Positions 1 to 64,000 of a stretch of DNA of 64,000 bases are shown here, one piece after another. How positions within the stretch are numbered: position 1 is the stretch's first letter; the number at the start of each line of letters is the position of its first letter. Source of the DNA: Dissophora ornata. Lineage: Eukaryota > Mortierellomycota > Mortierellomycetes > Mortierellales > Mortierellaceae. The DNA is taken from NCBI GenBank assembly GCA_025201705.1, contig MU616599.1, positions 1 to 64,000 on the forward strand, in the 5' to 3' direction. The position numbers and the translations under genes were made by a program. The notes below the pieces were generated by a model. The model saw only the letters and a program-made list of their open reading frames with translations, ran no database searches and was not told the DNA's origin.

Positions 1-73
1 TTTTTCTTGCCGCAACTGTATTTTATTTTATCTTGCATCTGTTGTACATCACCGCACCGCAAATATTCATATC

Positions 74-2683
74 ATGGCCTCCGTCGCTGAGTTCTCGAGG
101 CAAGTCTCCCAACGGCTCCACTCGCCGACCGCGGCTCTCACAGGGGCCAACCTGTACAGACACACCGTCATGGTAAGTTCCCGCACCAACGCCAGAGAGG
201 GCTGGGCCCTCCCTCCCCCGCCGTGTCCTCCTTCCCACCCTGCCCTACCTTTTTTCATTTTCCTTTTGTACTCGCATTGTCTCGGACACGCACGCCCTGT
301 GTGATTTTTTTCTCGTTGTATCCCCCATGTGCACCATGCACGCGCACGTCGGTTCGAACACTGTGTGTTCGGCTGCATTGGCTGAAAGCATCGTGTGGAA
401 TCAAGAGGCGCGAGCAATGTGTGTTTTCCCTCCCCCCGCCCATTCCCGACCTACTCTCCTATATCGCATATTCGTCTAATCCATTCCCACCTTGCTCTCC
501 CTGCTCACTCTGCACCCTAATAGAACCCAACGACAGGAGACGAAAAGTTGATGCACATCCTCGCCTTTGTCGAGAAGCAGCGAGAACTCATCGCGCTCGA
601 GGAAGAGACACACCAAAGCACGACAGACAAGGGCCACCGGCGTAACACCCTCGGCACCAACAATCCAACAAAGTCTGATCTCACACTTGAGTTACACAGC
701 TCTCAAAAAGTATCTCCACACCACCGTCCCCTCCAACAACAAGAGCATCTCGAGGAACAACCACAACACAAACAACAGTTCCGTCTACAGGATCCTCCCG
801 CACTGGCCCACAAGCGCTCCAAACAAAACGCCCGGCAGCGAACACCGCCACTGCCACTGCCACCGCCACCAGCACCAGCACCAGTATCGGCATCGGCACC
901 AACGCTGTATCAACCACTGCACCATCCTAGCAAATCGCAGCGCCACATTAACTATGTGCCAGACGGCCTTGACCCGAGCATGGCTTTGCCACGCGCCCTA
1001 CCTCGGAGTAAGATCCATCAAAACAAACCCCTGTACCGTGATTCGTTTTACACGGGCATTGGCCAAGACAGCGACTGGCGCCAGCTAGAAGAGCTTGACC
1101 CAGAACTTCTGGCCCGCATCCATCTCCATGGTGATACATGTGATCTACAACATCAACAATCCCCTGCATCCCCCTCCTCACCTCTGGAGATCAATGAATA
1201 CAGTTCCAACTTGAAGAACGCTGACTGGCAGCAAGAGCGCCGTTTACAGCGGCAGCAGCAGCAAAGCATACACCGGCAGCTTCAGTGTGCCGATGATGAT
1301 GGCGACGACGACGAGTTTGGGGAAAAGATGGCGACAAGACATCATCGTCAGCACCCCATTTCGCCCGCACGACATTATCAACAACAATACCAGAAACAAC
1401 ATCAAGAGCAGCAACAACCACATTTACGGCAGCTCGCATCGCCAACCTTGACTTTTGTCGAAAAAGAAAAGAAAGCTCGCTTGTCCTCGAGATTCTCGTT
1501 CTTGACTCGTGGGCGTAAGGGGCAACATCAGCGGCACGAAAGTGTGCCGAATACTACCAAGGAAATTTGGTCCCCGAATCCCAACGGCGGTCATGCCAGG
1601 GTCCACTCTGTATCTGTTCGCCCCGGAAGCCAAGCAACGGCAGTTTTTGGTTCAGAAATGGAGCAAGGGCCAGGTGACGCTATCCAGCCGCGCTCCGGGA
1701 CGCCAACTTCCAAGCGCAAGAGCAATAGCCGAATGAAGCAAATGCTGAAGGACGTGTTTAGTATGTCGTCCAGGAGGAGGAATAGCCGCTCGCCAGAGAC
1801 TCCCTTCCGCGACATTTCCTTACCCTCTACTCATATCCGTTCCACTCAGACCCCTTCCCCTCAGCTACACCACCACCAGCAACATCTTGACCCATACTCT
1901 GCGGCTCTTGCGCAGCGTAAAGGATTAGTCACTCCGACATCGCGGCCTGGCACTTCCCAATCCTTCCATCTCAGTGACACATACCACAACAGCAACTATG
2001 GAAAGGGTGCCCGGAATCCCCGCGAGAGTCTTGTAGATCCAATCCAGCCGCAGGCATTCCAAAGGATAGAGCGAAGCGACCTTGACGACCTTCAGCTCGC
2101 AGACGTAGACCAAAACAGCATCCTGTGGTCTCCTTTTGTACAAACCTCGCTGACACCTCCTCCAGTGTCTCCCCTACGGCACTCAACGTCCTCACACCGG
2201 GTATTTGGTACCGGCTCTAGAGAGTACGAACCTGTTTTCATCTCTGCCGCTGCCACTGCGAATGAGCTAATAATGGACCCGGGCACCAACGAAGGAGGTA
2301 AAGTTCGGCCAAAAACTAGACCATCTTCGCAGTTGATGCCTATCCCTAAGGATCTAGTCGACAGTGGTTGCGATTCAATGGGTGGCCACGAACATTGTGC
2401 CACGGCTTCAAACGCCACGACCCTAAACCACAACCAGAGCAATGCTCTCGGCCACCAGCCGAACCCGAACCAAGCTCAGTTTCAGCAAAAGCAGCCCACA
2501 GTGTCATCATATGATCATGGTCGCGAAATAACCGTGTCGGCGTATGAGAATGGTCCTACGATCTTGTCGATGGCGCAGGTGCACAAGGTGGATTTGGAGG
2601 GCCTTGGACAGAGCCATCAGCACCACTCGCCTCCATATTCGCGTCATCTAAGCATGGTAGCGGTCGAATCTCCTTTTGCCTGA
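74..2683 (+). CDS. Long low-complexity protein with short ordered N-terminus, unknown function
   Basis: Two exons, 74-172 and 524-2683, join in phase 0 across a 351-base GTAAGT...TAG intron and give about 752 residues. Only the first 60 or so residues look ordered: they read as amphipathic helix across the splice junction and end in a Glu-rich stretch (FVEKQRELIALEEE). The rest is disordered, with Gln-, His-, Pro- and Ser-rich tracts, a Pro/Ala run near residue 120, and many basic Ser/Thr-Pro sites such as SMSSRRRNSRSPETP that would suit kinases. That pattern resembles a scaffold or signalling protein, but I do not recognise a family and assign no function. The window starts only 73 bases upstream, so an earlier exon cannot be excluded. 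Coding is well supported by the length of the open frame and the clean splice phase. Confidence 0.75.
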
Positions 2684-2786
2684 GCCTCAAAGACATTCGA
2701 TGACCAAAGATATTAGCATAGCTGAGATTTGGTCTGCAAAGTAAAGACTTCCCTCACAAGCAATGGCATGTGAGAGGCGTTATCCT

Positions 2787-2812
2787 AAAAAAAAAAAAAA
2801 AAAAAAAAAAAA
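2787..2812. repeat. Poly(A) homopolymer run
   Basis: An uninterrupted run of 26 A bases lies just past the stop codon of the upstream gene. It could be slippage-prone low-complexity sequence or a retroposition scar. No target-site duplication or retroelement body is visible beside it. Confidence 0.9.
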
Positions 2813-3115
2813 CTTGTGTTGCGACAATTTGCAGGGGGGTGTCAAGGGATTACACGATCAACAATGTGAACAGTATGTCGTTCGTGCTGTTTGGCGGAGC
2901 ACACCGCTTGGCCATTACGTCAGCTTGCAAGGCAGTGGAGCCATCGTAGCAGAGAGAGACAAAGGCTGTCACAATGCGTCCTGTTGAGTGCGGAGACACA
3001 ATTGCGAAAACGGTGGGACACAAATCGGTCCCATCAGAGACTACGAGACTTTGGCCGCAACAAAATACGAAATGTCAAGCAAAATAATGCAGTCACAGCC
3101 AAACAGTGGCCCTCC

Positions 3116-3123
3116 TATAAAAG
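3116..3123 (+). promoter_or_regulatory. Orphan TATA box
   Basis: TATAAAAG, flanked by GC-rich bases, lies on the plus strand between two convergent genes. The only downstream frame is 22 codons (3187-3255). It could drive a noncoding or antisense transcript across the aminotransferase 3' end. It could also be chance. Confidence 0.3.
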
Positions 3124-3362
3124 GGAGCCTCCCCCTCGACCCAGAGTTTGATTCCTTACATTCATCAATAGGACAACTATATCTGTATGAAGACCCTACG
3201 GGGCTTCAAACATTTATTTTTCAATGATGAAAGTTCTTTGAATTATTCAACTGAATGATTATAAAAAGGCTCCTGACTCAATATCCTATCTGATGAGTGA
3301 AAATCACTTCTCTTTTTACTCATACCAAAAAAAATATAAAACAAACTATTCCTCTTTTATCT

Positions 3363-5053
3363 CTAGTGGCTGCGCACGACGTCGTCCACCGCCTTCGCAA
3401 AGTACTGCACGTTCCCGGAATTGAGTCCTGCCATGGAGATGCGCCCATTGTCTGCGAGATAGACATGGTACTTCTCCTTCAGGACCTTCACTTGCGGCGT
3501 TGTCAGCCCCGTGAATGAAAACATGCCAATTTGGTCAACAATATGTTTCCACTTTCCAGGTGTGCCCAGCCGGGTCAATTCATCATACAGCGCCTTCCGC
3601 ATGTCAATGATCCGATTGGCCATCGTCGCCAGGTTCTTCTCCCACTCGGCATAAAGCGTCTCGTCATTCAGGACCACGCTCACAATCCTGGATCCATACG
3701 CAGGCGGATTCGAAATAACAGCGCGCTGGGCCTTGGCTATTTGGGACTCAATCTTGTTCTTAACCTCGGGCGTCTTGGCAACAATGGTCAAGTTGCCAGC
3801 TCGTTCCGAATACAGACCAAAGTTCTTAGAGAACGACTGGGCAACAAATAACTCGAACCCACGTTCAACAAAGTATCGGACAGAGTACGCATCCTTGTCA
3901 AGACTGCCCGATGCAAAGCCTTGGTATGCACAGTCAAAAAATGTAAAATGGCCCTTGGCTTCCATGACATCCGCAATCTGCCTCCATTGCTCGGGTGTTG
4001 GGTCGACTCCAGTGGGGTTATGTGCACAAGGATGGAGCAGAAAGATGGAGCCGTTGGCTGCTGACTGCATGGTGCCAAGCATTCCTTTGAGGTCGAGGCC
4101 TCTAGTGGCAGGATCCCAGTAGGGATATTCAAGAACAGGAATGCCGACGCCCTCAAAAATCGCGCGGTGGTTTGCTGATTAAAGGAAGTAATCGGTGCAA
4201 TTGGTGAAGAAATGATAATGAGTACAAAACTGCTAAACACTTTATCCAGCCTTCTTTTTTCGGTTTATGATTGAGCCGCACTACATAAAGTGAAATGCTG
4301 AAAAAAGCACATGATGGTCGCACATGGGAAAGTACGGAAAGCAAAAAGAGACAGAGACGGATCACTTACCCCAGGTGGGCTTGGAGATGTAACATGCTGC
4401 TCCCTTGACAGGGTAGTGCTTGGAGAGAAAGTGAGCTCCTGTATAGACAGCCCCTGTTCCAGAGATGCATTGTACAGAACCGACACGGCCCTCAGCCAGA
4501 GCCTTTGATTTCGCGCCGAGGATCAACTTTGATGACGCCTTTCGGAAAGCCTCCAGTCCAAGAATTGGGAGATATTCATGGTCCAAGTTTTCGTCATCGA
4601 CAAGGATGTGGTCTACCTGCAAGGACATTTCAATGAAAAGTTTAGAAATATTATCGCAGAGCGTGGCGTCAGTCATCGGGCGCTTTACGGTACCGTGGGA
4701 GCTGAAATAACCGAGAGATTGTTCAACCACATCCATTACCTTCTTGACAACTGGCAAAACCCATGGTTTGCCCTCCTCTGTGCGGTATGCACCCACACCA
4801 AGGTTGACCTTCTTATCAGACGTGTCCGCTTTATAGGAGGCGGTCAGAGCGAAGATGACATCGGCAGGCGCAGCCTTCACGTTTTCAAAGACGGACGCTG
4901 AAAATAGTAGCAGTAATCAGTAATCGGGTAGCGTCTAGCGTCGGAATTCCTTCCGCAGGGTTCGCCTTTTTAATTACCTGAGCTGTTGCTGCTTGCGATA
5001 TGATTGCTGATCTGCTGTAGACGAATGGCTGGGGCTGTGTGACTGAATGACAT
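3363..5053 (-). CDS. AAT2: Aspartate aminotransferase, cytosolic type
   Basis: PLP-dependent transfer of the amino group between aspartate and 2-oxoglutarate, central to nitrogen metabolism and the malate-aspartate shuttle. Four exons on the minus strand (5053-4978, 4897-4740, 4616-4370, 4174-3363) give 430 residues, the usual family length. Visible landmarks are the N-terminal NLGVGAYR motif, PTWANH after the third intron, HPCAHNPTGVDPT, and the PLP lysine in QSFSKNFGLYSERAGN. SFSKNFGLY is typical of the cytosolic isoenzyme rather than the mitochondrial SYAKNMGLY form. The roughly 25 residues before SVFENV could still act as a weak presequence. No C-terminal peroxisomal signal is present (ends RSH). 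The 123-base second intron is a multiple of three with no in-frame stop, so its retention would insert 41 residues. Start chosen at the first ATG of the open frame. Confidence 0.95.
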
Positions 5054-6328
5054 TTTGGCTTGGGGGTGAAAGGATGGATCAGGGAAAAGAAGTGGGACGA
5101 GCGAGGGGTTATTGAGGAGCAAAAAAGGAGTGTTTAGATAAGCCTCAATGGCCAAAGTATACAGGTGCACAAGGAGGATTTGATTCGTCCAGGTGCTCAC
5201 TTTGGACAGCCATGTCCTCCACGCGAGAGCTACAAAAACATTGCCTGCTCCTCTATTGATTTAGGGCGTCTTTTATTCAGCCGGGATATAGCGCCACGGT
5301 ATTGCGACAGGGACTTTATAATCTTTGCAGCGTTGCTCAGAGATGGACAATCACCGCCGCCAAAAAGCCGATGGAACGCGCCTGCAATGCCACACTGATG
5401 AGGATATCCCTCTCCTAGAAACGATGTAATGCTCCGTGTTTCCCACGCCGAGTGCCTTTCTATGCCGATTTGGCAGGGCGCTATCGAGGATGCCGGCCTC
5501 AACCTGCCCATCACGGATGTCACTCCGGCAAAAAGAGCGCGAGAACCTTGATAATCACTGTCGCTTGTCGCCAACTGTGATGGGAAGTGTCAACATCGCA
5601 GAAACTATATTCATGAGTCCTAAGAGCAGGGATCATATTTTTTTTTAGTGAGATGGGGAGCTGTTAGACTGTCAGAGAAGCGAAGAGGTGAAGGGTCAAT
5701 GCGACACCCTGTCGAGTTCTTGGAGCCGCCCCTTCAAAAATCTCTCTTTCAATCCTGCAAGAAAGGGTCAAAGATTAAATCGCGAACGAGCTAATGAAAG
5801 TGGTAATTGCGGCTAATGGCTCGCACTATCGTCACCTGGGCACGTCCACCGAAGATCGAGAATATGAGCCAGCTCCTCGCTATTGATGATCTGCCAGCGG
5901 GAACAACCAATCTAGTACTGTGCAGAGCTTGGCGACTCAGGGTAACTGAAGCCCATGGCTCACTCATCATGAGTGACCTCATCTAGAGTAGCATATTTGG
6001 CACCGTTCACATTCACTACACGCACTATATTGTGCAAAATGGACCTGTCAGGAGACAATAATGTGTGGCCAGTACAAAACGAGATGCCCTGCAGGGCGGC
6101 CAGGACAATGAAAAGAAATAGCAGGTGCATCGCTTTTGTGGTTGGCAAGCGACGGCACCGCACATCGGATAGCAGATTCAGGAGTTTGTTTCCTGCATTG
6201 TACCCCGCCTGGAGGGTATGGCACATTCTCCTCCTCTTGGATATATAAGAGCAAACGCTTTCTTGCGATCCTTCCTCGCTCCTCTCTCCATTCTTCCTCT
6301 GCCTCTTTAAACTGTGATCAACGATAAT
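5054..6328. other. Divergent promoter region between AAT and amino acid transporter
   Basis: About 1.3 kb separates the start codons of two divergent genes. A TATA box serves the plus-strand gene at 6242-6249. On the minus strand there are open frames of unclear status: 5230-5574 (about 114 codons, no family recognised) and a 56-codon frame at 5960-6130 that begins with a signal-peptide-like segment. Neither is supported well enough to call a gene. Confidence 0.5.
6242..6249 (+). promoter_or_regulatory. TATA box of the amino acid transporter gene
   Basis: TATATAAG lies 80 bases before the ATG at 6329 and is followed by a pyrimidine-rich leader, the usual arrangement for a TATA-driven fungal promoter. 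The assignment rests on consensus and spacing only. Confidence 0.6.
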
Positions 6329-8304
6329 ATGAGTGGACGTGAACTCGCACACCAACTTCCTCGTAATGAATCCCATCTGACAATACCAGAGATGCCGTCT
6401 CTGGTCTACTTGAGCCCATCCTCAAGTCTGGACAAAAACTTTGCGTTTCAACTGAATCAGGGACAAGAACAGGATCAACAGCAGCAGCGAGAGCGCCCGT
6501 CATTTCTTCCACACAGAAGTAACAATAGCTCATCCTCCACTCCGGGTTCCAGGGCAACATCGCGTTCCCGTCCATCCAAGCCTAGTTCCCTGTCCAATTC
6601 TCGCCCAGTGTCGTGGTTGATTCACGCCAATTCTGAATACACGTCTCTGTATGAAAACCATGGAGGTTCCCGCTCTCGGGGATCTTCATTTGTTGGCGAA
6701 GACGGTATCTCGGCGGCAGAGAAGGGTTCTCGCGGCAGGTTCTCGCGTAAGTCTTCATATGTTACGGGTAACCCCAGTGTATATTCAAACGAGAAGCAGA
6801 CAGCAGACCCCGCGAGACCGGGTATGGTCCCGCGCACTTCACATGCAGGCACATTTATTCGCGATAACAACAGCAGCGGCGGATCGAGCGATGGCGAATC
6901 TAGTCGAAGAAATGTTTCCGCACTCAAGGCTAGTTTTTTGCTTGGAAAAGCATTCGTTGGCACAGGTGTTCTTTTCCTTCCTAAGGCCTTTATGAATGGA
7001 GGTGAGTGCCAGACATGGGGTTTAATCATATCGCCGTTATAATATATTATGCTAAAATTTACAACCAGGTCTTTTGTTCTCGTGTTTGATGCTGGCCGCG
7101 GTGGCATTCATCTGCTGCATCGCCTGCCTACTACTGGTCAAAGTCCGACTGATCATTCGAGAGAGCTTCCAGGACATAGGAATGGTTCTCTATGGAAAGT
7201 ACATGCGACTCACTGTTCTGTTGGCTGTCGCGCTCTCACAGATCGGATTCGTCTGCGCATACATGATATTTGTGTCCCAGAACATCCACGCGGTCGTACA
7301 AACCTTCACCAGGTGCACGTTCCATGACATCCAGGAGAAATTTTACATCCTCACCCCCCTTGTGGTCCTGATTCCTCTGGTTTTGATCCGTCGTATGGCT
7401 ATCCTGTCGCTACCCTGTATGTTTGCCAACATATTTATCATTTTTGGGCTCGTCTACCTTTGGTACTACTCAATCAACAACTTGGCTCACCACGGGACTG
7501 GACCTAATATTGCGCTGTTTAACAGTGAGAGTTTCGCCCTCTTTATCGGCACTGCAGTGTTTTCATTTGAAGGCGTTTCTCTGAGTAAGATTTCAGGGAA
7601 GGTTTTTTGTTTGGCTTTGCATTTCATAACAAAGGATATCGTCCTTGACCTGACCGTTGAATGCCGCTTATCTTCCCATGCCAACAGTTATCCCTATCAC
7701 AGAGTCCATGGCCGAACCCGAAAAATTCCCTCGAGTGCTTGCTGTGACCATGACTATTGTTACTATTATCTTTGGAAGTGTCGGTGCGCTCTGTTATTTG
7801 AGCTTTGGTAGTCAGATCCAGACGATCGTACTATTGAATTTGCCCATCAAAGATGGCATCACTATCACCGTCGAGGTCCTGTACTCTTGCACCATCATCC
7901 TCTCAATCCCACTCATGCTGTCGCCGGCGTCACGCATTATCGAGCATGGGATCTTTGGTGACAGGTCCGGTGGTCACCACTTCAAGGTCAAGATGCAGAA
8001 GAATGTTCTCCGCACAATCTTGATTTGCTGCTGTGCTTTGCTTTCTTTTGCAATCGGAGGCCCCAACCTCGACAAATTTGTATCCTTTGTGGGTAGCGTC
8101 GCGTGCATGCCTCTTTGCTTCATCTTTCCTGCCATGTTCCACTACAAGGCATGTGCAGAGTCAACGAAGGCCAAGGTGCTAGACATTTTACTCGGAGTTT
8201 TTGGTGTTGCTGCCATGGCGTTTACGATTTACATCACTATCCAAAGTTGGGTCGTACCTGGGGTCCCTGAAGTCCCTCTGGATCGGTGTTCCGCTTTTGC
8301 GTAA
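6329..8304 (+). CDS. Vacuolar amino acid transporter, AVT/AAAP family
   Basis: Proton-coupled amino acid transporter of the AAAP superfamily, probably at the vacuolar membrane and exporting amino acids like yeast Avt3/Avt4. Exons 6329-7001, 7069-7584 and 7688-8304 give 601 residues. The first 195 or so residues are a disordered Ser/Arg-rich cytosolic tail, as in Avt3/Avt4. The transport domain opens with LKASFLLGKAFVGTGVLFLPKAF, the family's first transmembrane signature, followed by about ten more hydrophobic segments. VFSFEGVSL joined to IIPITESM across the second intron matches the conserved internal motif. I used the ATG at 6329, because the slightly longer open frame would need a GTG start. 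Subfamily (AVT3/4 rather than AVT1) is inferred from the long hydrophilic N-terminus. Confidence 0.93.
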
Positions 8305-8502
8305 ACGCAGAAGATGCACCTTGTCGTATATTACAATACTCCTAAAAAATAAAACTATGGACGCGTCCAAGCATGTCAGTGAGGTCTACGCGATAGTAAA
8401 CAGCGGTCACAGTAAGCCACTGTTCCTTCGGCGAAGTGCTCATGAGGGACGGAAAGATCAGCTTCGATGCTACTTGCATTCGCCTTTGGCCATTCATCCA
8501 AT

Positions 8503-9414
8503 ATGTCTGCATCCAGGAATATTCTCCTCCGAAACGTCCTCTCAGCCACGCCCGGAAAGGCCTTTGCCCGCCAGCAAGTCCCCGCTGTCGCACGCTATTT
8601 CTCGCTCTTCGCTAAGAACAATACGTTCAGAGGAGTTGTCAGCAGCAGGGATCAGAGGCAGGGCTTCGCAACCTCGTCGCCCTTTGCTGATTTCTCAAAG
8701 ACAGATGACCCACTCGACAAGGCTCAGCAGTACATGGATGAGGGCGTCTCTTTTCAGAGCAACAACATGCTGCCCCTGGCTATGAGTTCCTTCCAGAAGA
8801 GTATCAACGTGCGACCCACAGGTAATGGACTGGCAAAAACTCAGCGCCTTTGATTGCACTTCCAGCCGAGTTTGTTATTGATGACATATGTGTCTCTTTC
8901 TCACAAACAGCGGCTGCATATTACAACATGGGTGTGTGCTACTTCCAGCTGGGCGACTTTCAGTCATCGATCAATTCTTTTCAAGAATCGCTGAAGCTCT
9001 CACCTCATCACGCAGACGTCCACACTAACATTGCAAGCGCGCATATTAAGCTGAATGGAAACATGAAAGAGGCACAGAACCATCTGCAAGCTGCAGTCAA
9101 CATTGCGCCCCAGGATGCAGAAATTCAAGTAAGGAAACATCACATTTTGATACCTCTGTATCGCTTGGGCGACCAAGGCAATGTTATCGCGTTTTCGTCT
9201 ATTCATTCCACTCATTTTTTTTTGGTTGGTCTTCTAGTTCAATCTGGCTGTGATTAGCGAGCAGAATGGTGACCTTGATGGCGCTATCAATGCCTACCAG
9301 GCGGCAGTGGATCAGGGCCTGACGGATGCCTCAATGAACTTGAGGAATGTCAAGACTAAGAAGTTCGCAAAGATGGCCAGGGAGGCGGAATTCAACGATT
9401 CTAAGAGCGAGTAG
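8503..9414 (+). CDS. Mitochondrial TPR-repeat protein
   Basis: Exons 8503-8821, 8911-9128 and 9238-9414 give 237 residues. The N-terminus (MSASRNILLRNVLSATPGKAF and on to residue 45) is rich in Arg, Ser and Ala with no acidic residues, a typical matrix presequence, followed by the cleavage-like segment RQGFATSS. The rest is tandem tetratricopeptide helices, for example AYYNMGVCYFQLGDFQSSIN, HADVHTNIASAHIKLN and FNLAVISEQNGDLDGAIN, so the protein probably mediates protein-protein contacts in mitochondria. A longer start at ATG 8467 is in frame and would add 12 residues (MLLAFAFGHSSN). I prefer 8503 because it gives the cleaner presequence. I cannot name an orthologue. It converges with the protease gene, stop codons 99 bases apart. 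Confidence 0.85.
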
Positions 9415-9513
9415 ACCACTGAATATATGTATTGAAGTATTGTACAAAGCAATTGGTGTGCCTAGAAAGAAAGAAGTGCTACGTGTGTAAACTTGTTGGA
9501 AAGCAGAGTCGCC

Positions 9514-11674
9514 TTAATCTGTTCCCTCTAGGTCTAGCCTCTGCCAGATCCTGTCAAAGAGAATGGACATTCGCTCAAACATGTCTGGTGTCAACTCTAG
9601 AGTCTCTCCGGGGTGACGAGAACCATGCCTAGAGACGGGCACTTCCTCCTTGGGCACGAAATATGGCTTTTCTAGACTAGGGAAGCCTAGTGGTCCAACC
9701 AATTCCTCCACCGGAGCTCTTTCTCTATTGTCCCCCTGTTGCTCTCTGGTTTCGCGCCTCGCAACCTCAAGGCTATAACCATCCATGAATTTTGTGCCGG
9801 AGCCCTCGGGGTCCAGATAAGTCGCTAGACGATTCTTGATTTTTGGAGGCGTCGTGAATGACGCGTGGATTGCCCCGTAGACGTCATATCCATTGGTGTT
9901 CCAGCAGCTAGCAGATCCTCCGTGCAACTGACCAACGATCCTTTTGTCAGCATCAAACAACGGGGATCCGCTCGAACCTGGCTCGGTTGTACCCCGGTCC
10001 CAGCGAGGAATCTGCCAATGATAGAATTCATGGAGTTCACATTCGTTCCAGCAAGTTTTAGGAAGGGTACCGTTGTAAAAAAACGAAATCTTTTTCGAAT
10101 CTCCAGAGGGGTGGTGAATGCCAACGATAGGAATACGACTCGTAGAGGGATCCTCTGGTTCAGGATCAGTGGAGGGATCGTCTGTGTGACCCATGGGGCT
10201 CTTATGACTACTGCGAGAATTCCTCCAATGACTTGAGGGACCCTGCTCCGTCTCTCGTGGTCGACTGGAAGGCGCTTTGGGCAAGGCAGACCAGCCAGAA
10301 AGGTAGAGATTGTAGGCATCTGGGATGGGCTCAACGATCTCATAGAGTGTGAAGTCACTTGGGGCATAATTTGCGAGCTTTACTAAGCCCATGGCTGTGT
10401 CGTGTTCATTCACGACCTCGGAGTTGGGCCCACACTGGATCTTTTCATGATTAAACATGACGACATGCGCACTCGTATCAGCAAAACCTGCGCAATGGTT
10501 GGCCTGAATGGAGTTTTTGAACGAACACGGGAGGAGGATGTGAGTTACTTGATGACATGTCTGCAGCGAAAGGAAAAAACGAAATACCAAGGGTACGTAC
10601 CGTCAAGAACAGTTGCCGGCCGTCTTGCCGTGCATTATTAACCATAGCACCTGAGCAATATTTCTGGTTGTAGTCTGTAAGGATCACGCCAACACTTCGG
10701 CTCTGGTCCTGATATTCGTACTGGTGGCAGGCGACATCTACGTTGCATTTGCCGGACATGGCTCGGACTGGAGGCATCTCGTCATCGCCTTCAACATTCC
10801 ATGCTCCCAGGATGTTTGCGCTGGATTGGTCCTTGAAGCCAGTTCGTGTTTTGCGCCTAGGTACGATGGATCCATCCTGTCGACGACTGCCCTTCGCAGT
10901 CAAGTCCGACGACGAGGCGAGAAGCGTGGGCTTGTACCCGTGCACAACATGACTTAATTGGATTCTTGGGATCATACCTCGTTGCAGGGCATTTCTCGTA
11001 GTGTAGTACTCCAACAGGATTCGGTCCCCAGCAATGGGAGCTGTTGCAAAGACTCCATCGGGCTTGTTGTTGATTTCGGCAGTAAAGGCACCCAGGATGT
11101 GCCGCTTGCCAGAAACGTAGAATTCAGCGCCGGGAACGAGGTACAAATCGGAAAAGATCAGATTCAGCGACAGCGCAGACTTTGAGTGGATCTCAAGCTG
11201 CCAAACCAGTACATCCTCCTCATCTTCTCGGGGGTCCATGAAGCGCTGGTGTCGCAAAGACTTGGATGGGATCCAGCGGCCCTTTGAGAATGTAGATTCA
11301 TTGTCGAAAGATCCGACAGAAATCGCCTTGCCAAATTGATATGCACCGTCAGGTTCTTGGCCTTGTTCGACTAGCTGCCTACGAGACATCTCTTCCTCAT
11401 TCAGAAGCTGAGCGTTGTCAAGATGTGGGAGTCGTAGTGTAGGAGGAGGCCCCTGCATCTTGTTGCTATCTACGAATCCATCGTATTCGGCGCCAGTGTG
11501 ATGGTCGAGAGTGTGAAGAGGAATATCTCGGTAGAGGGATCCTGCAAAGTTGGCGGGGAACCTTCCTGGGACAGAAACTTGAGCGCTAACAAGGCTCGAG
11601 TGCCCTGGGCCGCTGTTTTTTGATGCCAGCAAGAAGAGCGCTGTAGAAAGGAGGAGCACGGAGGGGAGACGCAT
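9514..11674 (-). CDS. Secreted trypsin-fold serine protease, lysyl-endopeptidase type
   Basis: Two exons (11674-10601 and 10503-9514) give 687 residues, with a signal peptide at 1-31 ending near SLVSA. Residues about 150-270 form a pro-domain of the kind seen before bacterial lysyl endopeptidases and ArgC-like proteases (WQLEIHSKSALSLNL, LGAFTAEINN, PIAGDRILLEYY). The S1 domain follows: the catalytic His sits in LTANHC, built exactly at the splice junction (residue about 361), Asp in SDFTLYEI (about 408) and Ser in TTEPGSSGSPLFD (about 536). Several Cys residues fit disulphides. A disordered insertion of about 45 residues separates the Asp and Ser regions, and a tail of about 90 residues follows the domain. 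The longer open frame starts with GTG, so I used ATG 11674. Cleavage after Lys or Arg is inferred from the family. Acquisition from bacteria is possible but untested. Confidence 0.9.
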
Positions 11675-12544
11675 TACTAAGAGGCTGTGAGTGAGAGAGG
11701 AGAGAGGATGTGGCACCAAAGTATATCAATGAAAAGAAGGGGAAGGTGCGGAGCAGAAAGTTATGGACGGTACTTCTCTTTTATGTAAATCAAAGGTATC
11801 AAAGGCTACATACTGCTTATACAGACAAAATGTAACGAGGTTGTGTGATACTCTTTTGACAGCTCTTTACTGCACCTGCCGCTCCTCCCTCCTCCCTCCA
11901 AAGTGACGCACCACTAGTTTTGTCGCAATAGAACTCTGATGAGGATGGAGGGCAGGGAGTGGTGTACTTATCCATGTTTTCGCAATTCCCTTTCTTTTTG
12001 GCGGGGAAAGCAGGACAGGGGAGGGCAACCTTAAGCTACTACAATTGATCATTTGCAGGGATGACCAGGCCAGGCGACCTCGATCTTATTTCTGCCTCGT
12101 GCCAAATTGGCACTCATAGTTCTGTGTGAAGAGGCAACCATGTGCACGGCCGTTTATCAACACTCCCTCCTTTTCTCCTCCTTAGGATCACGGATGAGGG
12201 GGACACACGACTTATCTATGATTCTCTCACATACTGCTGTTTCGCTCTTTCTGTATTCTGACATTCCGCTCACCCTGTTGTCACACCCCTCGCTTTTTTT
12301 GATCCCTTGACACCCAGCAGATCTTGGCGATTGCACAGTTCCACTTGGGCATTGCGACATGCGAAGCTGCATTTATTAAAATCTAAAATTGTCTATCGTA
12401 TCGTATGCTTGAGTGATATCACCGAGACATGTGGATAGGGTTCATCGGCGCAATGATAGAGTGATGAAAGACGGGTATAGTCGAATGCGCGCAAAATTTG
12501 TGAAAAAAATAATAAAAAGAACGGCTGCCTTTCTTCACGCCATC
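11675..12544. other. Intergenic region upstream of the protease gene
   Basis: It holds the promoter of the minus-strand protease gene and the 3' flank of the Prm10-like gene. I see pyrimidine-rich stretches but no convincing gene or RNA element. Confidence 0.5.
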
Positions 12545-15350
12545 CTAGAAAGTCATCTGCGCTGAACGAGCCTTGCCCATTGGGTAAACCACCAGTGCCG
12601 AAGCAAAGAGTCCGACGCTGATGGCAATCGCAGTAACGACCATCTGCAATGCAAAGTTCACGCCTCCCGCCATGTCGTCCGTGAACCAGGCCATTGCGCC
12701 CTTGAGACCCATACTGCCCGGTACCAAAAAGAAAACCGCGCAGATTACTGCCTGGAATGTCAACTGGTGGGTCATGCGCTGGTAGATATTCCCACAGAAG
12801 CCGATCGCAAACGATGCCAAGGCAGATGACACCTCGGTCTTGGCACCACCCCATGTTGCCGTCGCGTACGAAATTACATAGCCGAGGACTGAAAGGACCA
12901 TGGCCAGAGGCCACTGGCGCGGATGGGCCTTCAGGGAGATATTGAGTGTGATGGCGAACGCGGGTACAAAGAGAATATTCCATTTGGCATCGAGTGACTC
13001 TGGGCAGAGTTCTGTCACCGCCGCTGGAGTACTCGAAGGGTCGATCAGGTTCCAGAGTGAGGCACCAATAGTCAGACCATATCCAAGAAGCAGTGAGAAG
13101 ATGACAGCATAGAACAGACGGACCGATCCCGAAATCATGTGTCGGGAGCTGAGTTCCATGACTGAGCAAGTGATCGTGTATCCAGGAAGCAACATGACGA
13201 TTCCCGCCATTTTAACTGAGCTCCTGCACACCTGGTTGTGAAGTGCCTCAGCTACAAAGGCTACCACAACAGACATGGTAACCTCGCAAATATGGGCGTA
13301 GCTTGGCACCTTCTCCGACAGCCAACTCATCAAACCCACTGTGCCTCCGATCAGAAATGAAAATCCAGCATCGACCCAGTTGCCTTTGAAGAACATAGGT
13401 GCAGTGCAGGACGATGCCACGGCGTAGCCTAGGATGTTAGCCCATCGCGGCCATAGATCTTTTTCCGCGTTGATCGCGTCCAGTTTCATGATGGCCTCTT
13501 CCACAGGCATGGATGAGTGTGTGACCATTTTCAGAATCTGGTGGACCTGCGCAAATCTGAACATGTCCAGTCCGGCAGAGACCTTGAGCAAGTGAGTCTC
13601 TGAGGTATGCGTCTCGTAGTCCGTGAAGGCGATAACCATCACGTTGGGCATGTAGATGCACTGCAGGTTGAGCTCCAATGTCCTCGCCGTATGATCGATG
13701 GCGTCCTCCAGTCGATGCGAGGGCGCACCGAACTTGATCATGGCTCGCGCCAGTCGAAGTACATAATCCTGGCGCTGCAGTATGTCTGCGACCGCAAAGG
13801 TGATGCGCATTTTTTCTTCAGCCGAAAGCGAGTGTAGGGTCGATGAACCAGACATATCGTACGAGAACGATTCTCGCGGTGAGCCATTGGGCGACTGCAT
13901 GGGCGACGGACCCTGAGAGAAGGTGCCAGCAAAACCGCCATCAAGCTGGAACGAGTGTGCGTGGGTGGCGTTGCCGTTGCCGTTGCCATTGCGCTGCGTG
14001 ACTGTGCTGACATTGCCCAAGCCTGTGGCTATTCCCTGCGCGTCGGTGGTATTTGGCAGAGGTGGGTATGTCCCAAAGACGGATTTCGTGGAGAAGGATG
14101 TTACAGAGTTGTTGGCAGAGCGGCTGTAGAGTGTTGGGCGTTTCTTTTTGTCCTTGTGTTTTGGTGGCGTATGTGAATGGTTGGTCTATCGGTTTTGGAG
14201 TGACGTGGAATGGTGATCAGCGACCTGATCCAGAGACTGAAACAATTGAAATCAGACCGACAACCACGAAATCATTATTTACCTTCGGGGCACGAACGTT
14301 GCCCTGCAGCTTCAGCAAGTTACTGAGGACACCGGTTTTGGATGGCTGAATAACGGGGCGGTCGGTCGGGTCCATCTTTTTGTGCTGCTCGGGTACGGCT
14401 GTCGCTGTTGGATCTCGGTTGAAGAAATTCGAGAGTCGATTGTGCGACCGCCGCTTGTCCTTGGGGGTCTTTTCCTTCGGTGTCTCCTGTTCCTCCAGGG
14501 TGACGGCTGAGCCGACGATCCCGTGGCTCAATGCCGTCTTTTCGGGGTCCTGGCGATTGGCGAGGACTGTGGGCGTGAGCATGATGCCATCCTTGTTCCC
14601 GGCTGAGACTGTTCCAGGCACCGAGGTCGACTTTTTACTCTTCATCATGATCGGTCCTTCAGCCTCGTCGTCATAGTTCTCTATCACTTCCCTGCCTTCC
14701 TGTTTAATCAAGTTGCTGAGCGCCCTTTGTAGTGTCATGACATGATCCTCAGTTGAATTGGAACCACCGGGGGTCGTAACTGTGATCTCTGGCTCCTCAA
14801 CAGCCAGCTGGTCGGCAGAGTATGATCTTCTAGGTTGGGCGCCAGATGGGACATTGACAGAGATGTTTAGCCGCTGCAAGTTTGCAGATGAGTTCGACGC
14901 AGATCCGGTCGAGTAGAAACGGTGCTGAGATCGCTGCAAGGCAGCATTCAAGTAGTAATCCCGCAAGCCGTTGGGCGGAGTCCCTGGGGGAGAGCTTGAT
15001 GCGCTGCTGGTACCGAGACGACGTCCGCCATGGTTGCCTAAGTTTCCGTGGTAGATGCTGTTGTTGCTGGAATAAGTCCCGCTCATCCTGCTTGGCACAG
15101 GTGGATTATATCTATTACTTGGCCATGGTGAGCTTGGAACCGAGGTTGAGGACAAGCTTCGGTTGTTGCGGTCTGCATTGTTGTGGTTACTGAGGGTAGC
15201 GGGAGAGGGCGACGAGGGGGGGTTGATGGCGATTGTCGGTGGGGCTAGATTGGAGTTGTGAGCGGGGACACCGAGCGAGTTTGAGGGAGTGGTTGAGGAG
15301 GGCTGGGGACGGTGGGGAGGAGTGGTGTTGGGCGAACTGCTGCTGCTCAT
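12545..15350 (-). CDS. PRM10: Prm10/ThrE-family membrane transporter (DUF1212)
   Basis: Fungal member of the ThrE-like family of threonine/serine exporters, called Prm10 in yeast, with about ten membrane segments. Exon 15350-14283 encodes about 356 mostly disordered Ser/Pro/Asn-rich residues ending LSNLLKLQGNVRAPK, a linker common in fungal members. The large 3' exon carries the conserved domain, starting near EEKMRITFAVADILQRQDYVLRLARAM (written here in part), then KFGAPSHRLE, repeated small-residue helices and a C-terminus VVYPMGKARSAQMTF. The splice between them is not settled. The simplest in-phase choice starts the second exon at 14035 (852 residues in total). A scheme using an extra exon near 14238-14207 and an acceptor near 14138 would also keep the frame. 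ATG 15350 is the first ATG in frame. Confidence 0.88.
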
Positions 15351-16953
15351 GGTTGGAGGTAATATCCGCCTGGATCGGGAATGGGGAGAGTGGAATGAGA
15401 GTCTGCAGCTCTTGCCGAAGAGCGAAATATATAGAGGGAGAAGGAGCCGTTGTCCGTTGTGTTGTACAAGATTATGCGCAAACAAAGGAGAGAGAGAGAA
15501 AAATGAGCGCACACTCTGTAACAGCAGGGCAGGAAGGGTGGGAAAAGAGGAGGAGAAAAAGAGAAAAGAGCAATTGGCCGTTTTTTGTCGTTGTATTTAT
15601 ATAGCGCCTCATCGACAATTGTAGCGTATCGGCATATGTCATAGAAGTTGCTGGTTCACGTACGATCCATCCCCTCTGGTTTCTAAAAGACTATTTTTCT
15701 AACAACGTTCCCTTGGACTAGCAGCTAGCCCTTAGTGGTGTCTCATCGCGACCTAGCCAGTGTGTTCCAGACACCTGAAGTTGGAACAAAAATGGAGCGA
15801 TGTGAGCGAGGACAGTGATTTCTTTTCCAGCTCCCTCAGGACTCTTTCTGTAGACCCTCGTATCATGGTCGTTCTGGCAAAACAGCCCAATAGCCCGTCC
15901 TTGCTACGTGGGAAATGGCATGCAATTGTTGAGATTGAAATCTCAACGCAACTCAGCGAATCTCAAATCGAAGTGCGCCACGGAATAGCCTTTTAAGATG
16001 CCCAAAGTTCCCTCCGACCCCTCCGCTAGTTCTCCCACACCGCCACGCCCTGCATAGGTGGACCAATCAACACGGGCATATCCTTGACTACCTGAACTGT
16101 TACGACAGTGATTCGTTTCAGTTGTGGTGTGGCATGGACGGACTCTCGTGGGAACATGTTGTAATATGCGGCGGTCGGTGCTCCATAGGGGAGGGGGATA
16201 ACGAGATGCAGCTCATGACGAGACACATATCCATGGCATTCGGCGTAATATGTACCTGCACAGTACCACTGTGTGTATGTTTCAGTGAACGTGTATATAC
16301 CGTTCAAAGATGGGAGGGCATGAGGAAGGCATAGTCAAACCGTTGAACACCATGCGAATGGAACGTTGGCATATATTCTACACATGGCGAACAGATCTTG
16401 GCGGGGCTTGCATGGCCATGGTGCAGTGCTTTGCGTATTTTCATTGAATTGAAAATGGTAATTTGCGTGCACCTGGCTGGTGTTCTTGTTCGGGAGTAGT
16501 AATAAAAGCTGCAATTAATCATTTATCAAAGCTGCGACATTCAATTATTGTTCTGGAGACTGATTGGTCTGTGGCGCGTACATTCTCTCTTCATGCTCCA
16601 CCATGCTCCCTCCGGCTTATTGTTCCGCTCTCTCACTCTCTCGCTCTGTCTTTTCCTTTTTCTTTCTTTCCTTCATCCACCCTCTATCCATTCGGCACCG
16701 CCTCACCTCGTTCAACACCGTCCCTGTCTTTCATATTACCTTCTAATGACCATACACATTAAGTAACGACTCTTTTCTCTTATCCGCCCTCGCATCCTCA
16801 CCCTTGCATCCTATCCCGTGCCTGAAATCCAAGTCGCTCCCCCATCCACACTACATCCGCCTCATCTACAAACACTGTGCATTCTATTTGCATTCCAGCA
16901 CTCCATCACATTCATCCCTGCCCAGCCCACAACCTTGATCTCGTACAGCAACA
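15351..16953. other. Long divergent promoter region between PRM10-like and KCH1-like genes
   Basis: About 1.6 kb separates two divergent membrane-protein genes. The part next to the plus-strand gene (about 16600-16950) is strongly pyrimidine-rich and probably forms its leader. On the minus strand, 16026-16304 is open for 93 codons with Tyr/Cys-rich, protein-like content but no ATG, so it may be a decayed coding fragment. Confidence 0.5.
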
Positions 16954-19398
16954 ATGTCCAGTAAGTTCTCGCATAGTCGTGTATATCGCACACTTCTCTC
17001 TTTCATATTTCACTGATCCCGCCTCCCGATAAAAGTCCGCGGACATCCCGGCACTTCTAGCCGACAGAAAGACACACTGAAAGACCATCCGACAGACAGA
17101 TAGACAGACATGCTTGCAGGAGGGCAGGAGGGCAGGGGGGGTGGCCAAGTAGGCAGGCGAGCAGGCAGCTTCATAGCCCTGCCTGGACTTGTGGTATCAA
17201 GCAGCCGGCAATTTGTTTCCGCCGATGGCAAAATTTATTTAATTTAATTTTGTTTTAGGACAGTACCCCTGATCCTTGACCGAATGCTTGACCCCTGATC
17301 TTTATTCCACTCGTATCGCTACACATGTTCCCTCTCTTTCTCTTACACACGCACCTTCGCCCCGATTCCTCACTACCGTCTCGCCATGACACTGTGGGGT
17401 ATTTTTTAAACAAACCTAAACATTTGTTTGCACCATCCGAATCCAATAGACGACTGGCGACGACAAAAGGTCGAGGACCACAAATTCGATTTCATCGATG
17501 TCGATGACTTTGTCGACAACTCTATCTGGAGAAAGTTCAAGTACTCCCTTGTGTTTGCGATTGTCATCAAGGGCATCCTGATTTACTGTGCCGATTTATG
17601 GTGAGATTGCGTCGCATTATCATGGTCACTGTGCGTTGATCTTCGCAATACCATCAATACGTGTTCTCACCCATGTCAACAGGACGGCAGTCAATTTACT
17701 TCTCTCTAGAACTTGGCAGACCAATCTTGTAGGACAGGATAGCCAGATCTCCTTTCGTAAGTACACGCGTACACGCGACAGTGCCAATTAAACGTGTGCC
17801 ACAGTGTTACACCAAGCTGACCATATCCCATACACCATCTCACCATCTTCTATTATGAAATCACAGAGGATATTAGTATCTCGTTTGAGATTTACAAGTG
17901 GATCTTTGCTGCGTGCATCATCCTATCGTTTGTCCTTCTGGCATGGGACATGAAAAAGGCAGCGGCGATCATCAAGAGTCGCGATATCAGTTATGCGTTC
18001 ACAAGCATGATTGCTTTCCGATACTACGCCATCAAAAGTTACGCACATTTCTGTCTCTTTCAAAAGATCCACAATTCCAAAAAGACCATCGATGAAGTCG
18101 CATTTTTCTGCTTCTTCACTTTCCGAGGTACGCAACACAGCAACTCTCTAATCAACTAAATCCCGTCAACATTGCACTCGAAAGCTTGCTCTACTGACAC
18201 CTTGCAATGCGTCAATCAATTATGGATATAGGCTGGAAACGTCTCCTGTTTGCAGATGGCCCGAGGCAGGTTATCAATAGCATTATTCTAATTACGGTCA
18301 TCAACAAGAACAGGAACGGAGGCAAACTCAACCTCGAGTTCTGGTCCTATCCTTTCCCCGTAATGACGCGCGTCACTATGGGACTGATGACCTTCACGCT
18401 CACGCTGTGGGTCATCTCGGTTCTGCTTATGCTTGTGGCAGTCATTCTCTACATTCCGTTGGTGATCCATATTCAAGGCAACCTGAAAGAGTTCTGCTGC
18501 CACAAGATTGACAAACGGTGAGTAGACCGTCCAAGATACTGTGTCTCTGCACCAAATCGCCTCGGCACTTTTGACTGACCTGGCTTATGTTTCCACACAT
18601 AGCATCGACGAAATTGTAAAGCGGAAGGCAAAGCAGCGCGCTCAAGAAGCCGTCAAAAATGCAAAGAGCGGCAAGGGTGGAGAGACGCCACTTCAGAAAC
18701 CGACTCTGCCCAATATTGGACTGATTGAGGAGGGAGGAAGAGGATCTCCCATGCTTTCTTCAACACCCCGGATGGCTGCGGCACAGTCACCATACATGGC
18801 TGCAGCACAGTCGCCATACATGGCCGCAGGGTCTCCGGCTTTGCGGAAGAACATGCCACCCGCTAATGATCCCTATCGCCGTCAGAATCCTCCGCCACCA
18901 CCCAGATCCTACTCGCCCGGCCCAAGATCATATACCCCGACTTTTGATGATGACAATGACACCAAGCCGCTCCGTCAAGACAATTATCAGCAAGCATACC
19001 ACAATAGAAATATTCAGCGGCAGGATCAACGCTTCGACTATGCTGATGATAGGAGCGAGATCAGCGATGGTGCGTATAGCCACAACGGTAGCCACTTGGC
19101 ATCGCAGTACCCTCCAAGACCACAACTTCCCGGACATCGGAGGCAGCCTTCTGACACCAGCACAGTGCTAAGCGGGTCCAATCAAGGAAGTGTCGTGAGT
19201 GGTCATGCTCCACGTGCGGTAAGACCCCATCCTCTACAGCAAGGACATCGTCCCAATTACGGCGAGACCGTTATGATGTCTGATCTCGGACAACGCGGTA
19301 CACCTAACCCTTATAGCGGCTACCAGGGAGCTCCCTCTGGAGGCGGCGCTGTTGGAGGGAATGCTACCAGTGGTCCGGGCTATCGTCCATACTATTAG
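16954..19398 (+). CDS. KCH1: Kch1/Prm6-family potassium transporter
   Basis: Plasma-membrane protein related to yeast Kch1 and Prm6, which mediate low-affinity potassium influx needed for calcium signalling during the pheromone response. Six exons (16954-16960, 17450-17600, 17683-17756, 17867-18127, 18232-18517, 18603-19398) give 524 residues. The first exon is only seven bases (ATG TCC A). The membrane domain has WRKFKYSLVFAIVIKGILIY, IYKWIFAACIILSFVLLAW, the family-typical IIKSRDISYAFTS and GWKRLLFADGPRQVINS, and a final pair of hydrophobic segments before IDKRIDEIVKRKAKQ. The last 250 residues are a disordered Pro/Tyr/Gln-rich cytosolic tail with short repeats (AAAQSPYM). All junctions keep phase. 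Specific ion selectivity is inferred from the family. Confidence 0.92.
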
Positions 19399-19982
19399 AA
19401 CTGCCGTCAGATGAATAAAGCCGAAACACTTGGGCACAATTAGAGTGTGGGATGTGATGTGTTTGTGTCAATTTGTTCGTGATCATAGCTTACATAGGAA
19501 TGTGCTGAATAGAATCTGGCCTTCGAGAAAAGGCACACAAGATAATCTTGAGCTCCGAAGGATGAAGAAGAGTTTCTCTTTCCCCTTAGGCATCAAGAGA
19601 GGGAAGGTAGAAAAAGAGGAATATCCATCAGTTACCAAATTCCAAAGCGGCCCATCCCCTGTCTCCACTGCGACACTCGAGACCTCTTTTTGGCTGCCTC
19701 ATTCCTTTATTATTCTTCCCTTGACTGAAAACAGGCCATTGGTGTAGATTTGCATACCTCTCACTATTTGCTGTAGACACCAAAAACGCGGATGGAAGGG
19801 GGGCACGAGCATACCTTCCCCCACAAAGTTGGCCGAGGATATTTAAGAACAAGGGCTTTTGCACCACTACCCGCTCTTCCACTTCTCTGCTTCTGTATCC
19901 TTCTGCCTTTGACAGCACTCCCCTTTCCCAATACTGAACACGACAACAAACACATCTTCGAGTCTCCGACTGGGATCCCATT
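19399..19982. other. Promoter region of the repeat peptide precursor
   Basis: Contains the 3' flank of the potassium transporter gene, then a TATA-like box at 19839-19847 and a pyrimidine-rich leader ahead of the ATG at 19983. No gene is seen. Confidence 0.55.
19839..19847 (+). promoter_or_regulatory. TATA-like box of the repeat peptide precursor
   Basis: ATATTTAAG sits 136 bases before the ATG, with a CT-rich stretch between. A TATA box fits a strongly or conditionally expressed secreted product. The assignment rests on position and consensus only. Confidence 0.5.
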
Positions 19983-21086
19983 ATGCGCTTCATTCTCTCT
20001 GCACTCCTGGCGACTGCCCTCATGGGCACCATGGCTACTGCTGACGCTCGTCAAGGACAACAGGCTGCCTTCCGCCTTGAGCGTCGCCACAACCACCAAC
20101 AACACAACCACCACAACCAGGTAGATCGCAGTCACCACCGCAAGAGCTCATCGAGGAGGCAGCGTCGTGATTTGCAAGAAGATTCCGTCGCACCCGCTGT
20201 ACCGGCCACGTACGCCGCAGCATTCGGCTCCAACGCTCGTTTCGAATCAGCCAATGGTGCCAATGCTGAGACTGGGAGGACTGCCGCCAACCTTGGACTC
20301 CATAAAAAGAAGGCCAGCAATCATCACAAGAAGGCGAACCATAGCCATCACAAGAATAGCAAGCGTGCCCTTGAACTTCACCGTAAGAAGGCCAACCACT
20401 CTCACCATAAGAAGTCCTCTTCTTGTAACAAGAACACTAAGCGTGACCTTGAGGGTCTGGAGCTCCATCGCAAGAAGGCCAACCACTCTCACCACAAAAA
20501 GTCCTCCAGCAACAAGAATAACAAGCGCAACCTTGAGGGTCTGGAGCTCCATCGCAAGAAGGCGAACCACTCTCAACACAAGAAGTCGTCTTCTCGTAAC
20601 AAGAATAATAAGCGCGACTTTGAGGGTCTAGAGCTCCATCGCAAGAAGGCCAACCACTCTCAACACAAGAAGTCGTCTTCTCGTAACAAGAATAATAAGC
20701 GCGACCTTGAGGGTCTAGAGCTCCATCGCAAGAAGGCCAACCACTCTCAACACAAGAAGTCGTCTTCTCGTAACAAGAATAATAAGCGTGACCTTGAGGG
20801 TCTGGAGTTCCACAGCAAGAAGGCCCACGGCAAGGACCACTCTCATCACAAGAACCACGTCGACCATAGTCACCACCAGAAGATTCAGAAACGTGATGTC
20901 GCCAAAGAGTATGCTTTCCACCAGAAGATCAGCCGTAACCGCAAGACCAAAGTTCTGGGCCACAACAAGAAGAACAAGCGCGACCTTTTCAGGACCCAGG
21001 ATATCAAGAATGGGAAGTCAGCAAGCAAGCAGCACAAGGTCTCACGAAAGGGCAAGAAGACCCAACGCAAGCAACTCAAGGACTGA
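19983..21086 (+). CDS. Secreted Lys-Arg-punctuated repeat peptide precursor (KEP-like)
   Basis: Intronless gene for 367 residues. Residues 1-22 are a clear signal peptide (MRFILSALLATALMGTMATADA). After a His/Arg-rich propeptide and a short Ala-rich spacer, the protein becomes a series of units each ended by Lys-Arg, the Kex2 site. Units begin at residues about 129, 155, 183, 212, 241, 270, 305 and 334. Units 2 to 5 share the core LEGLELHRKKANHS followed by a Lys/Ser/Asn-rich run, 28-29 residues per unit. Later units diverge but keep the KR-Asp junction. Each core holds one NHS glycosylation sequon. Kex2 and then a carboxypeptidase would release very basic, His-rich peptides. This layout matches fungal pheromone and KEP precursors. 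Signalling, metal-binding or antimicrobial roles are all possible and untested. Confidence 0.9.
   Translation: MRFILSALLATALMGTMATADARQGQQAAFRLERRHNHQQHNHHNQVDRSHHRKSSSRRQRRDLQEDSVAPAVPATYAAAFGSNARFESANGANAETGRTAANLGLHKKKASNHHKKANHSHHKNSKRALELHRKKANHSHHKKSSSCNKNTKRDLEGLELHRKKANHSHHKKSSSNKNNKRNLEGLELHRKKANHSQHKKSSSRNKNNKRDFEGLELHRKKANHSQHKKSSSRNKNNKRDLEGLELHRKKANHSQHKKSSSRNKNNKRDLEGLEFHSKKAHGKDHSHHKNHVDHSHHQKIQKRDVAKEYAFHQKISRNRKTKVLGHNKKNKRDLFRTQDIKNGKSASKQHKVSRKGKKTQRKQLKD
20367..20789 (+). repeat. Tandem coding repeat, 87-base units
   Basis: Three near-identical 87-base copies (20529-20615, 20616-20702, 20703-20789) follow two shorter relatives (20367-20444, 20445-20528) inside the peptide precursor gene. 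The high DNA identity between the last copies, including at third positions, points to recent duplication or gene conversion. Copy number may vary between strains. Confidence 0.93.
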
Positions 21087-21280
21087 AGAAAAGAACAAGA
21101 AATAGTTGCTTTGTCATTTGTGGCTATGTTGCTATCGCTCCCTCCTCAAGAGACCAGATACCCCCACACGCTTCTTTCTCTTGAGAAGGGATGTATAAAT
21201 TCACATAAAGTACGCGCTGTTGTAAATAAAGATTGAAGAAAGGACAACCGTGCTTTTATTTCCCAAGCTTGAAATGCTAG

Positions 21281-21738
21281 AAAGCTGGCCAGAAGACGGT
21301 CCTCCAAAGCGATCTGAAGAAGGTGGCACTCTCCCTCAAGGACGCCATTGATAGCATGGCCAGGCAGGGAGTTGATATTGCCATGTTGAAAGTCTTTGGG
21401 ATAGTGGCGGTCGGTAAGCAAAGGGAATGTTATATGTACTGACAAATTGTTGTGACATTGGTGATGTCTAAAACTCTTGTTACTCTTGGTTTTGCTTAGG
21501 AGTGGAAGGAGTACTTTACTCCATGCAACTGGTGGGCATGGGTATATACCTGATGAAATACTATGCTGCGGTGCATGCCCTACGATCCCAGTTTCACCTC
21601 TGTGTGGTAGCAGGGGCCATCAATACCTTTCTGAACTTGCGGGAGGAGTTGATCCCAACAATGGAGGTCTGTCGAAAATCCCGTCTAGACAAACCCGCAG
21701 ACCTGACACGACCAACCTTTGGAATCCCGTCAAAGTGA
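21281..21738 (+). pseudogene. 5'-truncated gene fragment with an intact intron
   Basis: Exons 21281-21413 and 21500-21738 join in phase (GTAAGC...TTAG intron) to a protein-like frame of 123 residues. It includes KKVALSLKDAIDSMARQG, LYSMQLVGMGIYLMKYYAAV and LRSQFHLCVVAGAINTFLNL, and ends TRPTFGIPSK. The frame opens at a consensus acceptor (GCTAG) with no matching upstream exon, because the 3' end of the peptide precursor gene and its AATAAA at about 21223 lie immediately before it. The first in-frame ATG is at 21356 and would leave a protein of only 98 residues. I read it as the 3' end of a larger gene whose front is missing, but a short functional gene from 21356 is possible. The family is not recognised with certainty. 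Confidence 0.55.
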
Positions 21739-22088
21739 ACCAGACAAGCATTAAGAAGGACTTTCCAGCCTCTCCTGGCCTTTGCCAACAACCAAGTAAT
21801 AGAATATCCAAGGAGAGTCGCTGGAGTAACTACCATTGTCTTATTGCAATTGTAAAGTTGACGATAATTACATGAATATCGTTCACAACTGGGAAAGGGC
21901 GTCTACTTCTCTTTGTAAATGTCGCCAGTCAGGCCGACCGACAAGTTTTCACTTGGAAAACCATATTCAATAAAGATTAAAATCCATTGCCACCAACTCA
22001 GGTGGCCAAGCCACAGTTTGTCGATTTTATATTCCTTCTGGAGCTGCGACACTGAACGCTCTCTCTTCTAAAGTCTAGTCTATTAAAA
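21739..22088. other. Promoter of RPL14
   Basis: A short region ahead of the ribosomal protein gene. The last 60 bases are pyrimidine-rich, as is usual for ribosomal protein leaders. No other element is recognised. Confidence 0.5.
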
Positions 22089-23710
22089 ATGACTGTATGT
22101 GACAGCACTCTGTAATACGAGCACCCTGGAATCTAACATCCACCCATCGGCAACCCCATCCATCGATCGATCTATCGTCGCTATTGAGCATCCCGACTTC
22201 ACCGGTCAATCGCCATCTGGGCACTAGGACCTTGGAGCCACCCGCACTCTGGAAGATCTCTCGCCAGAATCATGAGACTGTAGTGAGGTGTCAAACAGCA
22301 ATTGAGGCGTTCGCACACACGCACCAAGTCGATCCCACTCGCATGCAACGGATTGCTATGCGGCGGCCATACATGGGCAGGAGGGAGCATCTAATGGCGC
22401 GATAGCCTAGCAACCAGAGTCAGGAGGAACCTTTCATCTAATGATGAACTATGCGACCCCGACTTGAAAAGAACCCCGCCCCCCTCCCCGGATCACTCTC
22501 AGCTAGGAAACTAATAATTCATCAACATGGCCATCATCAATCTCAACCAGCAATTACCAACATCCCTCTCACAAAGTGGGTCAGCAGGATAATAGGAAAT
22601 CAGGGTGCAGTGGCTCTAACGAACCTCGATTTTCTTCTGTTCTGGACGCCACCTTTAATAGCGCACTCCTACCTTCCAGCGTGTCGTTGAGATCGGCCGT
22701 GTTGTCATGATCAACTATGGCCCCGATGCCGGCAAGCTCGCTGTCATTGTCGATATCATTGACCACAACCGCGTACGTTATCAAGTCTTATTTCGTATTT
22801 TTGAACTCGCCTTTGCAGGAACAGAGCGGGCGATAGAGTAGCATTGGACAGTCAGTAGACGATGGCATTTGCAGGAGCGAGCTGGGGTGCAACAGACAAC
22901 CCCCAGCTACCAATATGGTCGGGAGAGATGATCTCACTGATTGCTCCACAGCTGAATTCGTAACTCGATGGCACAGGCACAACATGTGCACTGAAACGCA
23001 GGATGGCTGGCCACAGATTACTGATCGGTTATTCCAGTTGATTCTGGACGAATGTTCTGTCTCGCGATCTCGTACGAGCAATCTCTGTGGCAGGAATGCT
23101 GGCAGTGACAAACATCGAATCAGGCATTGGCAGGCATCGGTCAAACGGAGAACCCCATGCAAACTGTGGACTGATTTTCACGCCTGCTGATACTATCATC
23201 CGTGGAAAAGCGCATCGGAGAAGTGCGATTTTGTGAGAGGAAAACAATCAAAAAAAAAGACGAGCGAGCAGCAGTTTTAACACTCATCACTTTTGGAACG
23301 GTTTTATCGTCTTCTAGGCTCTCGTCGAGGGCCCCACCACCGGTATTGCCCGTGCTGCCTATGCCTTCCGTCGCTTGACCTTGACCCCCTTGGTTGTCAA
23401 GGTTCCCCGCAACGCTGGCCAGACCGTCCTCAAGGCTGCCATTGAGAAGCAGGATCTCGCTGGTTCCTGGGCCAAGACCTCCTGGGCCAAGAAGATCGCT
23501 TCCCGTGCTCAGCGTGCTGCCAACACTGACTTTGACCGCTTCAAGCTCCAGAAGTACAAGAAGCTTGTAAGTAGAGACGCTTTTTAAAAGCTAATGGACT
23601 GTGGCGCTTCTGGATATGTAATAAAATAGAAGCTAACAACAAACCGCCTTACTGCAACCTTATAGCGTCGCGAGATCGTCAACAAGGCTGTCAAGGCCAC
23701 CAAGGCTTAA
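22089..23710 (+). CDS. RPL14: 60S ribosomal protein eL14
   Basis: Component of the large ribosomal subunit. Four exons (22089-22094, 22680-22772, 23318-23566, 23666-23710) give 130 residues, close to the yeast protein. Recognisable segments are [31 protein letters not shown] then [19 protein letters not shown], and [20 protein letters not shown] followed by [13 protein letters not shown]. The first exon is only six bases (ATG ACT) before GTATGT. I chose it because it follows a pyrimidine-rich leader and keeps phase, but it is the least certain exon. Introns 1 and 2 are long (585 and 545 bases) for this locus. Such introns often carry snoRNAs, but I could not identify a convincing box C/D pair. 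Confidence 0.93.
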
Positions 23711-24123
23711 GTGTCTTGGTGATATTGAACCCAACTTGTCCAACGAATAATAAAGCATTGCGATCCATATTGTACTATTCACCTCTCTGTGGATATAAAT
23801 GCATGTCTTCGATTGCTGCGTATGTGCATGCCTCTTTACTGGCGAATGCAGGACGTGCCGCATCGCGATGACTGTTGCTACTGATTGGAAAGAGAGACAT
23901 GGTCTCAGCGCTCAAGCCCGACCCGTTATCTTGCATTCCACGTACATTCTAATCTCTCCTCAATTTGTGATTCTTCTGCGTGTCGATCGAGGCTACATCG
24001 TCTCTTCTGTCCATCACTCACTCTCTCTCGACATATTCGTACTCGCTCTTTCTCTCAGCCGTCCGTTGCAACAGTCAGCGCACCCACAAATATTATATTC
24101 AACAGTAATAGACTCGTAGGGAA
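23711..24123. other. Intergenic region between RPL14 and the CDF transporter
   Basis: AATAATAAAG near 23746 is the likely polyadenylation signal of RPL14. The remainder, CT-rich towards 24120, is probably the promoter and leader of the CDF gene. No further element seen. Confidence 0.5.
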
Positions 24124-26147
24124 ATGCCCACGGCGATCGAGAATATGGCGCCCTCAGCTCCTGTTATTGTCGACATGCCTTCTTCTGGTGTGATATCTGC
24201 AGGAGATACCAGCAGACACATCCCGCCTACAGGACTCGTGGGGTCTCTTGAAGCCACCCATCACGAAGGTTTCGACCCGACTTCTCATCATCATGTCCAC
24301 GAGTTCCGAGAGCCGTCGATCGGTGAGCGGTTTGGACGCCGCCATGGGCAGGATTGGCCATCATCGAGGGCTGGATCCAACAGCCAGTGTGTGTCCTGTC
24401 CAGCAACATGGGTCAAGCCTCGATCCAAGTCGCTTGGAGGGAGATGCACATCAGGTCTTTTGAACAGACACATCCCTCCACGATCTGTCATAGGGTTGCA
24501 TGTATTCCAGGCAGCGCTCAAGTCGGAGCAGGATATCAATGCCATGCAAGGAAAGCAGGTGCAGGATTATTATCGATCATTGGTGCGTTTTCCGTGGCCC
24601 GGGGTCGCATTGACAATCGAATACACAACAAGTGCTATGCCAGTGGATGGATGATAGGATCGATTACTTACTAGAGTCTATTCTTTGTGATAGAACAACA
24701 TTATCTACTCTTTTGAAGAAGTTGAGGAGATTTTGAAGGAGCATCGCGAAGAGGAATTGGCAAAGACAGGCTTGCTCCCGCAGTTGCCTCCAGTGCGCAC
24801 GCAGGACATGTTGCCCCCAGCAACAACCAAAACGGATAACCGGAACCTCTCAACCTATGGATCGATGTCAGTATCGTCGTCCGGAGCGACGACCTCGATC
24901 AGTGCCCTTACGGATCCACTGTCCGGTACAGGGGATGCTCTGACCCCTGCGCCCTCCAAGCGGACATATGGACATGACAATGGCAACAACAGTGCCGGAC
25001 TTGACCCCGAGGAAGGTGCGCCTCTGATTGATTCTAAGAGGAGGCAGAGAACGTCTCCACGACTGGGTGAGTGTGAAACCGATGGACCACTTGCATACAC
25101 ATTTAACTGTTGTTGCCACCACGACCACTAACTATCGCGTCGTTATTTGATCGCACCGGAACGCAGTCAGTTTGGCCATTAACGTCAGCTTTCTGGCCAA
25201 TGTCTTTCTGGTCCTAATCAAGATCTGGGCTGTCCTCAAGTCGGATTCTTTGGCGGTTCTTGCTTCGATGATTGACTCACTCATGGATCTCCTGAGCGGT
25301 GCGATTATCTGGTACTCTGCCCAACGCCGCAACAGCACGTCCGATGATCATCGTTACCCCGTGGGCAAAGCCCGCATGGAGCCATTGGGAATCATTGTGT
25401 TTGCGTCAGTCATGGTTACTTCGTTCATGCAAGTTGTGCTTCAGTCTACTGAGCGACTCTTGGCCGGCTCTGACGAGCCGCCTGTCGATTTAGGCAGTGT
25501 CATTATGACACTTTTAGGCCTGAACATCATTGTCAAGTTTGCACTTTGGGTCTGGTGTAGGACCATGAAGGATAGCTCAAGTGTCCAGGCTCTGGCACAG
25601 GACCACTTGAATGACGTGATTTTTAACTCCTTTTCGACCCTCTTCCCGGTTGCGGGCCGGTTTTTGGGATACTGGTGGCTTGATGCCGTGGGCGCCATCA
25701 TGCTATCTATGTACATCATTGCTGAGTGGACTCGCACCTGTCTTCGTAAGTGGAGTGCTAGGCTCTAGCTTCCACCTGACTTCAACAGAAAGTGCTTGTT
25801 GCTTCGACTAATGGTTCTATCATGACCTCTTTTTTTTTTTTGTTTTTTTTTCAGATAATATCCGTAGACTCACCGGCCAGGCTGCAAACGCAGCGGAAAT
25901 CCAGCAATTGACGTATATGGCATACAGATTCTCCAACATGATCCAGGCCATCGACACAGTCCGCGCGTATTATGTTGGTGACGGGCTCATTGCGGAGGTT
26001 GACATTGTCCTTCCTCCTGAAACTCCCCTTTCACTGGCGCACGATCTTGGAGAGTCGTTGCAGGGTGCGCTGGAACGATTAGATACTGTGGAGAGGGCTT
26101 TTGTACATGTTGATTACAATGCTTTCCATGCGATCGAGCATCGATAG
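24124..26147 (+). CDS. Cation diffusion facilitator, Mn-type
   Basis: Proton-coupled divalent metal exporter of the CDF family. Exons 24124-24582, 24694-25066, 25167-25745 and 25855-26147 give 567 residues. The first 330 or so residues are hydrophilic, including VQDYYRS joined to LNNIIYSFEEVEEIL, a segment typical of fungal members. The membrane domain carries DxxxD in helix 2 (IDSLMDLLSG) and DxxxD in helix 5 (AQDHLNDVIFN). This double-Asp pair defines the manganese-type CDF group, whereas zinc-type members have His in place of Asp. The C-terminal cytosolic domain (VRAYYVGDGLIAEVDIVL, then HDLGESLQ and VERAFVHVDYN) is complete. Manganese as substrate is inferred from these residues. The poly-T tract at 25831-25851 belongs to the last intron. 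Confidence 0.93.
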
Positions 26148-26321
26148 CCGCCGTTAACTGCCGAGATGGAGAACGGGCAGTGAGGCATGGATCGTGATCT
26201 GTAACAAGACGCGTCTGAATTCCCACAATAAAATTGACGCAGGAAATGCGTATGTAGTAAACTGCAAAAAGTATTTATTCACTTGAGCGCGTCCTTCTCA
26301 CTTTGCATCCAATATATTTCT

Positions 26322-27954
26322 TTAGGACATATCAGCATCCGAATCTGAATCATCGTCGTCTCCCGAGACTTCTGCGTTTTCCTTGTCAATTCTTGCCAAC
26401 AGCTGGTCGAGCTCCATGTCATCGGCTTCAGTGACAGCCTTGGGCTATTGTAGAGGAAGAGATAGAGGGGGAAAAATCAAAGAAGGATCAGGGGAAAGGT
26501 TCGTATCTGCAGAGACACAGAGGGGAGAGAAAGAGATAGAGACCGAGAGGGAAAACACAAGGGGACTTACACTCATCTTGGTGACCATGTTTCCGTTTGA
26601 CTTCTTGATGCTCTCCTCCAGGACAACAATAGCCTTCTCCATGGTATCAATTCCGAGCTGCTTATCCAGAGCGTTGGTAATCATAACATACAAGGGTGGT
26701 GCGACCAACTTGACACGGATGGGGACATCTGGAAGGGAAACAGCCTCGGCCTCCTTGAAGGCAGTCTTGATAGCATCAATTCCCTCGTAATCAAAGCACG
26801 TAACCTCAATATCAGCACGGATCTTGATGGGCTGTGGGGTCAAACGACGCTTAATGTTGTTTAAAAGCTCCTCCCTAGTGCTCTCGGCGATCTCCAGTCC
26901 CTCAAAGACCTTCTCGGACTCGCTGTTATTTTAAAGGAGCAACAGAGGCAATTGTGTGGTGAGTATCCAAGGACAGCTTCGCCCGTGTTCCCACGCATAT
27001 ACCTCCTCTGATCCAAAATAATATGCGTTGACATACTTGAGAGCAGCCTTAAAGGCATCGTAGGCGTGGCCATACTTGGCGTACAAGGGCCAAGCCAACT
27101 GCTCGTAGAGGATTTCCAAGTCCTTATTCTCCTTCTTTGCGACAGTCGACATGATCGAGTGGACTGCCTTAGATTTGTTGTAGCGCTCTTCACACTTGGC
27201 AATGTCTGTAGCAGAAACACGACGCTTGGACAGATCAATGTAGCCTACAGGGAGCATTCAGTCGACAAAATATGTGAGTGTGCTGATTAGCAACCCAAGC
27301 GAATAGGGCTTTCAATCCTGGTCGAGTCAGCCGCTACATGTTGTTGTAGAATCCAATCACTGCGATAAAAAGTCCCACAGAAGTCGCTATTGCGCTGGCG
27401 ATTCCAGGAAACTGCCGCAGTATCCCTTTTTGTCTCTCCAGAGGTCCTGAATTGTTGAGTCACAGCGACTCCAAATGCCAGGTGTTCAGAGTCCTTTGTG
27501 TATTCCCGCATATTGCGCACCAAGCATCCTCAACCATGCAAGATTGTACGCTGCCTCGTGACTCACCCTTCTCCTTGTCAACCCTGAGAACGACGACGAC
27601 CTCGTTCTTGCCGACACGAATCAACTTCTGGATGGAGCGAATACGACGTCTGGACAATTCACTGAGCAAGATCATTCCCTCGATGTTGTCGTACTCCAAG
27701 AGCTGGACATAGGCTCCCATCTCGGCGATCTGGCGAACATTGACCATCACCAAGTCGTCCACTGTTTTGCATCATAAAAGTTGTAGGAGTACAGAGCAGC
27801 AAGTTTGGTTAGTCGTCTAAAAGCGGCGTCTTCTTATTATTGCAGATCTCTCGAGAGTGACGCCGTGTGGTGTCGAAGGACAGAGAGAGAGATGGAGATG
27901 CGGACCTTCAGGGAACTTGTTGGCGTACATGCGGCACTGCAATCTTCCAGACAT
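26322..27954 (-). CDS. SUI2: Translation initiation factor eIF2 alpha
   Basis: Alpha subunit of eIF2, which carries initiator tRNA to the 40S ribosome and is the target of Gcn2-type kinases. Five exons (27954-27906, 27761-27567, 27244-27037, 26922-26571, 26444-26322) give 308 residues, the usual size. The S1 domain reads [20 protein letters not shown], then [16 protein letters not shown]. The regulatory serine of SELSRRR is residue 53 here, equivalent to Ser51. VDKEKG joins [10 protein letters not shown] across intron 2, and the helical and C-terminal domains follow ([20 protein letters not shown]). The acidic tail ends DSDADMS. The exon 3 donor at 27037 (GTATGT) was chosen by phase: it gives [12 protein letters not shown]. 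Confidence 0.96.
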
Positions 27955-28259
27955 GATGGGCAGTAGCTGTGATGGAGGAAAGGGAAGGAGGTATGGATGT
28001 GAGAAGGTGGATTCTCCTTTGCGTCTGCATATTTTGGCATAGCGTCCATGTGTGTTGATGACCAAAGCCACTGCTGGGACTGCAAAGCCACCCACCGTTG
28101 CACAATAGTGGTCGCCAAATCTCGCGTGTATGTGCCAAAAAAGCGGATTTTACGTTTATCAAACCACGGAAAGTGTAGGCTACTACTATGACTCGTGTTC
28201 ATTATAGGCGAATATATGTAGAATTAGGGTAGCTCTCGAACATGAGAAAGGGGCTGTGG

Positions 28260-31200
28260 CTAGACAAGGTATCGAGGGAGGGCGTCCGTGAACTCGCGAA
28301 TGGGACGGGACTGTTCCAGGTTTAGCGCATACCATAGGCATTCCTTGGCCCGTTTGAGTCTGTCCGAGGCTTCAAAGACCTTGCCGAGGTAGAACCAAGC
28401 TTCGGCTGAGCTCCAGCCTTGGGACTTTGTCGTCGACTCTAGAATACTCTCAGCCATCTCCAGACTTCCTGCTTCCAGATATGATCGACCGACTATGGTC
28501 AGACATGCAGTGTGATAAGGTGCCAGGGCGAGCGCCTTGGAGTAAGAGACAGATGCAGTTTCTTGGTCGTCCTGAGCCGCATACAGTAGGCCCAGCTAAG
28601 AAGTAATATATCGCGCGAAGGTGAGAACGATGTTATCAGACGAGCTCCTCGTAGTTCTTTCCCGAATAATAGAGCCGTAGCTTCTTACCTGGTACCAAAC
28701 ATCAGGATTAGAGACATCAACTTGTTCTGCTTCTTCAATTGCTTTGAGTGCTTCATCCATCCTGTCCAACCGCCTGAAAGCAGAGGCTGACATGAGCCAG
28801 AGTGTGGCCAGTGTCTTATTAGCTCTAACAGTGCGCATGGCTGATTTGCCTGTTGGGCGCTGAATAGTCGAGAGAGTGTTCAGCGGCGACCTGTTCAAGG
28901 TAGCATTGGCAGCTGCAGCTGCAGCTGGAGGTGTCAACTTGCCCTTCATTTTAGAACCCGAGGATCCTACAGAAGTGACTGAGGAGGCATAGTTTGCCTT
29001 TGGGATATCTATGAATAGCCACAAAGAGAGCATGATTAGAGGTTGTGACGCAGAGCATTGAGGTATTCAGAAATCAGAAGTACTGCGGCAGTCTGATAAG
29101 AAATTACCAAGAGTGCTGGCATTGTTGGCGCCAATTATTTCTGACGCGCCACTCTTGCTCCTGACACTCATAATACTGCCTGCTCGAGGACGACCGACGA
29201 CAACAGGCCCTTGTTCGATGTCACTCTGATCACGACGGCGGATATTTTGAATATCATACAGGCTTTCGCCGACCGAGCCTGGTTCAGGAGCAAAGACCTT
29301 GGTATATAAGACGAAAAGAGCTTCTTGAGGTTCTAGTGATGACTCTGGGCCACGGATCTGGCAGTGTAAAGCCGCCTGCGTGATACGAAGAGCCAAGTAG
29401 TCTTCTCCATCCAGTTGGGATGCTGAAGACCCGTCCGTCTCAGCGAGGTCCCACTCAGATTCTTTCAACCCGATCGAACAGACATTCAATGCACGCTCGT
29501 AGTCCTTCTGGGACGAGAGCAACAGAACCAGGAGATGCCATGATGGGATATGAGACGAGTTGAGGCTCAAGCTTTGCTTCACAGAGGCAATGGCCTTTGA
29601 GATCTCTCTCATTTCGGCCAGCTGAAGCGCAAGATGATAATGTCCATCAAAGACAAGAGGGGAAACTTCAATCGCTTTCTCAAAGGACTCGACGGCCATC
29701 GCATACAGACTTGGACGCTTTTCTGGCTCATGGACTACATTCGGACAAAAAAAAAAGTCAGCACGGGGATGAGAATAGTAGCATCGGTGCGACACATAAA
29801 AGAGGTATCAGTCATTCATGACCGCAAATGCCATTCCAACACGGACCTTGTTCAGCTGTAAGGGCATGGGCAACACCTTGATTGATATACGCATTGAACA
29901 GCAGCTCTTGAGTGTCTTCCTGTTGAAGATACTGCTGAATGTTAACTAGGGCGCGCTCTGCGCAAGAAAGCGCCTCGGCGGGCTGCCCCAGTTCCTTGCA
30001 ATATAGTCGAGACCCTTCAACCATTACTCTGGTGATGTCGAAATCGGACTCAACATCCAGTCGTGCGCGCTGCTCATCGGTCAGCGCCTCGTCTACAACC
30101 GCTGACTTAACCTTGAGATTGATTTCTGCTAGGTCCAGATAAGCCTTCAGCGCCAGTACTGCTTCGTCGAACTGGCCCATCTCCACTAAAGCAAAGAATA
30201 GGCACCGAAGGATTCGAGGAGATTGGAAGGTCTTTTGAGATGCCCTGTAAATCGACTAGGGCGATCATTTTACAATCAAGCGTTGAAGGTTAAGTCATTG
30301 TAATTATAATGGACAACGGCTCGGGAGCAAATACATGGAATCAGTCATTTACCTCAACGAGGACACGCTTATCGGCATCATTACCGGGTCCAATCAACTT
30401 CCTGTCTTCCACAATCTGTTCGATCATTACGATGACACGCCAATTCTTCTCGTCCGCCTTCGGGAACGATGTAACGGCATACAGAGCGTCTTCCCAGTAA
30501 GCATGAACTTGCGCGATCTCCAGACTCAATGCGGCGGGATGAAACTGGGGTTGATCGCTATTTCGACAACGCATAAGAGAGATGGCAATACTCAATTAAC
30601 GACCATGGTCACAGAAACACACACCATTGTACGATAGGACCATGTCATCCGAATGAAGCGATAACTGATATCTTACCCAATCGCAGCAGAGTCTCTATTG
30701 GGGACACTACTGTTGCCCTGGGACCGAAATGAGCTGGACAGGGCGGCAGAGAAATAGCGGTAAACAGTAGCGCGATGTGCAAGGCGGAACAGACCAGGCC
30801 ATTGCATGGCCAAGTTATGATAGGCTCTGAACGATCGGATGGCAGCAATTTGATCGCTAAAAATAAATTGGTGGCGCAAATTGAAAGCAAATTAATCTTC
30901 GATCTAAAATATCGTAGTGTAAGTAAGCACTACACAGCTAACAGATAGTCCCCTGTTTACCCTTGGCGCAGCTTCAACATGCTAGCCCTGTACAGTGCAT
31001 GTTCAGTCCATGAGTTCAGTTCATCACTGCGCTCATTAGAGTTGGCCTGCACGAGGACAGAGACACTATCATACGACACGATGGCCTCTGATATCCTGCC
31101 TTCCTCTTCCAACGTCATGCCTTTGATAGTCAGCCCACAGATGATCAGCGCGAAGTTGTAGCCCACCGGGATTTTTGCAGGTGGCAGCTGAATGTTCTGA

Positions 31201-31996
31201 AAGTAGTGAGCAACTCTCTGCAGGCGATCTGGCGCATCTGTGGCCAACGCCGCTCTAGCAAGAACAATTGCAGCGTACTGGACACATATCAATTAGATAA
31301 GTAATTTCTGCCGCCTTCTTTCAAATAAAGTAAAAATCAGCTGAGGGAAGCCTACCTCTTGATGTTCCTCTGTGCCACGGGCAAGTACGCCCTCCAGCCT
31401 CTCCACCGCTTCCTGGATTGCCTCTGGCTTGATCAAAGGGCTGTGGGCAATTGACTCGGGTGTGTCGTCCAATGAATCTGACTGATTCCAATTCTGAGCT
31501 TTGCGCGCCTTGAGTTCCGCTTCTCCAACAGTCATCTCGAGCAGCGCGGCGTTGGCCAAAACTATTTGCGTTCAACAATCATTCGTCAAGGTAGGGACCA
31601 AAATGCAATTACCATTAGTCATGGTTATTCTCAGTTGCCACGCTGTGCATTGGTTTGCTCTCGTGTGCAACCTAAGGTTTTAATATCACTTTTGCTCAAT
31701 TCACTTTAAAGCGACAGGTCTGGACGATAGCCGTTGTTGGGGTAGTCTATCCTCGGTTTGCTCCGGTCCTGTCGATCTCCAAGCTTGCAGAGATGCAAGA
31801 GAAACAGTGGTTTTCAGGATTGCTCGCACTGCATGACAACCTCCACAAAACATTTCGAGAATCTCGACCTACCAACACCATCTTTATTGTGCTTAACATA
31901 GCGCCGAGCGAGCTCTGGGAATGCAGCATAGTTTGCCTTTGACCTGGCATTCTGAAAGTCGCGCTCGATCGCCTGTGCTTTGGATGTGAGACTCAT
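28260..31996 (-). CDS. YPP1: Ypp1/TTC7-like TPR scaffold of the PI4-kinase complex
   Basis: TPR protein of the Ypp1/TTC7 family, which with Efr3 anchors the PI4-kinase Stt4 at the plasma membrane. Nine exons (31996-31873, 31561-31356, 31277-30961, 30856-30677, 30557-30353, 30255-29847, 29734-29108, 29008-28689, 28595-28260) all join in phase to 907 residues. TPR-like helices occur throughout: VESIYRASQKTFQSPRIL then ALVEMGQFDEAVLALKAYLD in the middle, AVESFEKAIEVSPLVFDGHY, and LGLLYAAQDDQETASVSYSK near the end. A disordered Ser/Ala-rich linker (about residues 660-750) interrupts the C-terminal repeats. The conserved C-terminal half, with its block spacing and final LPRYLV, supports the family call. 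The complex membership is known for the family and not visible here. Confidence 0.9.
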
Positions 31997-33445
31997 TTTG
32001 CTGAAGGTGAGGGTGAGGACAAGGGACCGTTGTAATGGGTGACGGGAAAAGTTTAGGATATGCTGGTTGGAGAGGGTTCTGACCAGGGCGAGAGAATTGA
32101 GGGGGGTCTGAATGCGCGAGGGTGTGGCCGCAGGAGGAAGAAGAGGGCGGTGCGGGCGAGCGGTGGAGGGATGAGGAAAAAGGATGGGGAGATGTGAAGC
32201 GAGAGATGGAGCGAATGTATTTGTATTTCTGTGTCTTTGTGGAGAACGACGTTATTGCAGGAACAAATGGATGGTCGGTTGAAGAAGCGGCTCTCGGACA
32301 AAAAGTAAAAATAAGTGAGTTCGTGCGAGAGTGTATTGCGCAGAACAGTTATAAATGTTGCGGATGTCCCCGCTGCTGCCTGGTGAGTGAGCCCGAGAGG
32401 GTGGATCAGAGCCTTCGACTGGGACAGGACTCTACTCACTCGAGGTGGAGACCACTTCATTTGGCGGCGCACCTTGACATTTCTTGCTCGGCTGGTTCCT
32501 GAACCGGACTCGTCGTTGTCTGTTGACGGGCCAGCACACATGTCGCACAAAGTGGCGAGCGTTCATATTCCAGATGCCTGAGCACATGTTGTTTGCACAC
32601 GCGCTTGTTGTTGCTGTGTAGTGGGTGTGGAGTGCCGCCAGAGTGCCTCAACCTTGTTTCTTTTCAGTCTTGCGAGGTGCGAGGCCAGCAGAAGTCTGGA
32701 GGTCTCCCACACAACACTCGCTGACATCTGCGAGTAAACGGGTCGTTGGAGTAGTGCCGCTTTCTTTCCTGGTAGAAAATAGATCACGAATGGCTTTCTT
32801 TGTACCGCACTTCCCCCATTCACACATTCATTCACCCACACATTCGTGCAATCACTCATCAAGGGAGTGTCTCAACCTGGAGCGTATTGTTGGTGGGGCC
32901 CCTTTTGCGCGTTCTTCCGTTCTTATCGCCTTTCATTTCAGTAGCAACTGGAAGGTGGGAGTTCTTGAGAACGTAATGGGCCCAGCCGGAGTGGAATTAG
33001 AAGACTTTCTTCTGTTCTATCCTAAACCCCACCTTTCCCTCGTTCTACACTCCTCTGTGGCGCGATGGGTCGTCGCTTTCCTCCTCCCCTTCCTCCTCTC
33101 CCCTCCCCCTCAATATCCAAAAATATCAATATACACCAATATCTCTCTTTCTTTTGTATTTCTTGTCAGCTCGCTCCTTCTTCGCATCCTCCGGTAACTA
33201 TTCTTTTTGTCCTAAACCGCCCTGGAAGCACTTTATACTTCCCGCCATTCGTCTTCTTTCTTCCTGTCAAAAAAGCGCTCCAACAGTATCTTCGGTCCTC
33301 GGTGTTGCCTCGGACTTCAATCTCATATCTAAGTATGCCACCTCGAGAACAACGTAATATGAACTGACATACCGAAACTCAGCACTGTATCACTCATACT
33401 CCCCGTCTCAATTCTTCAACCCTGCTGTGCATCCTGTGATCGCCA
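31997..33445. other. Divergent promoter region between YPP1 and the zinc-finger gene
   Basis: About 1.45 kb. The 33000-33430 part is pyrimidine-rich and is probably the leader of the plus-strand zinc-finger gene. On the minus strand a frame at 32053-32550 is open, but its translation is compositionally poor (Pro/His/Leu-rich from the pyrimidine bias). I do not consider it a gene. Confidence 0.5.
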
Positions 33446-36015
33446 ATGTTTAGCATGAAAGAAGACAGGGAACGCGACGCGAATGGCAGTGCGGCGCAGG
33501 AAGTCACCTCGATAGTGGACTTGCAGTCGATGCTTGCACGGTTTTGGGAAGCCCACTCAAGGCAATTCAAAGGTGAGTTCCACCACGGCCGACGCTCCCG
33601 TTAGTACACTCGATCCACAACCCCATACCAACAACGATCTAAACGCACATACACACGCATTTCATCCTGTTTCCCTCGATGGTCGGCATGAAAAAAAATT
33701 GGACCCGACACGATTGCTTTTGGAGCGGGTTCTATCCTACTTTAGTCCAGATAGTAGTCTGGCCATCTGAAGGAAGGACAGAGCATCGTAGAAAAGAAAA
33801 AAAAGGGGGAGAGGGGCGGGGGAAATGGTGCTATGGGAGGGTCACCTGGAGGGAGGAAGGGGTAGGAAGGAACTAAAGAGAAAAAAATGGAGGGGGAAGG
33901 ATGACAGCATGACGCCCGATGATTGCTTTCCGACTACTCAATGTCCAGTGTCATGGCCCTTGCGCGTTCTACAGTACATTCGTTAATCATATGATCTCCA
34001 AACCTGTTCCCACAATTCGCGTTTCCCACAGAAATCGAGAGCTCATTGACTGGTCAACTTTCGACGCTTATCCAGAAGAACAACTTTCTTTGCCAAAAGA
34101 TCGAAAATCTGCAACGCAACAACACAGATCTTGAGTACAAGTTCTCCATCGTAACATCCGAACTCGAGCGCGCCAGGAGAGAGTACAGTGAGCTGCATGC
34201 GAAATACGAAATCCGAAATGCGAACTACAAGGATCTGAAGGATGTTTGTTACCAGCTCGATGCACAGCTCAACAAGAAGGGCAGCACATCGCCAGACGAT
34301 TCGCTTGTGTCGCGCCTGGAGTTGCTAGGATCGGACTACAAAAAGCGCAGATTTTCTGTGGATATCGCGGAGCTGGATTCGGATCTGACAGCTTTAGATT
34401 GTGCATCATTCGAAGACAGTGTGTTAGGTGAGGATCCCCTGGCAGCCCCAAGCGCCCAAGCACTCGTCTCTTCCTCCCACAGGGAAATGTCTCCGCCGTC
34501 CGTGAATTCCACACAAAGCACATGGACCTGTCTTTGGAAGAATTGCAACCAAGTCTTTGGTGCCCTAGATTGGCTAGTAGGCCACGTCGAAGAATTTCAT
34601 ATAGGCCTCGGAAAGGTACACGCTAATATTTAGCGCTGAGATGCTCTTACTACCTACTTTTAACGATACACGCTAACGGCCGATATCTACGATCGAACTT
34701 ATGGCCAATCTAGTCTCAATACACATGCGAGTGGGAGAACTGTGTTGTCAAGCAAAAGCCTTTTCACAAGCACCATCAAGTCATCCGCCATATGCGCACA
34801 CACACGGGCGAGAAGCCCTTTTTCTGTGCCGTTGACGGATGCGGAAAGAAATTCGCGCGTTCCGATTCTCTGCTTGAACATTCACGCAAACACAATGGTA
34901 CCCCTGTGGACTATTACAAAATGCTGGAATTCAGTTCTCAGCGGGAGCACGACGCCAAGCACCTCGATGGACTTTTGCTTCAACTTGACACCATTCAGGA
35001 GCATCAGTCATTGCGTGCAAAGTACGAAGGGGCCCCTGAACAATTCACTGCTGGTGGTACTTCAAAGGCAAACCACCAGTCAGACCCCACGCCTGGACCG
35101 TTCAACGGCCAGGCACCAATGCTTAGCCAGACCCAGCCAGAAAAGCAATCCCAACCAGTCCCTTCAGCTCCAATTGCGAGCACATCCACCTCACTGCACC
35201 CGAATATTCGGGGTTTATCTACGCAGCATGGCTCTGAGCACATGAAATACAGCAAATTGTCTACAAATAACATGCGCCCGTCGCCATACGGGCAGGCACC
35301 GATGCAAAGTTTGCAACATCACCACCGGTATACCGATTTTCCTGGCGATATGACGACGTTACACAAGACTCGAGGACATGCCCATACAGGTTCACTTGGA
35401 CTCTCCAAGCTGGAGATAAGAGACACGCCGCGTCAAAGGGAATTCGGACACTCGCACTCGCGATCCATGGACGGCTTCAAAGACTTGAAGTCACACCCAT
35501 ATCGCTCGCATGAATATAGCCACTCACAGACACCCTCCCTAGAGTACTCGAGGATTGAAATGTACCATCGCAAAGATCACGGCCATTCGCACACTCCTTC
35601 GTTGGAGATACCTCCTACGCCAAGTTCTCAAGCACTTCGCACGGACGACAAGAGACAGCCTCAGATGGCTCGCCTCATGGTTTTGGAAGAGCGACAGAAA
35701 TCGCAGCAACCTCAGCAGTCTCTTCCACAGCAGCCTGTTTCACAGCCGTCCCAGTTGGATCTCCACCAGTCAGCAAAAGAGGAGATGCCCAGAGAGCACG
35801 GAGATACCTTAAATATTGAAGTCTCAAAGGACCAACCTGACTCTATTGTATCGAGCACCACACCCAAAACTCCTCAAACCGGTGTGCTCGAGGAATCCCT
35901 GAGCCTGGCAACTGGTGTGGAGTCGTGTGTGATTACGTCTACCAGCCTCTTGGCGCAAGACAAAAGTGCCATGCTGACCTTACGCCATCGCTTTTTGTGC
36001 TGCCAAAATGTATAA
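33446..36015 (+). CDS. C2H2 zinc-finger transcription factor, GLI/ZIC- or PacC-like finger array
   Basis: Exons 33446-33572, 34032-34615 and 34714-36015 give 670 residues. Residues 43-110 form a coiled coil (LIQKNNFLCQKIENLQRNN and on). Three fingers follow: CLWKNC with HVEEFH (split from the next finger by the second intron, after IGLGK), CEWENC with HMRTH, and CAVDGCGKKFARSDSLLEHS ending RKH. The first two have Trp between the cysteines and the HIGLGK linker, as in GLI/ZIC and PacC/Rim101 proteins. TGEKPF joins fingers 2 and 3. The remaining 370 residues are disordered, His/Ser/Gln-rich, with repeated GHSHTPSLE-like phrases. It is presumably a nuclear DNA-binding regulator. Target genes cannot be inferred. 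Only fingers and coil are well supported functionally. Confidence 0.88.
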
Positions 36016-36260
36016 AAATAAAAGCGATTTGCCGTTTGCCACCATTTTCGTGACTGCATCTGAGCGCGTTCATGTATAAAGCCGCCTTTCCCGTCCACCG
36101 CCCCACCGCCCCATCGTCTCCGCCCATCACCTTCACCTTTACCTTCACCATCACCACTCCCATTCACGTTCCCAACGCGCTTTACATCATAAACACCATA
36201 CGCTACAAGGGCTATTTTGAGACTTAAAAACAAAGCCGAGCTCAGGAATACATAGATTCG

Positions 36261-39200
36261 ATGGCGAGCAAAGAAGCTACGATTTATATTTTAGATGTTG
36301 GCCCTACAATGAAGGCCAAGCGGGAGGGCTCAAGTATGTCGCGTCATGAGGAGACGAAACAAGTGTTACTCAAGCTCCTTGGAAACAAGGTAATGGTTCT
36401 TGGATAAATTGCAGGCCACTCAAAGTATCCGAGCAGTTGGTATCTTTGCACAATCCACCTTGTAACCTTGTTACTCGTTTGCCTCAAAAAATAAAAAATA
36501 AATCTGGATCTGGATCTGGATCTTCCAGGTGCATATGAACAGGAAGACTGTCTACGTGTCCGTGATTTTGGTTGGCTCCGATAGTAAGTGGATTTGCTGT
36601 TCAAGCCTACACCGAGTTTTCACGATATCAATCAACAGCGGTTAACTTATGCACCTCTCGCATTCCAATAGTTACGAATAACGACCTGGCCACTGTGGAC
36701 GAAAATGGAGCCGACTATCAGTTTGTGGACGTATTACAGCCTTTAGGAGTTGCAACTTTGGATCTCATGAGAGGCGTTCAGGGCGATGTCAAGCTCGGAG
36801 AAACCATGGGTGATTGTATGTTTTCGTTGGACAACCAGATTCTTCTGATCATGTCTGTGATTCTGATCTTATTCAGCGATACACTTGTACAACTACATAA
36901 TAGGCATGGACGGGTTGATTGTCGCGCTCGACATGATGACCAAATTTTGCAAAAAGCTCAAGTATGAAAAAAAGATCTATATTTTGACGGATGCTTGCGC
37001 TGAGATCAACTCTGAAGGACTGGAGCAAATCACAGCAGCTCTCAACGATGACAACGTCCAAGTGAACGTAATGTAAGAGGTCTGAGTCCGCATCTCATTA
37101 TGTCGCCTCTAAATCTGTGAAAGTTCAGCTAACTAATATTGAGTCTCCTCGTGTTGTCACCGGATCTTAGTGGTACGGACTTCGATACTGACGACGAGAC
37201 GCCCAGACAAAAGACCTTGATGCAAGCCCAGAATGAAGAATTTTTCAAGAGCCTCTGCAGGTCATCTTCGGGCGACATTTTCTCAATCGAAGAGGCTCTA
37301 GATATCACCTCTCAGTTCTACTCGAAAAAGGTCAAGCCCACGGCTGTATATAGGGGAACACTCGACCTTGGGGATCCTGAATCGCACCCCGAAAGTGCCC
37401 TGTCTATTCCTGTGCACATGTTCCCAAGCACTATGGTTATGAAGCTTCCTACAGCCAAGAAGTACTCGATATTGTCAGAGAACGTGCCTGCAGACGATTT
37501 GCCTGATGGACACACAGGCCTAGTGAACTTATCCAGGACCTATAAGCTAAAGGTCACGGCTGACATGGCGGATGGCGATATGGATGAGGATACAGAGGTC
37601 CCTGCAGATGCCCTCGAAAAGGCATACATGTACGGAAAGACGATAGTCCCTATACGAGCAGTCGATCTAGACGCATACAGGCTACGAACGGTCAAGAGCC
37701 TGACTATCCTCGGTTTTTTTGCGTCATCAACTGTAAGTATGGCAGGTGCTATTTACATCTCACCACATAACGAAATGTTTACCTTTGAGAATAAGTACAC
37801 ATGCACATTCTTACTCATCTATAAATCCGCATGCATCTAGTTTCGGCGAGAATGGCTTATGGCCAATATTTATTCCGTATTTCCTGCCCCAGGCGATGCC
37901 AAGGCCGAAGTTGAGATAGCTGGTCTGTTGTTTGCGCTCTTTGAGAAGAATTCCTACGCCTTGTGTCGGTATGTCCGCGTAGATGACGCTGAGCCGAAGT
38001 TAGGCATTCTCTGGCCTGAGATTACAGCCGAGCACAAGTGCTTCTATTTTGGGCAGGTAACATATCGTCCCGATTTTCTCGCCAACGACATCGACTGTCT
38101 GTTTTCTGTGTTGCCGGCACTCAATGAAGGCTTTCCTCTCTCGTCACATAGGTAGCATTCAGTGAGGATATCCGCCGCTACCTTTTTTCATCTCTGGATG
38201 ACATTCAGACTGCAAGCGGCAAGAAATTGGAAAAGCACAGGTTGCTTGCAACACCAGAGAGCATAGAAGCTTGCAAGGAATTCATCGCTGCTATGGATCT
38301 GATGACCGCAGACGAAGGAGAGTAAGTATTTTAATGTATGGCCCATTGTCAATATGTCAAGTAGAATTTTCCGTACTTACGCTTGTAATATCCTTGTCAG
38401 GGAGTATCTCAGACCCGAAACGACGTTTAATCCTTCAGTGCAGAGGCAGATGCAGCTGCTTGAATTCAGGGCCCTTAACCCAAACAAGGAATTCCCACCC
38501 ATCCCTTCCTCACTGCTTACACAGCTACTGCCAAAACAAGATCTACTAGCCGCTGCAGAGCCGCTGTCTGATAATTTGATCCGCCTCTGGGATATCAAGA
38601 AAGTAGACAAGCCACTCAAGGGCAAGCGAGGTTACGGAGCTTCGCTCGAGGATGAGAATGATAAGGATGGAGTAGCTCAGGTGAGCGGCTTGGGTATCGA
38701 TGGATCTACCGGCAGCCTTTTTGATGGTCTGACGGGCAATCCACAGAGCAACAAGCGCCAGAAGTCAGAGTCCGTCTTTGGCACCGCGACGACGAGCTCT
38801 GTTATGGGCACAGCGTACGGAGGAACTGGAAGTGGGGCTTTTGGGGGTACCAGTGGCGATCTGACTGCCAGCGGTATAATTCCATTCGAGATGAGCGCTA
38901 TCCGAGAGGTAGGCACCTCTGATCCAGTCAAGGATTTCCAGGCCATGGTTAAGGTTGCAACTATTCACAGTCAGCAAGGAGTACGTCCTGCCGGAGCTGG
39001 ATTCGTCACCGTAGCCTTGGCAGTGGATCAGATGAAAGCCATGGTTCTGAAACTGATCTCTACGTCCTTCGGAGACCAACTGTACGAAAAGGCTTTGGAC
39101 TGCCTCAAAAGTCTGAGGGGGTTCCTGTCAAACACCGATATGGCGGATCTCGCCAGCATGGACTCTGAAGCCGTGCGAAAGGAGACGATCAAAAGCCGTG

Positions 39201-39567
39201 TCGACACCTGGAATGCGTTTATTAAGGAAGTCAAACAGTCGACTCTCAACACCTCTATCTCGCCTCTGAGAACAGATTTCTGGGACCTGGTCATTAAACA
39301 TAAAGGAGAGCTCGGTTTGCTGACAGCCAAGGAAATGCCATCCGGAGCAGGTGGTGTGTCTGAGGAAGACGCTGAGAAGGTAAGACAACTATTCCTGGGT
39401 AAAGAGTATACTCGTATCCTTCTCGAAAGCGTATTTGGGCGTTAACATTTTTGTACGCCTCTCTTTATCTCTAGTTCATGCTCTTGACTGCAGATGACAC
39501 ATCGCCGGCAGCCGCGGACGAGCCTGAGGAGCCGGAAGAGGACGATCTCCTGGCACTCATGGATTAA
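36261..39567 (+). CDS. YKU80: Ku80 DNA end-binding subunit
   Basis: Partner of Ku70 in the ring that binds DNA ends in non-homologous end joining and at telomeres. Nine exons (36261-36389, 36529-36583, 36672-36815, 36904-37072, 37171-37732, 37841-38056, 38152-38321, 38401-39379, 39475-39567) give 838 residues. The N-terminal vWA fold begins ATIYILDVGPTM. IGTDFDTDDE follows it, and the Ku core includes LTILGFFASSTFRREWLMAN and YALCRYVRVDDAEPKLGILW. A C-terminal helical domain (VKDFQAMV through KALDCLKSLRGFLSNTDM) matches the Ku80 PK-binding domain, and the protein ends EEDDLLALMD. In animals an acidic DDLL-type tail at this position recruits DNA-PKcs. The exon 4 donor at 37072 was chosen by phase over an earlier GT. 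Confidence 0.95.
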
Positions 39568-39747
39568 GCTGCAGATCAACACCCTTCTTAATAAAAGAGG
39601 TTTGGCTTTAATTGAGACAAAATGCGGAGTAGTATGATGTATCTGAGAAAGGGGTTCGGTGTGGAAAGCTAGGATAAGGAAGGGGGATGGAAGTTGCTAT
39701 CTTGAAGACAAAAACCCATCTACAAACGGCAAAAATGCAAAGGCTGT

Positions 39748-41530
39748 TTAGCAGCATCCGCCGCCAGACTGTGCTGGCAACTGCTGTCCCGATCCAACCT
39801 TGATGTTCTTGCTAGCCCCTGCGGGGGTGATAGTAGCAGCGCCCATGCGATCCTTGATCTGCTTGGCCATGGTCATGAAGGCCTGCTCGACATTGGTGGC
39901 ACTCTTGGCAGAGGTCTCGAGGAAGGGGATGCTAAGCTGGTCAGCGAATTCCTATATAGTGCAACAGAGTCGATTGCGGCAGACAATGTTAGAACATGCA
40001 GATGTTTCGTGGGCTGCCCTAGTCATGCTGGTGCCATGTGGGTGTGTGAAGTGCGTGCTGGTGACTGCTAGACGAATAGTGTCAACTGCGGAGCTGTTTC
40101 AAGCTGTACCTTCGCGGCGGTGTACTCGACAACCTTCTTGTTGGTCAAGTCGCTCTTGTTTCCGACCAGCAACTTGTTGACGCCCTCAGAAGCATAGCGA
40201 TCAATTTCAGCAAGCCACTGCTTCACGTTGGCAAAGGTATCCTGGTCTGTGACATCGTAGACGACAATGATGCCGTGGGCTCCACGATAGTACGAGGAGG
40301 TGATGGTACGGAAGCGCTCCTGGCCAGCACTAGATCACAGCGCCAACATTATAATCAGCAAGAGATACAATTACAGCTTCCGCGATAGCAGTTGAGTCCA
40401 GGCATGACTTACGTGTCCCACTGTTCCAAAAGATGCAAACAGACCGAAAAAGGGAGGTTGATTAGTAGCGGTACATGGATCAACTCTTAGACATCGGCGT
40501 AACAAATTACAATCCAAGAACGAGTGAGAAAACGCATCTTACGATCTGAAGCTTGACGGTTTTTCCTTCGAGCTCAATGGTACGGATTTTCTATTAAGCA
40601 TGCACGGTACAGAGAAATTGCGCCAGGTCAGGGCGTCGATCGTTGAAAACCTACGCGTGTCGGATAAGTTGGTGCCGCAGAAAGTGAATCCATGCATGGA
40701 TTGCAAGGGCATCACGTTTTATGCCCTTTAAGTTTGCGCCCAACACATGTGCTTGTGGCGAATGAAGGATATCGAGCGTTTTTGGCCGCCTCACTTCTCG
40801 CACACTTGCGTAAACAAGATAAAGACTTACGAAGTCGACACCAATGGTGGAGATGTAACTCTCAGTGTACGTGTCGTCCGCAAATCGAAGAAGCAAACAA
40901 CTCTTTCCGACACCACTGTCACCAATGAGCAGCAACTTGAAAAGGTAGTCGCTAATATTATTTTGGTCAGAGAAAAGCATTGGTCAGCCGGGCTTCCAAA
41001 GAGACGAAAACAAACCAGGGTCATCCCCTTCGAGTTCTTTGTTTGGGCCAAGTCGGAATAAATGTGAAGAGCTGTAGAGTAAAGGGCCACACGAGGCACA
41101 GAGCAATGACACGCAAACATTTAGACGTGGCATTGCTACTGCAATTTGATGAAAAGTAGGCCAAGCACAGGGGTGGGGCTGATGTTACATCAATATCACT
41201 GGGTAGTCTGACCCATCCTGTGACCATACCCCTTGCTAGGCATCACACAGATGTGGTTAGGAATGGGGGGAGCAGCGCGATGTGTTTCGGTCCAAGCTGA
41301 AGGGAGAAGATTGAGGGCGACGTGGATGAGCATGGAAGGATGGCACAGACTTCCATGTGCCCCCGCAAGACTGAGGGCTAAGGAAACGGGCGGTGCTCAA
41401 GAATACTAAGAGCATGGCGACGTAACTATGTCGCTTGCTTGACTATTCCTGGTCGGAGGGGGTAGGAGAGATGGTGCAGTCAGGACGGGAAGGATGGGCT
41501 GGCGAGATGGACTTACTATTCAGGGTTCAT
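39748..41530 (-). CDS. YPT1: Rab GTPase Ypt1 (Rab1)
   Basis: Small GTPase that controls ER-to-Golgi transport and autophagosome formation. Six exons (41530-41517, 40951-40831, 40590-40543, 40420-40413, 40329-40110, 39951-39748) give 204 residues. All G motifs are intact: GDSGVGKSC (P-loop), the effector-loop Thr in [21 protein letters not shown] and ETSAK. The C-terminus ends GGGCC, the double-geranylgeranyl site. The N-terminus [15 protein letters not shown] requires a 14-base first exon (ATGAACCCTGAATA) separated by a 565-base intron. The start of WDTAG requires an 8-base exon (TGGGACAC) flanked by AACAG and GTAAGT. Both are needed for the conserved protein, so they are well supported although a gene finder would easily miss them. 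Confidence 0.97.
40413..40420 (-). other. YPT1: 8-base microexon of YPT1
   Basis: TGGGACAC encodes Trp-Asp and two bases of Thr in the invariant WDTAGQE motif of the GTPase. It lies between a consensus acceptor (CAG) and donor (GTAAGT), with introns of about 122 and 83 bases on either side. Skipping it would break the frame and destroy the switch II region. Confidence 0.93.
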
Positions 41531-41969
41531 TTTTATGGGTATGATAGAGGAGGCGTGAGGAAAGGGGTGGCAGTGAGGTGTGGGTAAGTGTCGGACAGAG
41601 GGATGGAAGGAGAGAAATTGATGATGAAAAAAAAGAGAAACATGGTGGCCACACCTCGACATCGATGCTCGTCACGTGCACCCGATCACCATGGCATTCT
41701 GAGCCCCGTAATATGAAGACAGTGTAATTATTGGAGCTGCGTGTTCGTCCAAACGCCTTTGGTTGTTTCATCGACATTCCTCTCCAACAACGCCTTCAAT
41801 CCTTGCCTCCTTGCTTAACCCTACTCCAAAGGAGTAATCCCCTTCCCTGCCGACGCATCCTCCAATCACCTCCTGGCCCTGCGGTCCATCGCACCGTCCT
41901 TCCACTCCTCCAAGCCGCTGATTCCTGTCCAAACCAAACTAAACACGCAGCACAAACTACAAAGCGGCC

Positions 41970-44900
41970 ATGAACGTGGACCCAGAATACCACACAAAGC
42001 TGCTGGAGCTTAGGTCCATGAAGGACTTTGCCGCCATTTGCCAGTTCATGCACTCGTTTCATACCGCATTTGCTCTCGAGGACTTTGAAACAGAGGTAAT
42101 GCCATCTGCTGGCCACCGCTACCATTCCTTGGGCTTGTTTCATCAACCGATGCTATTTGAAGTCTGCGGACGTGGAATCAGATCGAAAATGGCAGTTGCC
42201 ACCATTCCTTTTTTTGCTTGATTCCCCATCGCGGCCTTGATGAACTCGTCGACAATGGCCATCATGGATCGTTTTTTCCACAGTCATTAACTTGATAGCC
42301 ACCTCCTCACAAATGTAGGATCTTGAGCAAGCACTTGTTGATCCAAGCTCTTTGGCTTACCTCGTTGATCTCCAAGCACGTATGCTCCGTGCCCTGACTC
42401 AGGATCGCCGTATCAGGTACTACACACTTTTTCTTGCTAGTTGCTTTCTCTTCTATGCCTCTAGGATGAGTACCAGATGGGATTATTCCTAGCAGGTCAT
42501 TCGAGATTCTGAGAATGGGAGACTTGAATCAAATCTTGCACGTCGTCGACACGAGTTCATTGATCTTGTCGCGTGCGACCGTTGAGCACGGACCAACTCC
42601 TGATCGACACGCATTTGGAAGATGAAGGGGCGTGGAACCCTTTCGTGCCTGATCTTCCGCCACTCCGCTACTCCGTGATCGACTCAAAGCTACATATCCC
42701 TTCTATTATCTAATCACCATGTCCTTCCCTCCACTTTTCTGTCTGCTCTACCGTCGCGCCTTTTTACGTTCCGACATCGCTGCACCGCTTGATCAGCTTT
42801 GACAATTGGATCAAATTTGCACAAAAAGAGTTCGAGAAGCGCGCAGTGGACGGAAATCCATGGTTAGAGGAGGATGCCACTAATTATGAAGACTTTAGTC
42901 TTGAGACAAAACTCATGATATTGGGCAGCCTTTGTGAGTGGCAGCTGGATGATCCGGAGCGTTTTCGGTCCAACTTCAAGGAGGAAGAAGAGCTGGCTGT
43001 CGAATGGGTGAGTTAATTCCCAGGTGATCTTTTCACTGTTTGAAAATGACACTGCTCGTGCGTACGAAGATTGATCGGAATCTAACAAAGTCTTAACCCT
43101 TAGCGAGTGGACCCAATAGGACATGATGCCCGCGATCGTACATACTGGCTCTTTGACGGTAAGATTAGCGACATGAGAACAACTGCACTTTACTCGGTCT
43201 TTAATTAATACTCGTAATTCACTGCTTGTCGTAGATAATCGGCTCTACCGAGAGAATCCGCCTCACAAAAATAATGCTAAAACATCAAAGCAAGCTCCTC
43301 CGCCGCCGAAAACCACATCTGTGCCTAGCCCCCGTCGCGGCACACGTCGATCCACTCGTGGTCAAAAAACAGACGATTCACCCGAGCCGGAGCTAGAGTC
43401 AGAGTTCGAGACACCGCCAATTACGCCTGGAGTCGCGTGGGAGCCTGTGTGCATCACCAAGCACGAATGGGAAGAATTTTCCAAGCTATTTCGACGCTCA
43501 AAGCATCCAGATGAGAAGGCTCTTCATAAATTTGTTAACAATGATATCCTGCCAAAAGTTTTAGGGGATTTTAAGGTATCAAAATTGTGCCCATGAGCTA
43601 TTTGGATTTTCAGGATGACGTTCTTATTATGAGATTTGATCTGATGCCGATCAATGTTCGCTTGATTTGTTACTGTTAGGAAAAAGAGAAAGAGCGGGAA
43701 AAGCTCGAGGCTATAGCCAATCGCAAAAGGTCGTCCAGAATCGTCGTTAAAGAGTTTGAGCTTCAGGAAAAGGCGCGCTTGGAAGCGATCCGCCAGCAAG
43801 AACTTCAAGCCGCTCTGGAGCAGCGAAAGCAGGAACTTCGTGAGCGACGCGCCGAGAGAGTAAGCGATGGCGAAATGCTGATGTTATACTCGTCCAATAT
43901 TATGTCCGCATCGATGCTAACAGACTTTCTGCGTTTTGATTTTCGTACGTTCATCCAGGAGCGACAACAACAGCAGCAGGTTCGCGACAACCGACTGAAG
44001 GAGCGCGAAAAACGCCTGAAGGATCGTGAGGAGGCCATCTGGGAAAGAGAGGAAAAGAAGAAGCAACAGCAGCAAAAGATTGCGAAGGAACGCGAAGAAC
44101 GAAAGAAGAGAAGACTTGCAGGAGGCCATCACGATGATCATAGTGAGGATGAGGCTACAAACCAGCAAGATGAGGATGAAGAGGAGGATTGGGTATTTGA
44201 CTGCGTCTGCGGAGTGCATGGCAATAACTTGGTAGGCATCTTCCGAAGAGACTGCGATGTATTGATTGAATGTGTAACGAGGATATAATACTGATGGAAA
44301 TGTCATATCGCGTTTTTAGGATGACGGTGAACTTATGATAGCCTGTGGAAAATGCAATGTCTGGCAGCACGTTGCCTGCTTGAAGCAGGAGGATGCGGCG
44401 CAGGGGAAGAAGGTCATGGACTGGGCGACAGTTGATTTTACATGCCCGAGATGCATCGCAAAGGAGCAGAAGAAAGTAGCAAGGAAAGAAAAGAGGGAGC
44501 AAAAACTGAGGCTCGAAGCCATGGCCAACGGCACCGGCTCTAATGGCGCATCGAATCCACCAAATGACGTCAAAAAAGAAGTCAAGCGGAAGAAACAGAC
44601 TGCATCTCCGCAGACACCCAAAGGTCATAATTTACCTCACACAAACGGACACTATATGCACCCACCTACCCATCACAACTCGATAACATCAATTTCACAG
44701 TCTCATGTACCGTATCCTGTCCAGTCGTTCCCAACACAGCCACAACCATATCCCAGTCCGGCGTCATACCACCAAAGTCCTGGCATCGTGTCTGCTTCAC
44801 AGACGTACTATGGTGGACACTCAAGTGGTCATCCAGGTCAGCCCCAGCCACATTACCCTTATCAGCCTGCACCGCAGCCACTGCAGCAGCAACAACACCA

Positions 44901-45342
44901 CTACCTTCTCTCGCCACACCAGCAGCCGCAACAGTACCGTCAGCCATACCAACAACCGCAGTCACCATCGACACACTACGGATCCCACGGAGTTTCTCAG
45001 TCATACCCGAACTACTCGGCGTCTCCAATGAACTCTGTATTGCCGAGCCAGGTGCCTTATAACCAACACCCTATCGCGGCTCAACATCAGGAGCACCAAT
45101 TGCAGGGGGATTACAGCGCATCGCGACCGCAGCAGCCATACCTGAATAAGGTTGAAGCGTATCCTCAACAATACAAAACGGACACGCCCACATATGGACA
45201 GGTTCAGACGCCGTCTGGATCTGCGTTTGCGGGTCAAGGGGGCTCCGCAGCAGTAACGGTGCAAAAACGTGTGAATCCTGTAGAGGACACAATGGAGGGG
45301 GTGGAGAGACCGCCAAAGATGATGAATAATCACCGCCCCTAG
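41970..45342 (+). CDS. DDT/WHIM-like and PHD-finger chromatin protein (RSF1/CECR2-like)
   Basis: Eight exons (41970-42095, 42319-42416, 42797-43007, 43104-43158, 43235-43575, 43680-43859, 43959-44231, 44320-45342) give 768 residues. The N-terminal part follows the order of a DDT domain with WHIM motifs: FAAICQFMHSFHTAF, LAYLVDLQARMLRAL, LGSLCEWQLDDPERFR, then VDPIGHDARDRTYWLFDDNR, closely paralleling animal RSF1 and CECR2. A long charged coiled coil (about residues 280-410, Lys/Glu/Arg/Gln) leads to a C4HC3 PHD finger: CVCG, CGKCNVWQHVACL and CPRC. The C-terminal 250 residues are Gln/Pro/Tyr-rich and disordered. Such proteins are accessory subunits of ISWI remodellers and their PHD fingers read histone tails. 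The exact complex is inferred. The exon 2 to exon 3 join (Ile-Ser) is in phase, but an extra small exon cannot be excluded. Confidence 0.88.
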
Positions 45343-45557
45343 ATCAGCAACGCGAGGTCTGCGGACACGGAAAATGTTCGCAATGCACCAAATTAGAAAA
45401 CAATTGTACCATATAAAAAAAAATCCGATGCTATTTTTCTTTTCGCTTTTCTTGCACTTTTCTTATCCAATCTTGCACACTCGTTTCCAGCGCCAGCAGC
45501 CTACTCCGAAATACACATCGACCATAACGAGATAGTAATAAGAACGAACAAAAAAAA

Positions 45558-47645
45558 ATGACTCTTAAAAATAATTTGTCAGCACGCGCCCAGAAGAACC
45601 TTGAAGGTTCGAACATCATGCTCGAGGGAGTGATTCAAGCGAATGCCAACAAGTTTGATTTCGAGAACAACCAAGCCGGGGTGATTAATCTTGGTGTTGC
45701 AGAGAATCAGCTAATGACAAAGGAACTCGCTGAGATTGTAAGTCGCGTCACTCTGTATTCAAAAAAAAATGGAGCACTACTCCAACGACTACCACCGACT
45801 AAATGTGATACATGAAAAACGACTGTTCGTTACTCACAGTTGCAACCCGTAACTTCTGTTTTATACGAGTAGATGGGACCTGTGAACACGGTCGACCCCA
45901 AGGTACGTAGCCTTTGGTCACCGTTCCTTCAGTTCTTCTTTCACTGCTCGAGGGGATGCTGTGGGAATTTGGAGTCGTGATTAGTCATTTGGCAGTGAGA
46001 CCAACAAAAATCATTTGCAGTGACCGAGAAAGGGAGGAGTCAGTCCTTGTCACCCCCTCAAAGCCATCCAGGCCACTCATGCCTCACTCTGTTCTTCTTT
46101 CGTAGCTCTTTGGGTATGGAGAGAGTCCAGCTGGATCGAAGGTCCTTCGCAACCATTTTGCCAACAACATCTTCAACCGGTACTTCGAGCCACACCAGCC
46201 CGTCCGTGCTGATCAGATTGTCCTCGCTGCCGGATGCAGCGCCGTTGTCGATAACTTTACGTTCTGTGTTTGCGATCCTGGTGAGGGCATCTTGATCTCC
46301 ACTCCCTTCTATGGTAAGGCTGGCAACAAAGCACGACGAACGCTTTTCCCTCTGAGAAATCATTCCTGAATTGTTTCATCCCTCCCCTCTTTTGGTCCAT
46401 GCACACAGGGGGCTTCAACACTGATATCATGGCCAAATCCAAGGCTAAAGTCATTGCGGCGCACCTTGGAGACATCTCTCCCTTTGACGTGGCCCATATC
46501 GACGTGATGCAGCAGGCAGTTGACAAGGCTACCCAAGAAGGAACGCGTGTCCGAGCGTTTGTGCTTTCGAACCCCCATAATCCTCTGGGAAGGTACACAA
46601 TCAAACACGCAATGCATGCACGCCGCCAAAAACAACAGCTTACTAATATCTATGCTGCGCACAATCTTACAATCTTGTTCCCTTTCTTTTTCTCTTTAGA
46701 AACTACTCGCGTGAAGTCATCATCAAGTTCCTGGAGTTTGCCTCCAAGAACCAGCTGCATATTTTGTTTGATGAGATCTATGCTCTCTCGGTCTTTGATT
46801 ATGCACTGACTGGCAAGGCCAAGGAAGAACAGCCTGATCAAGCGCCATTCATCTCTATCCTGTCGCTGCCAAATATCGAGGACTATTGCGAGAGGGAATT
46901 GGTTCATGTCGCCTACGGCATGAGCAAGGTGAGTAAAGCAAACTTTCTTCTCCGCTGTATAGTCCCGATATACACCTAACACCGCAGGCCCTTTCTTCTG
47001 TGGACAGGACTTTTGCCTGAACGGATTCCGGTGTGGATGCTTCCTTTCTCCCTGGAACAAGGAATTGCTTGACGCAATGCACTCAATCGCGTAAGTTGTC
47101 TATCTCATCACTATTGTTGTATTTTTTATGCTTATTCGGGTTTCCAACCCCTTCTGGATTGGGATCATGGAGCCTGACCGCCTTTCGCTCGTCGCGTTTA
47201 TAGTGTGTTTACGTGGATATCCTCAACAACCGACGCTATGATCACGAAACTCCTCGAGAGTCCTGAGACAATCGAAAAGTTCACAAAGACCAACCAACAG
47301 CGACTAGCAGAGAGCTATACATTGACAGTCGATACTCTCCGCAAGCACAACATTCCGTTCATTCCAGCTCAAGGTGGTCACTTCATCTGGATCGATCTTC
47401 GTCAGTACATCCCGGCTTCTTTTGCCAGCGCCGCCTCAGCCGGCGACCGCGAGGCAGAGTATTTGTTGTGGAGAGCTATGTTGGGTGAGGCCGTGTATGT
47501 GAATTTGGGCGAGGCCTTCACCGAGCGAAAGGTTGGCTTTTTTAGATTAACGTTCGCGGTACCTCCCGCCATGCTGAAACTCGGATTGGACAGGATGATC
47601 AAGGCCTGTCAGTTGGCATCGAAATCTCCCTCTGCGACTCTTTAA
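45558..47645 (+). CDS. Class I aminotransferase, ACC-synthase-like
   Basis: PLP enzyme of fold type I, in the branch containing 1-aminocyclopropane-1-carboxylate synthase-like proteins. Seven exons (45558-45737, 45873-45902, 46106-46313, 46409-46592, 46700-46928, 47008-47090, 47204-47645) give 451 residues. Motifs: INLGVAENQL near the N-terminus, LFGYGESPAGSKVLRN, the cofactor-binding SNPHNPLGR (built across intron 4) and ILFDEIYALSVF, the PLP lysine in YGMSKDFCLNGFRCG (across intron 5), and FFRLTFAVP near the end. Exon 2 is only 30 bases (MGPVNTVDPK). Fungal homologues often act as aminotransferases or lyases rather than ethylene-pathway enzymes, so the substrate is unknown. Its stop is 99 bases from the convergent neighbour's stop. 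Confidence 0.92.
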
Positions 47646-47744
47646 GATCTACATTGCTAGACAGAACGCATGGACACAAGTTGGGGGTGTTTTCCTCCGC
47701 TCCATGGATGAATATTTATAAGTCACTAGATTACATAAAATAAA

Positions 47745-49214
47745 TTACATGGGGGTCGTATCGTTGTCGGGAACAGGGACCTTCAAAGAAGTTGTAGACT
47801 CCTCCGTCATAAGTTGCGGATTCCTCTTTTGCGTATGTGCGCTTTGCTGAGAGGATGTGCTTGCCATACTCTGTCGATGTTCGGGCCGCAGCTCGGTCTT
47901 GTGAGCATCACTTTCTGCATCGACATATGTCGAACGAGCAGTAGGATCCGTTTCCGAGGCTCTTCTTGTGGCCATGGAAGAGAATCCTGCCCTGGTTGAA
48001 TCTGCCTGCTCTGGCTCCTCCATACCAATGTCAGGATTCGGTGCCATTGGCGTTGTTACCGATGGTACAGGCGCCATAGGTCCACTTTGTGACATGTAGA
48101 GATGCTGCTGCCGCATTGCCTCCTCATCCACGTAGCTTTGCTCAGGGTAATACATCCCCGAGCTCCCAGGATTATAGTATGAGGCAGCTGCGCGCATATC
48201 TCTCTCGTGCTGTTGTAGCTGCTGTTGATACAGCTGCTCCTGGTAGTATGCGGCCTCTTCATTGCCGTACTGACCATAACCACCGCTATAGACTCCATAG
48301 GCTGCTTCTGAAGGGTTAACGTAATTGACTCCGTCAACGCCAGCTGTATAAGTGCCGGAATGCAAGTACTGTGGGTCGACTTCGCATGGGTACAACGTGT
48401 CTTGATGATTTAAACCACCACTCGAAGCCGCTGAGAAGCCACTGGCACCCATCATAGCTGCGTTTAAGGGCTCGGCAGAGCCGCGTTCACTCAATGCACT
48501 GACTACTCCAGCACTGCTAGAGCCACCTCCATGGTCCATAGAGGGCGAGGAAGGTTGAATATCACTACGAGGGTGCTGGTGGCGGTTTTCCTGCATATCC
48601 AGGTTCACAGGGTTGAACATCGTGTTGCTTGTGCGATCGAGGTGGCGGCGATGGCGGCGCTTGATCAGAAAGGCGGCAACAAGGGCTGCGATGAAGACTA
48701 CGACCGCTGCGATGACGATACCAGCTATAGCACCCCCCGAGAGCCCTGACGACGTTTCTTCGGAGGGAGGCAAGGTTGGGGAGATGATAGGATTGGCACT
48801 AGAGGTGGGTGTGATCATTGGCTGGGACCCGGACGAAGTTGATGTGGTGGGTGGGGTGACAGTGTGTGTTGATGTAGTGGTTGAAGGCAGAGAAGTCGTG
48901 GCGTGCGTTGATGTAGTTGTTGGAGGCAGAGAAGTCGTGGTGTGGGACTCGGTTGTAGTTGTGGAAGGCTCGGTTGCGGCTGTGGAGGGCTCGGTCGTAG
49001 TTGTGGTGTGCGGCGGTGGGTTTGTGGTTGTAGGGTTCTCACTCGTATTTGGGGGGGTAGTCGTCATAGCAGTAGTTGGGTACGGTTCTGTTGGAGTTGC
49101 CATGGTTGTTGGCGAGGGTGCCGCCGTGGCCACGATGGTTACAGGGTCTTTTGACGTCATAGGAATGTTGGAGGTGACGTGCGTTGCGGCTGGAATGGAA
49201 GGCGTCGTTTCCAT
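47745..49214 (-). CDS. Mucin-like single-pass membrane protein, N-terminus unresolved
   Basis: At least 489 residues from ATG 49214. The outer part is almost wholly Thr/Ser/Pro in short repeats (TTTSLPPTTTSTH, TTTTEPS), so it is heavily O-glycosylated if secreted. A glycine-primed membrane helix follows (SGGAIAGIVIAAVVVFIAAL), then a basic stop-transfer KRRHRRH and a 260-residue cytosolic tail with Tyr/Gln-rich and Ser/Thr-rich parts. This plan resembles fungal cell-wall stress sensors and mucins, but no WSC domain is present. The same frame stays open upstream to about 49540, still Thr/Ala-rich, without an ATG. A start at 49683 (MKPNCSFLFSFLFLSLILL, signal-peptide-like) is in another frame, and I found no convincing intron to join it. 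The true 5' end is therefore missing from this call. Confidence 0.75.
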   Translation of the reverse strand: METTPSIPAATHVTSNIPMTSKDPVTIVATAAPSPTTMATPTEPYPTTAMTTTPPNTSENPTTTNPPPHTTTTTEPSTAATEPSTTTTESHTTTSLPPTTTSTHATTSLPSTTTSTHTVTPPTTSTSSGSQPMITPTSSANPIISPTLPPSEETSSGLSGGAIAGIVIAAVVVFIAALVAAFLIKRRHRRHLDRTSNTMFNPVNLDMQENRHQHPRSDIQPSSPSMDHGGGSSSAGVVSALSERGSAEPLNAAMMGASGFSAASSGGLNHQDTLYPCEVDPQYLHSGTYTAGVDGVNYVNPSEAAYGVYSGGYGQYGNEEAAYYQEQLYQQQLQQHERDMRAAASYYNPGSSGMYYPEQSYVDEEAMRQQHLYMSQSGPMAPVPSVTTPMAPNPDIGMEEPEQADSTRAGFSSMATRRASETDPTARSTYVDAESDAHKTELRPEHRQSMASTSSQQSAHTQKRNPQLMTEESTTSLKVPVPDNDTTPM

Positions 49215-49683
49215 AGCCCGGGGCGCCGCCGTTGTCGCAAGGATATCCGAGGTTCCCTTGATGGATATCGTGGACTTGGCTGCCGATGGTTCGTTGGCAG
49301 CTGTGGATGCAGTCGGTGTTATCCCGCGCGTATTTGTGGCCCTGCTACTCGCAGCTGTGGCGGCGACAGCTGTCGCAAGATGGCTAATAGTCGCGATAAC
49401 TGTGAGTTTGGTAGGCGCAAATGTTGTGAGCGATGAGGACGTGCTGGCTCCGAATCGTGTCCTTTGCTGTGAATCGCGAGAGCAGCAGCAAGCGAAGGTT
49501 GCAAAATCAAAGATGAATCTCCTGTCCTGTTAGATCGGCGGTTACCAGGTGTGCACTCTTTTGTAGAGCGAGCCCGAGGATGGTGAAAGAGGAAACGAAG
49601 TAGCGGAAGCAGTAGCGGCGGGGCAGAAGAAGGATAAGAGACAAAAACAAGAAAGAAAAGAGAAAAGAGCAATTCGGCTTCAT

Positions 49684-51382
49684 CGACTCAGTGATCAGGC
49701 GGGCAGCCTGGTTGTGTTCCTGTTGCTGTTTTCGTCTCCTCGTTTCTACGGTGTTTGTTGCAGAAAGAGACGCTGTTGCTGTTGTTTCACTCGCCGCGCT
49801 CTTTTTCCTGCGAACCAACCAGGCGCCGAGATGGCGGCAAGTCAAGACGGCGAAATATTTTGTTTTGCTTTGTGTTGCCACTTTGTGCTCTTGCGGTGAG
49901 GATCCAGGCGACATGGCATGATGTCTCCTTCGGTTTTGATTTGCTTGGACAAGTGGGGCCACTCGGCAATGGGCGGGATGGACACGCGCACGAGTGACAC
50001 ACCTCACCTATTTCACGAGCAAACTGAGCTGGCACCCAGCCATGGGATTGTCGGATTGTGGTAACCGCGGTGATTCCAAGCTGGCCTCTGCCCCAGGTCC
50101 CTTTGTTTTTCTAAGAAAACACTCTTGGCCACATATGGCCACAAGTATTAGCACCGGTGAACCGTTCACTACGGCAATTTCTTTTTTCTTTTTTGGTATA
50201 CCAACAAAAAGTGAACGTCTTTCGTTTTGCAGAGAAAGGTACCCAACGCTCTGTTTTCTCTCTCTCTTTGTCTCTGCTAGACAGTAATACAAATAAAATA
50301 TGGTAATTGCATTTCATGGAAGAACAAAGCTCAAAAAAAAAAGAGGCTGTGCGTCGGCTGCAGCGGTGATAGGCTGGTACAACACATGAAACCAACACTG
50401 CGGAAACCAACACCTTCGTTTGGGCAATGGCGATTCACCAGGCTGCCCATTTCGAATCTGTTTGCTGCCCACGGGACACGTAGTCTGCAAAGCACATTTT
50501 TCGTTTGTGTTGATCTCGCATGAATGCAAAGCCCTATCCAGATGTTCATTTCGGGACAGGCACATGCATGTGCATTGAGAGCTGTATGAGCTATGAAAGC
50601 GATTAGGGATAGCCTACTGTAGACTACTTTGTCGTTCATCAACTGACTTGGCCCGAGATTGTTGTTTTGATTCCCAACCTTTCCAGCCATTCGATGTGGT
50701 TTTCCCTTTGATGCAATATGCATTCAACGATGGTAGGGGTGCATTTGCACGCTCACGGGAAAAAAAAAGACGAAGTTTCCGTGCAACCTTCGCTTTCGGA
50801 ACTCTAGTCGTACCAGTAGTACCAGCTAAAACTGGCGAAGCCTATTTTTTTTTCCCCCCTTCCATGCACTCCTCTTGCATTTCGATATTTCCTGTTGCAT
50901 GGTTTCTCCAAGGAGGTGTTGCATTACAGACAAAAATGATGAAAAAAGGAAAAATATGCTGCCATCAGGAATCTCCCCGTTAAAACTAGTTATCTTTCAT
51001 TCCACGAATCAGTTTATGGTTTTATTAAACGTCGGGCATGGCTATTATAACAACTCGGGAGATGGTTCAATTGGGAATTCAAGGCACAGCCTGGTCCAGT
51101 CTATGGCAATGTTCATCTATAATACAAAAAACAAGAGCAGGAAGAACAGGAAAAAAACAAACAGAAGCAATGGGAAACAAAAAAATAGAAAAGAGAAGGA
51201 AAACTGTACACGCAAATATTACGGATAACAAGAACGAAACTAAAGTATAGGTATGTTGATTGTCTAAATGGCTTCTCGTCCTTTCGAGTGGCCATCCGGC
51301 ATGGGGTTATGTCAAGAACAGGGCCACCCACGCACTCTTGCTGCATCGTTAGAGAACAGCAACAAAGCTCGAGCTTTCTCCT
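49684..51382. other. Intergenic region, nothing recognised
   Basis: About 1.7 kb between two minus-strand genes. It must include the promoter of the mucin-like gene. I see A/T-rich patches and several homopolymer runs, but no coding-like frame, RNA gene or repeat. Confidence 0.5.
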
Positions 51383-51838
51383 TTAAGACTCCTGGAGAAG
51401 GGAGGGCGTAAGCGAGATTCGGATGGTTGTCCGGCGAGTCTGCAACAGCTCATCAAACTGTCGCATCTTTTCCGTCATCTCGACCTGGGGCGCCTGCTTT
51501 CGGCTGAGGATGGGTCGAATAGCAGAAGGTCTGAGGTCGAGACTTATCGAACGGAGCGAGCTCTCTGTTACGGTAGCGATCGATTTGCGGCGCTCATGCA
51601 TTATGTTTGTTTTCATCGTATCCATGGAGGGGTTCATCGAGTACCGGTAGCGTGTGCGGTTCATTGAGGGAGAGCTTGCCTCCAAGGAAGAATTTGAGGA
51701 TGCGTCGCTTCCATTGCCACTGTTGTTGCTGTTGTGGTTGTTGTGGTTGTTATTGAAGATACGAATCAAGGAGAAGCGGCGGCCTTTCTTGGTCGCTGGC
51801 GCAGCGGTCATTGTTGAGGAAGTGGAGCAGTAGGCCAT
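51383..51838 (-). CDS. Small Asn/Ser-rich basic protein, unknown function
   Basis: Single-exon frame of 151 residues from ATG 51838. The N-terminal third holds KKGRRFSLIRIF, a basic amphipathic patch, then an Asn/His/Ser-rich run. The middle has repeated RYRYSMNPSMD-like and RRKSIAT phosphosite-like elements. The C-terminal 45 residues look ordered and helical (VEMTEKMRQFDELLQTRRTT then IRISLTPSLLQES). It has no signal peptide or membrane segment. I recognise no family. Codon usage is like that of its neighbours and a pyrimidine-rich leader lies upstream, so I think it is a real gene. RRKS and RRFS fit basophilic kinase sites, which is an inference only. Confidence 0.65.
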   Translation of the reverse strand: MAYCSTSSTMTAAPATKKGRRFSLIRIFNNNHNNHNSNNSGNGSDASSNSSLEASSPSMNRTRYRYSMNPSMDTMKTNIMHERRKSIATVTESSLRSISLDLRPSAIRPILSRKQAPQVEMTEKMRQFDELLQTRRTTIRISLTPSLLQES

Positions 51839-53489
51839 GGCGTTGAAGATATAGAGGATATAAAAGGGATATGACTGATAAAGTTGGCTGTGGAGAGAAA
51901 GAAAAGAAGACGTCGAAGAGAGGGACCGAGGAAGTTATATAAAAAAAGGAGGGCGAGGGCGAGGACAAGGAATTTATTTGTGAGTAAGCGTCGAGGAAGG
52001 CGATGCAGCGAAAAAAGGGAAAGAAATCCGGTGTTGTCGCACAGGTAACACAAGCGGGAGGCAGGCTAGTGCTCTTTTTTTTTTTTTGTTTACGGGTGGG
52101 GGTAATGCTACTAGACTAGCGAAGGGATGATGAACGAGTTTCGTGTCGAGGCGGATGACGGTGATGAGCAACAGAGGAGGAGGATAGGGAACTATGCGGA
52201 ATGCAGGGTGTGAATTTACAGGTGGTCAGGGTGGGGGGTGTCGCGTTGACAGCGGAAAAGGAAGATGCGTAGGATACGGTCGAAGGTTGGCTGAGGACAA
52301 AGACAAGGAATGAGGGCGGAGGAAGCGCATTTATACAAATGTCTTTGCGGAAGAAGTGCAAATAGGGCATTGTTTATTACGCCTTCGCCCCCAGAATCAT
52401 CTATGATTGGACATTGTTATGGATGTGCTCCACATTAGTCTGAATTCAGCCTCATTCTAATGCTTGCCAACGGACACTCTAGGCTGGCCCTCTACTGCTT
52501 CGTTGGCTGAGATGGAGATCCGATGACGACTAGACGTCCATTGCTGGCTTTTACTGCTCCATCACCCGTAGACAGAGCCCTTTCGAGAGAACCTTCTCTC
52601 GTTAGAGAGAGCGAGCAGTAGTAGACCGCAATTGTCCGAACACTCTTGTCCCCGTGAGAATGGCATGACCTTGGAAACGACATGTCTTTGCCGGGCCAAA
52701 GAGTGTCATGTTTCCTCACAACGTCCCAGTCGTTGAAGCGAAATAAATACGTTCCAGAAATAGACTGTCTATATTGCAATGACCAAGACAGCGAGTGACC
52801 TTTGCCCCTTCCTTACAACGGTTGTGGGTACTGCCTCCTTGCAAAGACATTCTAGCCAGGAGAAGGGCTGCGATGTAAGTTGCACAGTTTCATGGACGAC
52901 CAAAATTAAGGATCTAATGAGAGGAAGTGTGGAGCCGAACGTGATTGAAACGGGTCATAATGATGTGTCTTCATATGTCCATTTTCAGCAAAGCTTTTTT
53001 TGCGGTACACCAGTCGTAAAGAATGAACGGGAACACAGGGCACCAATCAGTTCCATGATGCTTTTGCGCTTTGTGTCTAACGGGAAAAGACAGTGGCACA
53101 GAAATAATTTGTCAGAAAATAAACAATCCCAACCACTTCGCCACTCGGTCTAGACAGAGTTCCTCGTTGTTCTCCACCTGGATTGTAATGTGAATCAATG
53201 TGTGAGCGATAACAACAACCTGATAGATATTCCGCCCCATGGCCTGCATAAAGCACCAAGTGGATGCTCTGATGCCTGAAAGTGGCTGAAACGCTCGAAG
53301 GTGCAAAGCTTACGCCATACAGCACAATAATGCAGAGAAGAGTGTTTATTTCACGTTTGAGATAAAAATACCGAGCCAGACTACTGTACTCCAGAGAAGC
53401 TGCAAAAGCACAAGCTTACGTCCTGAGAACAAATTTAGTAGTTCACTCCCTAGAACCGTAAACCAAACAAAGAGTGATGGTAATCAATG
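51839..53489. other. Intergenic region with possible coding scraps
   Basis: The first 500 bases are the purine-rich (minus-strand pyrimidine) leader and promoter of the small Asn/Ser-rich gene. On the minus strand, 52492-52779 is open without an ATG, and 53110-53399 contains two short protein-like stretches. Neither can be assembled into a gene with normal introns. Confidence 0.5.
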
Positions 53490-55826
53490 TCAGTAACAGC
53501 GTCTTGACAAAGCATCATTGCGCTGCCAAAGTGTATCTCGAACCTGAACAACCGCTGGCCAAGTGACACGGATTCTCTCGAACAATTCTAGACACAACAA
53601 AAAGTGCTGGGTCAGTCAAGAGTAGAGTCAAGAACGAGGCACCCAAGGTTCGCAACCAAGCAAACCACCTACCGGGCTTTGTTCTTGCCAATGCTGCAGG
53701 ATCTTCTGCAAGACAGACAAAGGTCGTGGCGACACCGCTATCGATGACAGAGCCTACTGTGAAGAGCATCTGCAGGCCCATGACAAACGCCATCGTCACA
53801 ATCACATATGTGAATTCATTGTCATAATTGAAAGGTGGATCGTCGAACCACAAGTATAGGTAGCTAGCCAAGGCTGACAGCATCCCAGACATGATAGCGC
53901 CCATCGCCCACACATTGCCGATGAGGTTGTCATTGATGAGCTGCACAATGCCCCTGTCCTTCAAAATGGTCCATGTATCTTTTGCGGCTGGAATGAAGGG
54001 CTTTCCATAGATGGCTACCTGGCAGAACGCGTATTTGTTCACATATTCAATGATTCCTTGCAAGCACCCTATTCACGGGAAGTAAACAAGGAAGATTTAA
54101 GCAAGTTGTAGTTCTCTTGGTGCCCGCGTTTTTTTGTTTTTTTTACAACGAGGAGGTAGAACGCCCGCTCACCAAGGATACAATCGATAATGCATGCAAT
54201 GAACGCCAAGAATCCGTCACTGTCGGCCCGAAGCATCTGTGCGAGCGCCCTGAAGGTTTGAATGGCCGCAATGATCAATGAGCCGAAGCAGATACTCCCA
54301 ATCGAAGTTGTGCAAGCGCGTTTGAAACTCTCAATTGTAGGCGATTTGCTCATGCCCTGAGGCGACCCCATAAGAAAGTAATAGCATGCATAGACCCCGG
54401 AAACTGTAACATGGACAACATTCCTGATTACTTGAGACGTCCAATAGAACGAGAAAAAGCAAAATACGATCAAGCTATATGAGGAGATGGTACACAGGTT
54501 AAAAGAAAGAATTCAGAATCGCTTTGGGTGGACCAGCATGCCAACCACAGTTCTTGGAGGTCGCTTACGCCTGTAATTTCCCGGGGGTGGTTCCCGTAGT
54601 CGTGTCATAGTACAGCGCATAACAACCAGAGATGACAGTCATAAAGTACGCGGAATATGCTGTTTGGACAAATAGACCGAGAAACGCCACGGCAAAGGTA
54701 GCTGGATACTTCTTGGAAATCGCGGTGACAGCTATCAACATTTCGCTGCCCTTATTGCCATCCAAAGGCCATCACCATTCGATGGTGTGCAATAAATGTG
54801 TCGGACGTTGGTTAGATCCTACAAGTGTCAAGAAGATGTTAAAGCCGGAAGAAAGCAGCAAAGACAGCGCTTACGTTGCGAACGGTATACGGCTTTTCCA
54901 GAAGAACCACATGCTCGCGTATAGCAGGCCAAAGATGAGACCAAAGATGGCGGGCATCCACTGGTGGCGAACAAAGTAATATACAGCGGCTGCGAGGGAC
55001 GCGATGATGCTCAGCGCAAAAGTGACCTAAGGCACAGAAGGAGAAATAATTGGAAACGCGACGTATCGCTCTTCAGCTCCTTATTCGGTGACACTGATTG
55101 TGTGTGAAACCGGCGCCAACGGACAAACGCGCATTATATCGATGTTGGGGCAAGAGGAGACAAACAACAAATAGCCAGTGTCACACCTTGATCACCTGAC
55201 GGGGGTATCTGGGAGAGAGAAAAAGAAAAACGAACTGGCGTGTTAAACGATCATCACAAGACGAGAATGCTGCCAGCATGATTTGTGTCAACGATATGAC
55301 GATGCAACGGATCTTACGCCTGCGTGAGCATGAAGTATAGGACTGCAACGATGAGACCTGTAAGGACAGAGATTAGCACTGAAATAAGTCCCGCTTGGGA
55401 AAAGAAGCCGTAGCCATCGCCTTGACTGCGGTTTACGTGAATCTCGTGGATCGCAAAGTATGAGAGGACAACAAACGCTGCGAGCTGGGCGATGAAGAGC
55501 AGGAATGCCCAACAGTCATTGTAGCGTGGCCGAGGGTTGAACTTTGCAGGCAAGCCCGACTCCGTGTTGACGGCTCCGTAGGGTGCAGTCTCGTAGCTTG
55601 GGGGCATGACTCCGGTCGTTGGTTGACCCTGCGGGGGACCTGAAGGCGCTCCAAAGTATTGCTGCTGGACACCTTGGTTCTCGCCCCATTGTTGTTGCTG
55701 ATCGGCTGGTTTGTACGCAGGCTGTTGCTGGGCATTGTATGAGTATTGCTGGGCATTGTATGCGTACTGCTGTGGAGGTGGTGGAGTGCCATATGGTTCT
55801 TGATCCGGCGGGAGGTAGCTTGCCAT
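53490..55826 (-). CDS. PNS1: Choline-transporter-like protein Pns1
   Basis: Multi-pass plasma-membrane protein of the CTL/SLC44 family (yeast Pns1). Seven exons (55826-55318, 55208-55187, 55026-54875, 54745-54569, 54474-54173, 54068-53673, 53587-53490) give 551 residues. A Gln/Tyr/Pro-rich cytosolic N-terminus of about 100 residues precedes about ten membrane segments. Family landmarks are KFNPRPRYNDCWAFLLFIAQ before TM1, SFYWTSQVIRNVVHVTVSGV, FGSLIIAAIQTFRAL and NKYAFCQVAIYGKPF. The C-terminus starts LFERIRVTWPAVVQ. Exon 2 is just 22 bases (encoding roughly AYPRQVIK). The exon 4 acceptor at 54745 was chosen by phase because nearer AGs run into stops. Yeast Pns1 does not itself transport choline, so the substrate is left open. 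Confidence 0.93.
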
Positions 55827-56216
55827 GGTGACACGAGATGCGCGTACTTTCGTGAAGAGAGAAGAGAGGAAGGAGGTGGTGCTGTGCTTTGTGAATGGTC
55901 GAGTGCAGAGATATTATAGTATTGCAGCGTGTGAGCGCCGGAAGCAGCGAACAACCGATGTATGTGCGAAAGAACGTGTGTGAGACGAGACCTGCGAGAC
56001 ACGAAAAATGTTCGACGGGAGAGCATGGAATACCGTTGTCATTTGTCTTTGGCCCGCAACCTCTGTAACTACAACCTCAGTGAGACCCAGCTACTGTACA
56101 TTGTAATTGCACACCGGCTGCGCGACACCTCCCTCGGATCCGACAATTGAAGAATCACATTGTAACCGACCAACCACCATCTCCGATCCCTTTTGAGACT
56201 GGATCCCATTCGCCCA
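55827..56216. other. Divergent promoter between PNS1 and the BolA gene
   Basis: A compact shared upstream region of 390 bases, pyrimidine-rich near the BolA start. No specific motif is assigned. Confidence 0.5.
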
Positions 56217-56850
56217 ATGTTCTCTCTGCCTGCTCTTGCTGCTCATTCCAAACGAGTTCCCGCCATCGCACGCACCCTGACTGCTTCCCTCTCTGCTTCC
56301 CCACGTTCACGACTCTTTCACAACTCCACCATGGCTTCGCAGCAGGAAGAAGGACCCCTCACCACCAGTATCCGCACCACTGTACAGTACTCGCCGCTAC
56401 GGCCATTTTTCTTGGCAGGGCAGCCGCCGCAGACTCAGACTCCCATTGAGCCTACTAGCCGCTAATCATCTAGGATATTTTCTATCGTCATATAGCTTAC
56501 GGAGCTCTTGCAGCCCACCGCCCTCGAGATCATCAACGACAGCTCAAAGCATGCGCACCACTCGGCAATGCGTGGAGTGTCCAGCAAGGAGACTCACTTC
56601 AGGTACAGACCTTCTCCATCATGACCCGCTGCAAAGAGCACATACAAAACATTTGTAAGCTGACCAAGGCGTGAGTGTATCTTCGATTGCTAGAGTTAAC
56701 GTCGTCTCGGATGCATTCACTGGCAAGTCAACCATGCAGCGCCACCGCCTCATCTATGGTGCCCTGAGCAAGGACTTTGAAGCCGGTCTTCACGCCCTTT
56801 CGCTCAACACCAAGACCCCCACTGAGGTTGCCAAGGCATCCGAGGCGTAG
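56217..56850 (+). CDS. BOL1: BolA-family protein, probably mitochondrial
   Basis: BolA proteins work with monothiol glutaredoxins in iron-sulphur cluster handling. Exons 56217-56381, 56496-56602 and 56694-56850 give 142 residues. Residues 1-38 are a Ser/Ala/Arg/Leu presequence without acids, ending SRLFHNST, so import into mitochondria is likely. The BolA domain includes LQPTALEIINDSSKHAHHSA (the conserved His) and the signature FTGKSTMQRHRLIYGAL, followed by a Leu/Ala-rich helix and LHALSLNTKTPTEV. A second in-frame ATG at 56331 (residue 39) lies in a strong initiation context, CCACCATGG, and would give a complete BolA domain without the presequence. Confidence 0.94.
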
Positions 56851-58097
56851 TTTCTTGATATTCCGTAGATGTCTTTTAAACAGAATAATAGAAAACAATG
56901 AGAAGCGAGATGATGACAAGTAGAACTCTTCCCATAATGCTTTGTTGTGGCGAACCCCAAAATTGGTCTTTCTCCCATTGGCTAGCGTAGCACGCGTCGT
57001 CATCTTCACTCGGGTAACGATGCCCCTGCCGCTAGTTTGGCGTATAGGTTGCTCCTTGTCTTCATTGTGTCCGGCGATATAAACTACCAAGAAGAAGACG
57101 GAGGAGGAGGAGGAGAAGAAGGAGAAGAAGGCAAAATCTTTTTAAGTTGCCGCATCCTTCCTTTGCTTCAAATATCTCCCTGTAAATTTCGAATGTCCTG
57201 CAGTCGATTCCCCCTTGTCATGTTCTGTGTGGGATAATGAACCTTTCCCTCTTCCGAGATCATTACATCCATGTCGTTATTCATAGGCCATATCATGTTC
57301 AATTGAGAGCATTAACCTTTGGATGGCACTGAACATGGCTGGTGAGCATGGCTTTCTTCAGCTGTCTCCCTTCTCTGCCGGCATATTGTGCCATTGCTGT
57401 TCCTCTCCACCTGACAAACAAAATTACACCTTACACTTGCAGCATGTCCGTGGCGCATTGAGCATTCTCATGGATTTAATTTTGGTTGTTCATCTGCTAA
57501 TGTGTATCTACTGCAACTTTCGCTTTCGGACCTTTGTGCCTGATAAAAATCTGCAACGCTTATTAATAACTCGCCGCCTCTGTCTAGTATCACTGGGATA
57601 GGAGAGTGTCACTGTCGTCTTCCCTATTCTCCTGCCTCCTGAAGAGCGGATCGTTACGTACAAACTGATGCACCAAAACTGCTCAGGGTGTCTGGCGTAT
57701 TTCTACGTCCTCCATGCGCCACAGCTACCGGTTCCAAGCGGCCTCTGTAACACCCAGATTAATTGTAACAACAGAGATACCCCACAGGTCAGCCAACAAT
57801 CGTTTTCCCGCAGGTACCGCCTTTCTCTTCAGCCTCACTAACGTCTCCTGCGTCTTCTGTAAAGCTATTCTCATCCATCATCCAATCTGGCCACCTCCAA
57901 GAGCAGCAACACTTTGAGCCACAGAAGCAGGATCGTCGCAGTAAGGCACCCCCCTGACGTGGTTGGAGAAAGGGACGACGTCGGCTACTATTCACCAAAT
58001 TCAGTGTTTCATCCTCCATCACAACGGCATTGCATCAGTAATATCCTTCTTGCTTTCGCTTATCACGCATTAGTCGCTACAATCCATCCTCATAAAC
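56851..58097. other. Intergenic region upstream of the F-box/WD40 gene
   Basis: About 1.25 kb with the 3' flank of the BolA gene and the promoter of the F-box gene. It includes a GA-rich tract at 57091-57131. No gene-like frame is seen. Confidence 0.5.
57091..57131 (+). repeat. GA-rich (GAA/GGA) microsatellite-like tract
   Basis: About 40 bases made almost entirely of GAA, GGA and GAG triplets, with no reading frame of interest. It is a simple-sequence tract that may vary in length. Confidence 0.85.
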
Positions 58098-61000
58098 ATG
58101 AACTCAATGCTGCATCACTGGGAACAGCAACAGCAACAACAGCAACAACACCACCATTCTCATGTTCAATGCGTGCACAAACTCATTGTGCCCATTATTT
58201 CAAAGTCCACGCGGACTACTGGAACATCTGCAGACCTTCTCAGCCCTCCTGATTTGTTATCTAGAACGACGGAGAATACTGCAGAAGATCCGGCAGATAC
58301 CCTCGGGCACCATCAATCAGCACGTACCGCGGGCCACTTGCAGCAGTCATCATTAAAAGAGCCTTCGGCTGGCGGAGTGCCCACGGCGTACGAGGAGCTT
58401 CTGATCCAGCTCGCAACACAGCGAGCCAAACTCAATGCTTTAAACGATGGTGCCCAGACGCTTTCGAGGGATATTGCTGCCCTCAATGAAACACTTGAGG
58501 AAGAGCAAGAATCCAAAGGAGAAATCGTGCAGGATGCTCAGACTGCGATGGAGGGTTGGACGGATATGTGGAAAGAATACTCCAGATGCGAACCGGCTGA
58601 GGCTTTACAAGAAAGGCCCAATGCTCTAACTGCACTAATTGGGGGCATGGGCTGGCAATACAAGAAGGATCTGTAAGAAGTCTGCTCATACCTTCGTTCG
58701 TATACGCGAGTTTTCAATCTTGTCCCAGATTGTCTTATCATGTCGTGGTCATGTTGCCATAGATTCGAGCAACTTGTCGCAAGTTGCCGGCCAAGGGAGG
58801 CGTATCAAATGCAGCTTCAAATCACCGGTCGTTTTGGACAAGTAATGGGCTTTGATCTCTTGGAAGAGTCACCGTTACCCATCTCAAAGATGATCATGAA
58901 GTACCTATCTTTTATTGATCTCGCTACATGCCGCATGGTCAGTGCAAACGTTCTCATCATCCAAAAATCTGCCTCAGCGATCCAAATGCGTCTTTTTAGC
59001 ACTAAGAATCTCCGCATCCCTGGCGTTCAAAATCAAATAGGTTTCGCGCAGCTGGCAGCGCAAGGCGACAGCATACGATGTGGTAGCATCTGCAGTAAGT
59101 CGACTCACTCTTGTGGATGAAACCGTTCTGGTGGAACAAGCAGACGGATCGCGTCCAAACTGGAATCAATTATGCCGTTACCATGAACGCAGCTTTCGGT
59201 GGATGCGAGGCACGCCTGCGTCAGTTCAGTCATTACAGGGTCACACCAGTTATGTTACATCGTTAAAAGACCGCGGTGGGTGGATCGTTAGTGGTGGTTA
59301 TGACGAAAAGGTTCGGCTCTGGGAGGCCACCACAGGCAAGTGCGTCAAGATTTGGGAGGTAGACTCGGCCGTGAGCTGTGTGGAGCTGTTTGTCGACGCC
59401 GACATGGACGGAGGAGGAGTAGTTGTTGCAGCATTTGTTGATATTGGGTAAGTGTCAGCCGTTTCATGATCTCAAAGATCACCTTGCATAATATCACCCG
59501 TCTATGCAATATCCGTACTCTTGCCCGGAAAGACTTATCATTCAAAACCTTGCGGAGATAGACTGGTCAAGGTCTGGTCACTCCATGGCCCCCTGAATAT
59601 GAAAACCCTGACCGGCCATCAGAAAGGCGTGCGCGCGCTGGCGATCAATGCGGCTTATCTGGCCACGGCGGGGTTCGACCAAACGGTCCATGTCTGGAAC
59701 TGGAGCGCCGGATGTAAAGTTGCAAGCTTCCGCGCCCACAATGAAATGGTAGTTTGTTGCACTGTCACACTGTGCTTCCATAACGATAGCCTAAAACGCG
59801 GGTACGAAGCATGCAGCACTCATGGGCTTTACGTGCTTACCATTCCTCTATTTGTACTGAAATAGATATTAGGGGTGCATTTGAGCGAGAACACCGTCTA
59901 TTCTTTCTGCATCGACGCCACTCTTCGCGTTTTTGATGTTCCATCCAAGACACTACTGCATCAGGTCAAGCTATTCGAGGTGCAACAGGGAGCGTCGATG
60001 CAGTGGTCGTATGTCCAAGACAAGATGCTCTTGACCGCGACCAATAGAAAGATATATGTCTGGCAGCTCGAGCACCTGGAAAGCCTTGTCCAACAGCAAC
60101 ATCAGCAGCGACAGCGACAGTATCACCAACGACAACGGCAACAGCAGCAGGCCTCTCAGCGGTCGAACAGCATCATCTCTACACCGTCCTCAGATGGCAG
60201 TAACAGCCCTGAAAAATGTCGAGGTGGCGAGCACCTGAAGTTTGAACGTGGATACACGCCACTTTCATCCCCTTTACATTCACCTGCGCAGTCAAGATCG
60301 ATGTCGCCGTGCAAAAGCGCCATCATTACTCCTCCAGAAACGCCAATTGTTTCCGTGCATCCAAGCTCGGGATCCTCGTGCTTTTACTCATCCTCGTCAG
60401 CATCCACCTCTTCCTTAACGCTTACGACGGATACTCCGAGCAAGGTGGAGCCTTCCGAGCCGACAATTGAGACGAGGATCAAGCCATGCTTAACAGCCAT
60501 CCTCAGTATGACAACGGATATGAGGTGTGGTAAAGTGACCCACCATAACCCACCTCAGCTGATTGTAGGTTCTCGCAGCTCCCCTGTGAAGCTGGCGACC
60601 ATAGTCCTGACCAAAGACATCATCGACCCGAACAAAGTGTATGACTCTAATAATACTCCAACATTATTATCGCCAAAAAATGTCCCAATCGAGGGCATGC
60701 CTGGTGGCCATGGTCGTGGTGTCATGTGCATCGACTGCGATGCCGGCAACCTAGTTGTGGGATGCACGGGTGGTTCTATTCAAGTATTACACATGGATCC
60801 CGCCAAGAGAGTACTGGAGCAATGGAACACTTTCGAAGCAGTGCCAGTGATCACCTTACCTCAATTGAGCCTTGCTCAAATGGACTCCATTCGTTCAGTT
60901 AGTCCGATCCATCATCCTTCAAATCCTATCAGCCCCATAACCACGCCAGCGGCACTCGCGAACCTGAACACAGTCAGTGCAGGTCACCCGAAGAAGTCTG

Positions 61001-61773
61001 CAGCAGACTTCCGGAGCAACAAATCACAAAGTATCGTCGCTCGTCCAAAAGCACTTGGTCTTCCATCGCCAGACCACTCGCCGCAGAAAATGTCCAAGAC
61101 CATCAAGTTGACCACATCCGCCAATAGAGGAATCAGGGGCACTAACCCGCAAGGAACAATTTCCGAGTTAGTCAAGCAGCCTATGACTTCATCAAACTGC
61201 CAGAAACAAGACGTTTTGGCAGATTGTGGCGATTTTGATAAAGTTGATGTTTTGAGGCAGGGATCTCCGAATATCCTCACCAGGGCAGGCCAAAGTCATA
61301 AGAGCGCCAAGCCATCCAGACTGACAGGTAGCATCAGTCCCAAGACATCGCCTCCATCATTGCTCCCGCGAGCTAATGGACGAAGTGTTGCAGAGCTCAA
61401 CAAAGTCTCTGCCAGCGTTCCGAACGTGCGCCGCACTACCACGGCTCCGACGCTCTCTAGTCTTTCAAAGTATATCCCAGGACCCCCCGGCCGGATCACG
61501 TTGCGACGTCGTGCCAGCTCGGCGGCTTGGGCAGACCAGGTCACCAGCACGACCACAACCATTGTCACAAACGTCGATGACGCGAATAATTCAGATCTTC
61601 CGTCTCCAATGGCGGTTATCATGAGGGGGCGGAACCGTTCCGATCCAAACCTGCTCACGCGTGCCAATATTGGTAGTCCGTATTCGACGGCGAAGAATTT
61701 CGCAAAGAGCTGGAGTTTGTCTTCACCATGGAGTAACTCTTCACGACGCAATACAAACAGCAGCAATGCATAG
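58098..61773 (+). CDS. F-box and WD40-repeat protein
   Basis: Likely substrate receptor of an SCF ubiquitin ligase. Exons 58098-58672, 58763-58937, 59041-59447, 59562-59748 and 59866-61773 give 1083 residues. The N-terminus has a polyGln/polyHis run, then a coiled coil (about residues 110-150, AALNETLEEEQESKG). An F-box spans the second intron (about 229-262: LPISKMIMKYLSFIDLATCR then MVSRSWQRKA). WD40 blades follow: LQGHTSYVTSLKDRGG with IVSGGYDEKVRLWE, LVKVWSLHGPLNMKTLTGHQ, ATAGFDQTVHVWNW and TATNRKIYVWQLE. The last 560 residues are mostly Ser/Pro-rich and disordered, with one more repeat-like piece (VVGCTGGSIQVLHMD). Exon 4 was opened at 59562 by phase, and nearby alternatives hit a stop. 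Substrates are unknown. Confidence 0.88.
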
Positions 61774-61955
61774 GGAAAAAAAATGCAACGTCCTCCGCTG
61801 TGTTGCAAAAAATGGCTGTGCTGTGCAGCCTGTGCACCAATAAAGTTTTAATTGTCATAACACATAAACCCATTTGAGTGGACAATCTTCAGCATGTCGC
61901 TTGCCACTCCGTGGTAAAACATATCTTTAATGAAAATTGTCCTTGAGCTAGCAAA

Positions 61956-63151
61956 CTATTTCGTCTTCTTGTCCGCTGCGGTTTCCTTTACAACGGACTG
62001 CCTCTCCTTCCATCCAAGGTACAATGGCAGAACAGTGCTGACGGACAGGATAGGCATGACGAGAGTAAGGATAAAGCCGATTTGAGGCTTTTTCAACTGT
62101 CGACTCGACTGGATCATGTACACAGCAGCCAAAACGTTGTTGTAGATCAAGTCTGCGCTGATAGATGTCTGGCAGTGGTTGAACCACAGGGCCTTGTAGA
62201 GGGTGCTGGGCTGCATAATAGGCGACAACACGAATGGGAGCGTGTACATGACGTGGCTGAAGAGCGCAATCAACGACAGAATGAAATACAATAAAGGTAG
62301 GCTGAACGTCGAAAAACGCTTGCGGGTGTCGGGGTTGAAGGTGATGAACGAGGGGACCAAGAAGAGGGCATGGGTCAAGATCAGGTTGTATGTGAAACCT
62401 TTGGACATGGTCTGAAGGAAGGGGGTCATGATGACACTCACTTCCCCAAAAAGGATCAGGAGAGCCAAGAGGGTAGGCACGGAGCGAACGTGGGATCGAG
62501 TCTTGGGAGTAGGGTCAAGCTGGGCCAGGAAAAGAGGACCGCCGACAGACATGCTTCCGAAGAAGCCGAGCAGCACAAACCACCAAGTCGGGGTCCATTT
62601 GCTGGGTGGCTGGAAAGCGTGCTTCTTCGCCTTGTTGCTCTCGGCAATGTCAATGCGAAGAGACTGTCCCTCGACGGACCAGTTTGTCAAGGCCGTGCCT
62701 GTGAGGATCAACAGCTGGCTGCTCCACCACCACTTGGGCAAAGTATTCGTGACAATCGCGTATGCTTGAACACTGCAGAGCACATATACAAATGTGCCAT
62801 TTCGCCATAACGGTTAGTCCAGTTGGAATATGCTGCAAGACGAAGCACAGTCAAAGAGACAAAAACAAGCCAACTCAATACGTACAACAAGTCAGACTCG
62901 AGAATAAACCTATCGAGATTACTTCCGAGAGCTTCGTACTCTTTCTTGAACCAAGACAGGATATAGAACCAGGTAGTAAGAAGGGAGCTGATTGCGATCA
63001 GAATGTAGAACGCATTGCTTGCGGAGAATCGAGTCCTCGTGATGCAGACCACCAAGGCAGAGATGACGGTTATGAAGTAAATGGCGATCGACCCAACGGC
63101 CTTGTAGTACAGCGCCGGGTCGGTTGTCGATGCTGCGCTGGTCGTCTCCAT
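61956..63151 (-). CDS. Multi-pass membrane protein of unknown function
   Basis: Two exons (63151-62886 and 62772-61956) give 360 residues. The intron was fixed by a strong donor (GTACGT), a consensus branch site (ACTAAC) and phase: it joins RFILESDLF to VQAYAIVTNTL. About eight hydrophobic segments are visible, for example SIAIYFITVISALVVC, YILIAISSLLTTWFYIL, WTPTWWFVLLGFFGSM, TLLALLILFG, LLYFILSLIALFSHVMYTL and IGFILTLVMPILSVSTVL. The tail is short and lysine-rich (KETAADKKTK), possibly an ER-retrieval-like signal (Lys at -1 and -3). I do not recognise the family. It converges with the F-box gene, whose stop lies 183 bases away. Confidence 0.8.
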
Positions 63152-63970
63152 TGAAGCTGTTGGTGGCAGGGGGAGAAGGCGACGGATATGAGGGTTGGTT
63201 GTTGAGACTCTTGAGAGGAGTGGAGGGGATCTTGAGCGCGCGTAATTTGAACCGTCGGGTCACGTGTACCTATTCGACCCTGCAGAAGGGGACAGGGACA
63301 GGGGCGGAATCGCGGTATCAGTCATGTATTCCTGACTACAGAACCGCCATTGTAATTTTGGCGGCGGTAGAGCAACCAGGCGCACCCAAGCCTCAGAGGT
63401 GCGGTAGGCGTAGTGGACATGCTATCGCCTGCCTGTTTGTTTTCGCTACTGACGCGTAGTAATAACCGTATCCACTCCTTTACGTATACACGTCCATGCT
63501 TGCAACAAGTTTTCAGCGATACTAGCCACATTTTGAAGATGTTCATTTCGCAGAACCAGCCATGGTGGGTGGTACAGCATCTTACCGAACCATCTCTAGG
63601 CCAATGCCCCTTTTTGTCCCTTTGAGTTTCCCCATACCAGTCATCTGCAGCTCGTCTGATCTCCTTGTAAGGTGAGCTTCTCCTTGACATGCCTTGACTC
63701 CTGTTTACTATAATTATATCTCCAGAACTTGATCCCGACAAAGACAAAGTGCAGTCCGTTGCACGTTTTACGAGCTGCCTGCCAGAGCCAGATCGTCACA
63801 GCTTGGGTGAACATGGCGCATCTTTTGAACCCCGGCTTCCTTCTACTCAAGATCTTTTCTTTTCCATTTCCACGCTCTCCCACTGCATCTGCTACAATTT
63901 TTTTTTCACCGTTGTCTTTCTAAAGCCCCGTTACCCATCCAACCCACATACCGTTCATGAGAATGCCATT
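63152..63970. other. Divergent upstream region at the window edge
   Basis: About 0.8 kb between the start of the membrane-protein gene and a likely plus-strand start at 63971. It becomes pyrimidine-rich after 63840, like other leaders in this window. No other element recognised. Confidence 0.45.
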
Positions 63971-64000
63971 ATGGGCTCCACCAAGGATACCGTTCGCGAC
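63971..64000 (+). CDS. Start of a gene running out of the window
   Basis: ATG at 63971 opens MGSTKDTVRD to the last base. It follows a CT-rich leader with the sequence CATT before ATGG. Another ATG at 63957 in a different frame also stays open, so even the start is uncertain. Too short to identify. Confidence 0.4.
   Translation, partial: MGSTKDTVRD

Follow-up and report, generated by a model that had tools for sequence, protein, structure and literature searches.

A candidate Kex2-processed repeat precursor with two unit types in the Mortierellaceae

The described proteins closest in layout to the one analyzed here are the fungal KEPs, and the literature on them and on related precursors is cited below for the sections considered. 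Two surveys define these proteins by a signal peptide, predicted in both with SignalP, and by at least three repeats between dibasic sites (PMC6339444, PMC7329392); the sites used by Umemura also include KK and RK (PMC7329392). KEPs with several motif types form a minority (79 out of 1193, two with three types and 77 with two; PMC6339444). Rep1 (repellent) of Ustilago maydis and MiSSP8 are likewise secreted, repetitive precursors that are cut by Kex2 (PMC7329392). For the expected products, the basidiomycete Coprinopsis cinerea may serve as a model, by description only: its KEP peptides, detected by mass spectrometry, are linear and minimally modified, and its kep knockouts had no detectable phenotype (PMC9769878). 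The word 'Mortierella' (or 'Mortierell') is absent from the main texts of both surveys (PMC6339444, PMC7329392), whose supplementary tables lay outside the scope. Among the papers listed on the Mortierellaceae, which are widespread in soil and some of which have endobacteria or effects on plants, titles and abstract starts disclosed no secreted peptide family from these fungi. The statement in an earlier, sequence-only reading of this DNA that no such peptide has been described is not contradicted by these sources.

The window, i.e. the whole stretch of DNA that was analyzed, comprises the first 64,000 nucleotides of contig MU616599.1 of Dissophora ornata. On its plus strand, positions 19983-21086 hold an intronless ORF of 367 codons plus stop (ATG to TGA), preceded by a TATA-like element (TATTTAAG; 19840-19847, plus strand) and followed by AATAAA (21225-21230, plus strand), both found by eye. 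The ORF is the sole match to itself in its own genome (31.4 Mb, 968 contigs) and thus single copy, and it was also the only match when distant relatives from M. alpina and Podila were used as queries. TRF reported an 87-bp tandem array at 20385-20825, within the ORF. A Pfam search with the precursor (E up to 10) yielded no domain, a PDB sequence search (E up to 1) no solved structure, and NCBIfam no match for the precursor or its relative P0001 and sub-cut-off matches only for P0017; over 17 aligned relatives, Pfam matches were limited to three weak DUF hits, with 2, 1 and 1 members and a best E of 0.0012. The AlphaFold2 model, with only 17 aligned sequences behind it, predicts the mature part to be mostly disordered (mean pLDDT 49.7), and pLDDT is below 50 at 220 of the 367 residues. 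The sole helix predicted beyond the signal region (residues 297-321, pLDDT about 52-58) overlaps the beta unit described below and also spans the KR at 303-304.

Basically, the precursor has a pre-pro-repeat organization. Residues 1-21 (MRFILSALLATALMGTMATAD; 19983-20045, end approximate) probably constitute a signal peptide, as judged by hydropathy: the best 12-residue Kyte-Doolittle mean is 2.36, no stretch beyond about residue 23 exceeds 1.17, and an M[RK][FL] start is found in 29 of 35 proteins (the window precursor and 28 relatives), all with a best 12-residue mean of at least 2.11. Alignments delimit a His-rich pro-region (residues 22-62; 20046-20168) with a GQQxxFRLE motif, which ends at an RR before DL; R61 and R62 each reach 90% conservation or more in the aligned sets, making this a near-invariant RR-DL site. 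A variable linker (residues 63-128; 20169-20366) then runs up to the first KR. Eight KR sites follow, which delimit seven bounded units and a C-terminal tail of 26, 28, 29, 29, 29, 35, 29 and 34 residues, respectively. Units 1 to 6, at residues 129-304, are of one type, here called alpha, and are characterized by LxLHRKK or the variant LEFHSKK. They comprise unit 1 (ALELHRKKANHSHHKKSSSCNKNTKR; 20367-20444), unit 2 (28 aa; 20445-20528), units 3, 4 and 5 (29 aa each; 20529-20615, 20616-20702 and 20703-20789) and a divergent unit 6 (35 aa; 20790-20894). Unit 7 (DVAKEYAFHQKISRNRKTKVLGHNKKNKR; 20895-20981) represents a separate type (YAFHQKISRNRKTKVLG), here called beta. The tail (20982-21083) carries a TQDIK motif that is conserved in the alignment; all these features lie on the plus strand.

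These data refine the sequence-only reading, in which the ORF, the KR sites and the shared core had been recognized correctly. The core LEGLELHRKKANHS is indeed common to four units, and a fifth has ALELHRKKANHS. The eight KR-delimited units proposed there correspond to eight KR sites with seven bounded units and a tail, and the second peptide type at 20895-20981 had been missed. The assignment of one NHS sequon to each unit does not hold, as NHS is present in five of the eight segments and lacking in unit 6, with a sixth copy located 5' of the first KR. Nor is every unit very rich in His: the five NHS segments contain 3-4 His, unit 6 contains 9 and the last two segments contain 2 and 1. NHS is missing in 20 of the 34 relatives listed, including a Mortierella sp. 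GBAus27b protein with eight alpha cores, and was consequently ruled out as a conserved family feature. Units 1 to 5 carry a net charge of +5 to +7, with their 3-4 His in 26-29 residues. The beta unit contains one Tyr; the 19 other first beta cores listed all have Leu at this position. Alpha unit 1 (20367-20444) has a Cys after a run of SSS, the only Cys in the array of the window precursor; a Cys occurs at the matching place in 14 of the 42 units having a residue there, across many relatives, and could possibly allow the formation of disulfide dimers.

A comparison with the KEPs shows the same signal-like N-terminus followed by at least three KR-bounded repeats (PMC6339444, PMC7329392), six alpha units between KR sites being counted by inspection. 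The repeats, of 26-35 aa, extend over residues 129-304 out of 367, to be compared with the minimal coverage of 15% set by Le Marquer and the maximal repeat length of 100 aa set by Umemura. KK and RK also occur inside the units. A Kex2 protease in the genome is a supporting, not strictly required, property of KEP producers, and the D. ornata genome holds two kexin genes, side by side on the same strand (G000:C442, about 9000-13300). Both encode S8 and P domains, and in each a hydrophobic stretch is seen by eye downstream of the P domain. S10 carboxypeptidase matches were found on three contigs, a Kex1 identity being putative. The layout of a Kex2 precursor, as opposed to any function, that the sequence-only reading had put forward is thus supported by the conservation of the KR sites in most relatives and by these two kexin genes. 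A UstY gene, which lies nearby in 22% of Umemura's set, was not found here, a further point of agreement with the KEPs (PMC7329392). There are differences as well. The precursor has two unit types, unlike most KEPs, and the amplified type varies between relatives. The table in Umemura's section 6, which names no Mortierella, does not contain a KEP type corresponding to the precursor (PMC7329392). Compared by description only, the peptides of Rep1 act at the hyphal surface and are water-repellent, whereas the units of the window precursor are basic and hydrophilic.

The number of KR dipeptides as such is ordinary for a protein of this composition: the precursor has 8, against a shuffle mean of 5.7, and 3916 of 20000 shuffles reach 8. 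Since shuffles of the same composition attain this count so often, it was dropped as evidence for processing. What stands out is the context, the successive KR sites being followed by AL, DL, NL, DF, DL, DL, DV and DL. When a KR is required to be followed by [DEAGSNQ] and then [LIVMF], the precursor has 8 sites against 0.31 expected, a number reached in none of the 20000 shuffles, and a set of 31 proteins has 79 against 5.5 expected. The control dibasics in the same context occur as expected (RK 5 versus 5.5, KK 10 versus 10.0, in the 31 proteins). Over all contexts RK and KK exceed expectation (141 versus 87 and 240 versus 163, respectively). The context was chosen after inspection of the sequences. 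In four relatives obtained afterwards, which served as a check, it occurs 4, 4, 4 and 2 times, where shuffles average 0.40, 0.20, 0.14 and 0.07. For the set of 31 proteins, as for the segment counts given below, the first 21 residues were trimmed from every protein, also from partial records. Given that the relatives share ancestry and the units are tandem copies, the shuffle figures do not represent independent events. At P1' and P2', sites cleaved by Kex2 have been found to prefer residues that are acidic or small and to disfavour basic ones (PMC2515848). Over 35 proteins, P1' is D, E, A, V or L at 95 of 142 KR, 100 of 272 KK and 17 of 164 RK sites; as KK exceeds its shuffles here too, P1' alone does not single out KR.

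The spacing of the sites points in the same direction. Between one core and the next, exactly one KR without a K or R directly after it is present in 49 of 52 segments, against 24% in shuffles, the exceptions being one Dissophora segment without KR and two segments of P0007 with two. Three segments longer than 60 residues, kept outside the 52, have two, three and one KR, which brings the total to 50 of 55. Loss of the Lys-Arg pairs with retention of the rest, which the sequence-only reading had named as an outcome that would speak against it, is therefore mostly not seen: most relatives keep the KR sites while the intervening sequence drifts. Six beta copies of M. alpina, distributed over three proteins, have a KR inside the core. 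At the nucleotide level, differences between five alpha units of the window precursor are mostly synonymous, with a pN/pS of 0.116 pooled over ten non-independent pairs. For this purpose the first five units of 24-30 aa were selected by KR ends and length, which leaves alpha unit 6 (35 aa) and beta aside. As judged from these codon differences, the alpha units are under purifying selection.

Three protein searches (16, 28 and 21 rows among the matches listed) recovered at least 34 distinct relatives. All 33 that carry names belong to Mortierellaceae genera according to the NCBI taxonomy (Mortierella, Dissophora, Entomortierella, Gamsiella, Linnemannia, Podila, Modicella, Lunasporangiospora and Haplosporangium); the remaining one is P0005. 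Unit counts, read directly from the sequences, differ considerably. At least three KR-bounded units of one type are present in 10 of the 34 relatives listed (P0001, P0002, P0003, P0005, P0008, P0017, P0018, P0019, P0031 and P0032), and nine others, none of them labelled partial, have fewer than three of either type (P0004, P0006, P0007, P0009-P0012, P0016 and P0030). Partial records account for 8 of the 34, and the partial Podila entries with units are P0020, P0021, P0022, P0029 and P0034. Seven Podila proteins (P0013-P0015 and P0025-P0028) have kept the N-terminus and show no alpha or beta units; this array-less group is divergent and retains the signal region and the QQxxFRLERR motif. In a set of 51 pattern-selected units, which includes one beta unit (P0001_9) and a few units clipped by the end of the record, identity is 0.59 within proteins and 0.38 between proteins, as would be expected if the arrays were renewed in each lineage.

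The precursor carries two unit types, alpha (LxLHRKK) and beta (ELAFHRKISRNRKxxxLG), and which of the two is amplified depends on the lineage. Alpha is amplified and a single beta kept in the window species, Mortierella sp. GBAus27b, Entomortierella beljakovae and Lunasporangiospora. The array of M. alpina consists of beta: P0017 and P0018 hold four copies each (one of those in P0018 is divergent), P0019 holds three and the partial P0024 two; the alpha core was looked for in these four proteins and not found. By reading, beta-like copies are also present in P0006 (two), P0010 (two) and P0031 (three). The alpha tails change fast and are basic and rich in His and Ser. The beta 18-mer has a pairwise identity of 0.79 (15 proteins) and the QQxxFRLE motif one of 0.74 (13 proteins), both inflated because the search patterns fix several residues; for comparison, identity is 0.71 in the signal region and 0.45 over the whole alignment. 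Two records named Dissophora globulifera differ in this respect, P0002 having an alpha array and P0031 three beta units, and they may represent two paralogues, two strains or a naming problem.

The genomic surroundings of the precursor are conserved as well. Upstream lies the 3' part of a gene for KCH, a fungal potassium channel (18207-19398, plus strand), recognized by a PF16944 match within 18207-18518 (E 2.2e-22) and by the similarity of 18943-19356 to the N-terminal part of the fused model P0010; we infer that the two upstream ORFs belong to one KCH gene. Downstream are the exons of RPL14, encoding ribosomal protein L14e (22662-23707, plus strand; PF01929, E 4.5e-24), so that the order KCH - precursor - RPL14 spans 18207-23707. 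The same order is found within public protein models: P0010 (Mortierella polycephala) joins the KCH tail, the precursor and RPL14 in one model, and in P0008 (Linnemannia zychae) as well as in P0014 and P0015 (Podila minutissima) the precursor continues into RPL14. All four match the RPL14 region at 22662-23707 and map to the window in the same order and on the same strand, the precursor part of P0014 and P0015 being array-less and matching over the first 35 residues only. They are most simply understood as merged models of adjoining genes, and as public models fuse into neighbours in this way, the 'KOW domain' labels that precursor proteins carry probably arose as artefacts of annotation. The M. 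alpina copy presumably occupies the KCH-RPL14 locus too.

Considering the layout together with the context and spacing of the KR sites, the precursor is most likely a Kex2-processed repeat protein that represents a new family within a known class, and its processing is likely. More explicitly, we consider it probable that the product of the gene is secreted and is cut by kexin into linear, basic peptides. The signal peptide would route the protein into the secretory pathway, a kexin in the Golgi would cut after the conserved RR (residue 62) and after every KR, and a Kex1-like carboxypeptidase would trim the basic ends, giving six alpha peptides of 24-33 residues, one beta peptide and the tail. 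Several observations speak against this reading: the seven array-less Podila proteins, the nine relatives with fewer than three units of either type, the KR inside beta cores of M. alpina, the segments with no KR or more than one, the overall excess of RK and KK, the P1' residues after KK, and the weakly predicted helix across a KR. Beta would be the sequence-constrained product, probably acting on a specific target. The copy number of alpha varies freely between species, which makes dose-dependent agents more likely than sequence-specific hormones; the alpha peptides might work by charge and metal binding on the wall, on microbes or on metals. We use this combination, beta as a ligand and alpha as a dose-dependent charge or metal agent, as a working model of which the functional half is what we infer.

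The main alternative is that the protein is secreted and remains uncut, a polycationic, His-rich repeat protein that is lodged in the anionic matrix of the wall or serves to bind metal, KR-DL being simply a piece of the repeat. K, R and H together make up 37% of the precursor residues, the number of repeats differs between species, and the seven Podila relatives keep the His-rich, signal-bearing part without any units, all of which would suit such a protein. Yet it would need neither the conservation of KR at the unit ends in that specific order, as opposed to RK and KK, nor a similar context after the RR site of the pro-region, and we regard it as unlikely. That there is no gene at all, or that the array is a chance run of low complexity, might be suspected from the K/H/S composition and the lack of a Pfam domain; considering the at least 34 relatives, the conserved gene order and the purifying selection between units, this idea deserves practically no credence, and it was rejected as already refuted by conservation.

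Processing by kexin would leave the nature of the products to be weighed. Histatins are salivary peptides of primates and do not derive from a KR-bounded array; compared by description, they are short, His-rich and cationic like the alpha units, a likeness that is functional only. As a functional sub-case of the processed precursor, the alpha units could accordingly be histatin-like antimicrobial or metal-binding peptides for competition in soil. Their charge and His content (units 1 to 5) fit this proposal, and so does the fast change of their tails, as reflected in the within- and between-protein identities given above. To our knowledge, an acidic start such as the DLEGLE of alpha is atypical for cationic antimicrobial peptides; this start and the lack of a solved-structure match in the PDB search weigh against the proposal, and we consider the predicted activity possible and somewhat doubtful. 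The activity of the His-rich histatins has been linked to the binding of Cu and Zn (PMC12787115, PMC7559477), which would favour it. A mating pheromone precursor of the alpha-factor kind is suggested by the gross layout, as ascomycete alpha-factor precursors share the pre-pro-repeat organization with KR. The precursor nevertheless lacks an XA or XP dipeptide of the Ste13 type directly after its KR sites, its basic units exceed the length of 9-24 residues given for alpha pheromones (PMC6339444), and no STE2 or STE3 match was found in its own genome, the latter a weak argument given that the control genomes gave none either. On balance, a pheromone seems very improbable. Still less credible is a dikaritin-type RiPP precursor, with cores cyclised by UstY enzymes: ustiloxin precursors do have the KEP layout (PMC7329392), but the alpha units contain no Tyr, and UstYa (PF11807) had no match in the D. 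ornata genome, which again weighs little since the control genomes gave none.

Returning to the kexin-processed precursor, the comparisons of sequence give a well-supported case for a new KEP-like family in the Mortierellaceae, with one candidate peptide that is conserved and another that is freely repeated. In a more far-reaching version, the Mortierellaceae would share an ancient two-peptide locus between KCH and RPL14, in which beta is a hormone-like ligand held constant by a receptor or another specific target and alpha a fast-evolving companion, and in which the lineage-specific switch of the multi-copy peptide adjusts, like a dial, the ratio in which the two signals are dosed; we put this forward tentatively, as an idea that is rather unlikely to hold in full. 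The conserved cut sites and one nearly unchanged peptide hint at a peptide, as yet undescribed, for signalling or defence. With its single copy and an 18-residue peptide that hardly varies, the gene would make a directly testable candidate for such a molecule in an early-diverging fungal lineage, and the relatives offer a natural series of how a repeat precursor shifts which peptide gets amplified.

Elsewhere in the window, the minus strand holds an ORF of 489 aa (47745-49214), which by eye resembles a fungal wall-stress sensor in its architecture: a Ser/Thr/Pro-rich N-terminal part leads into one hydrophobic stretch, and the part after that has a basic start. Tandem repeats are present at 48864-49006, within this ORF.
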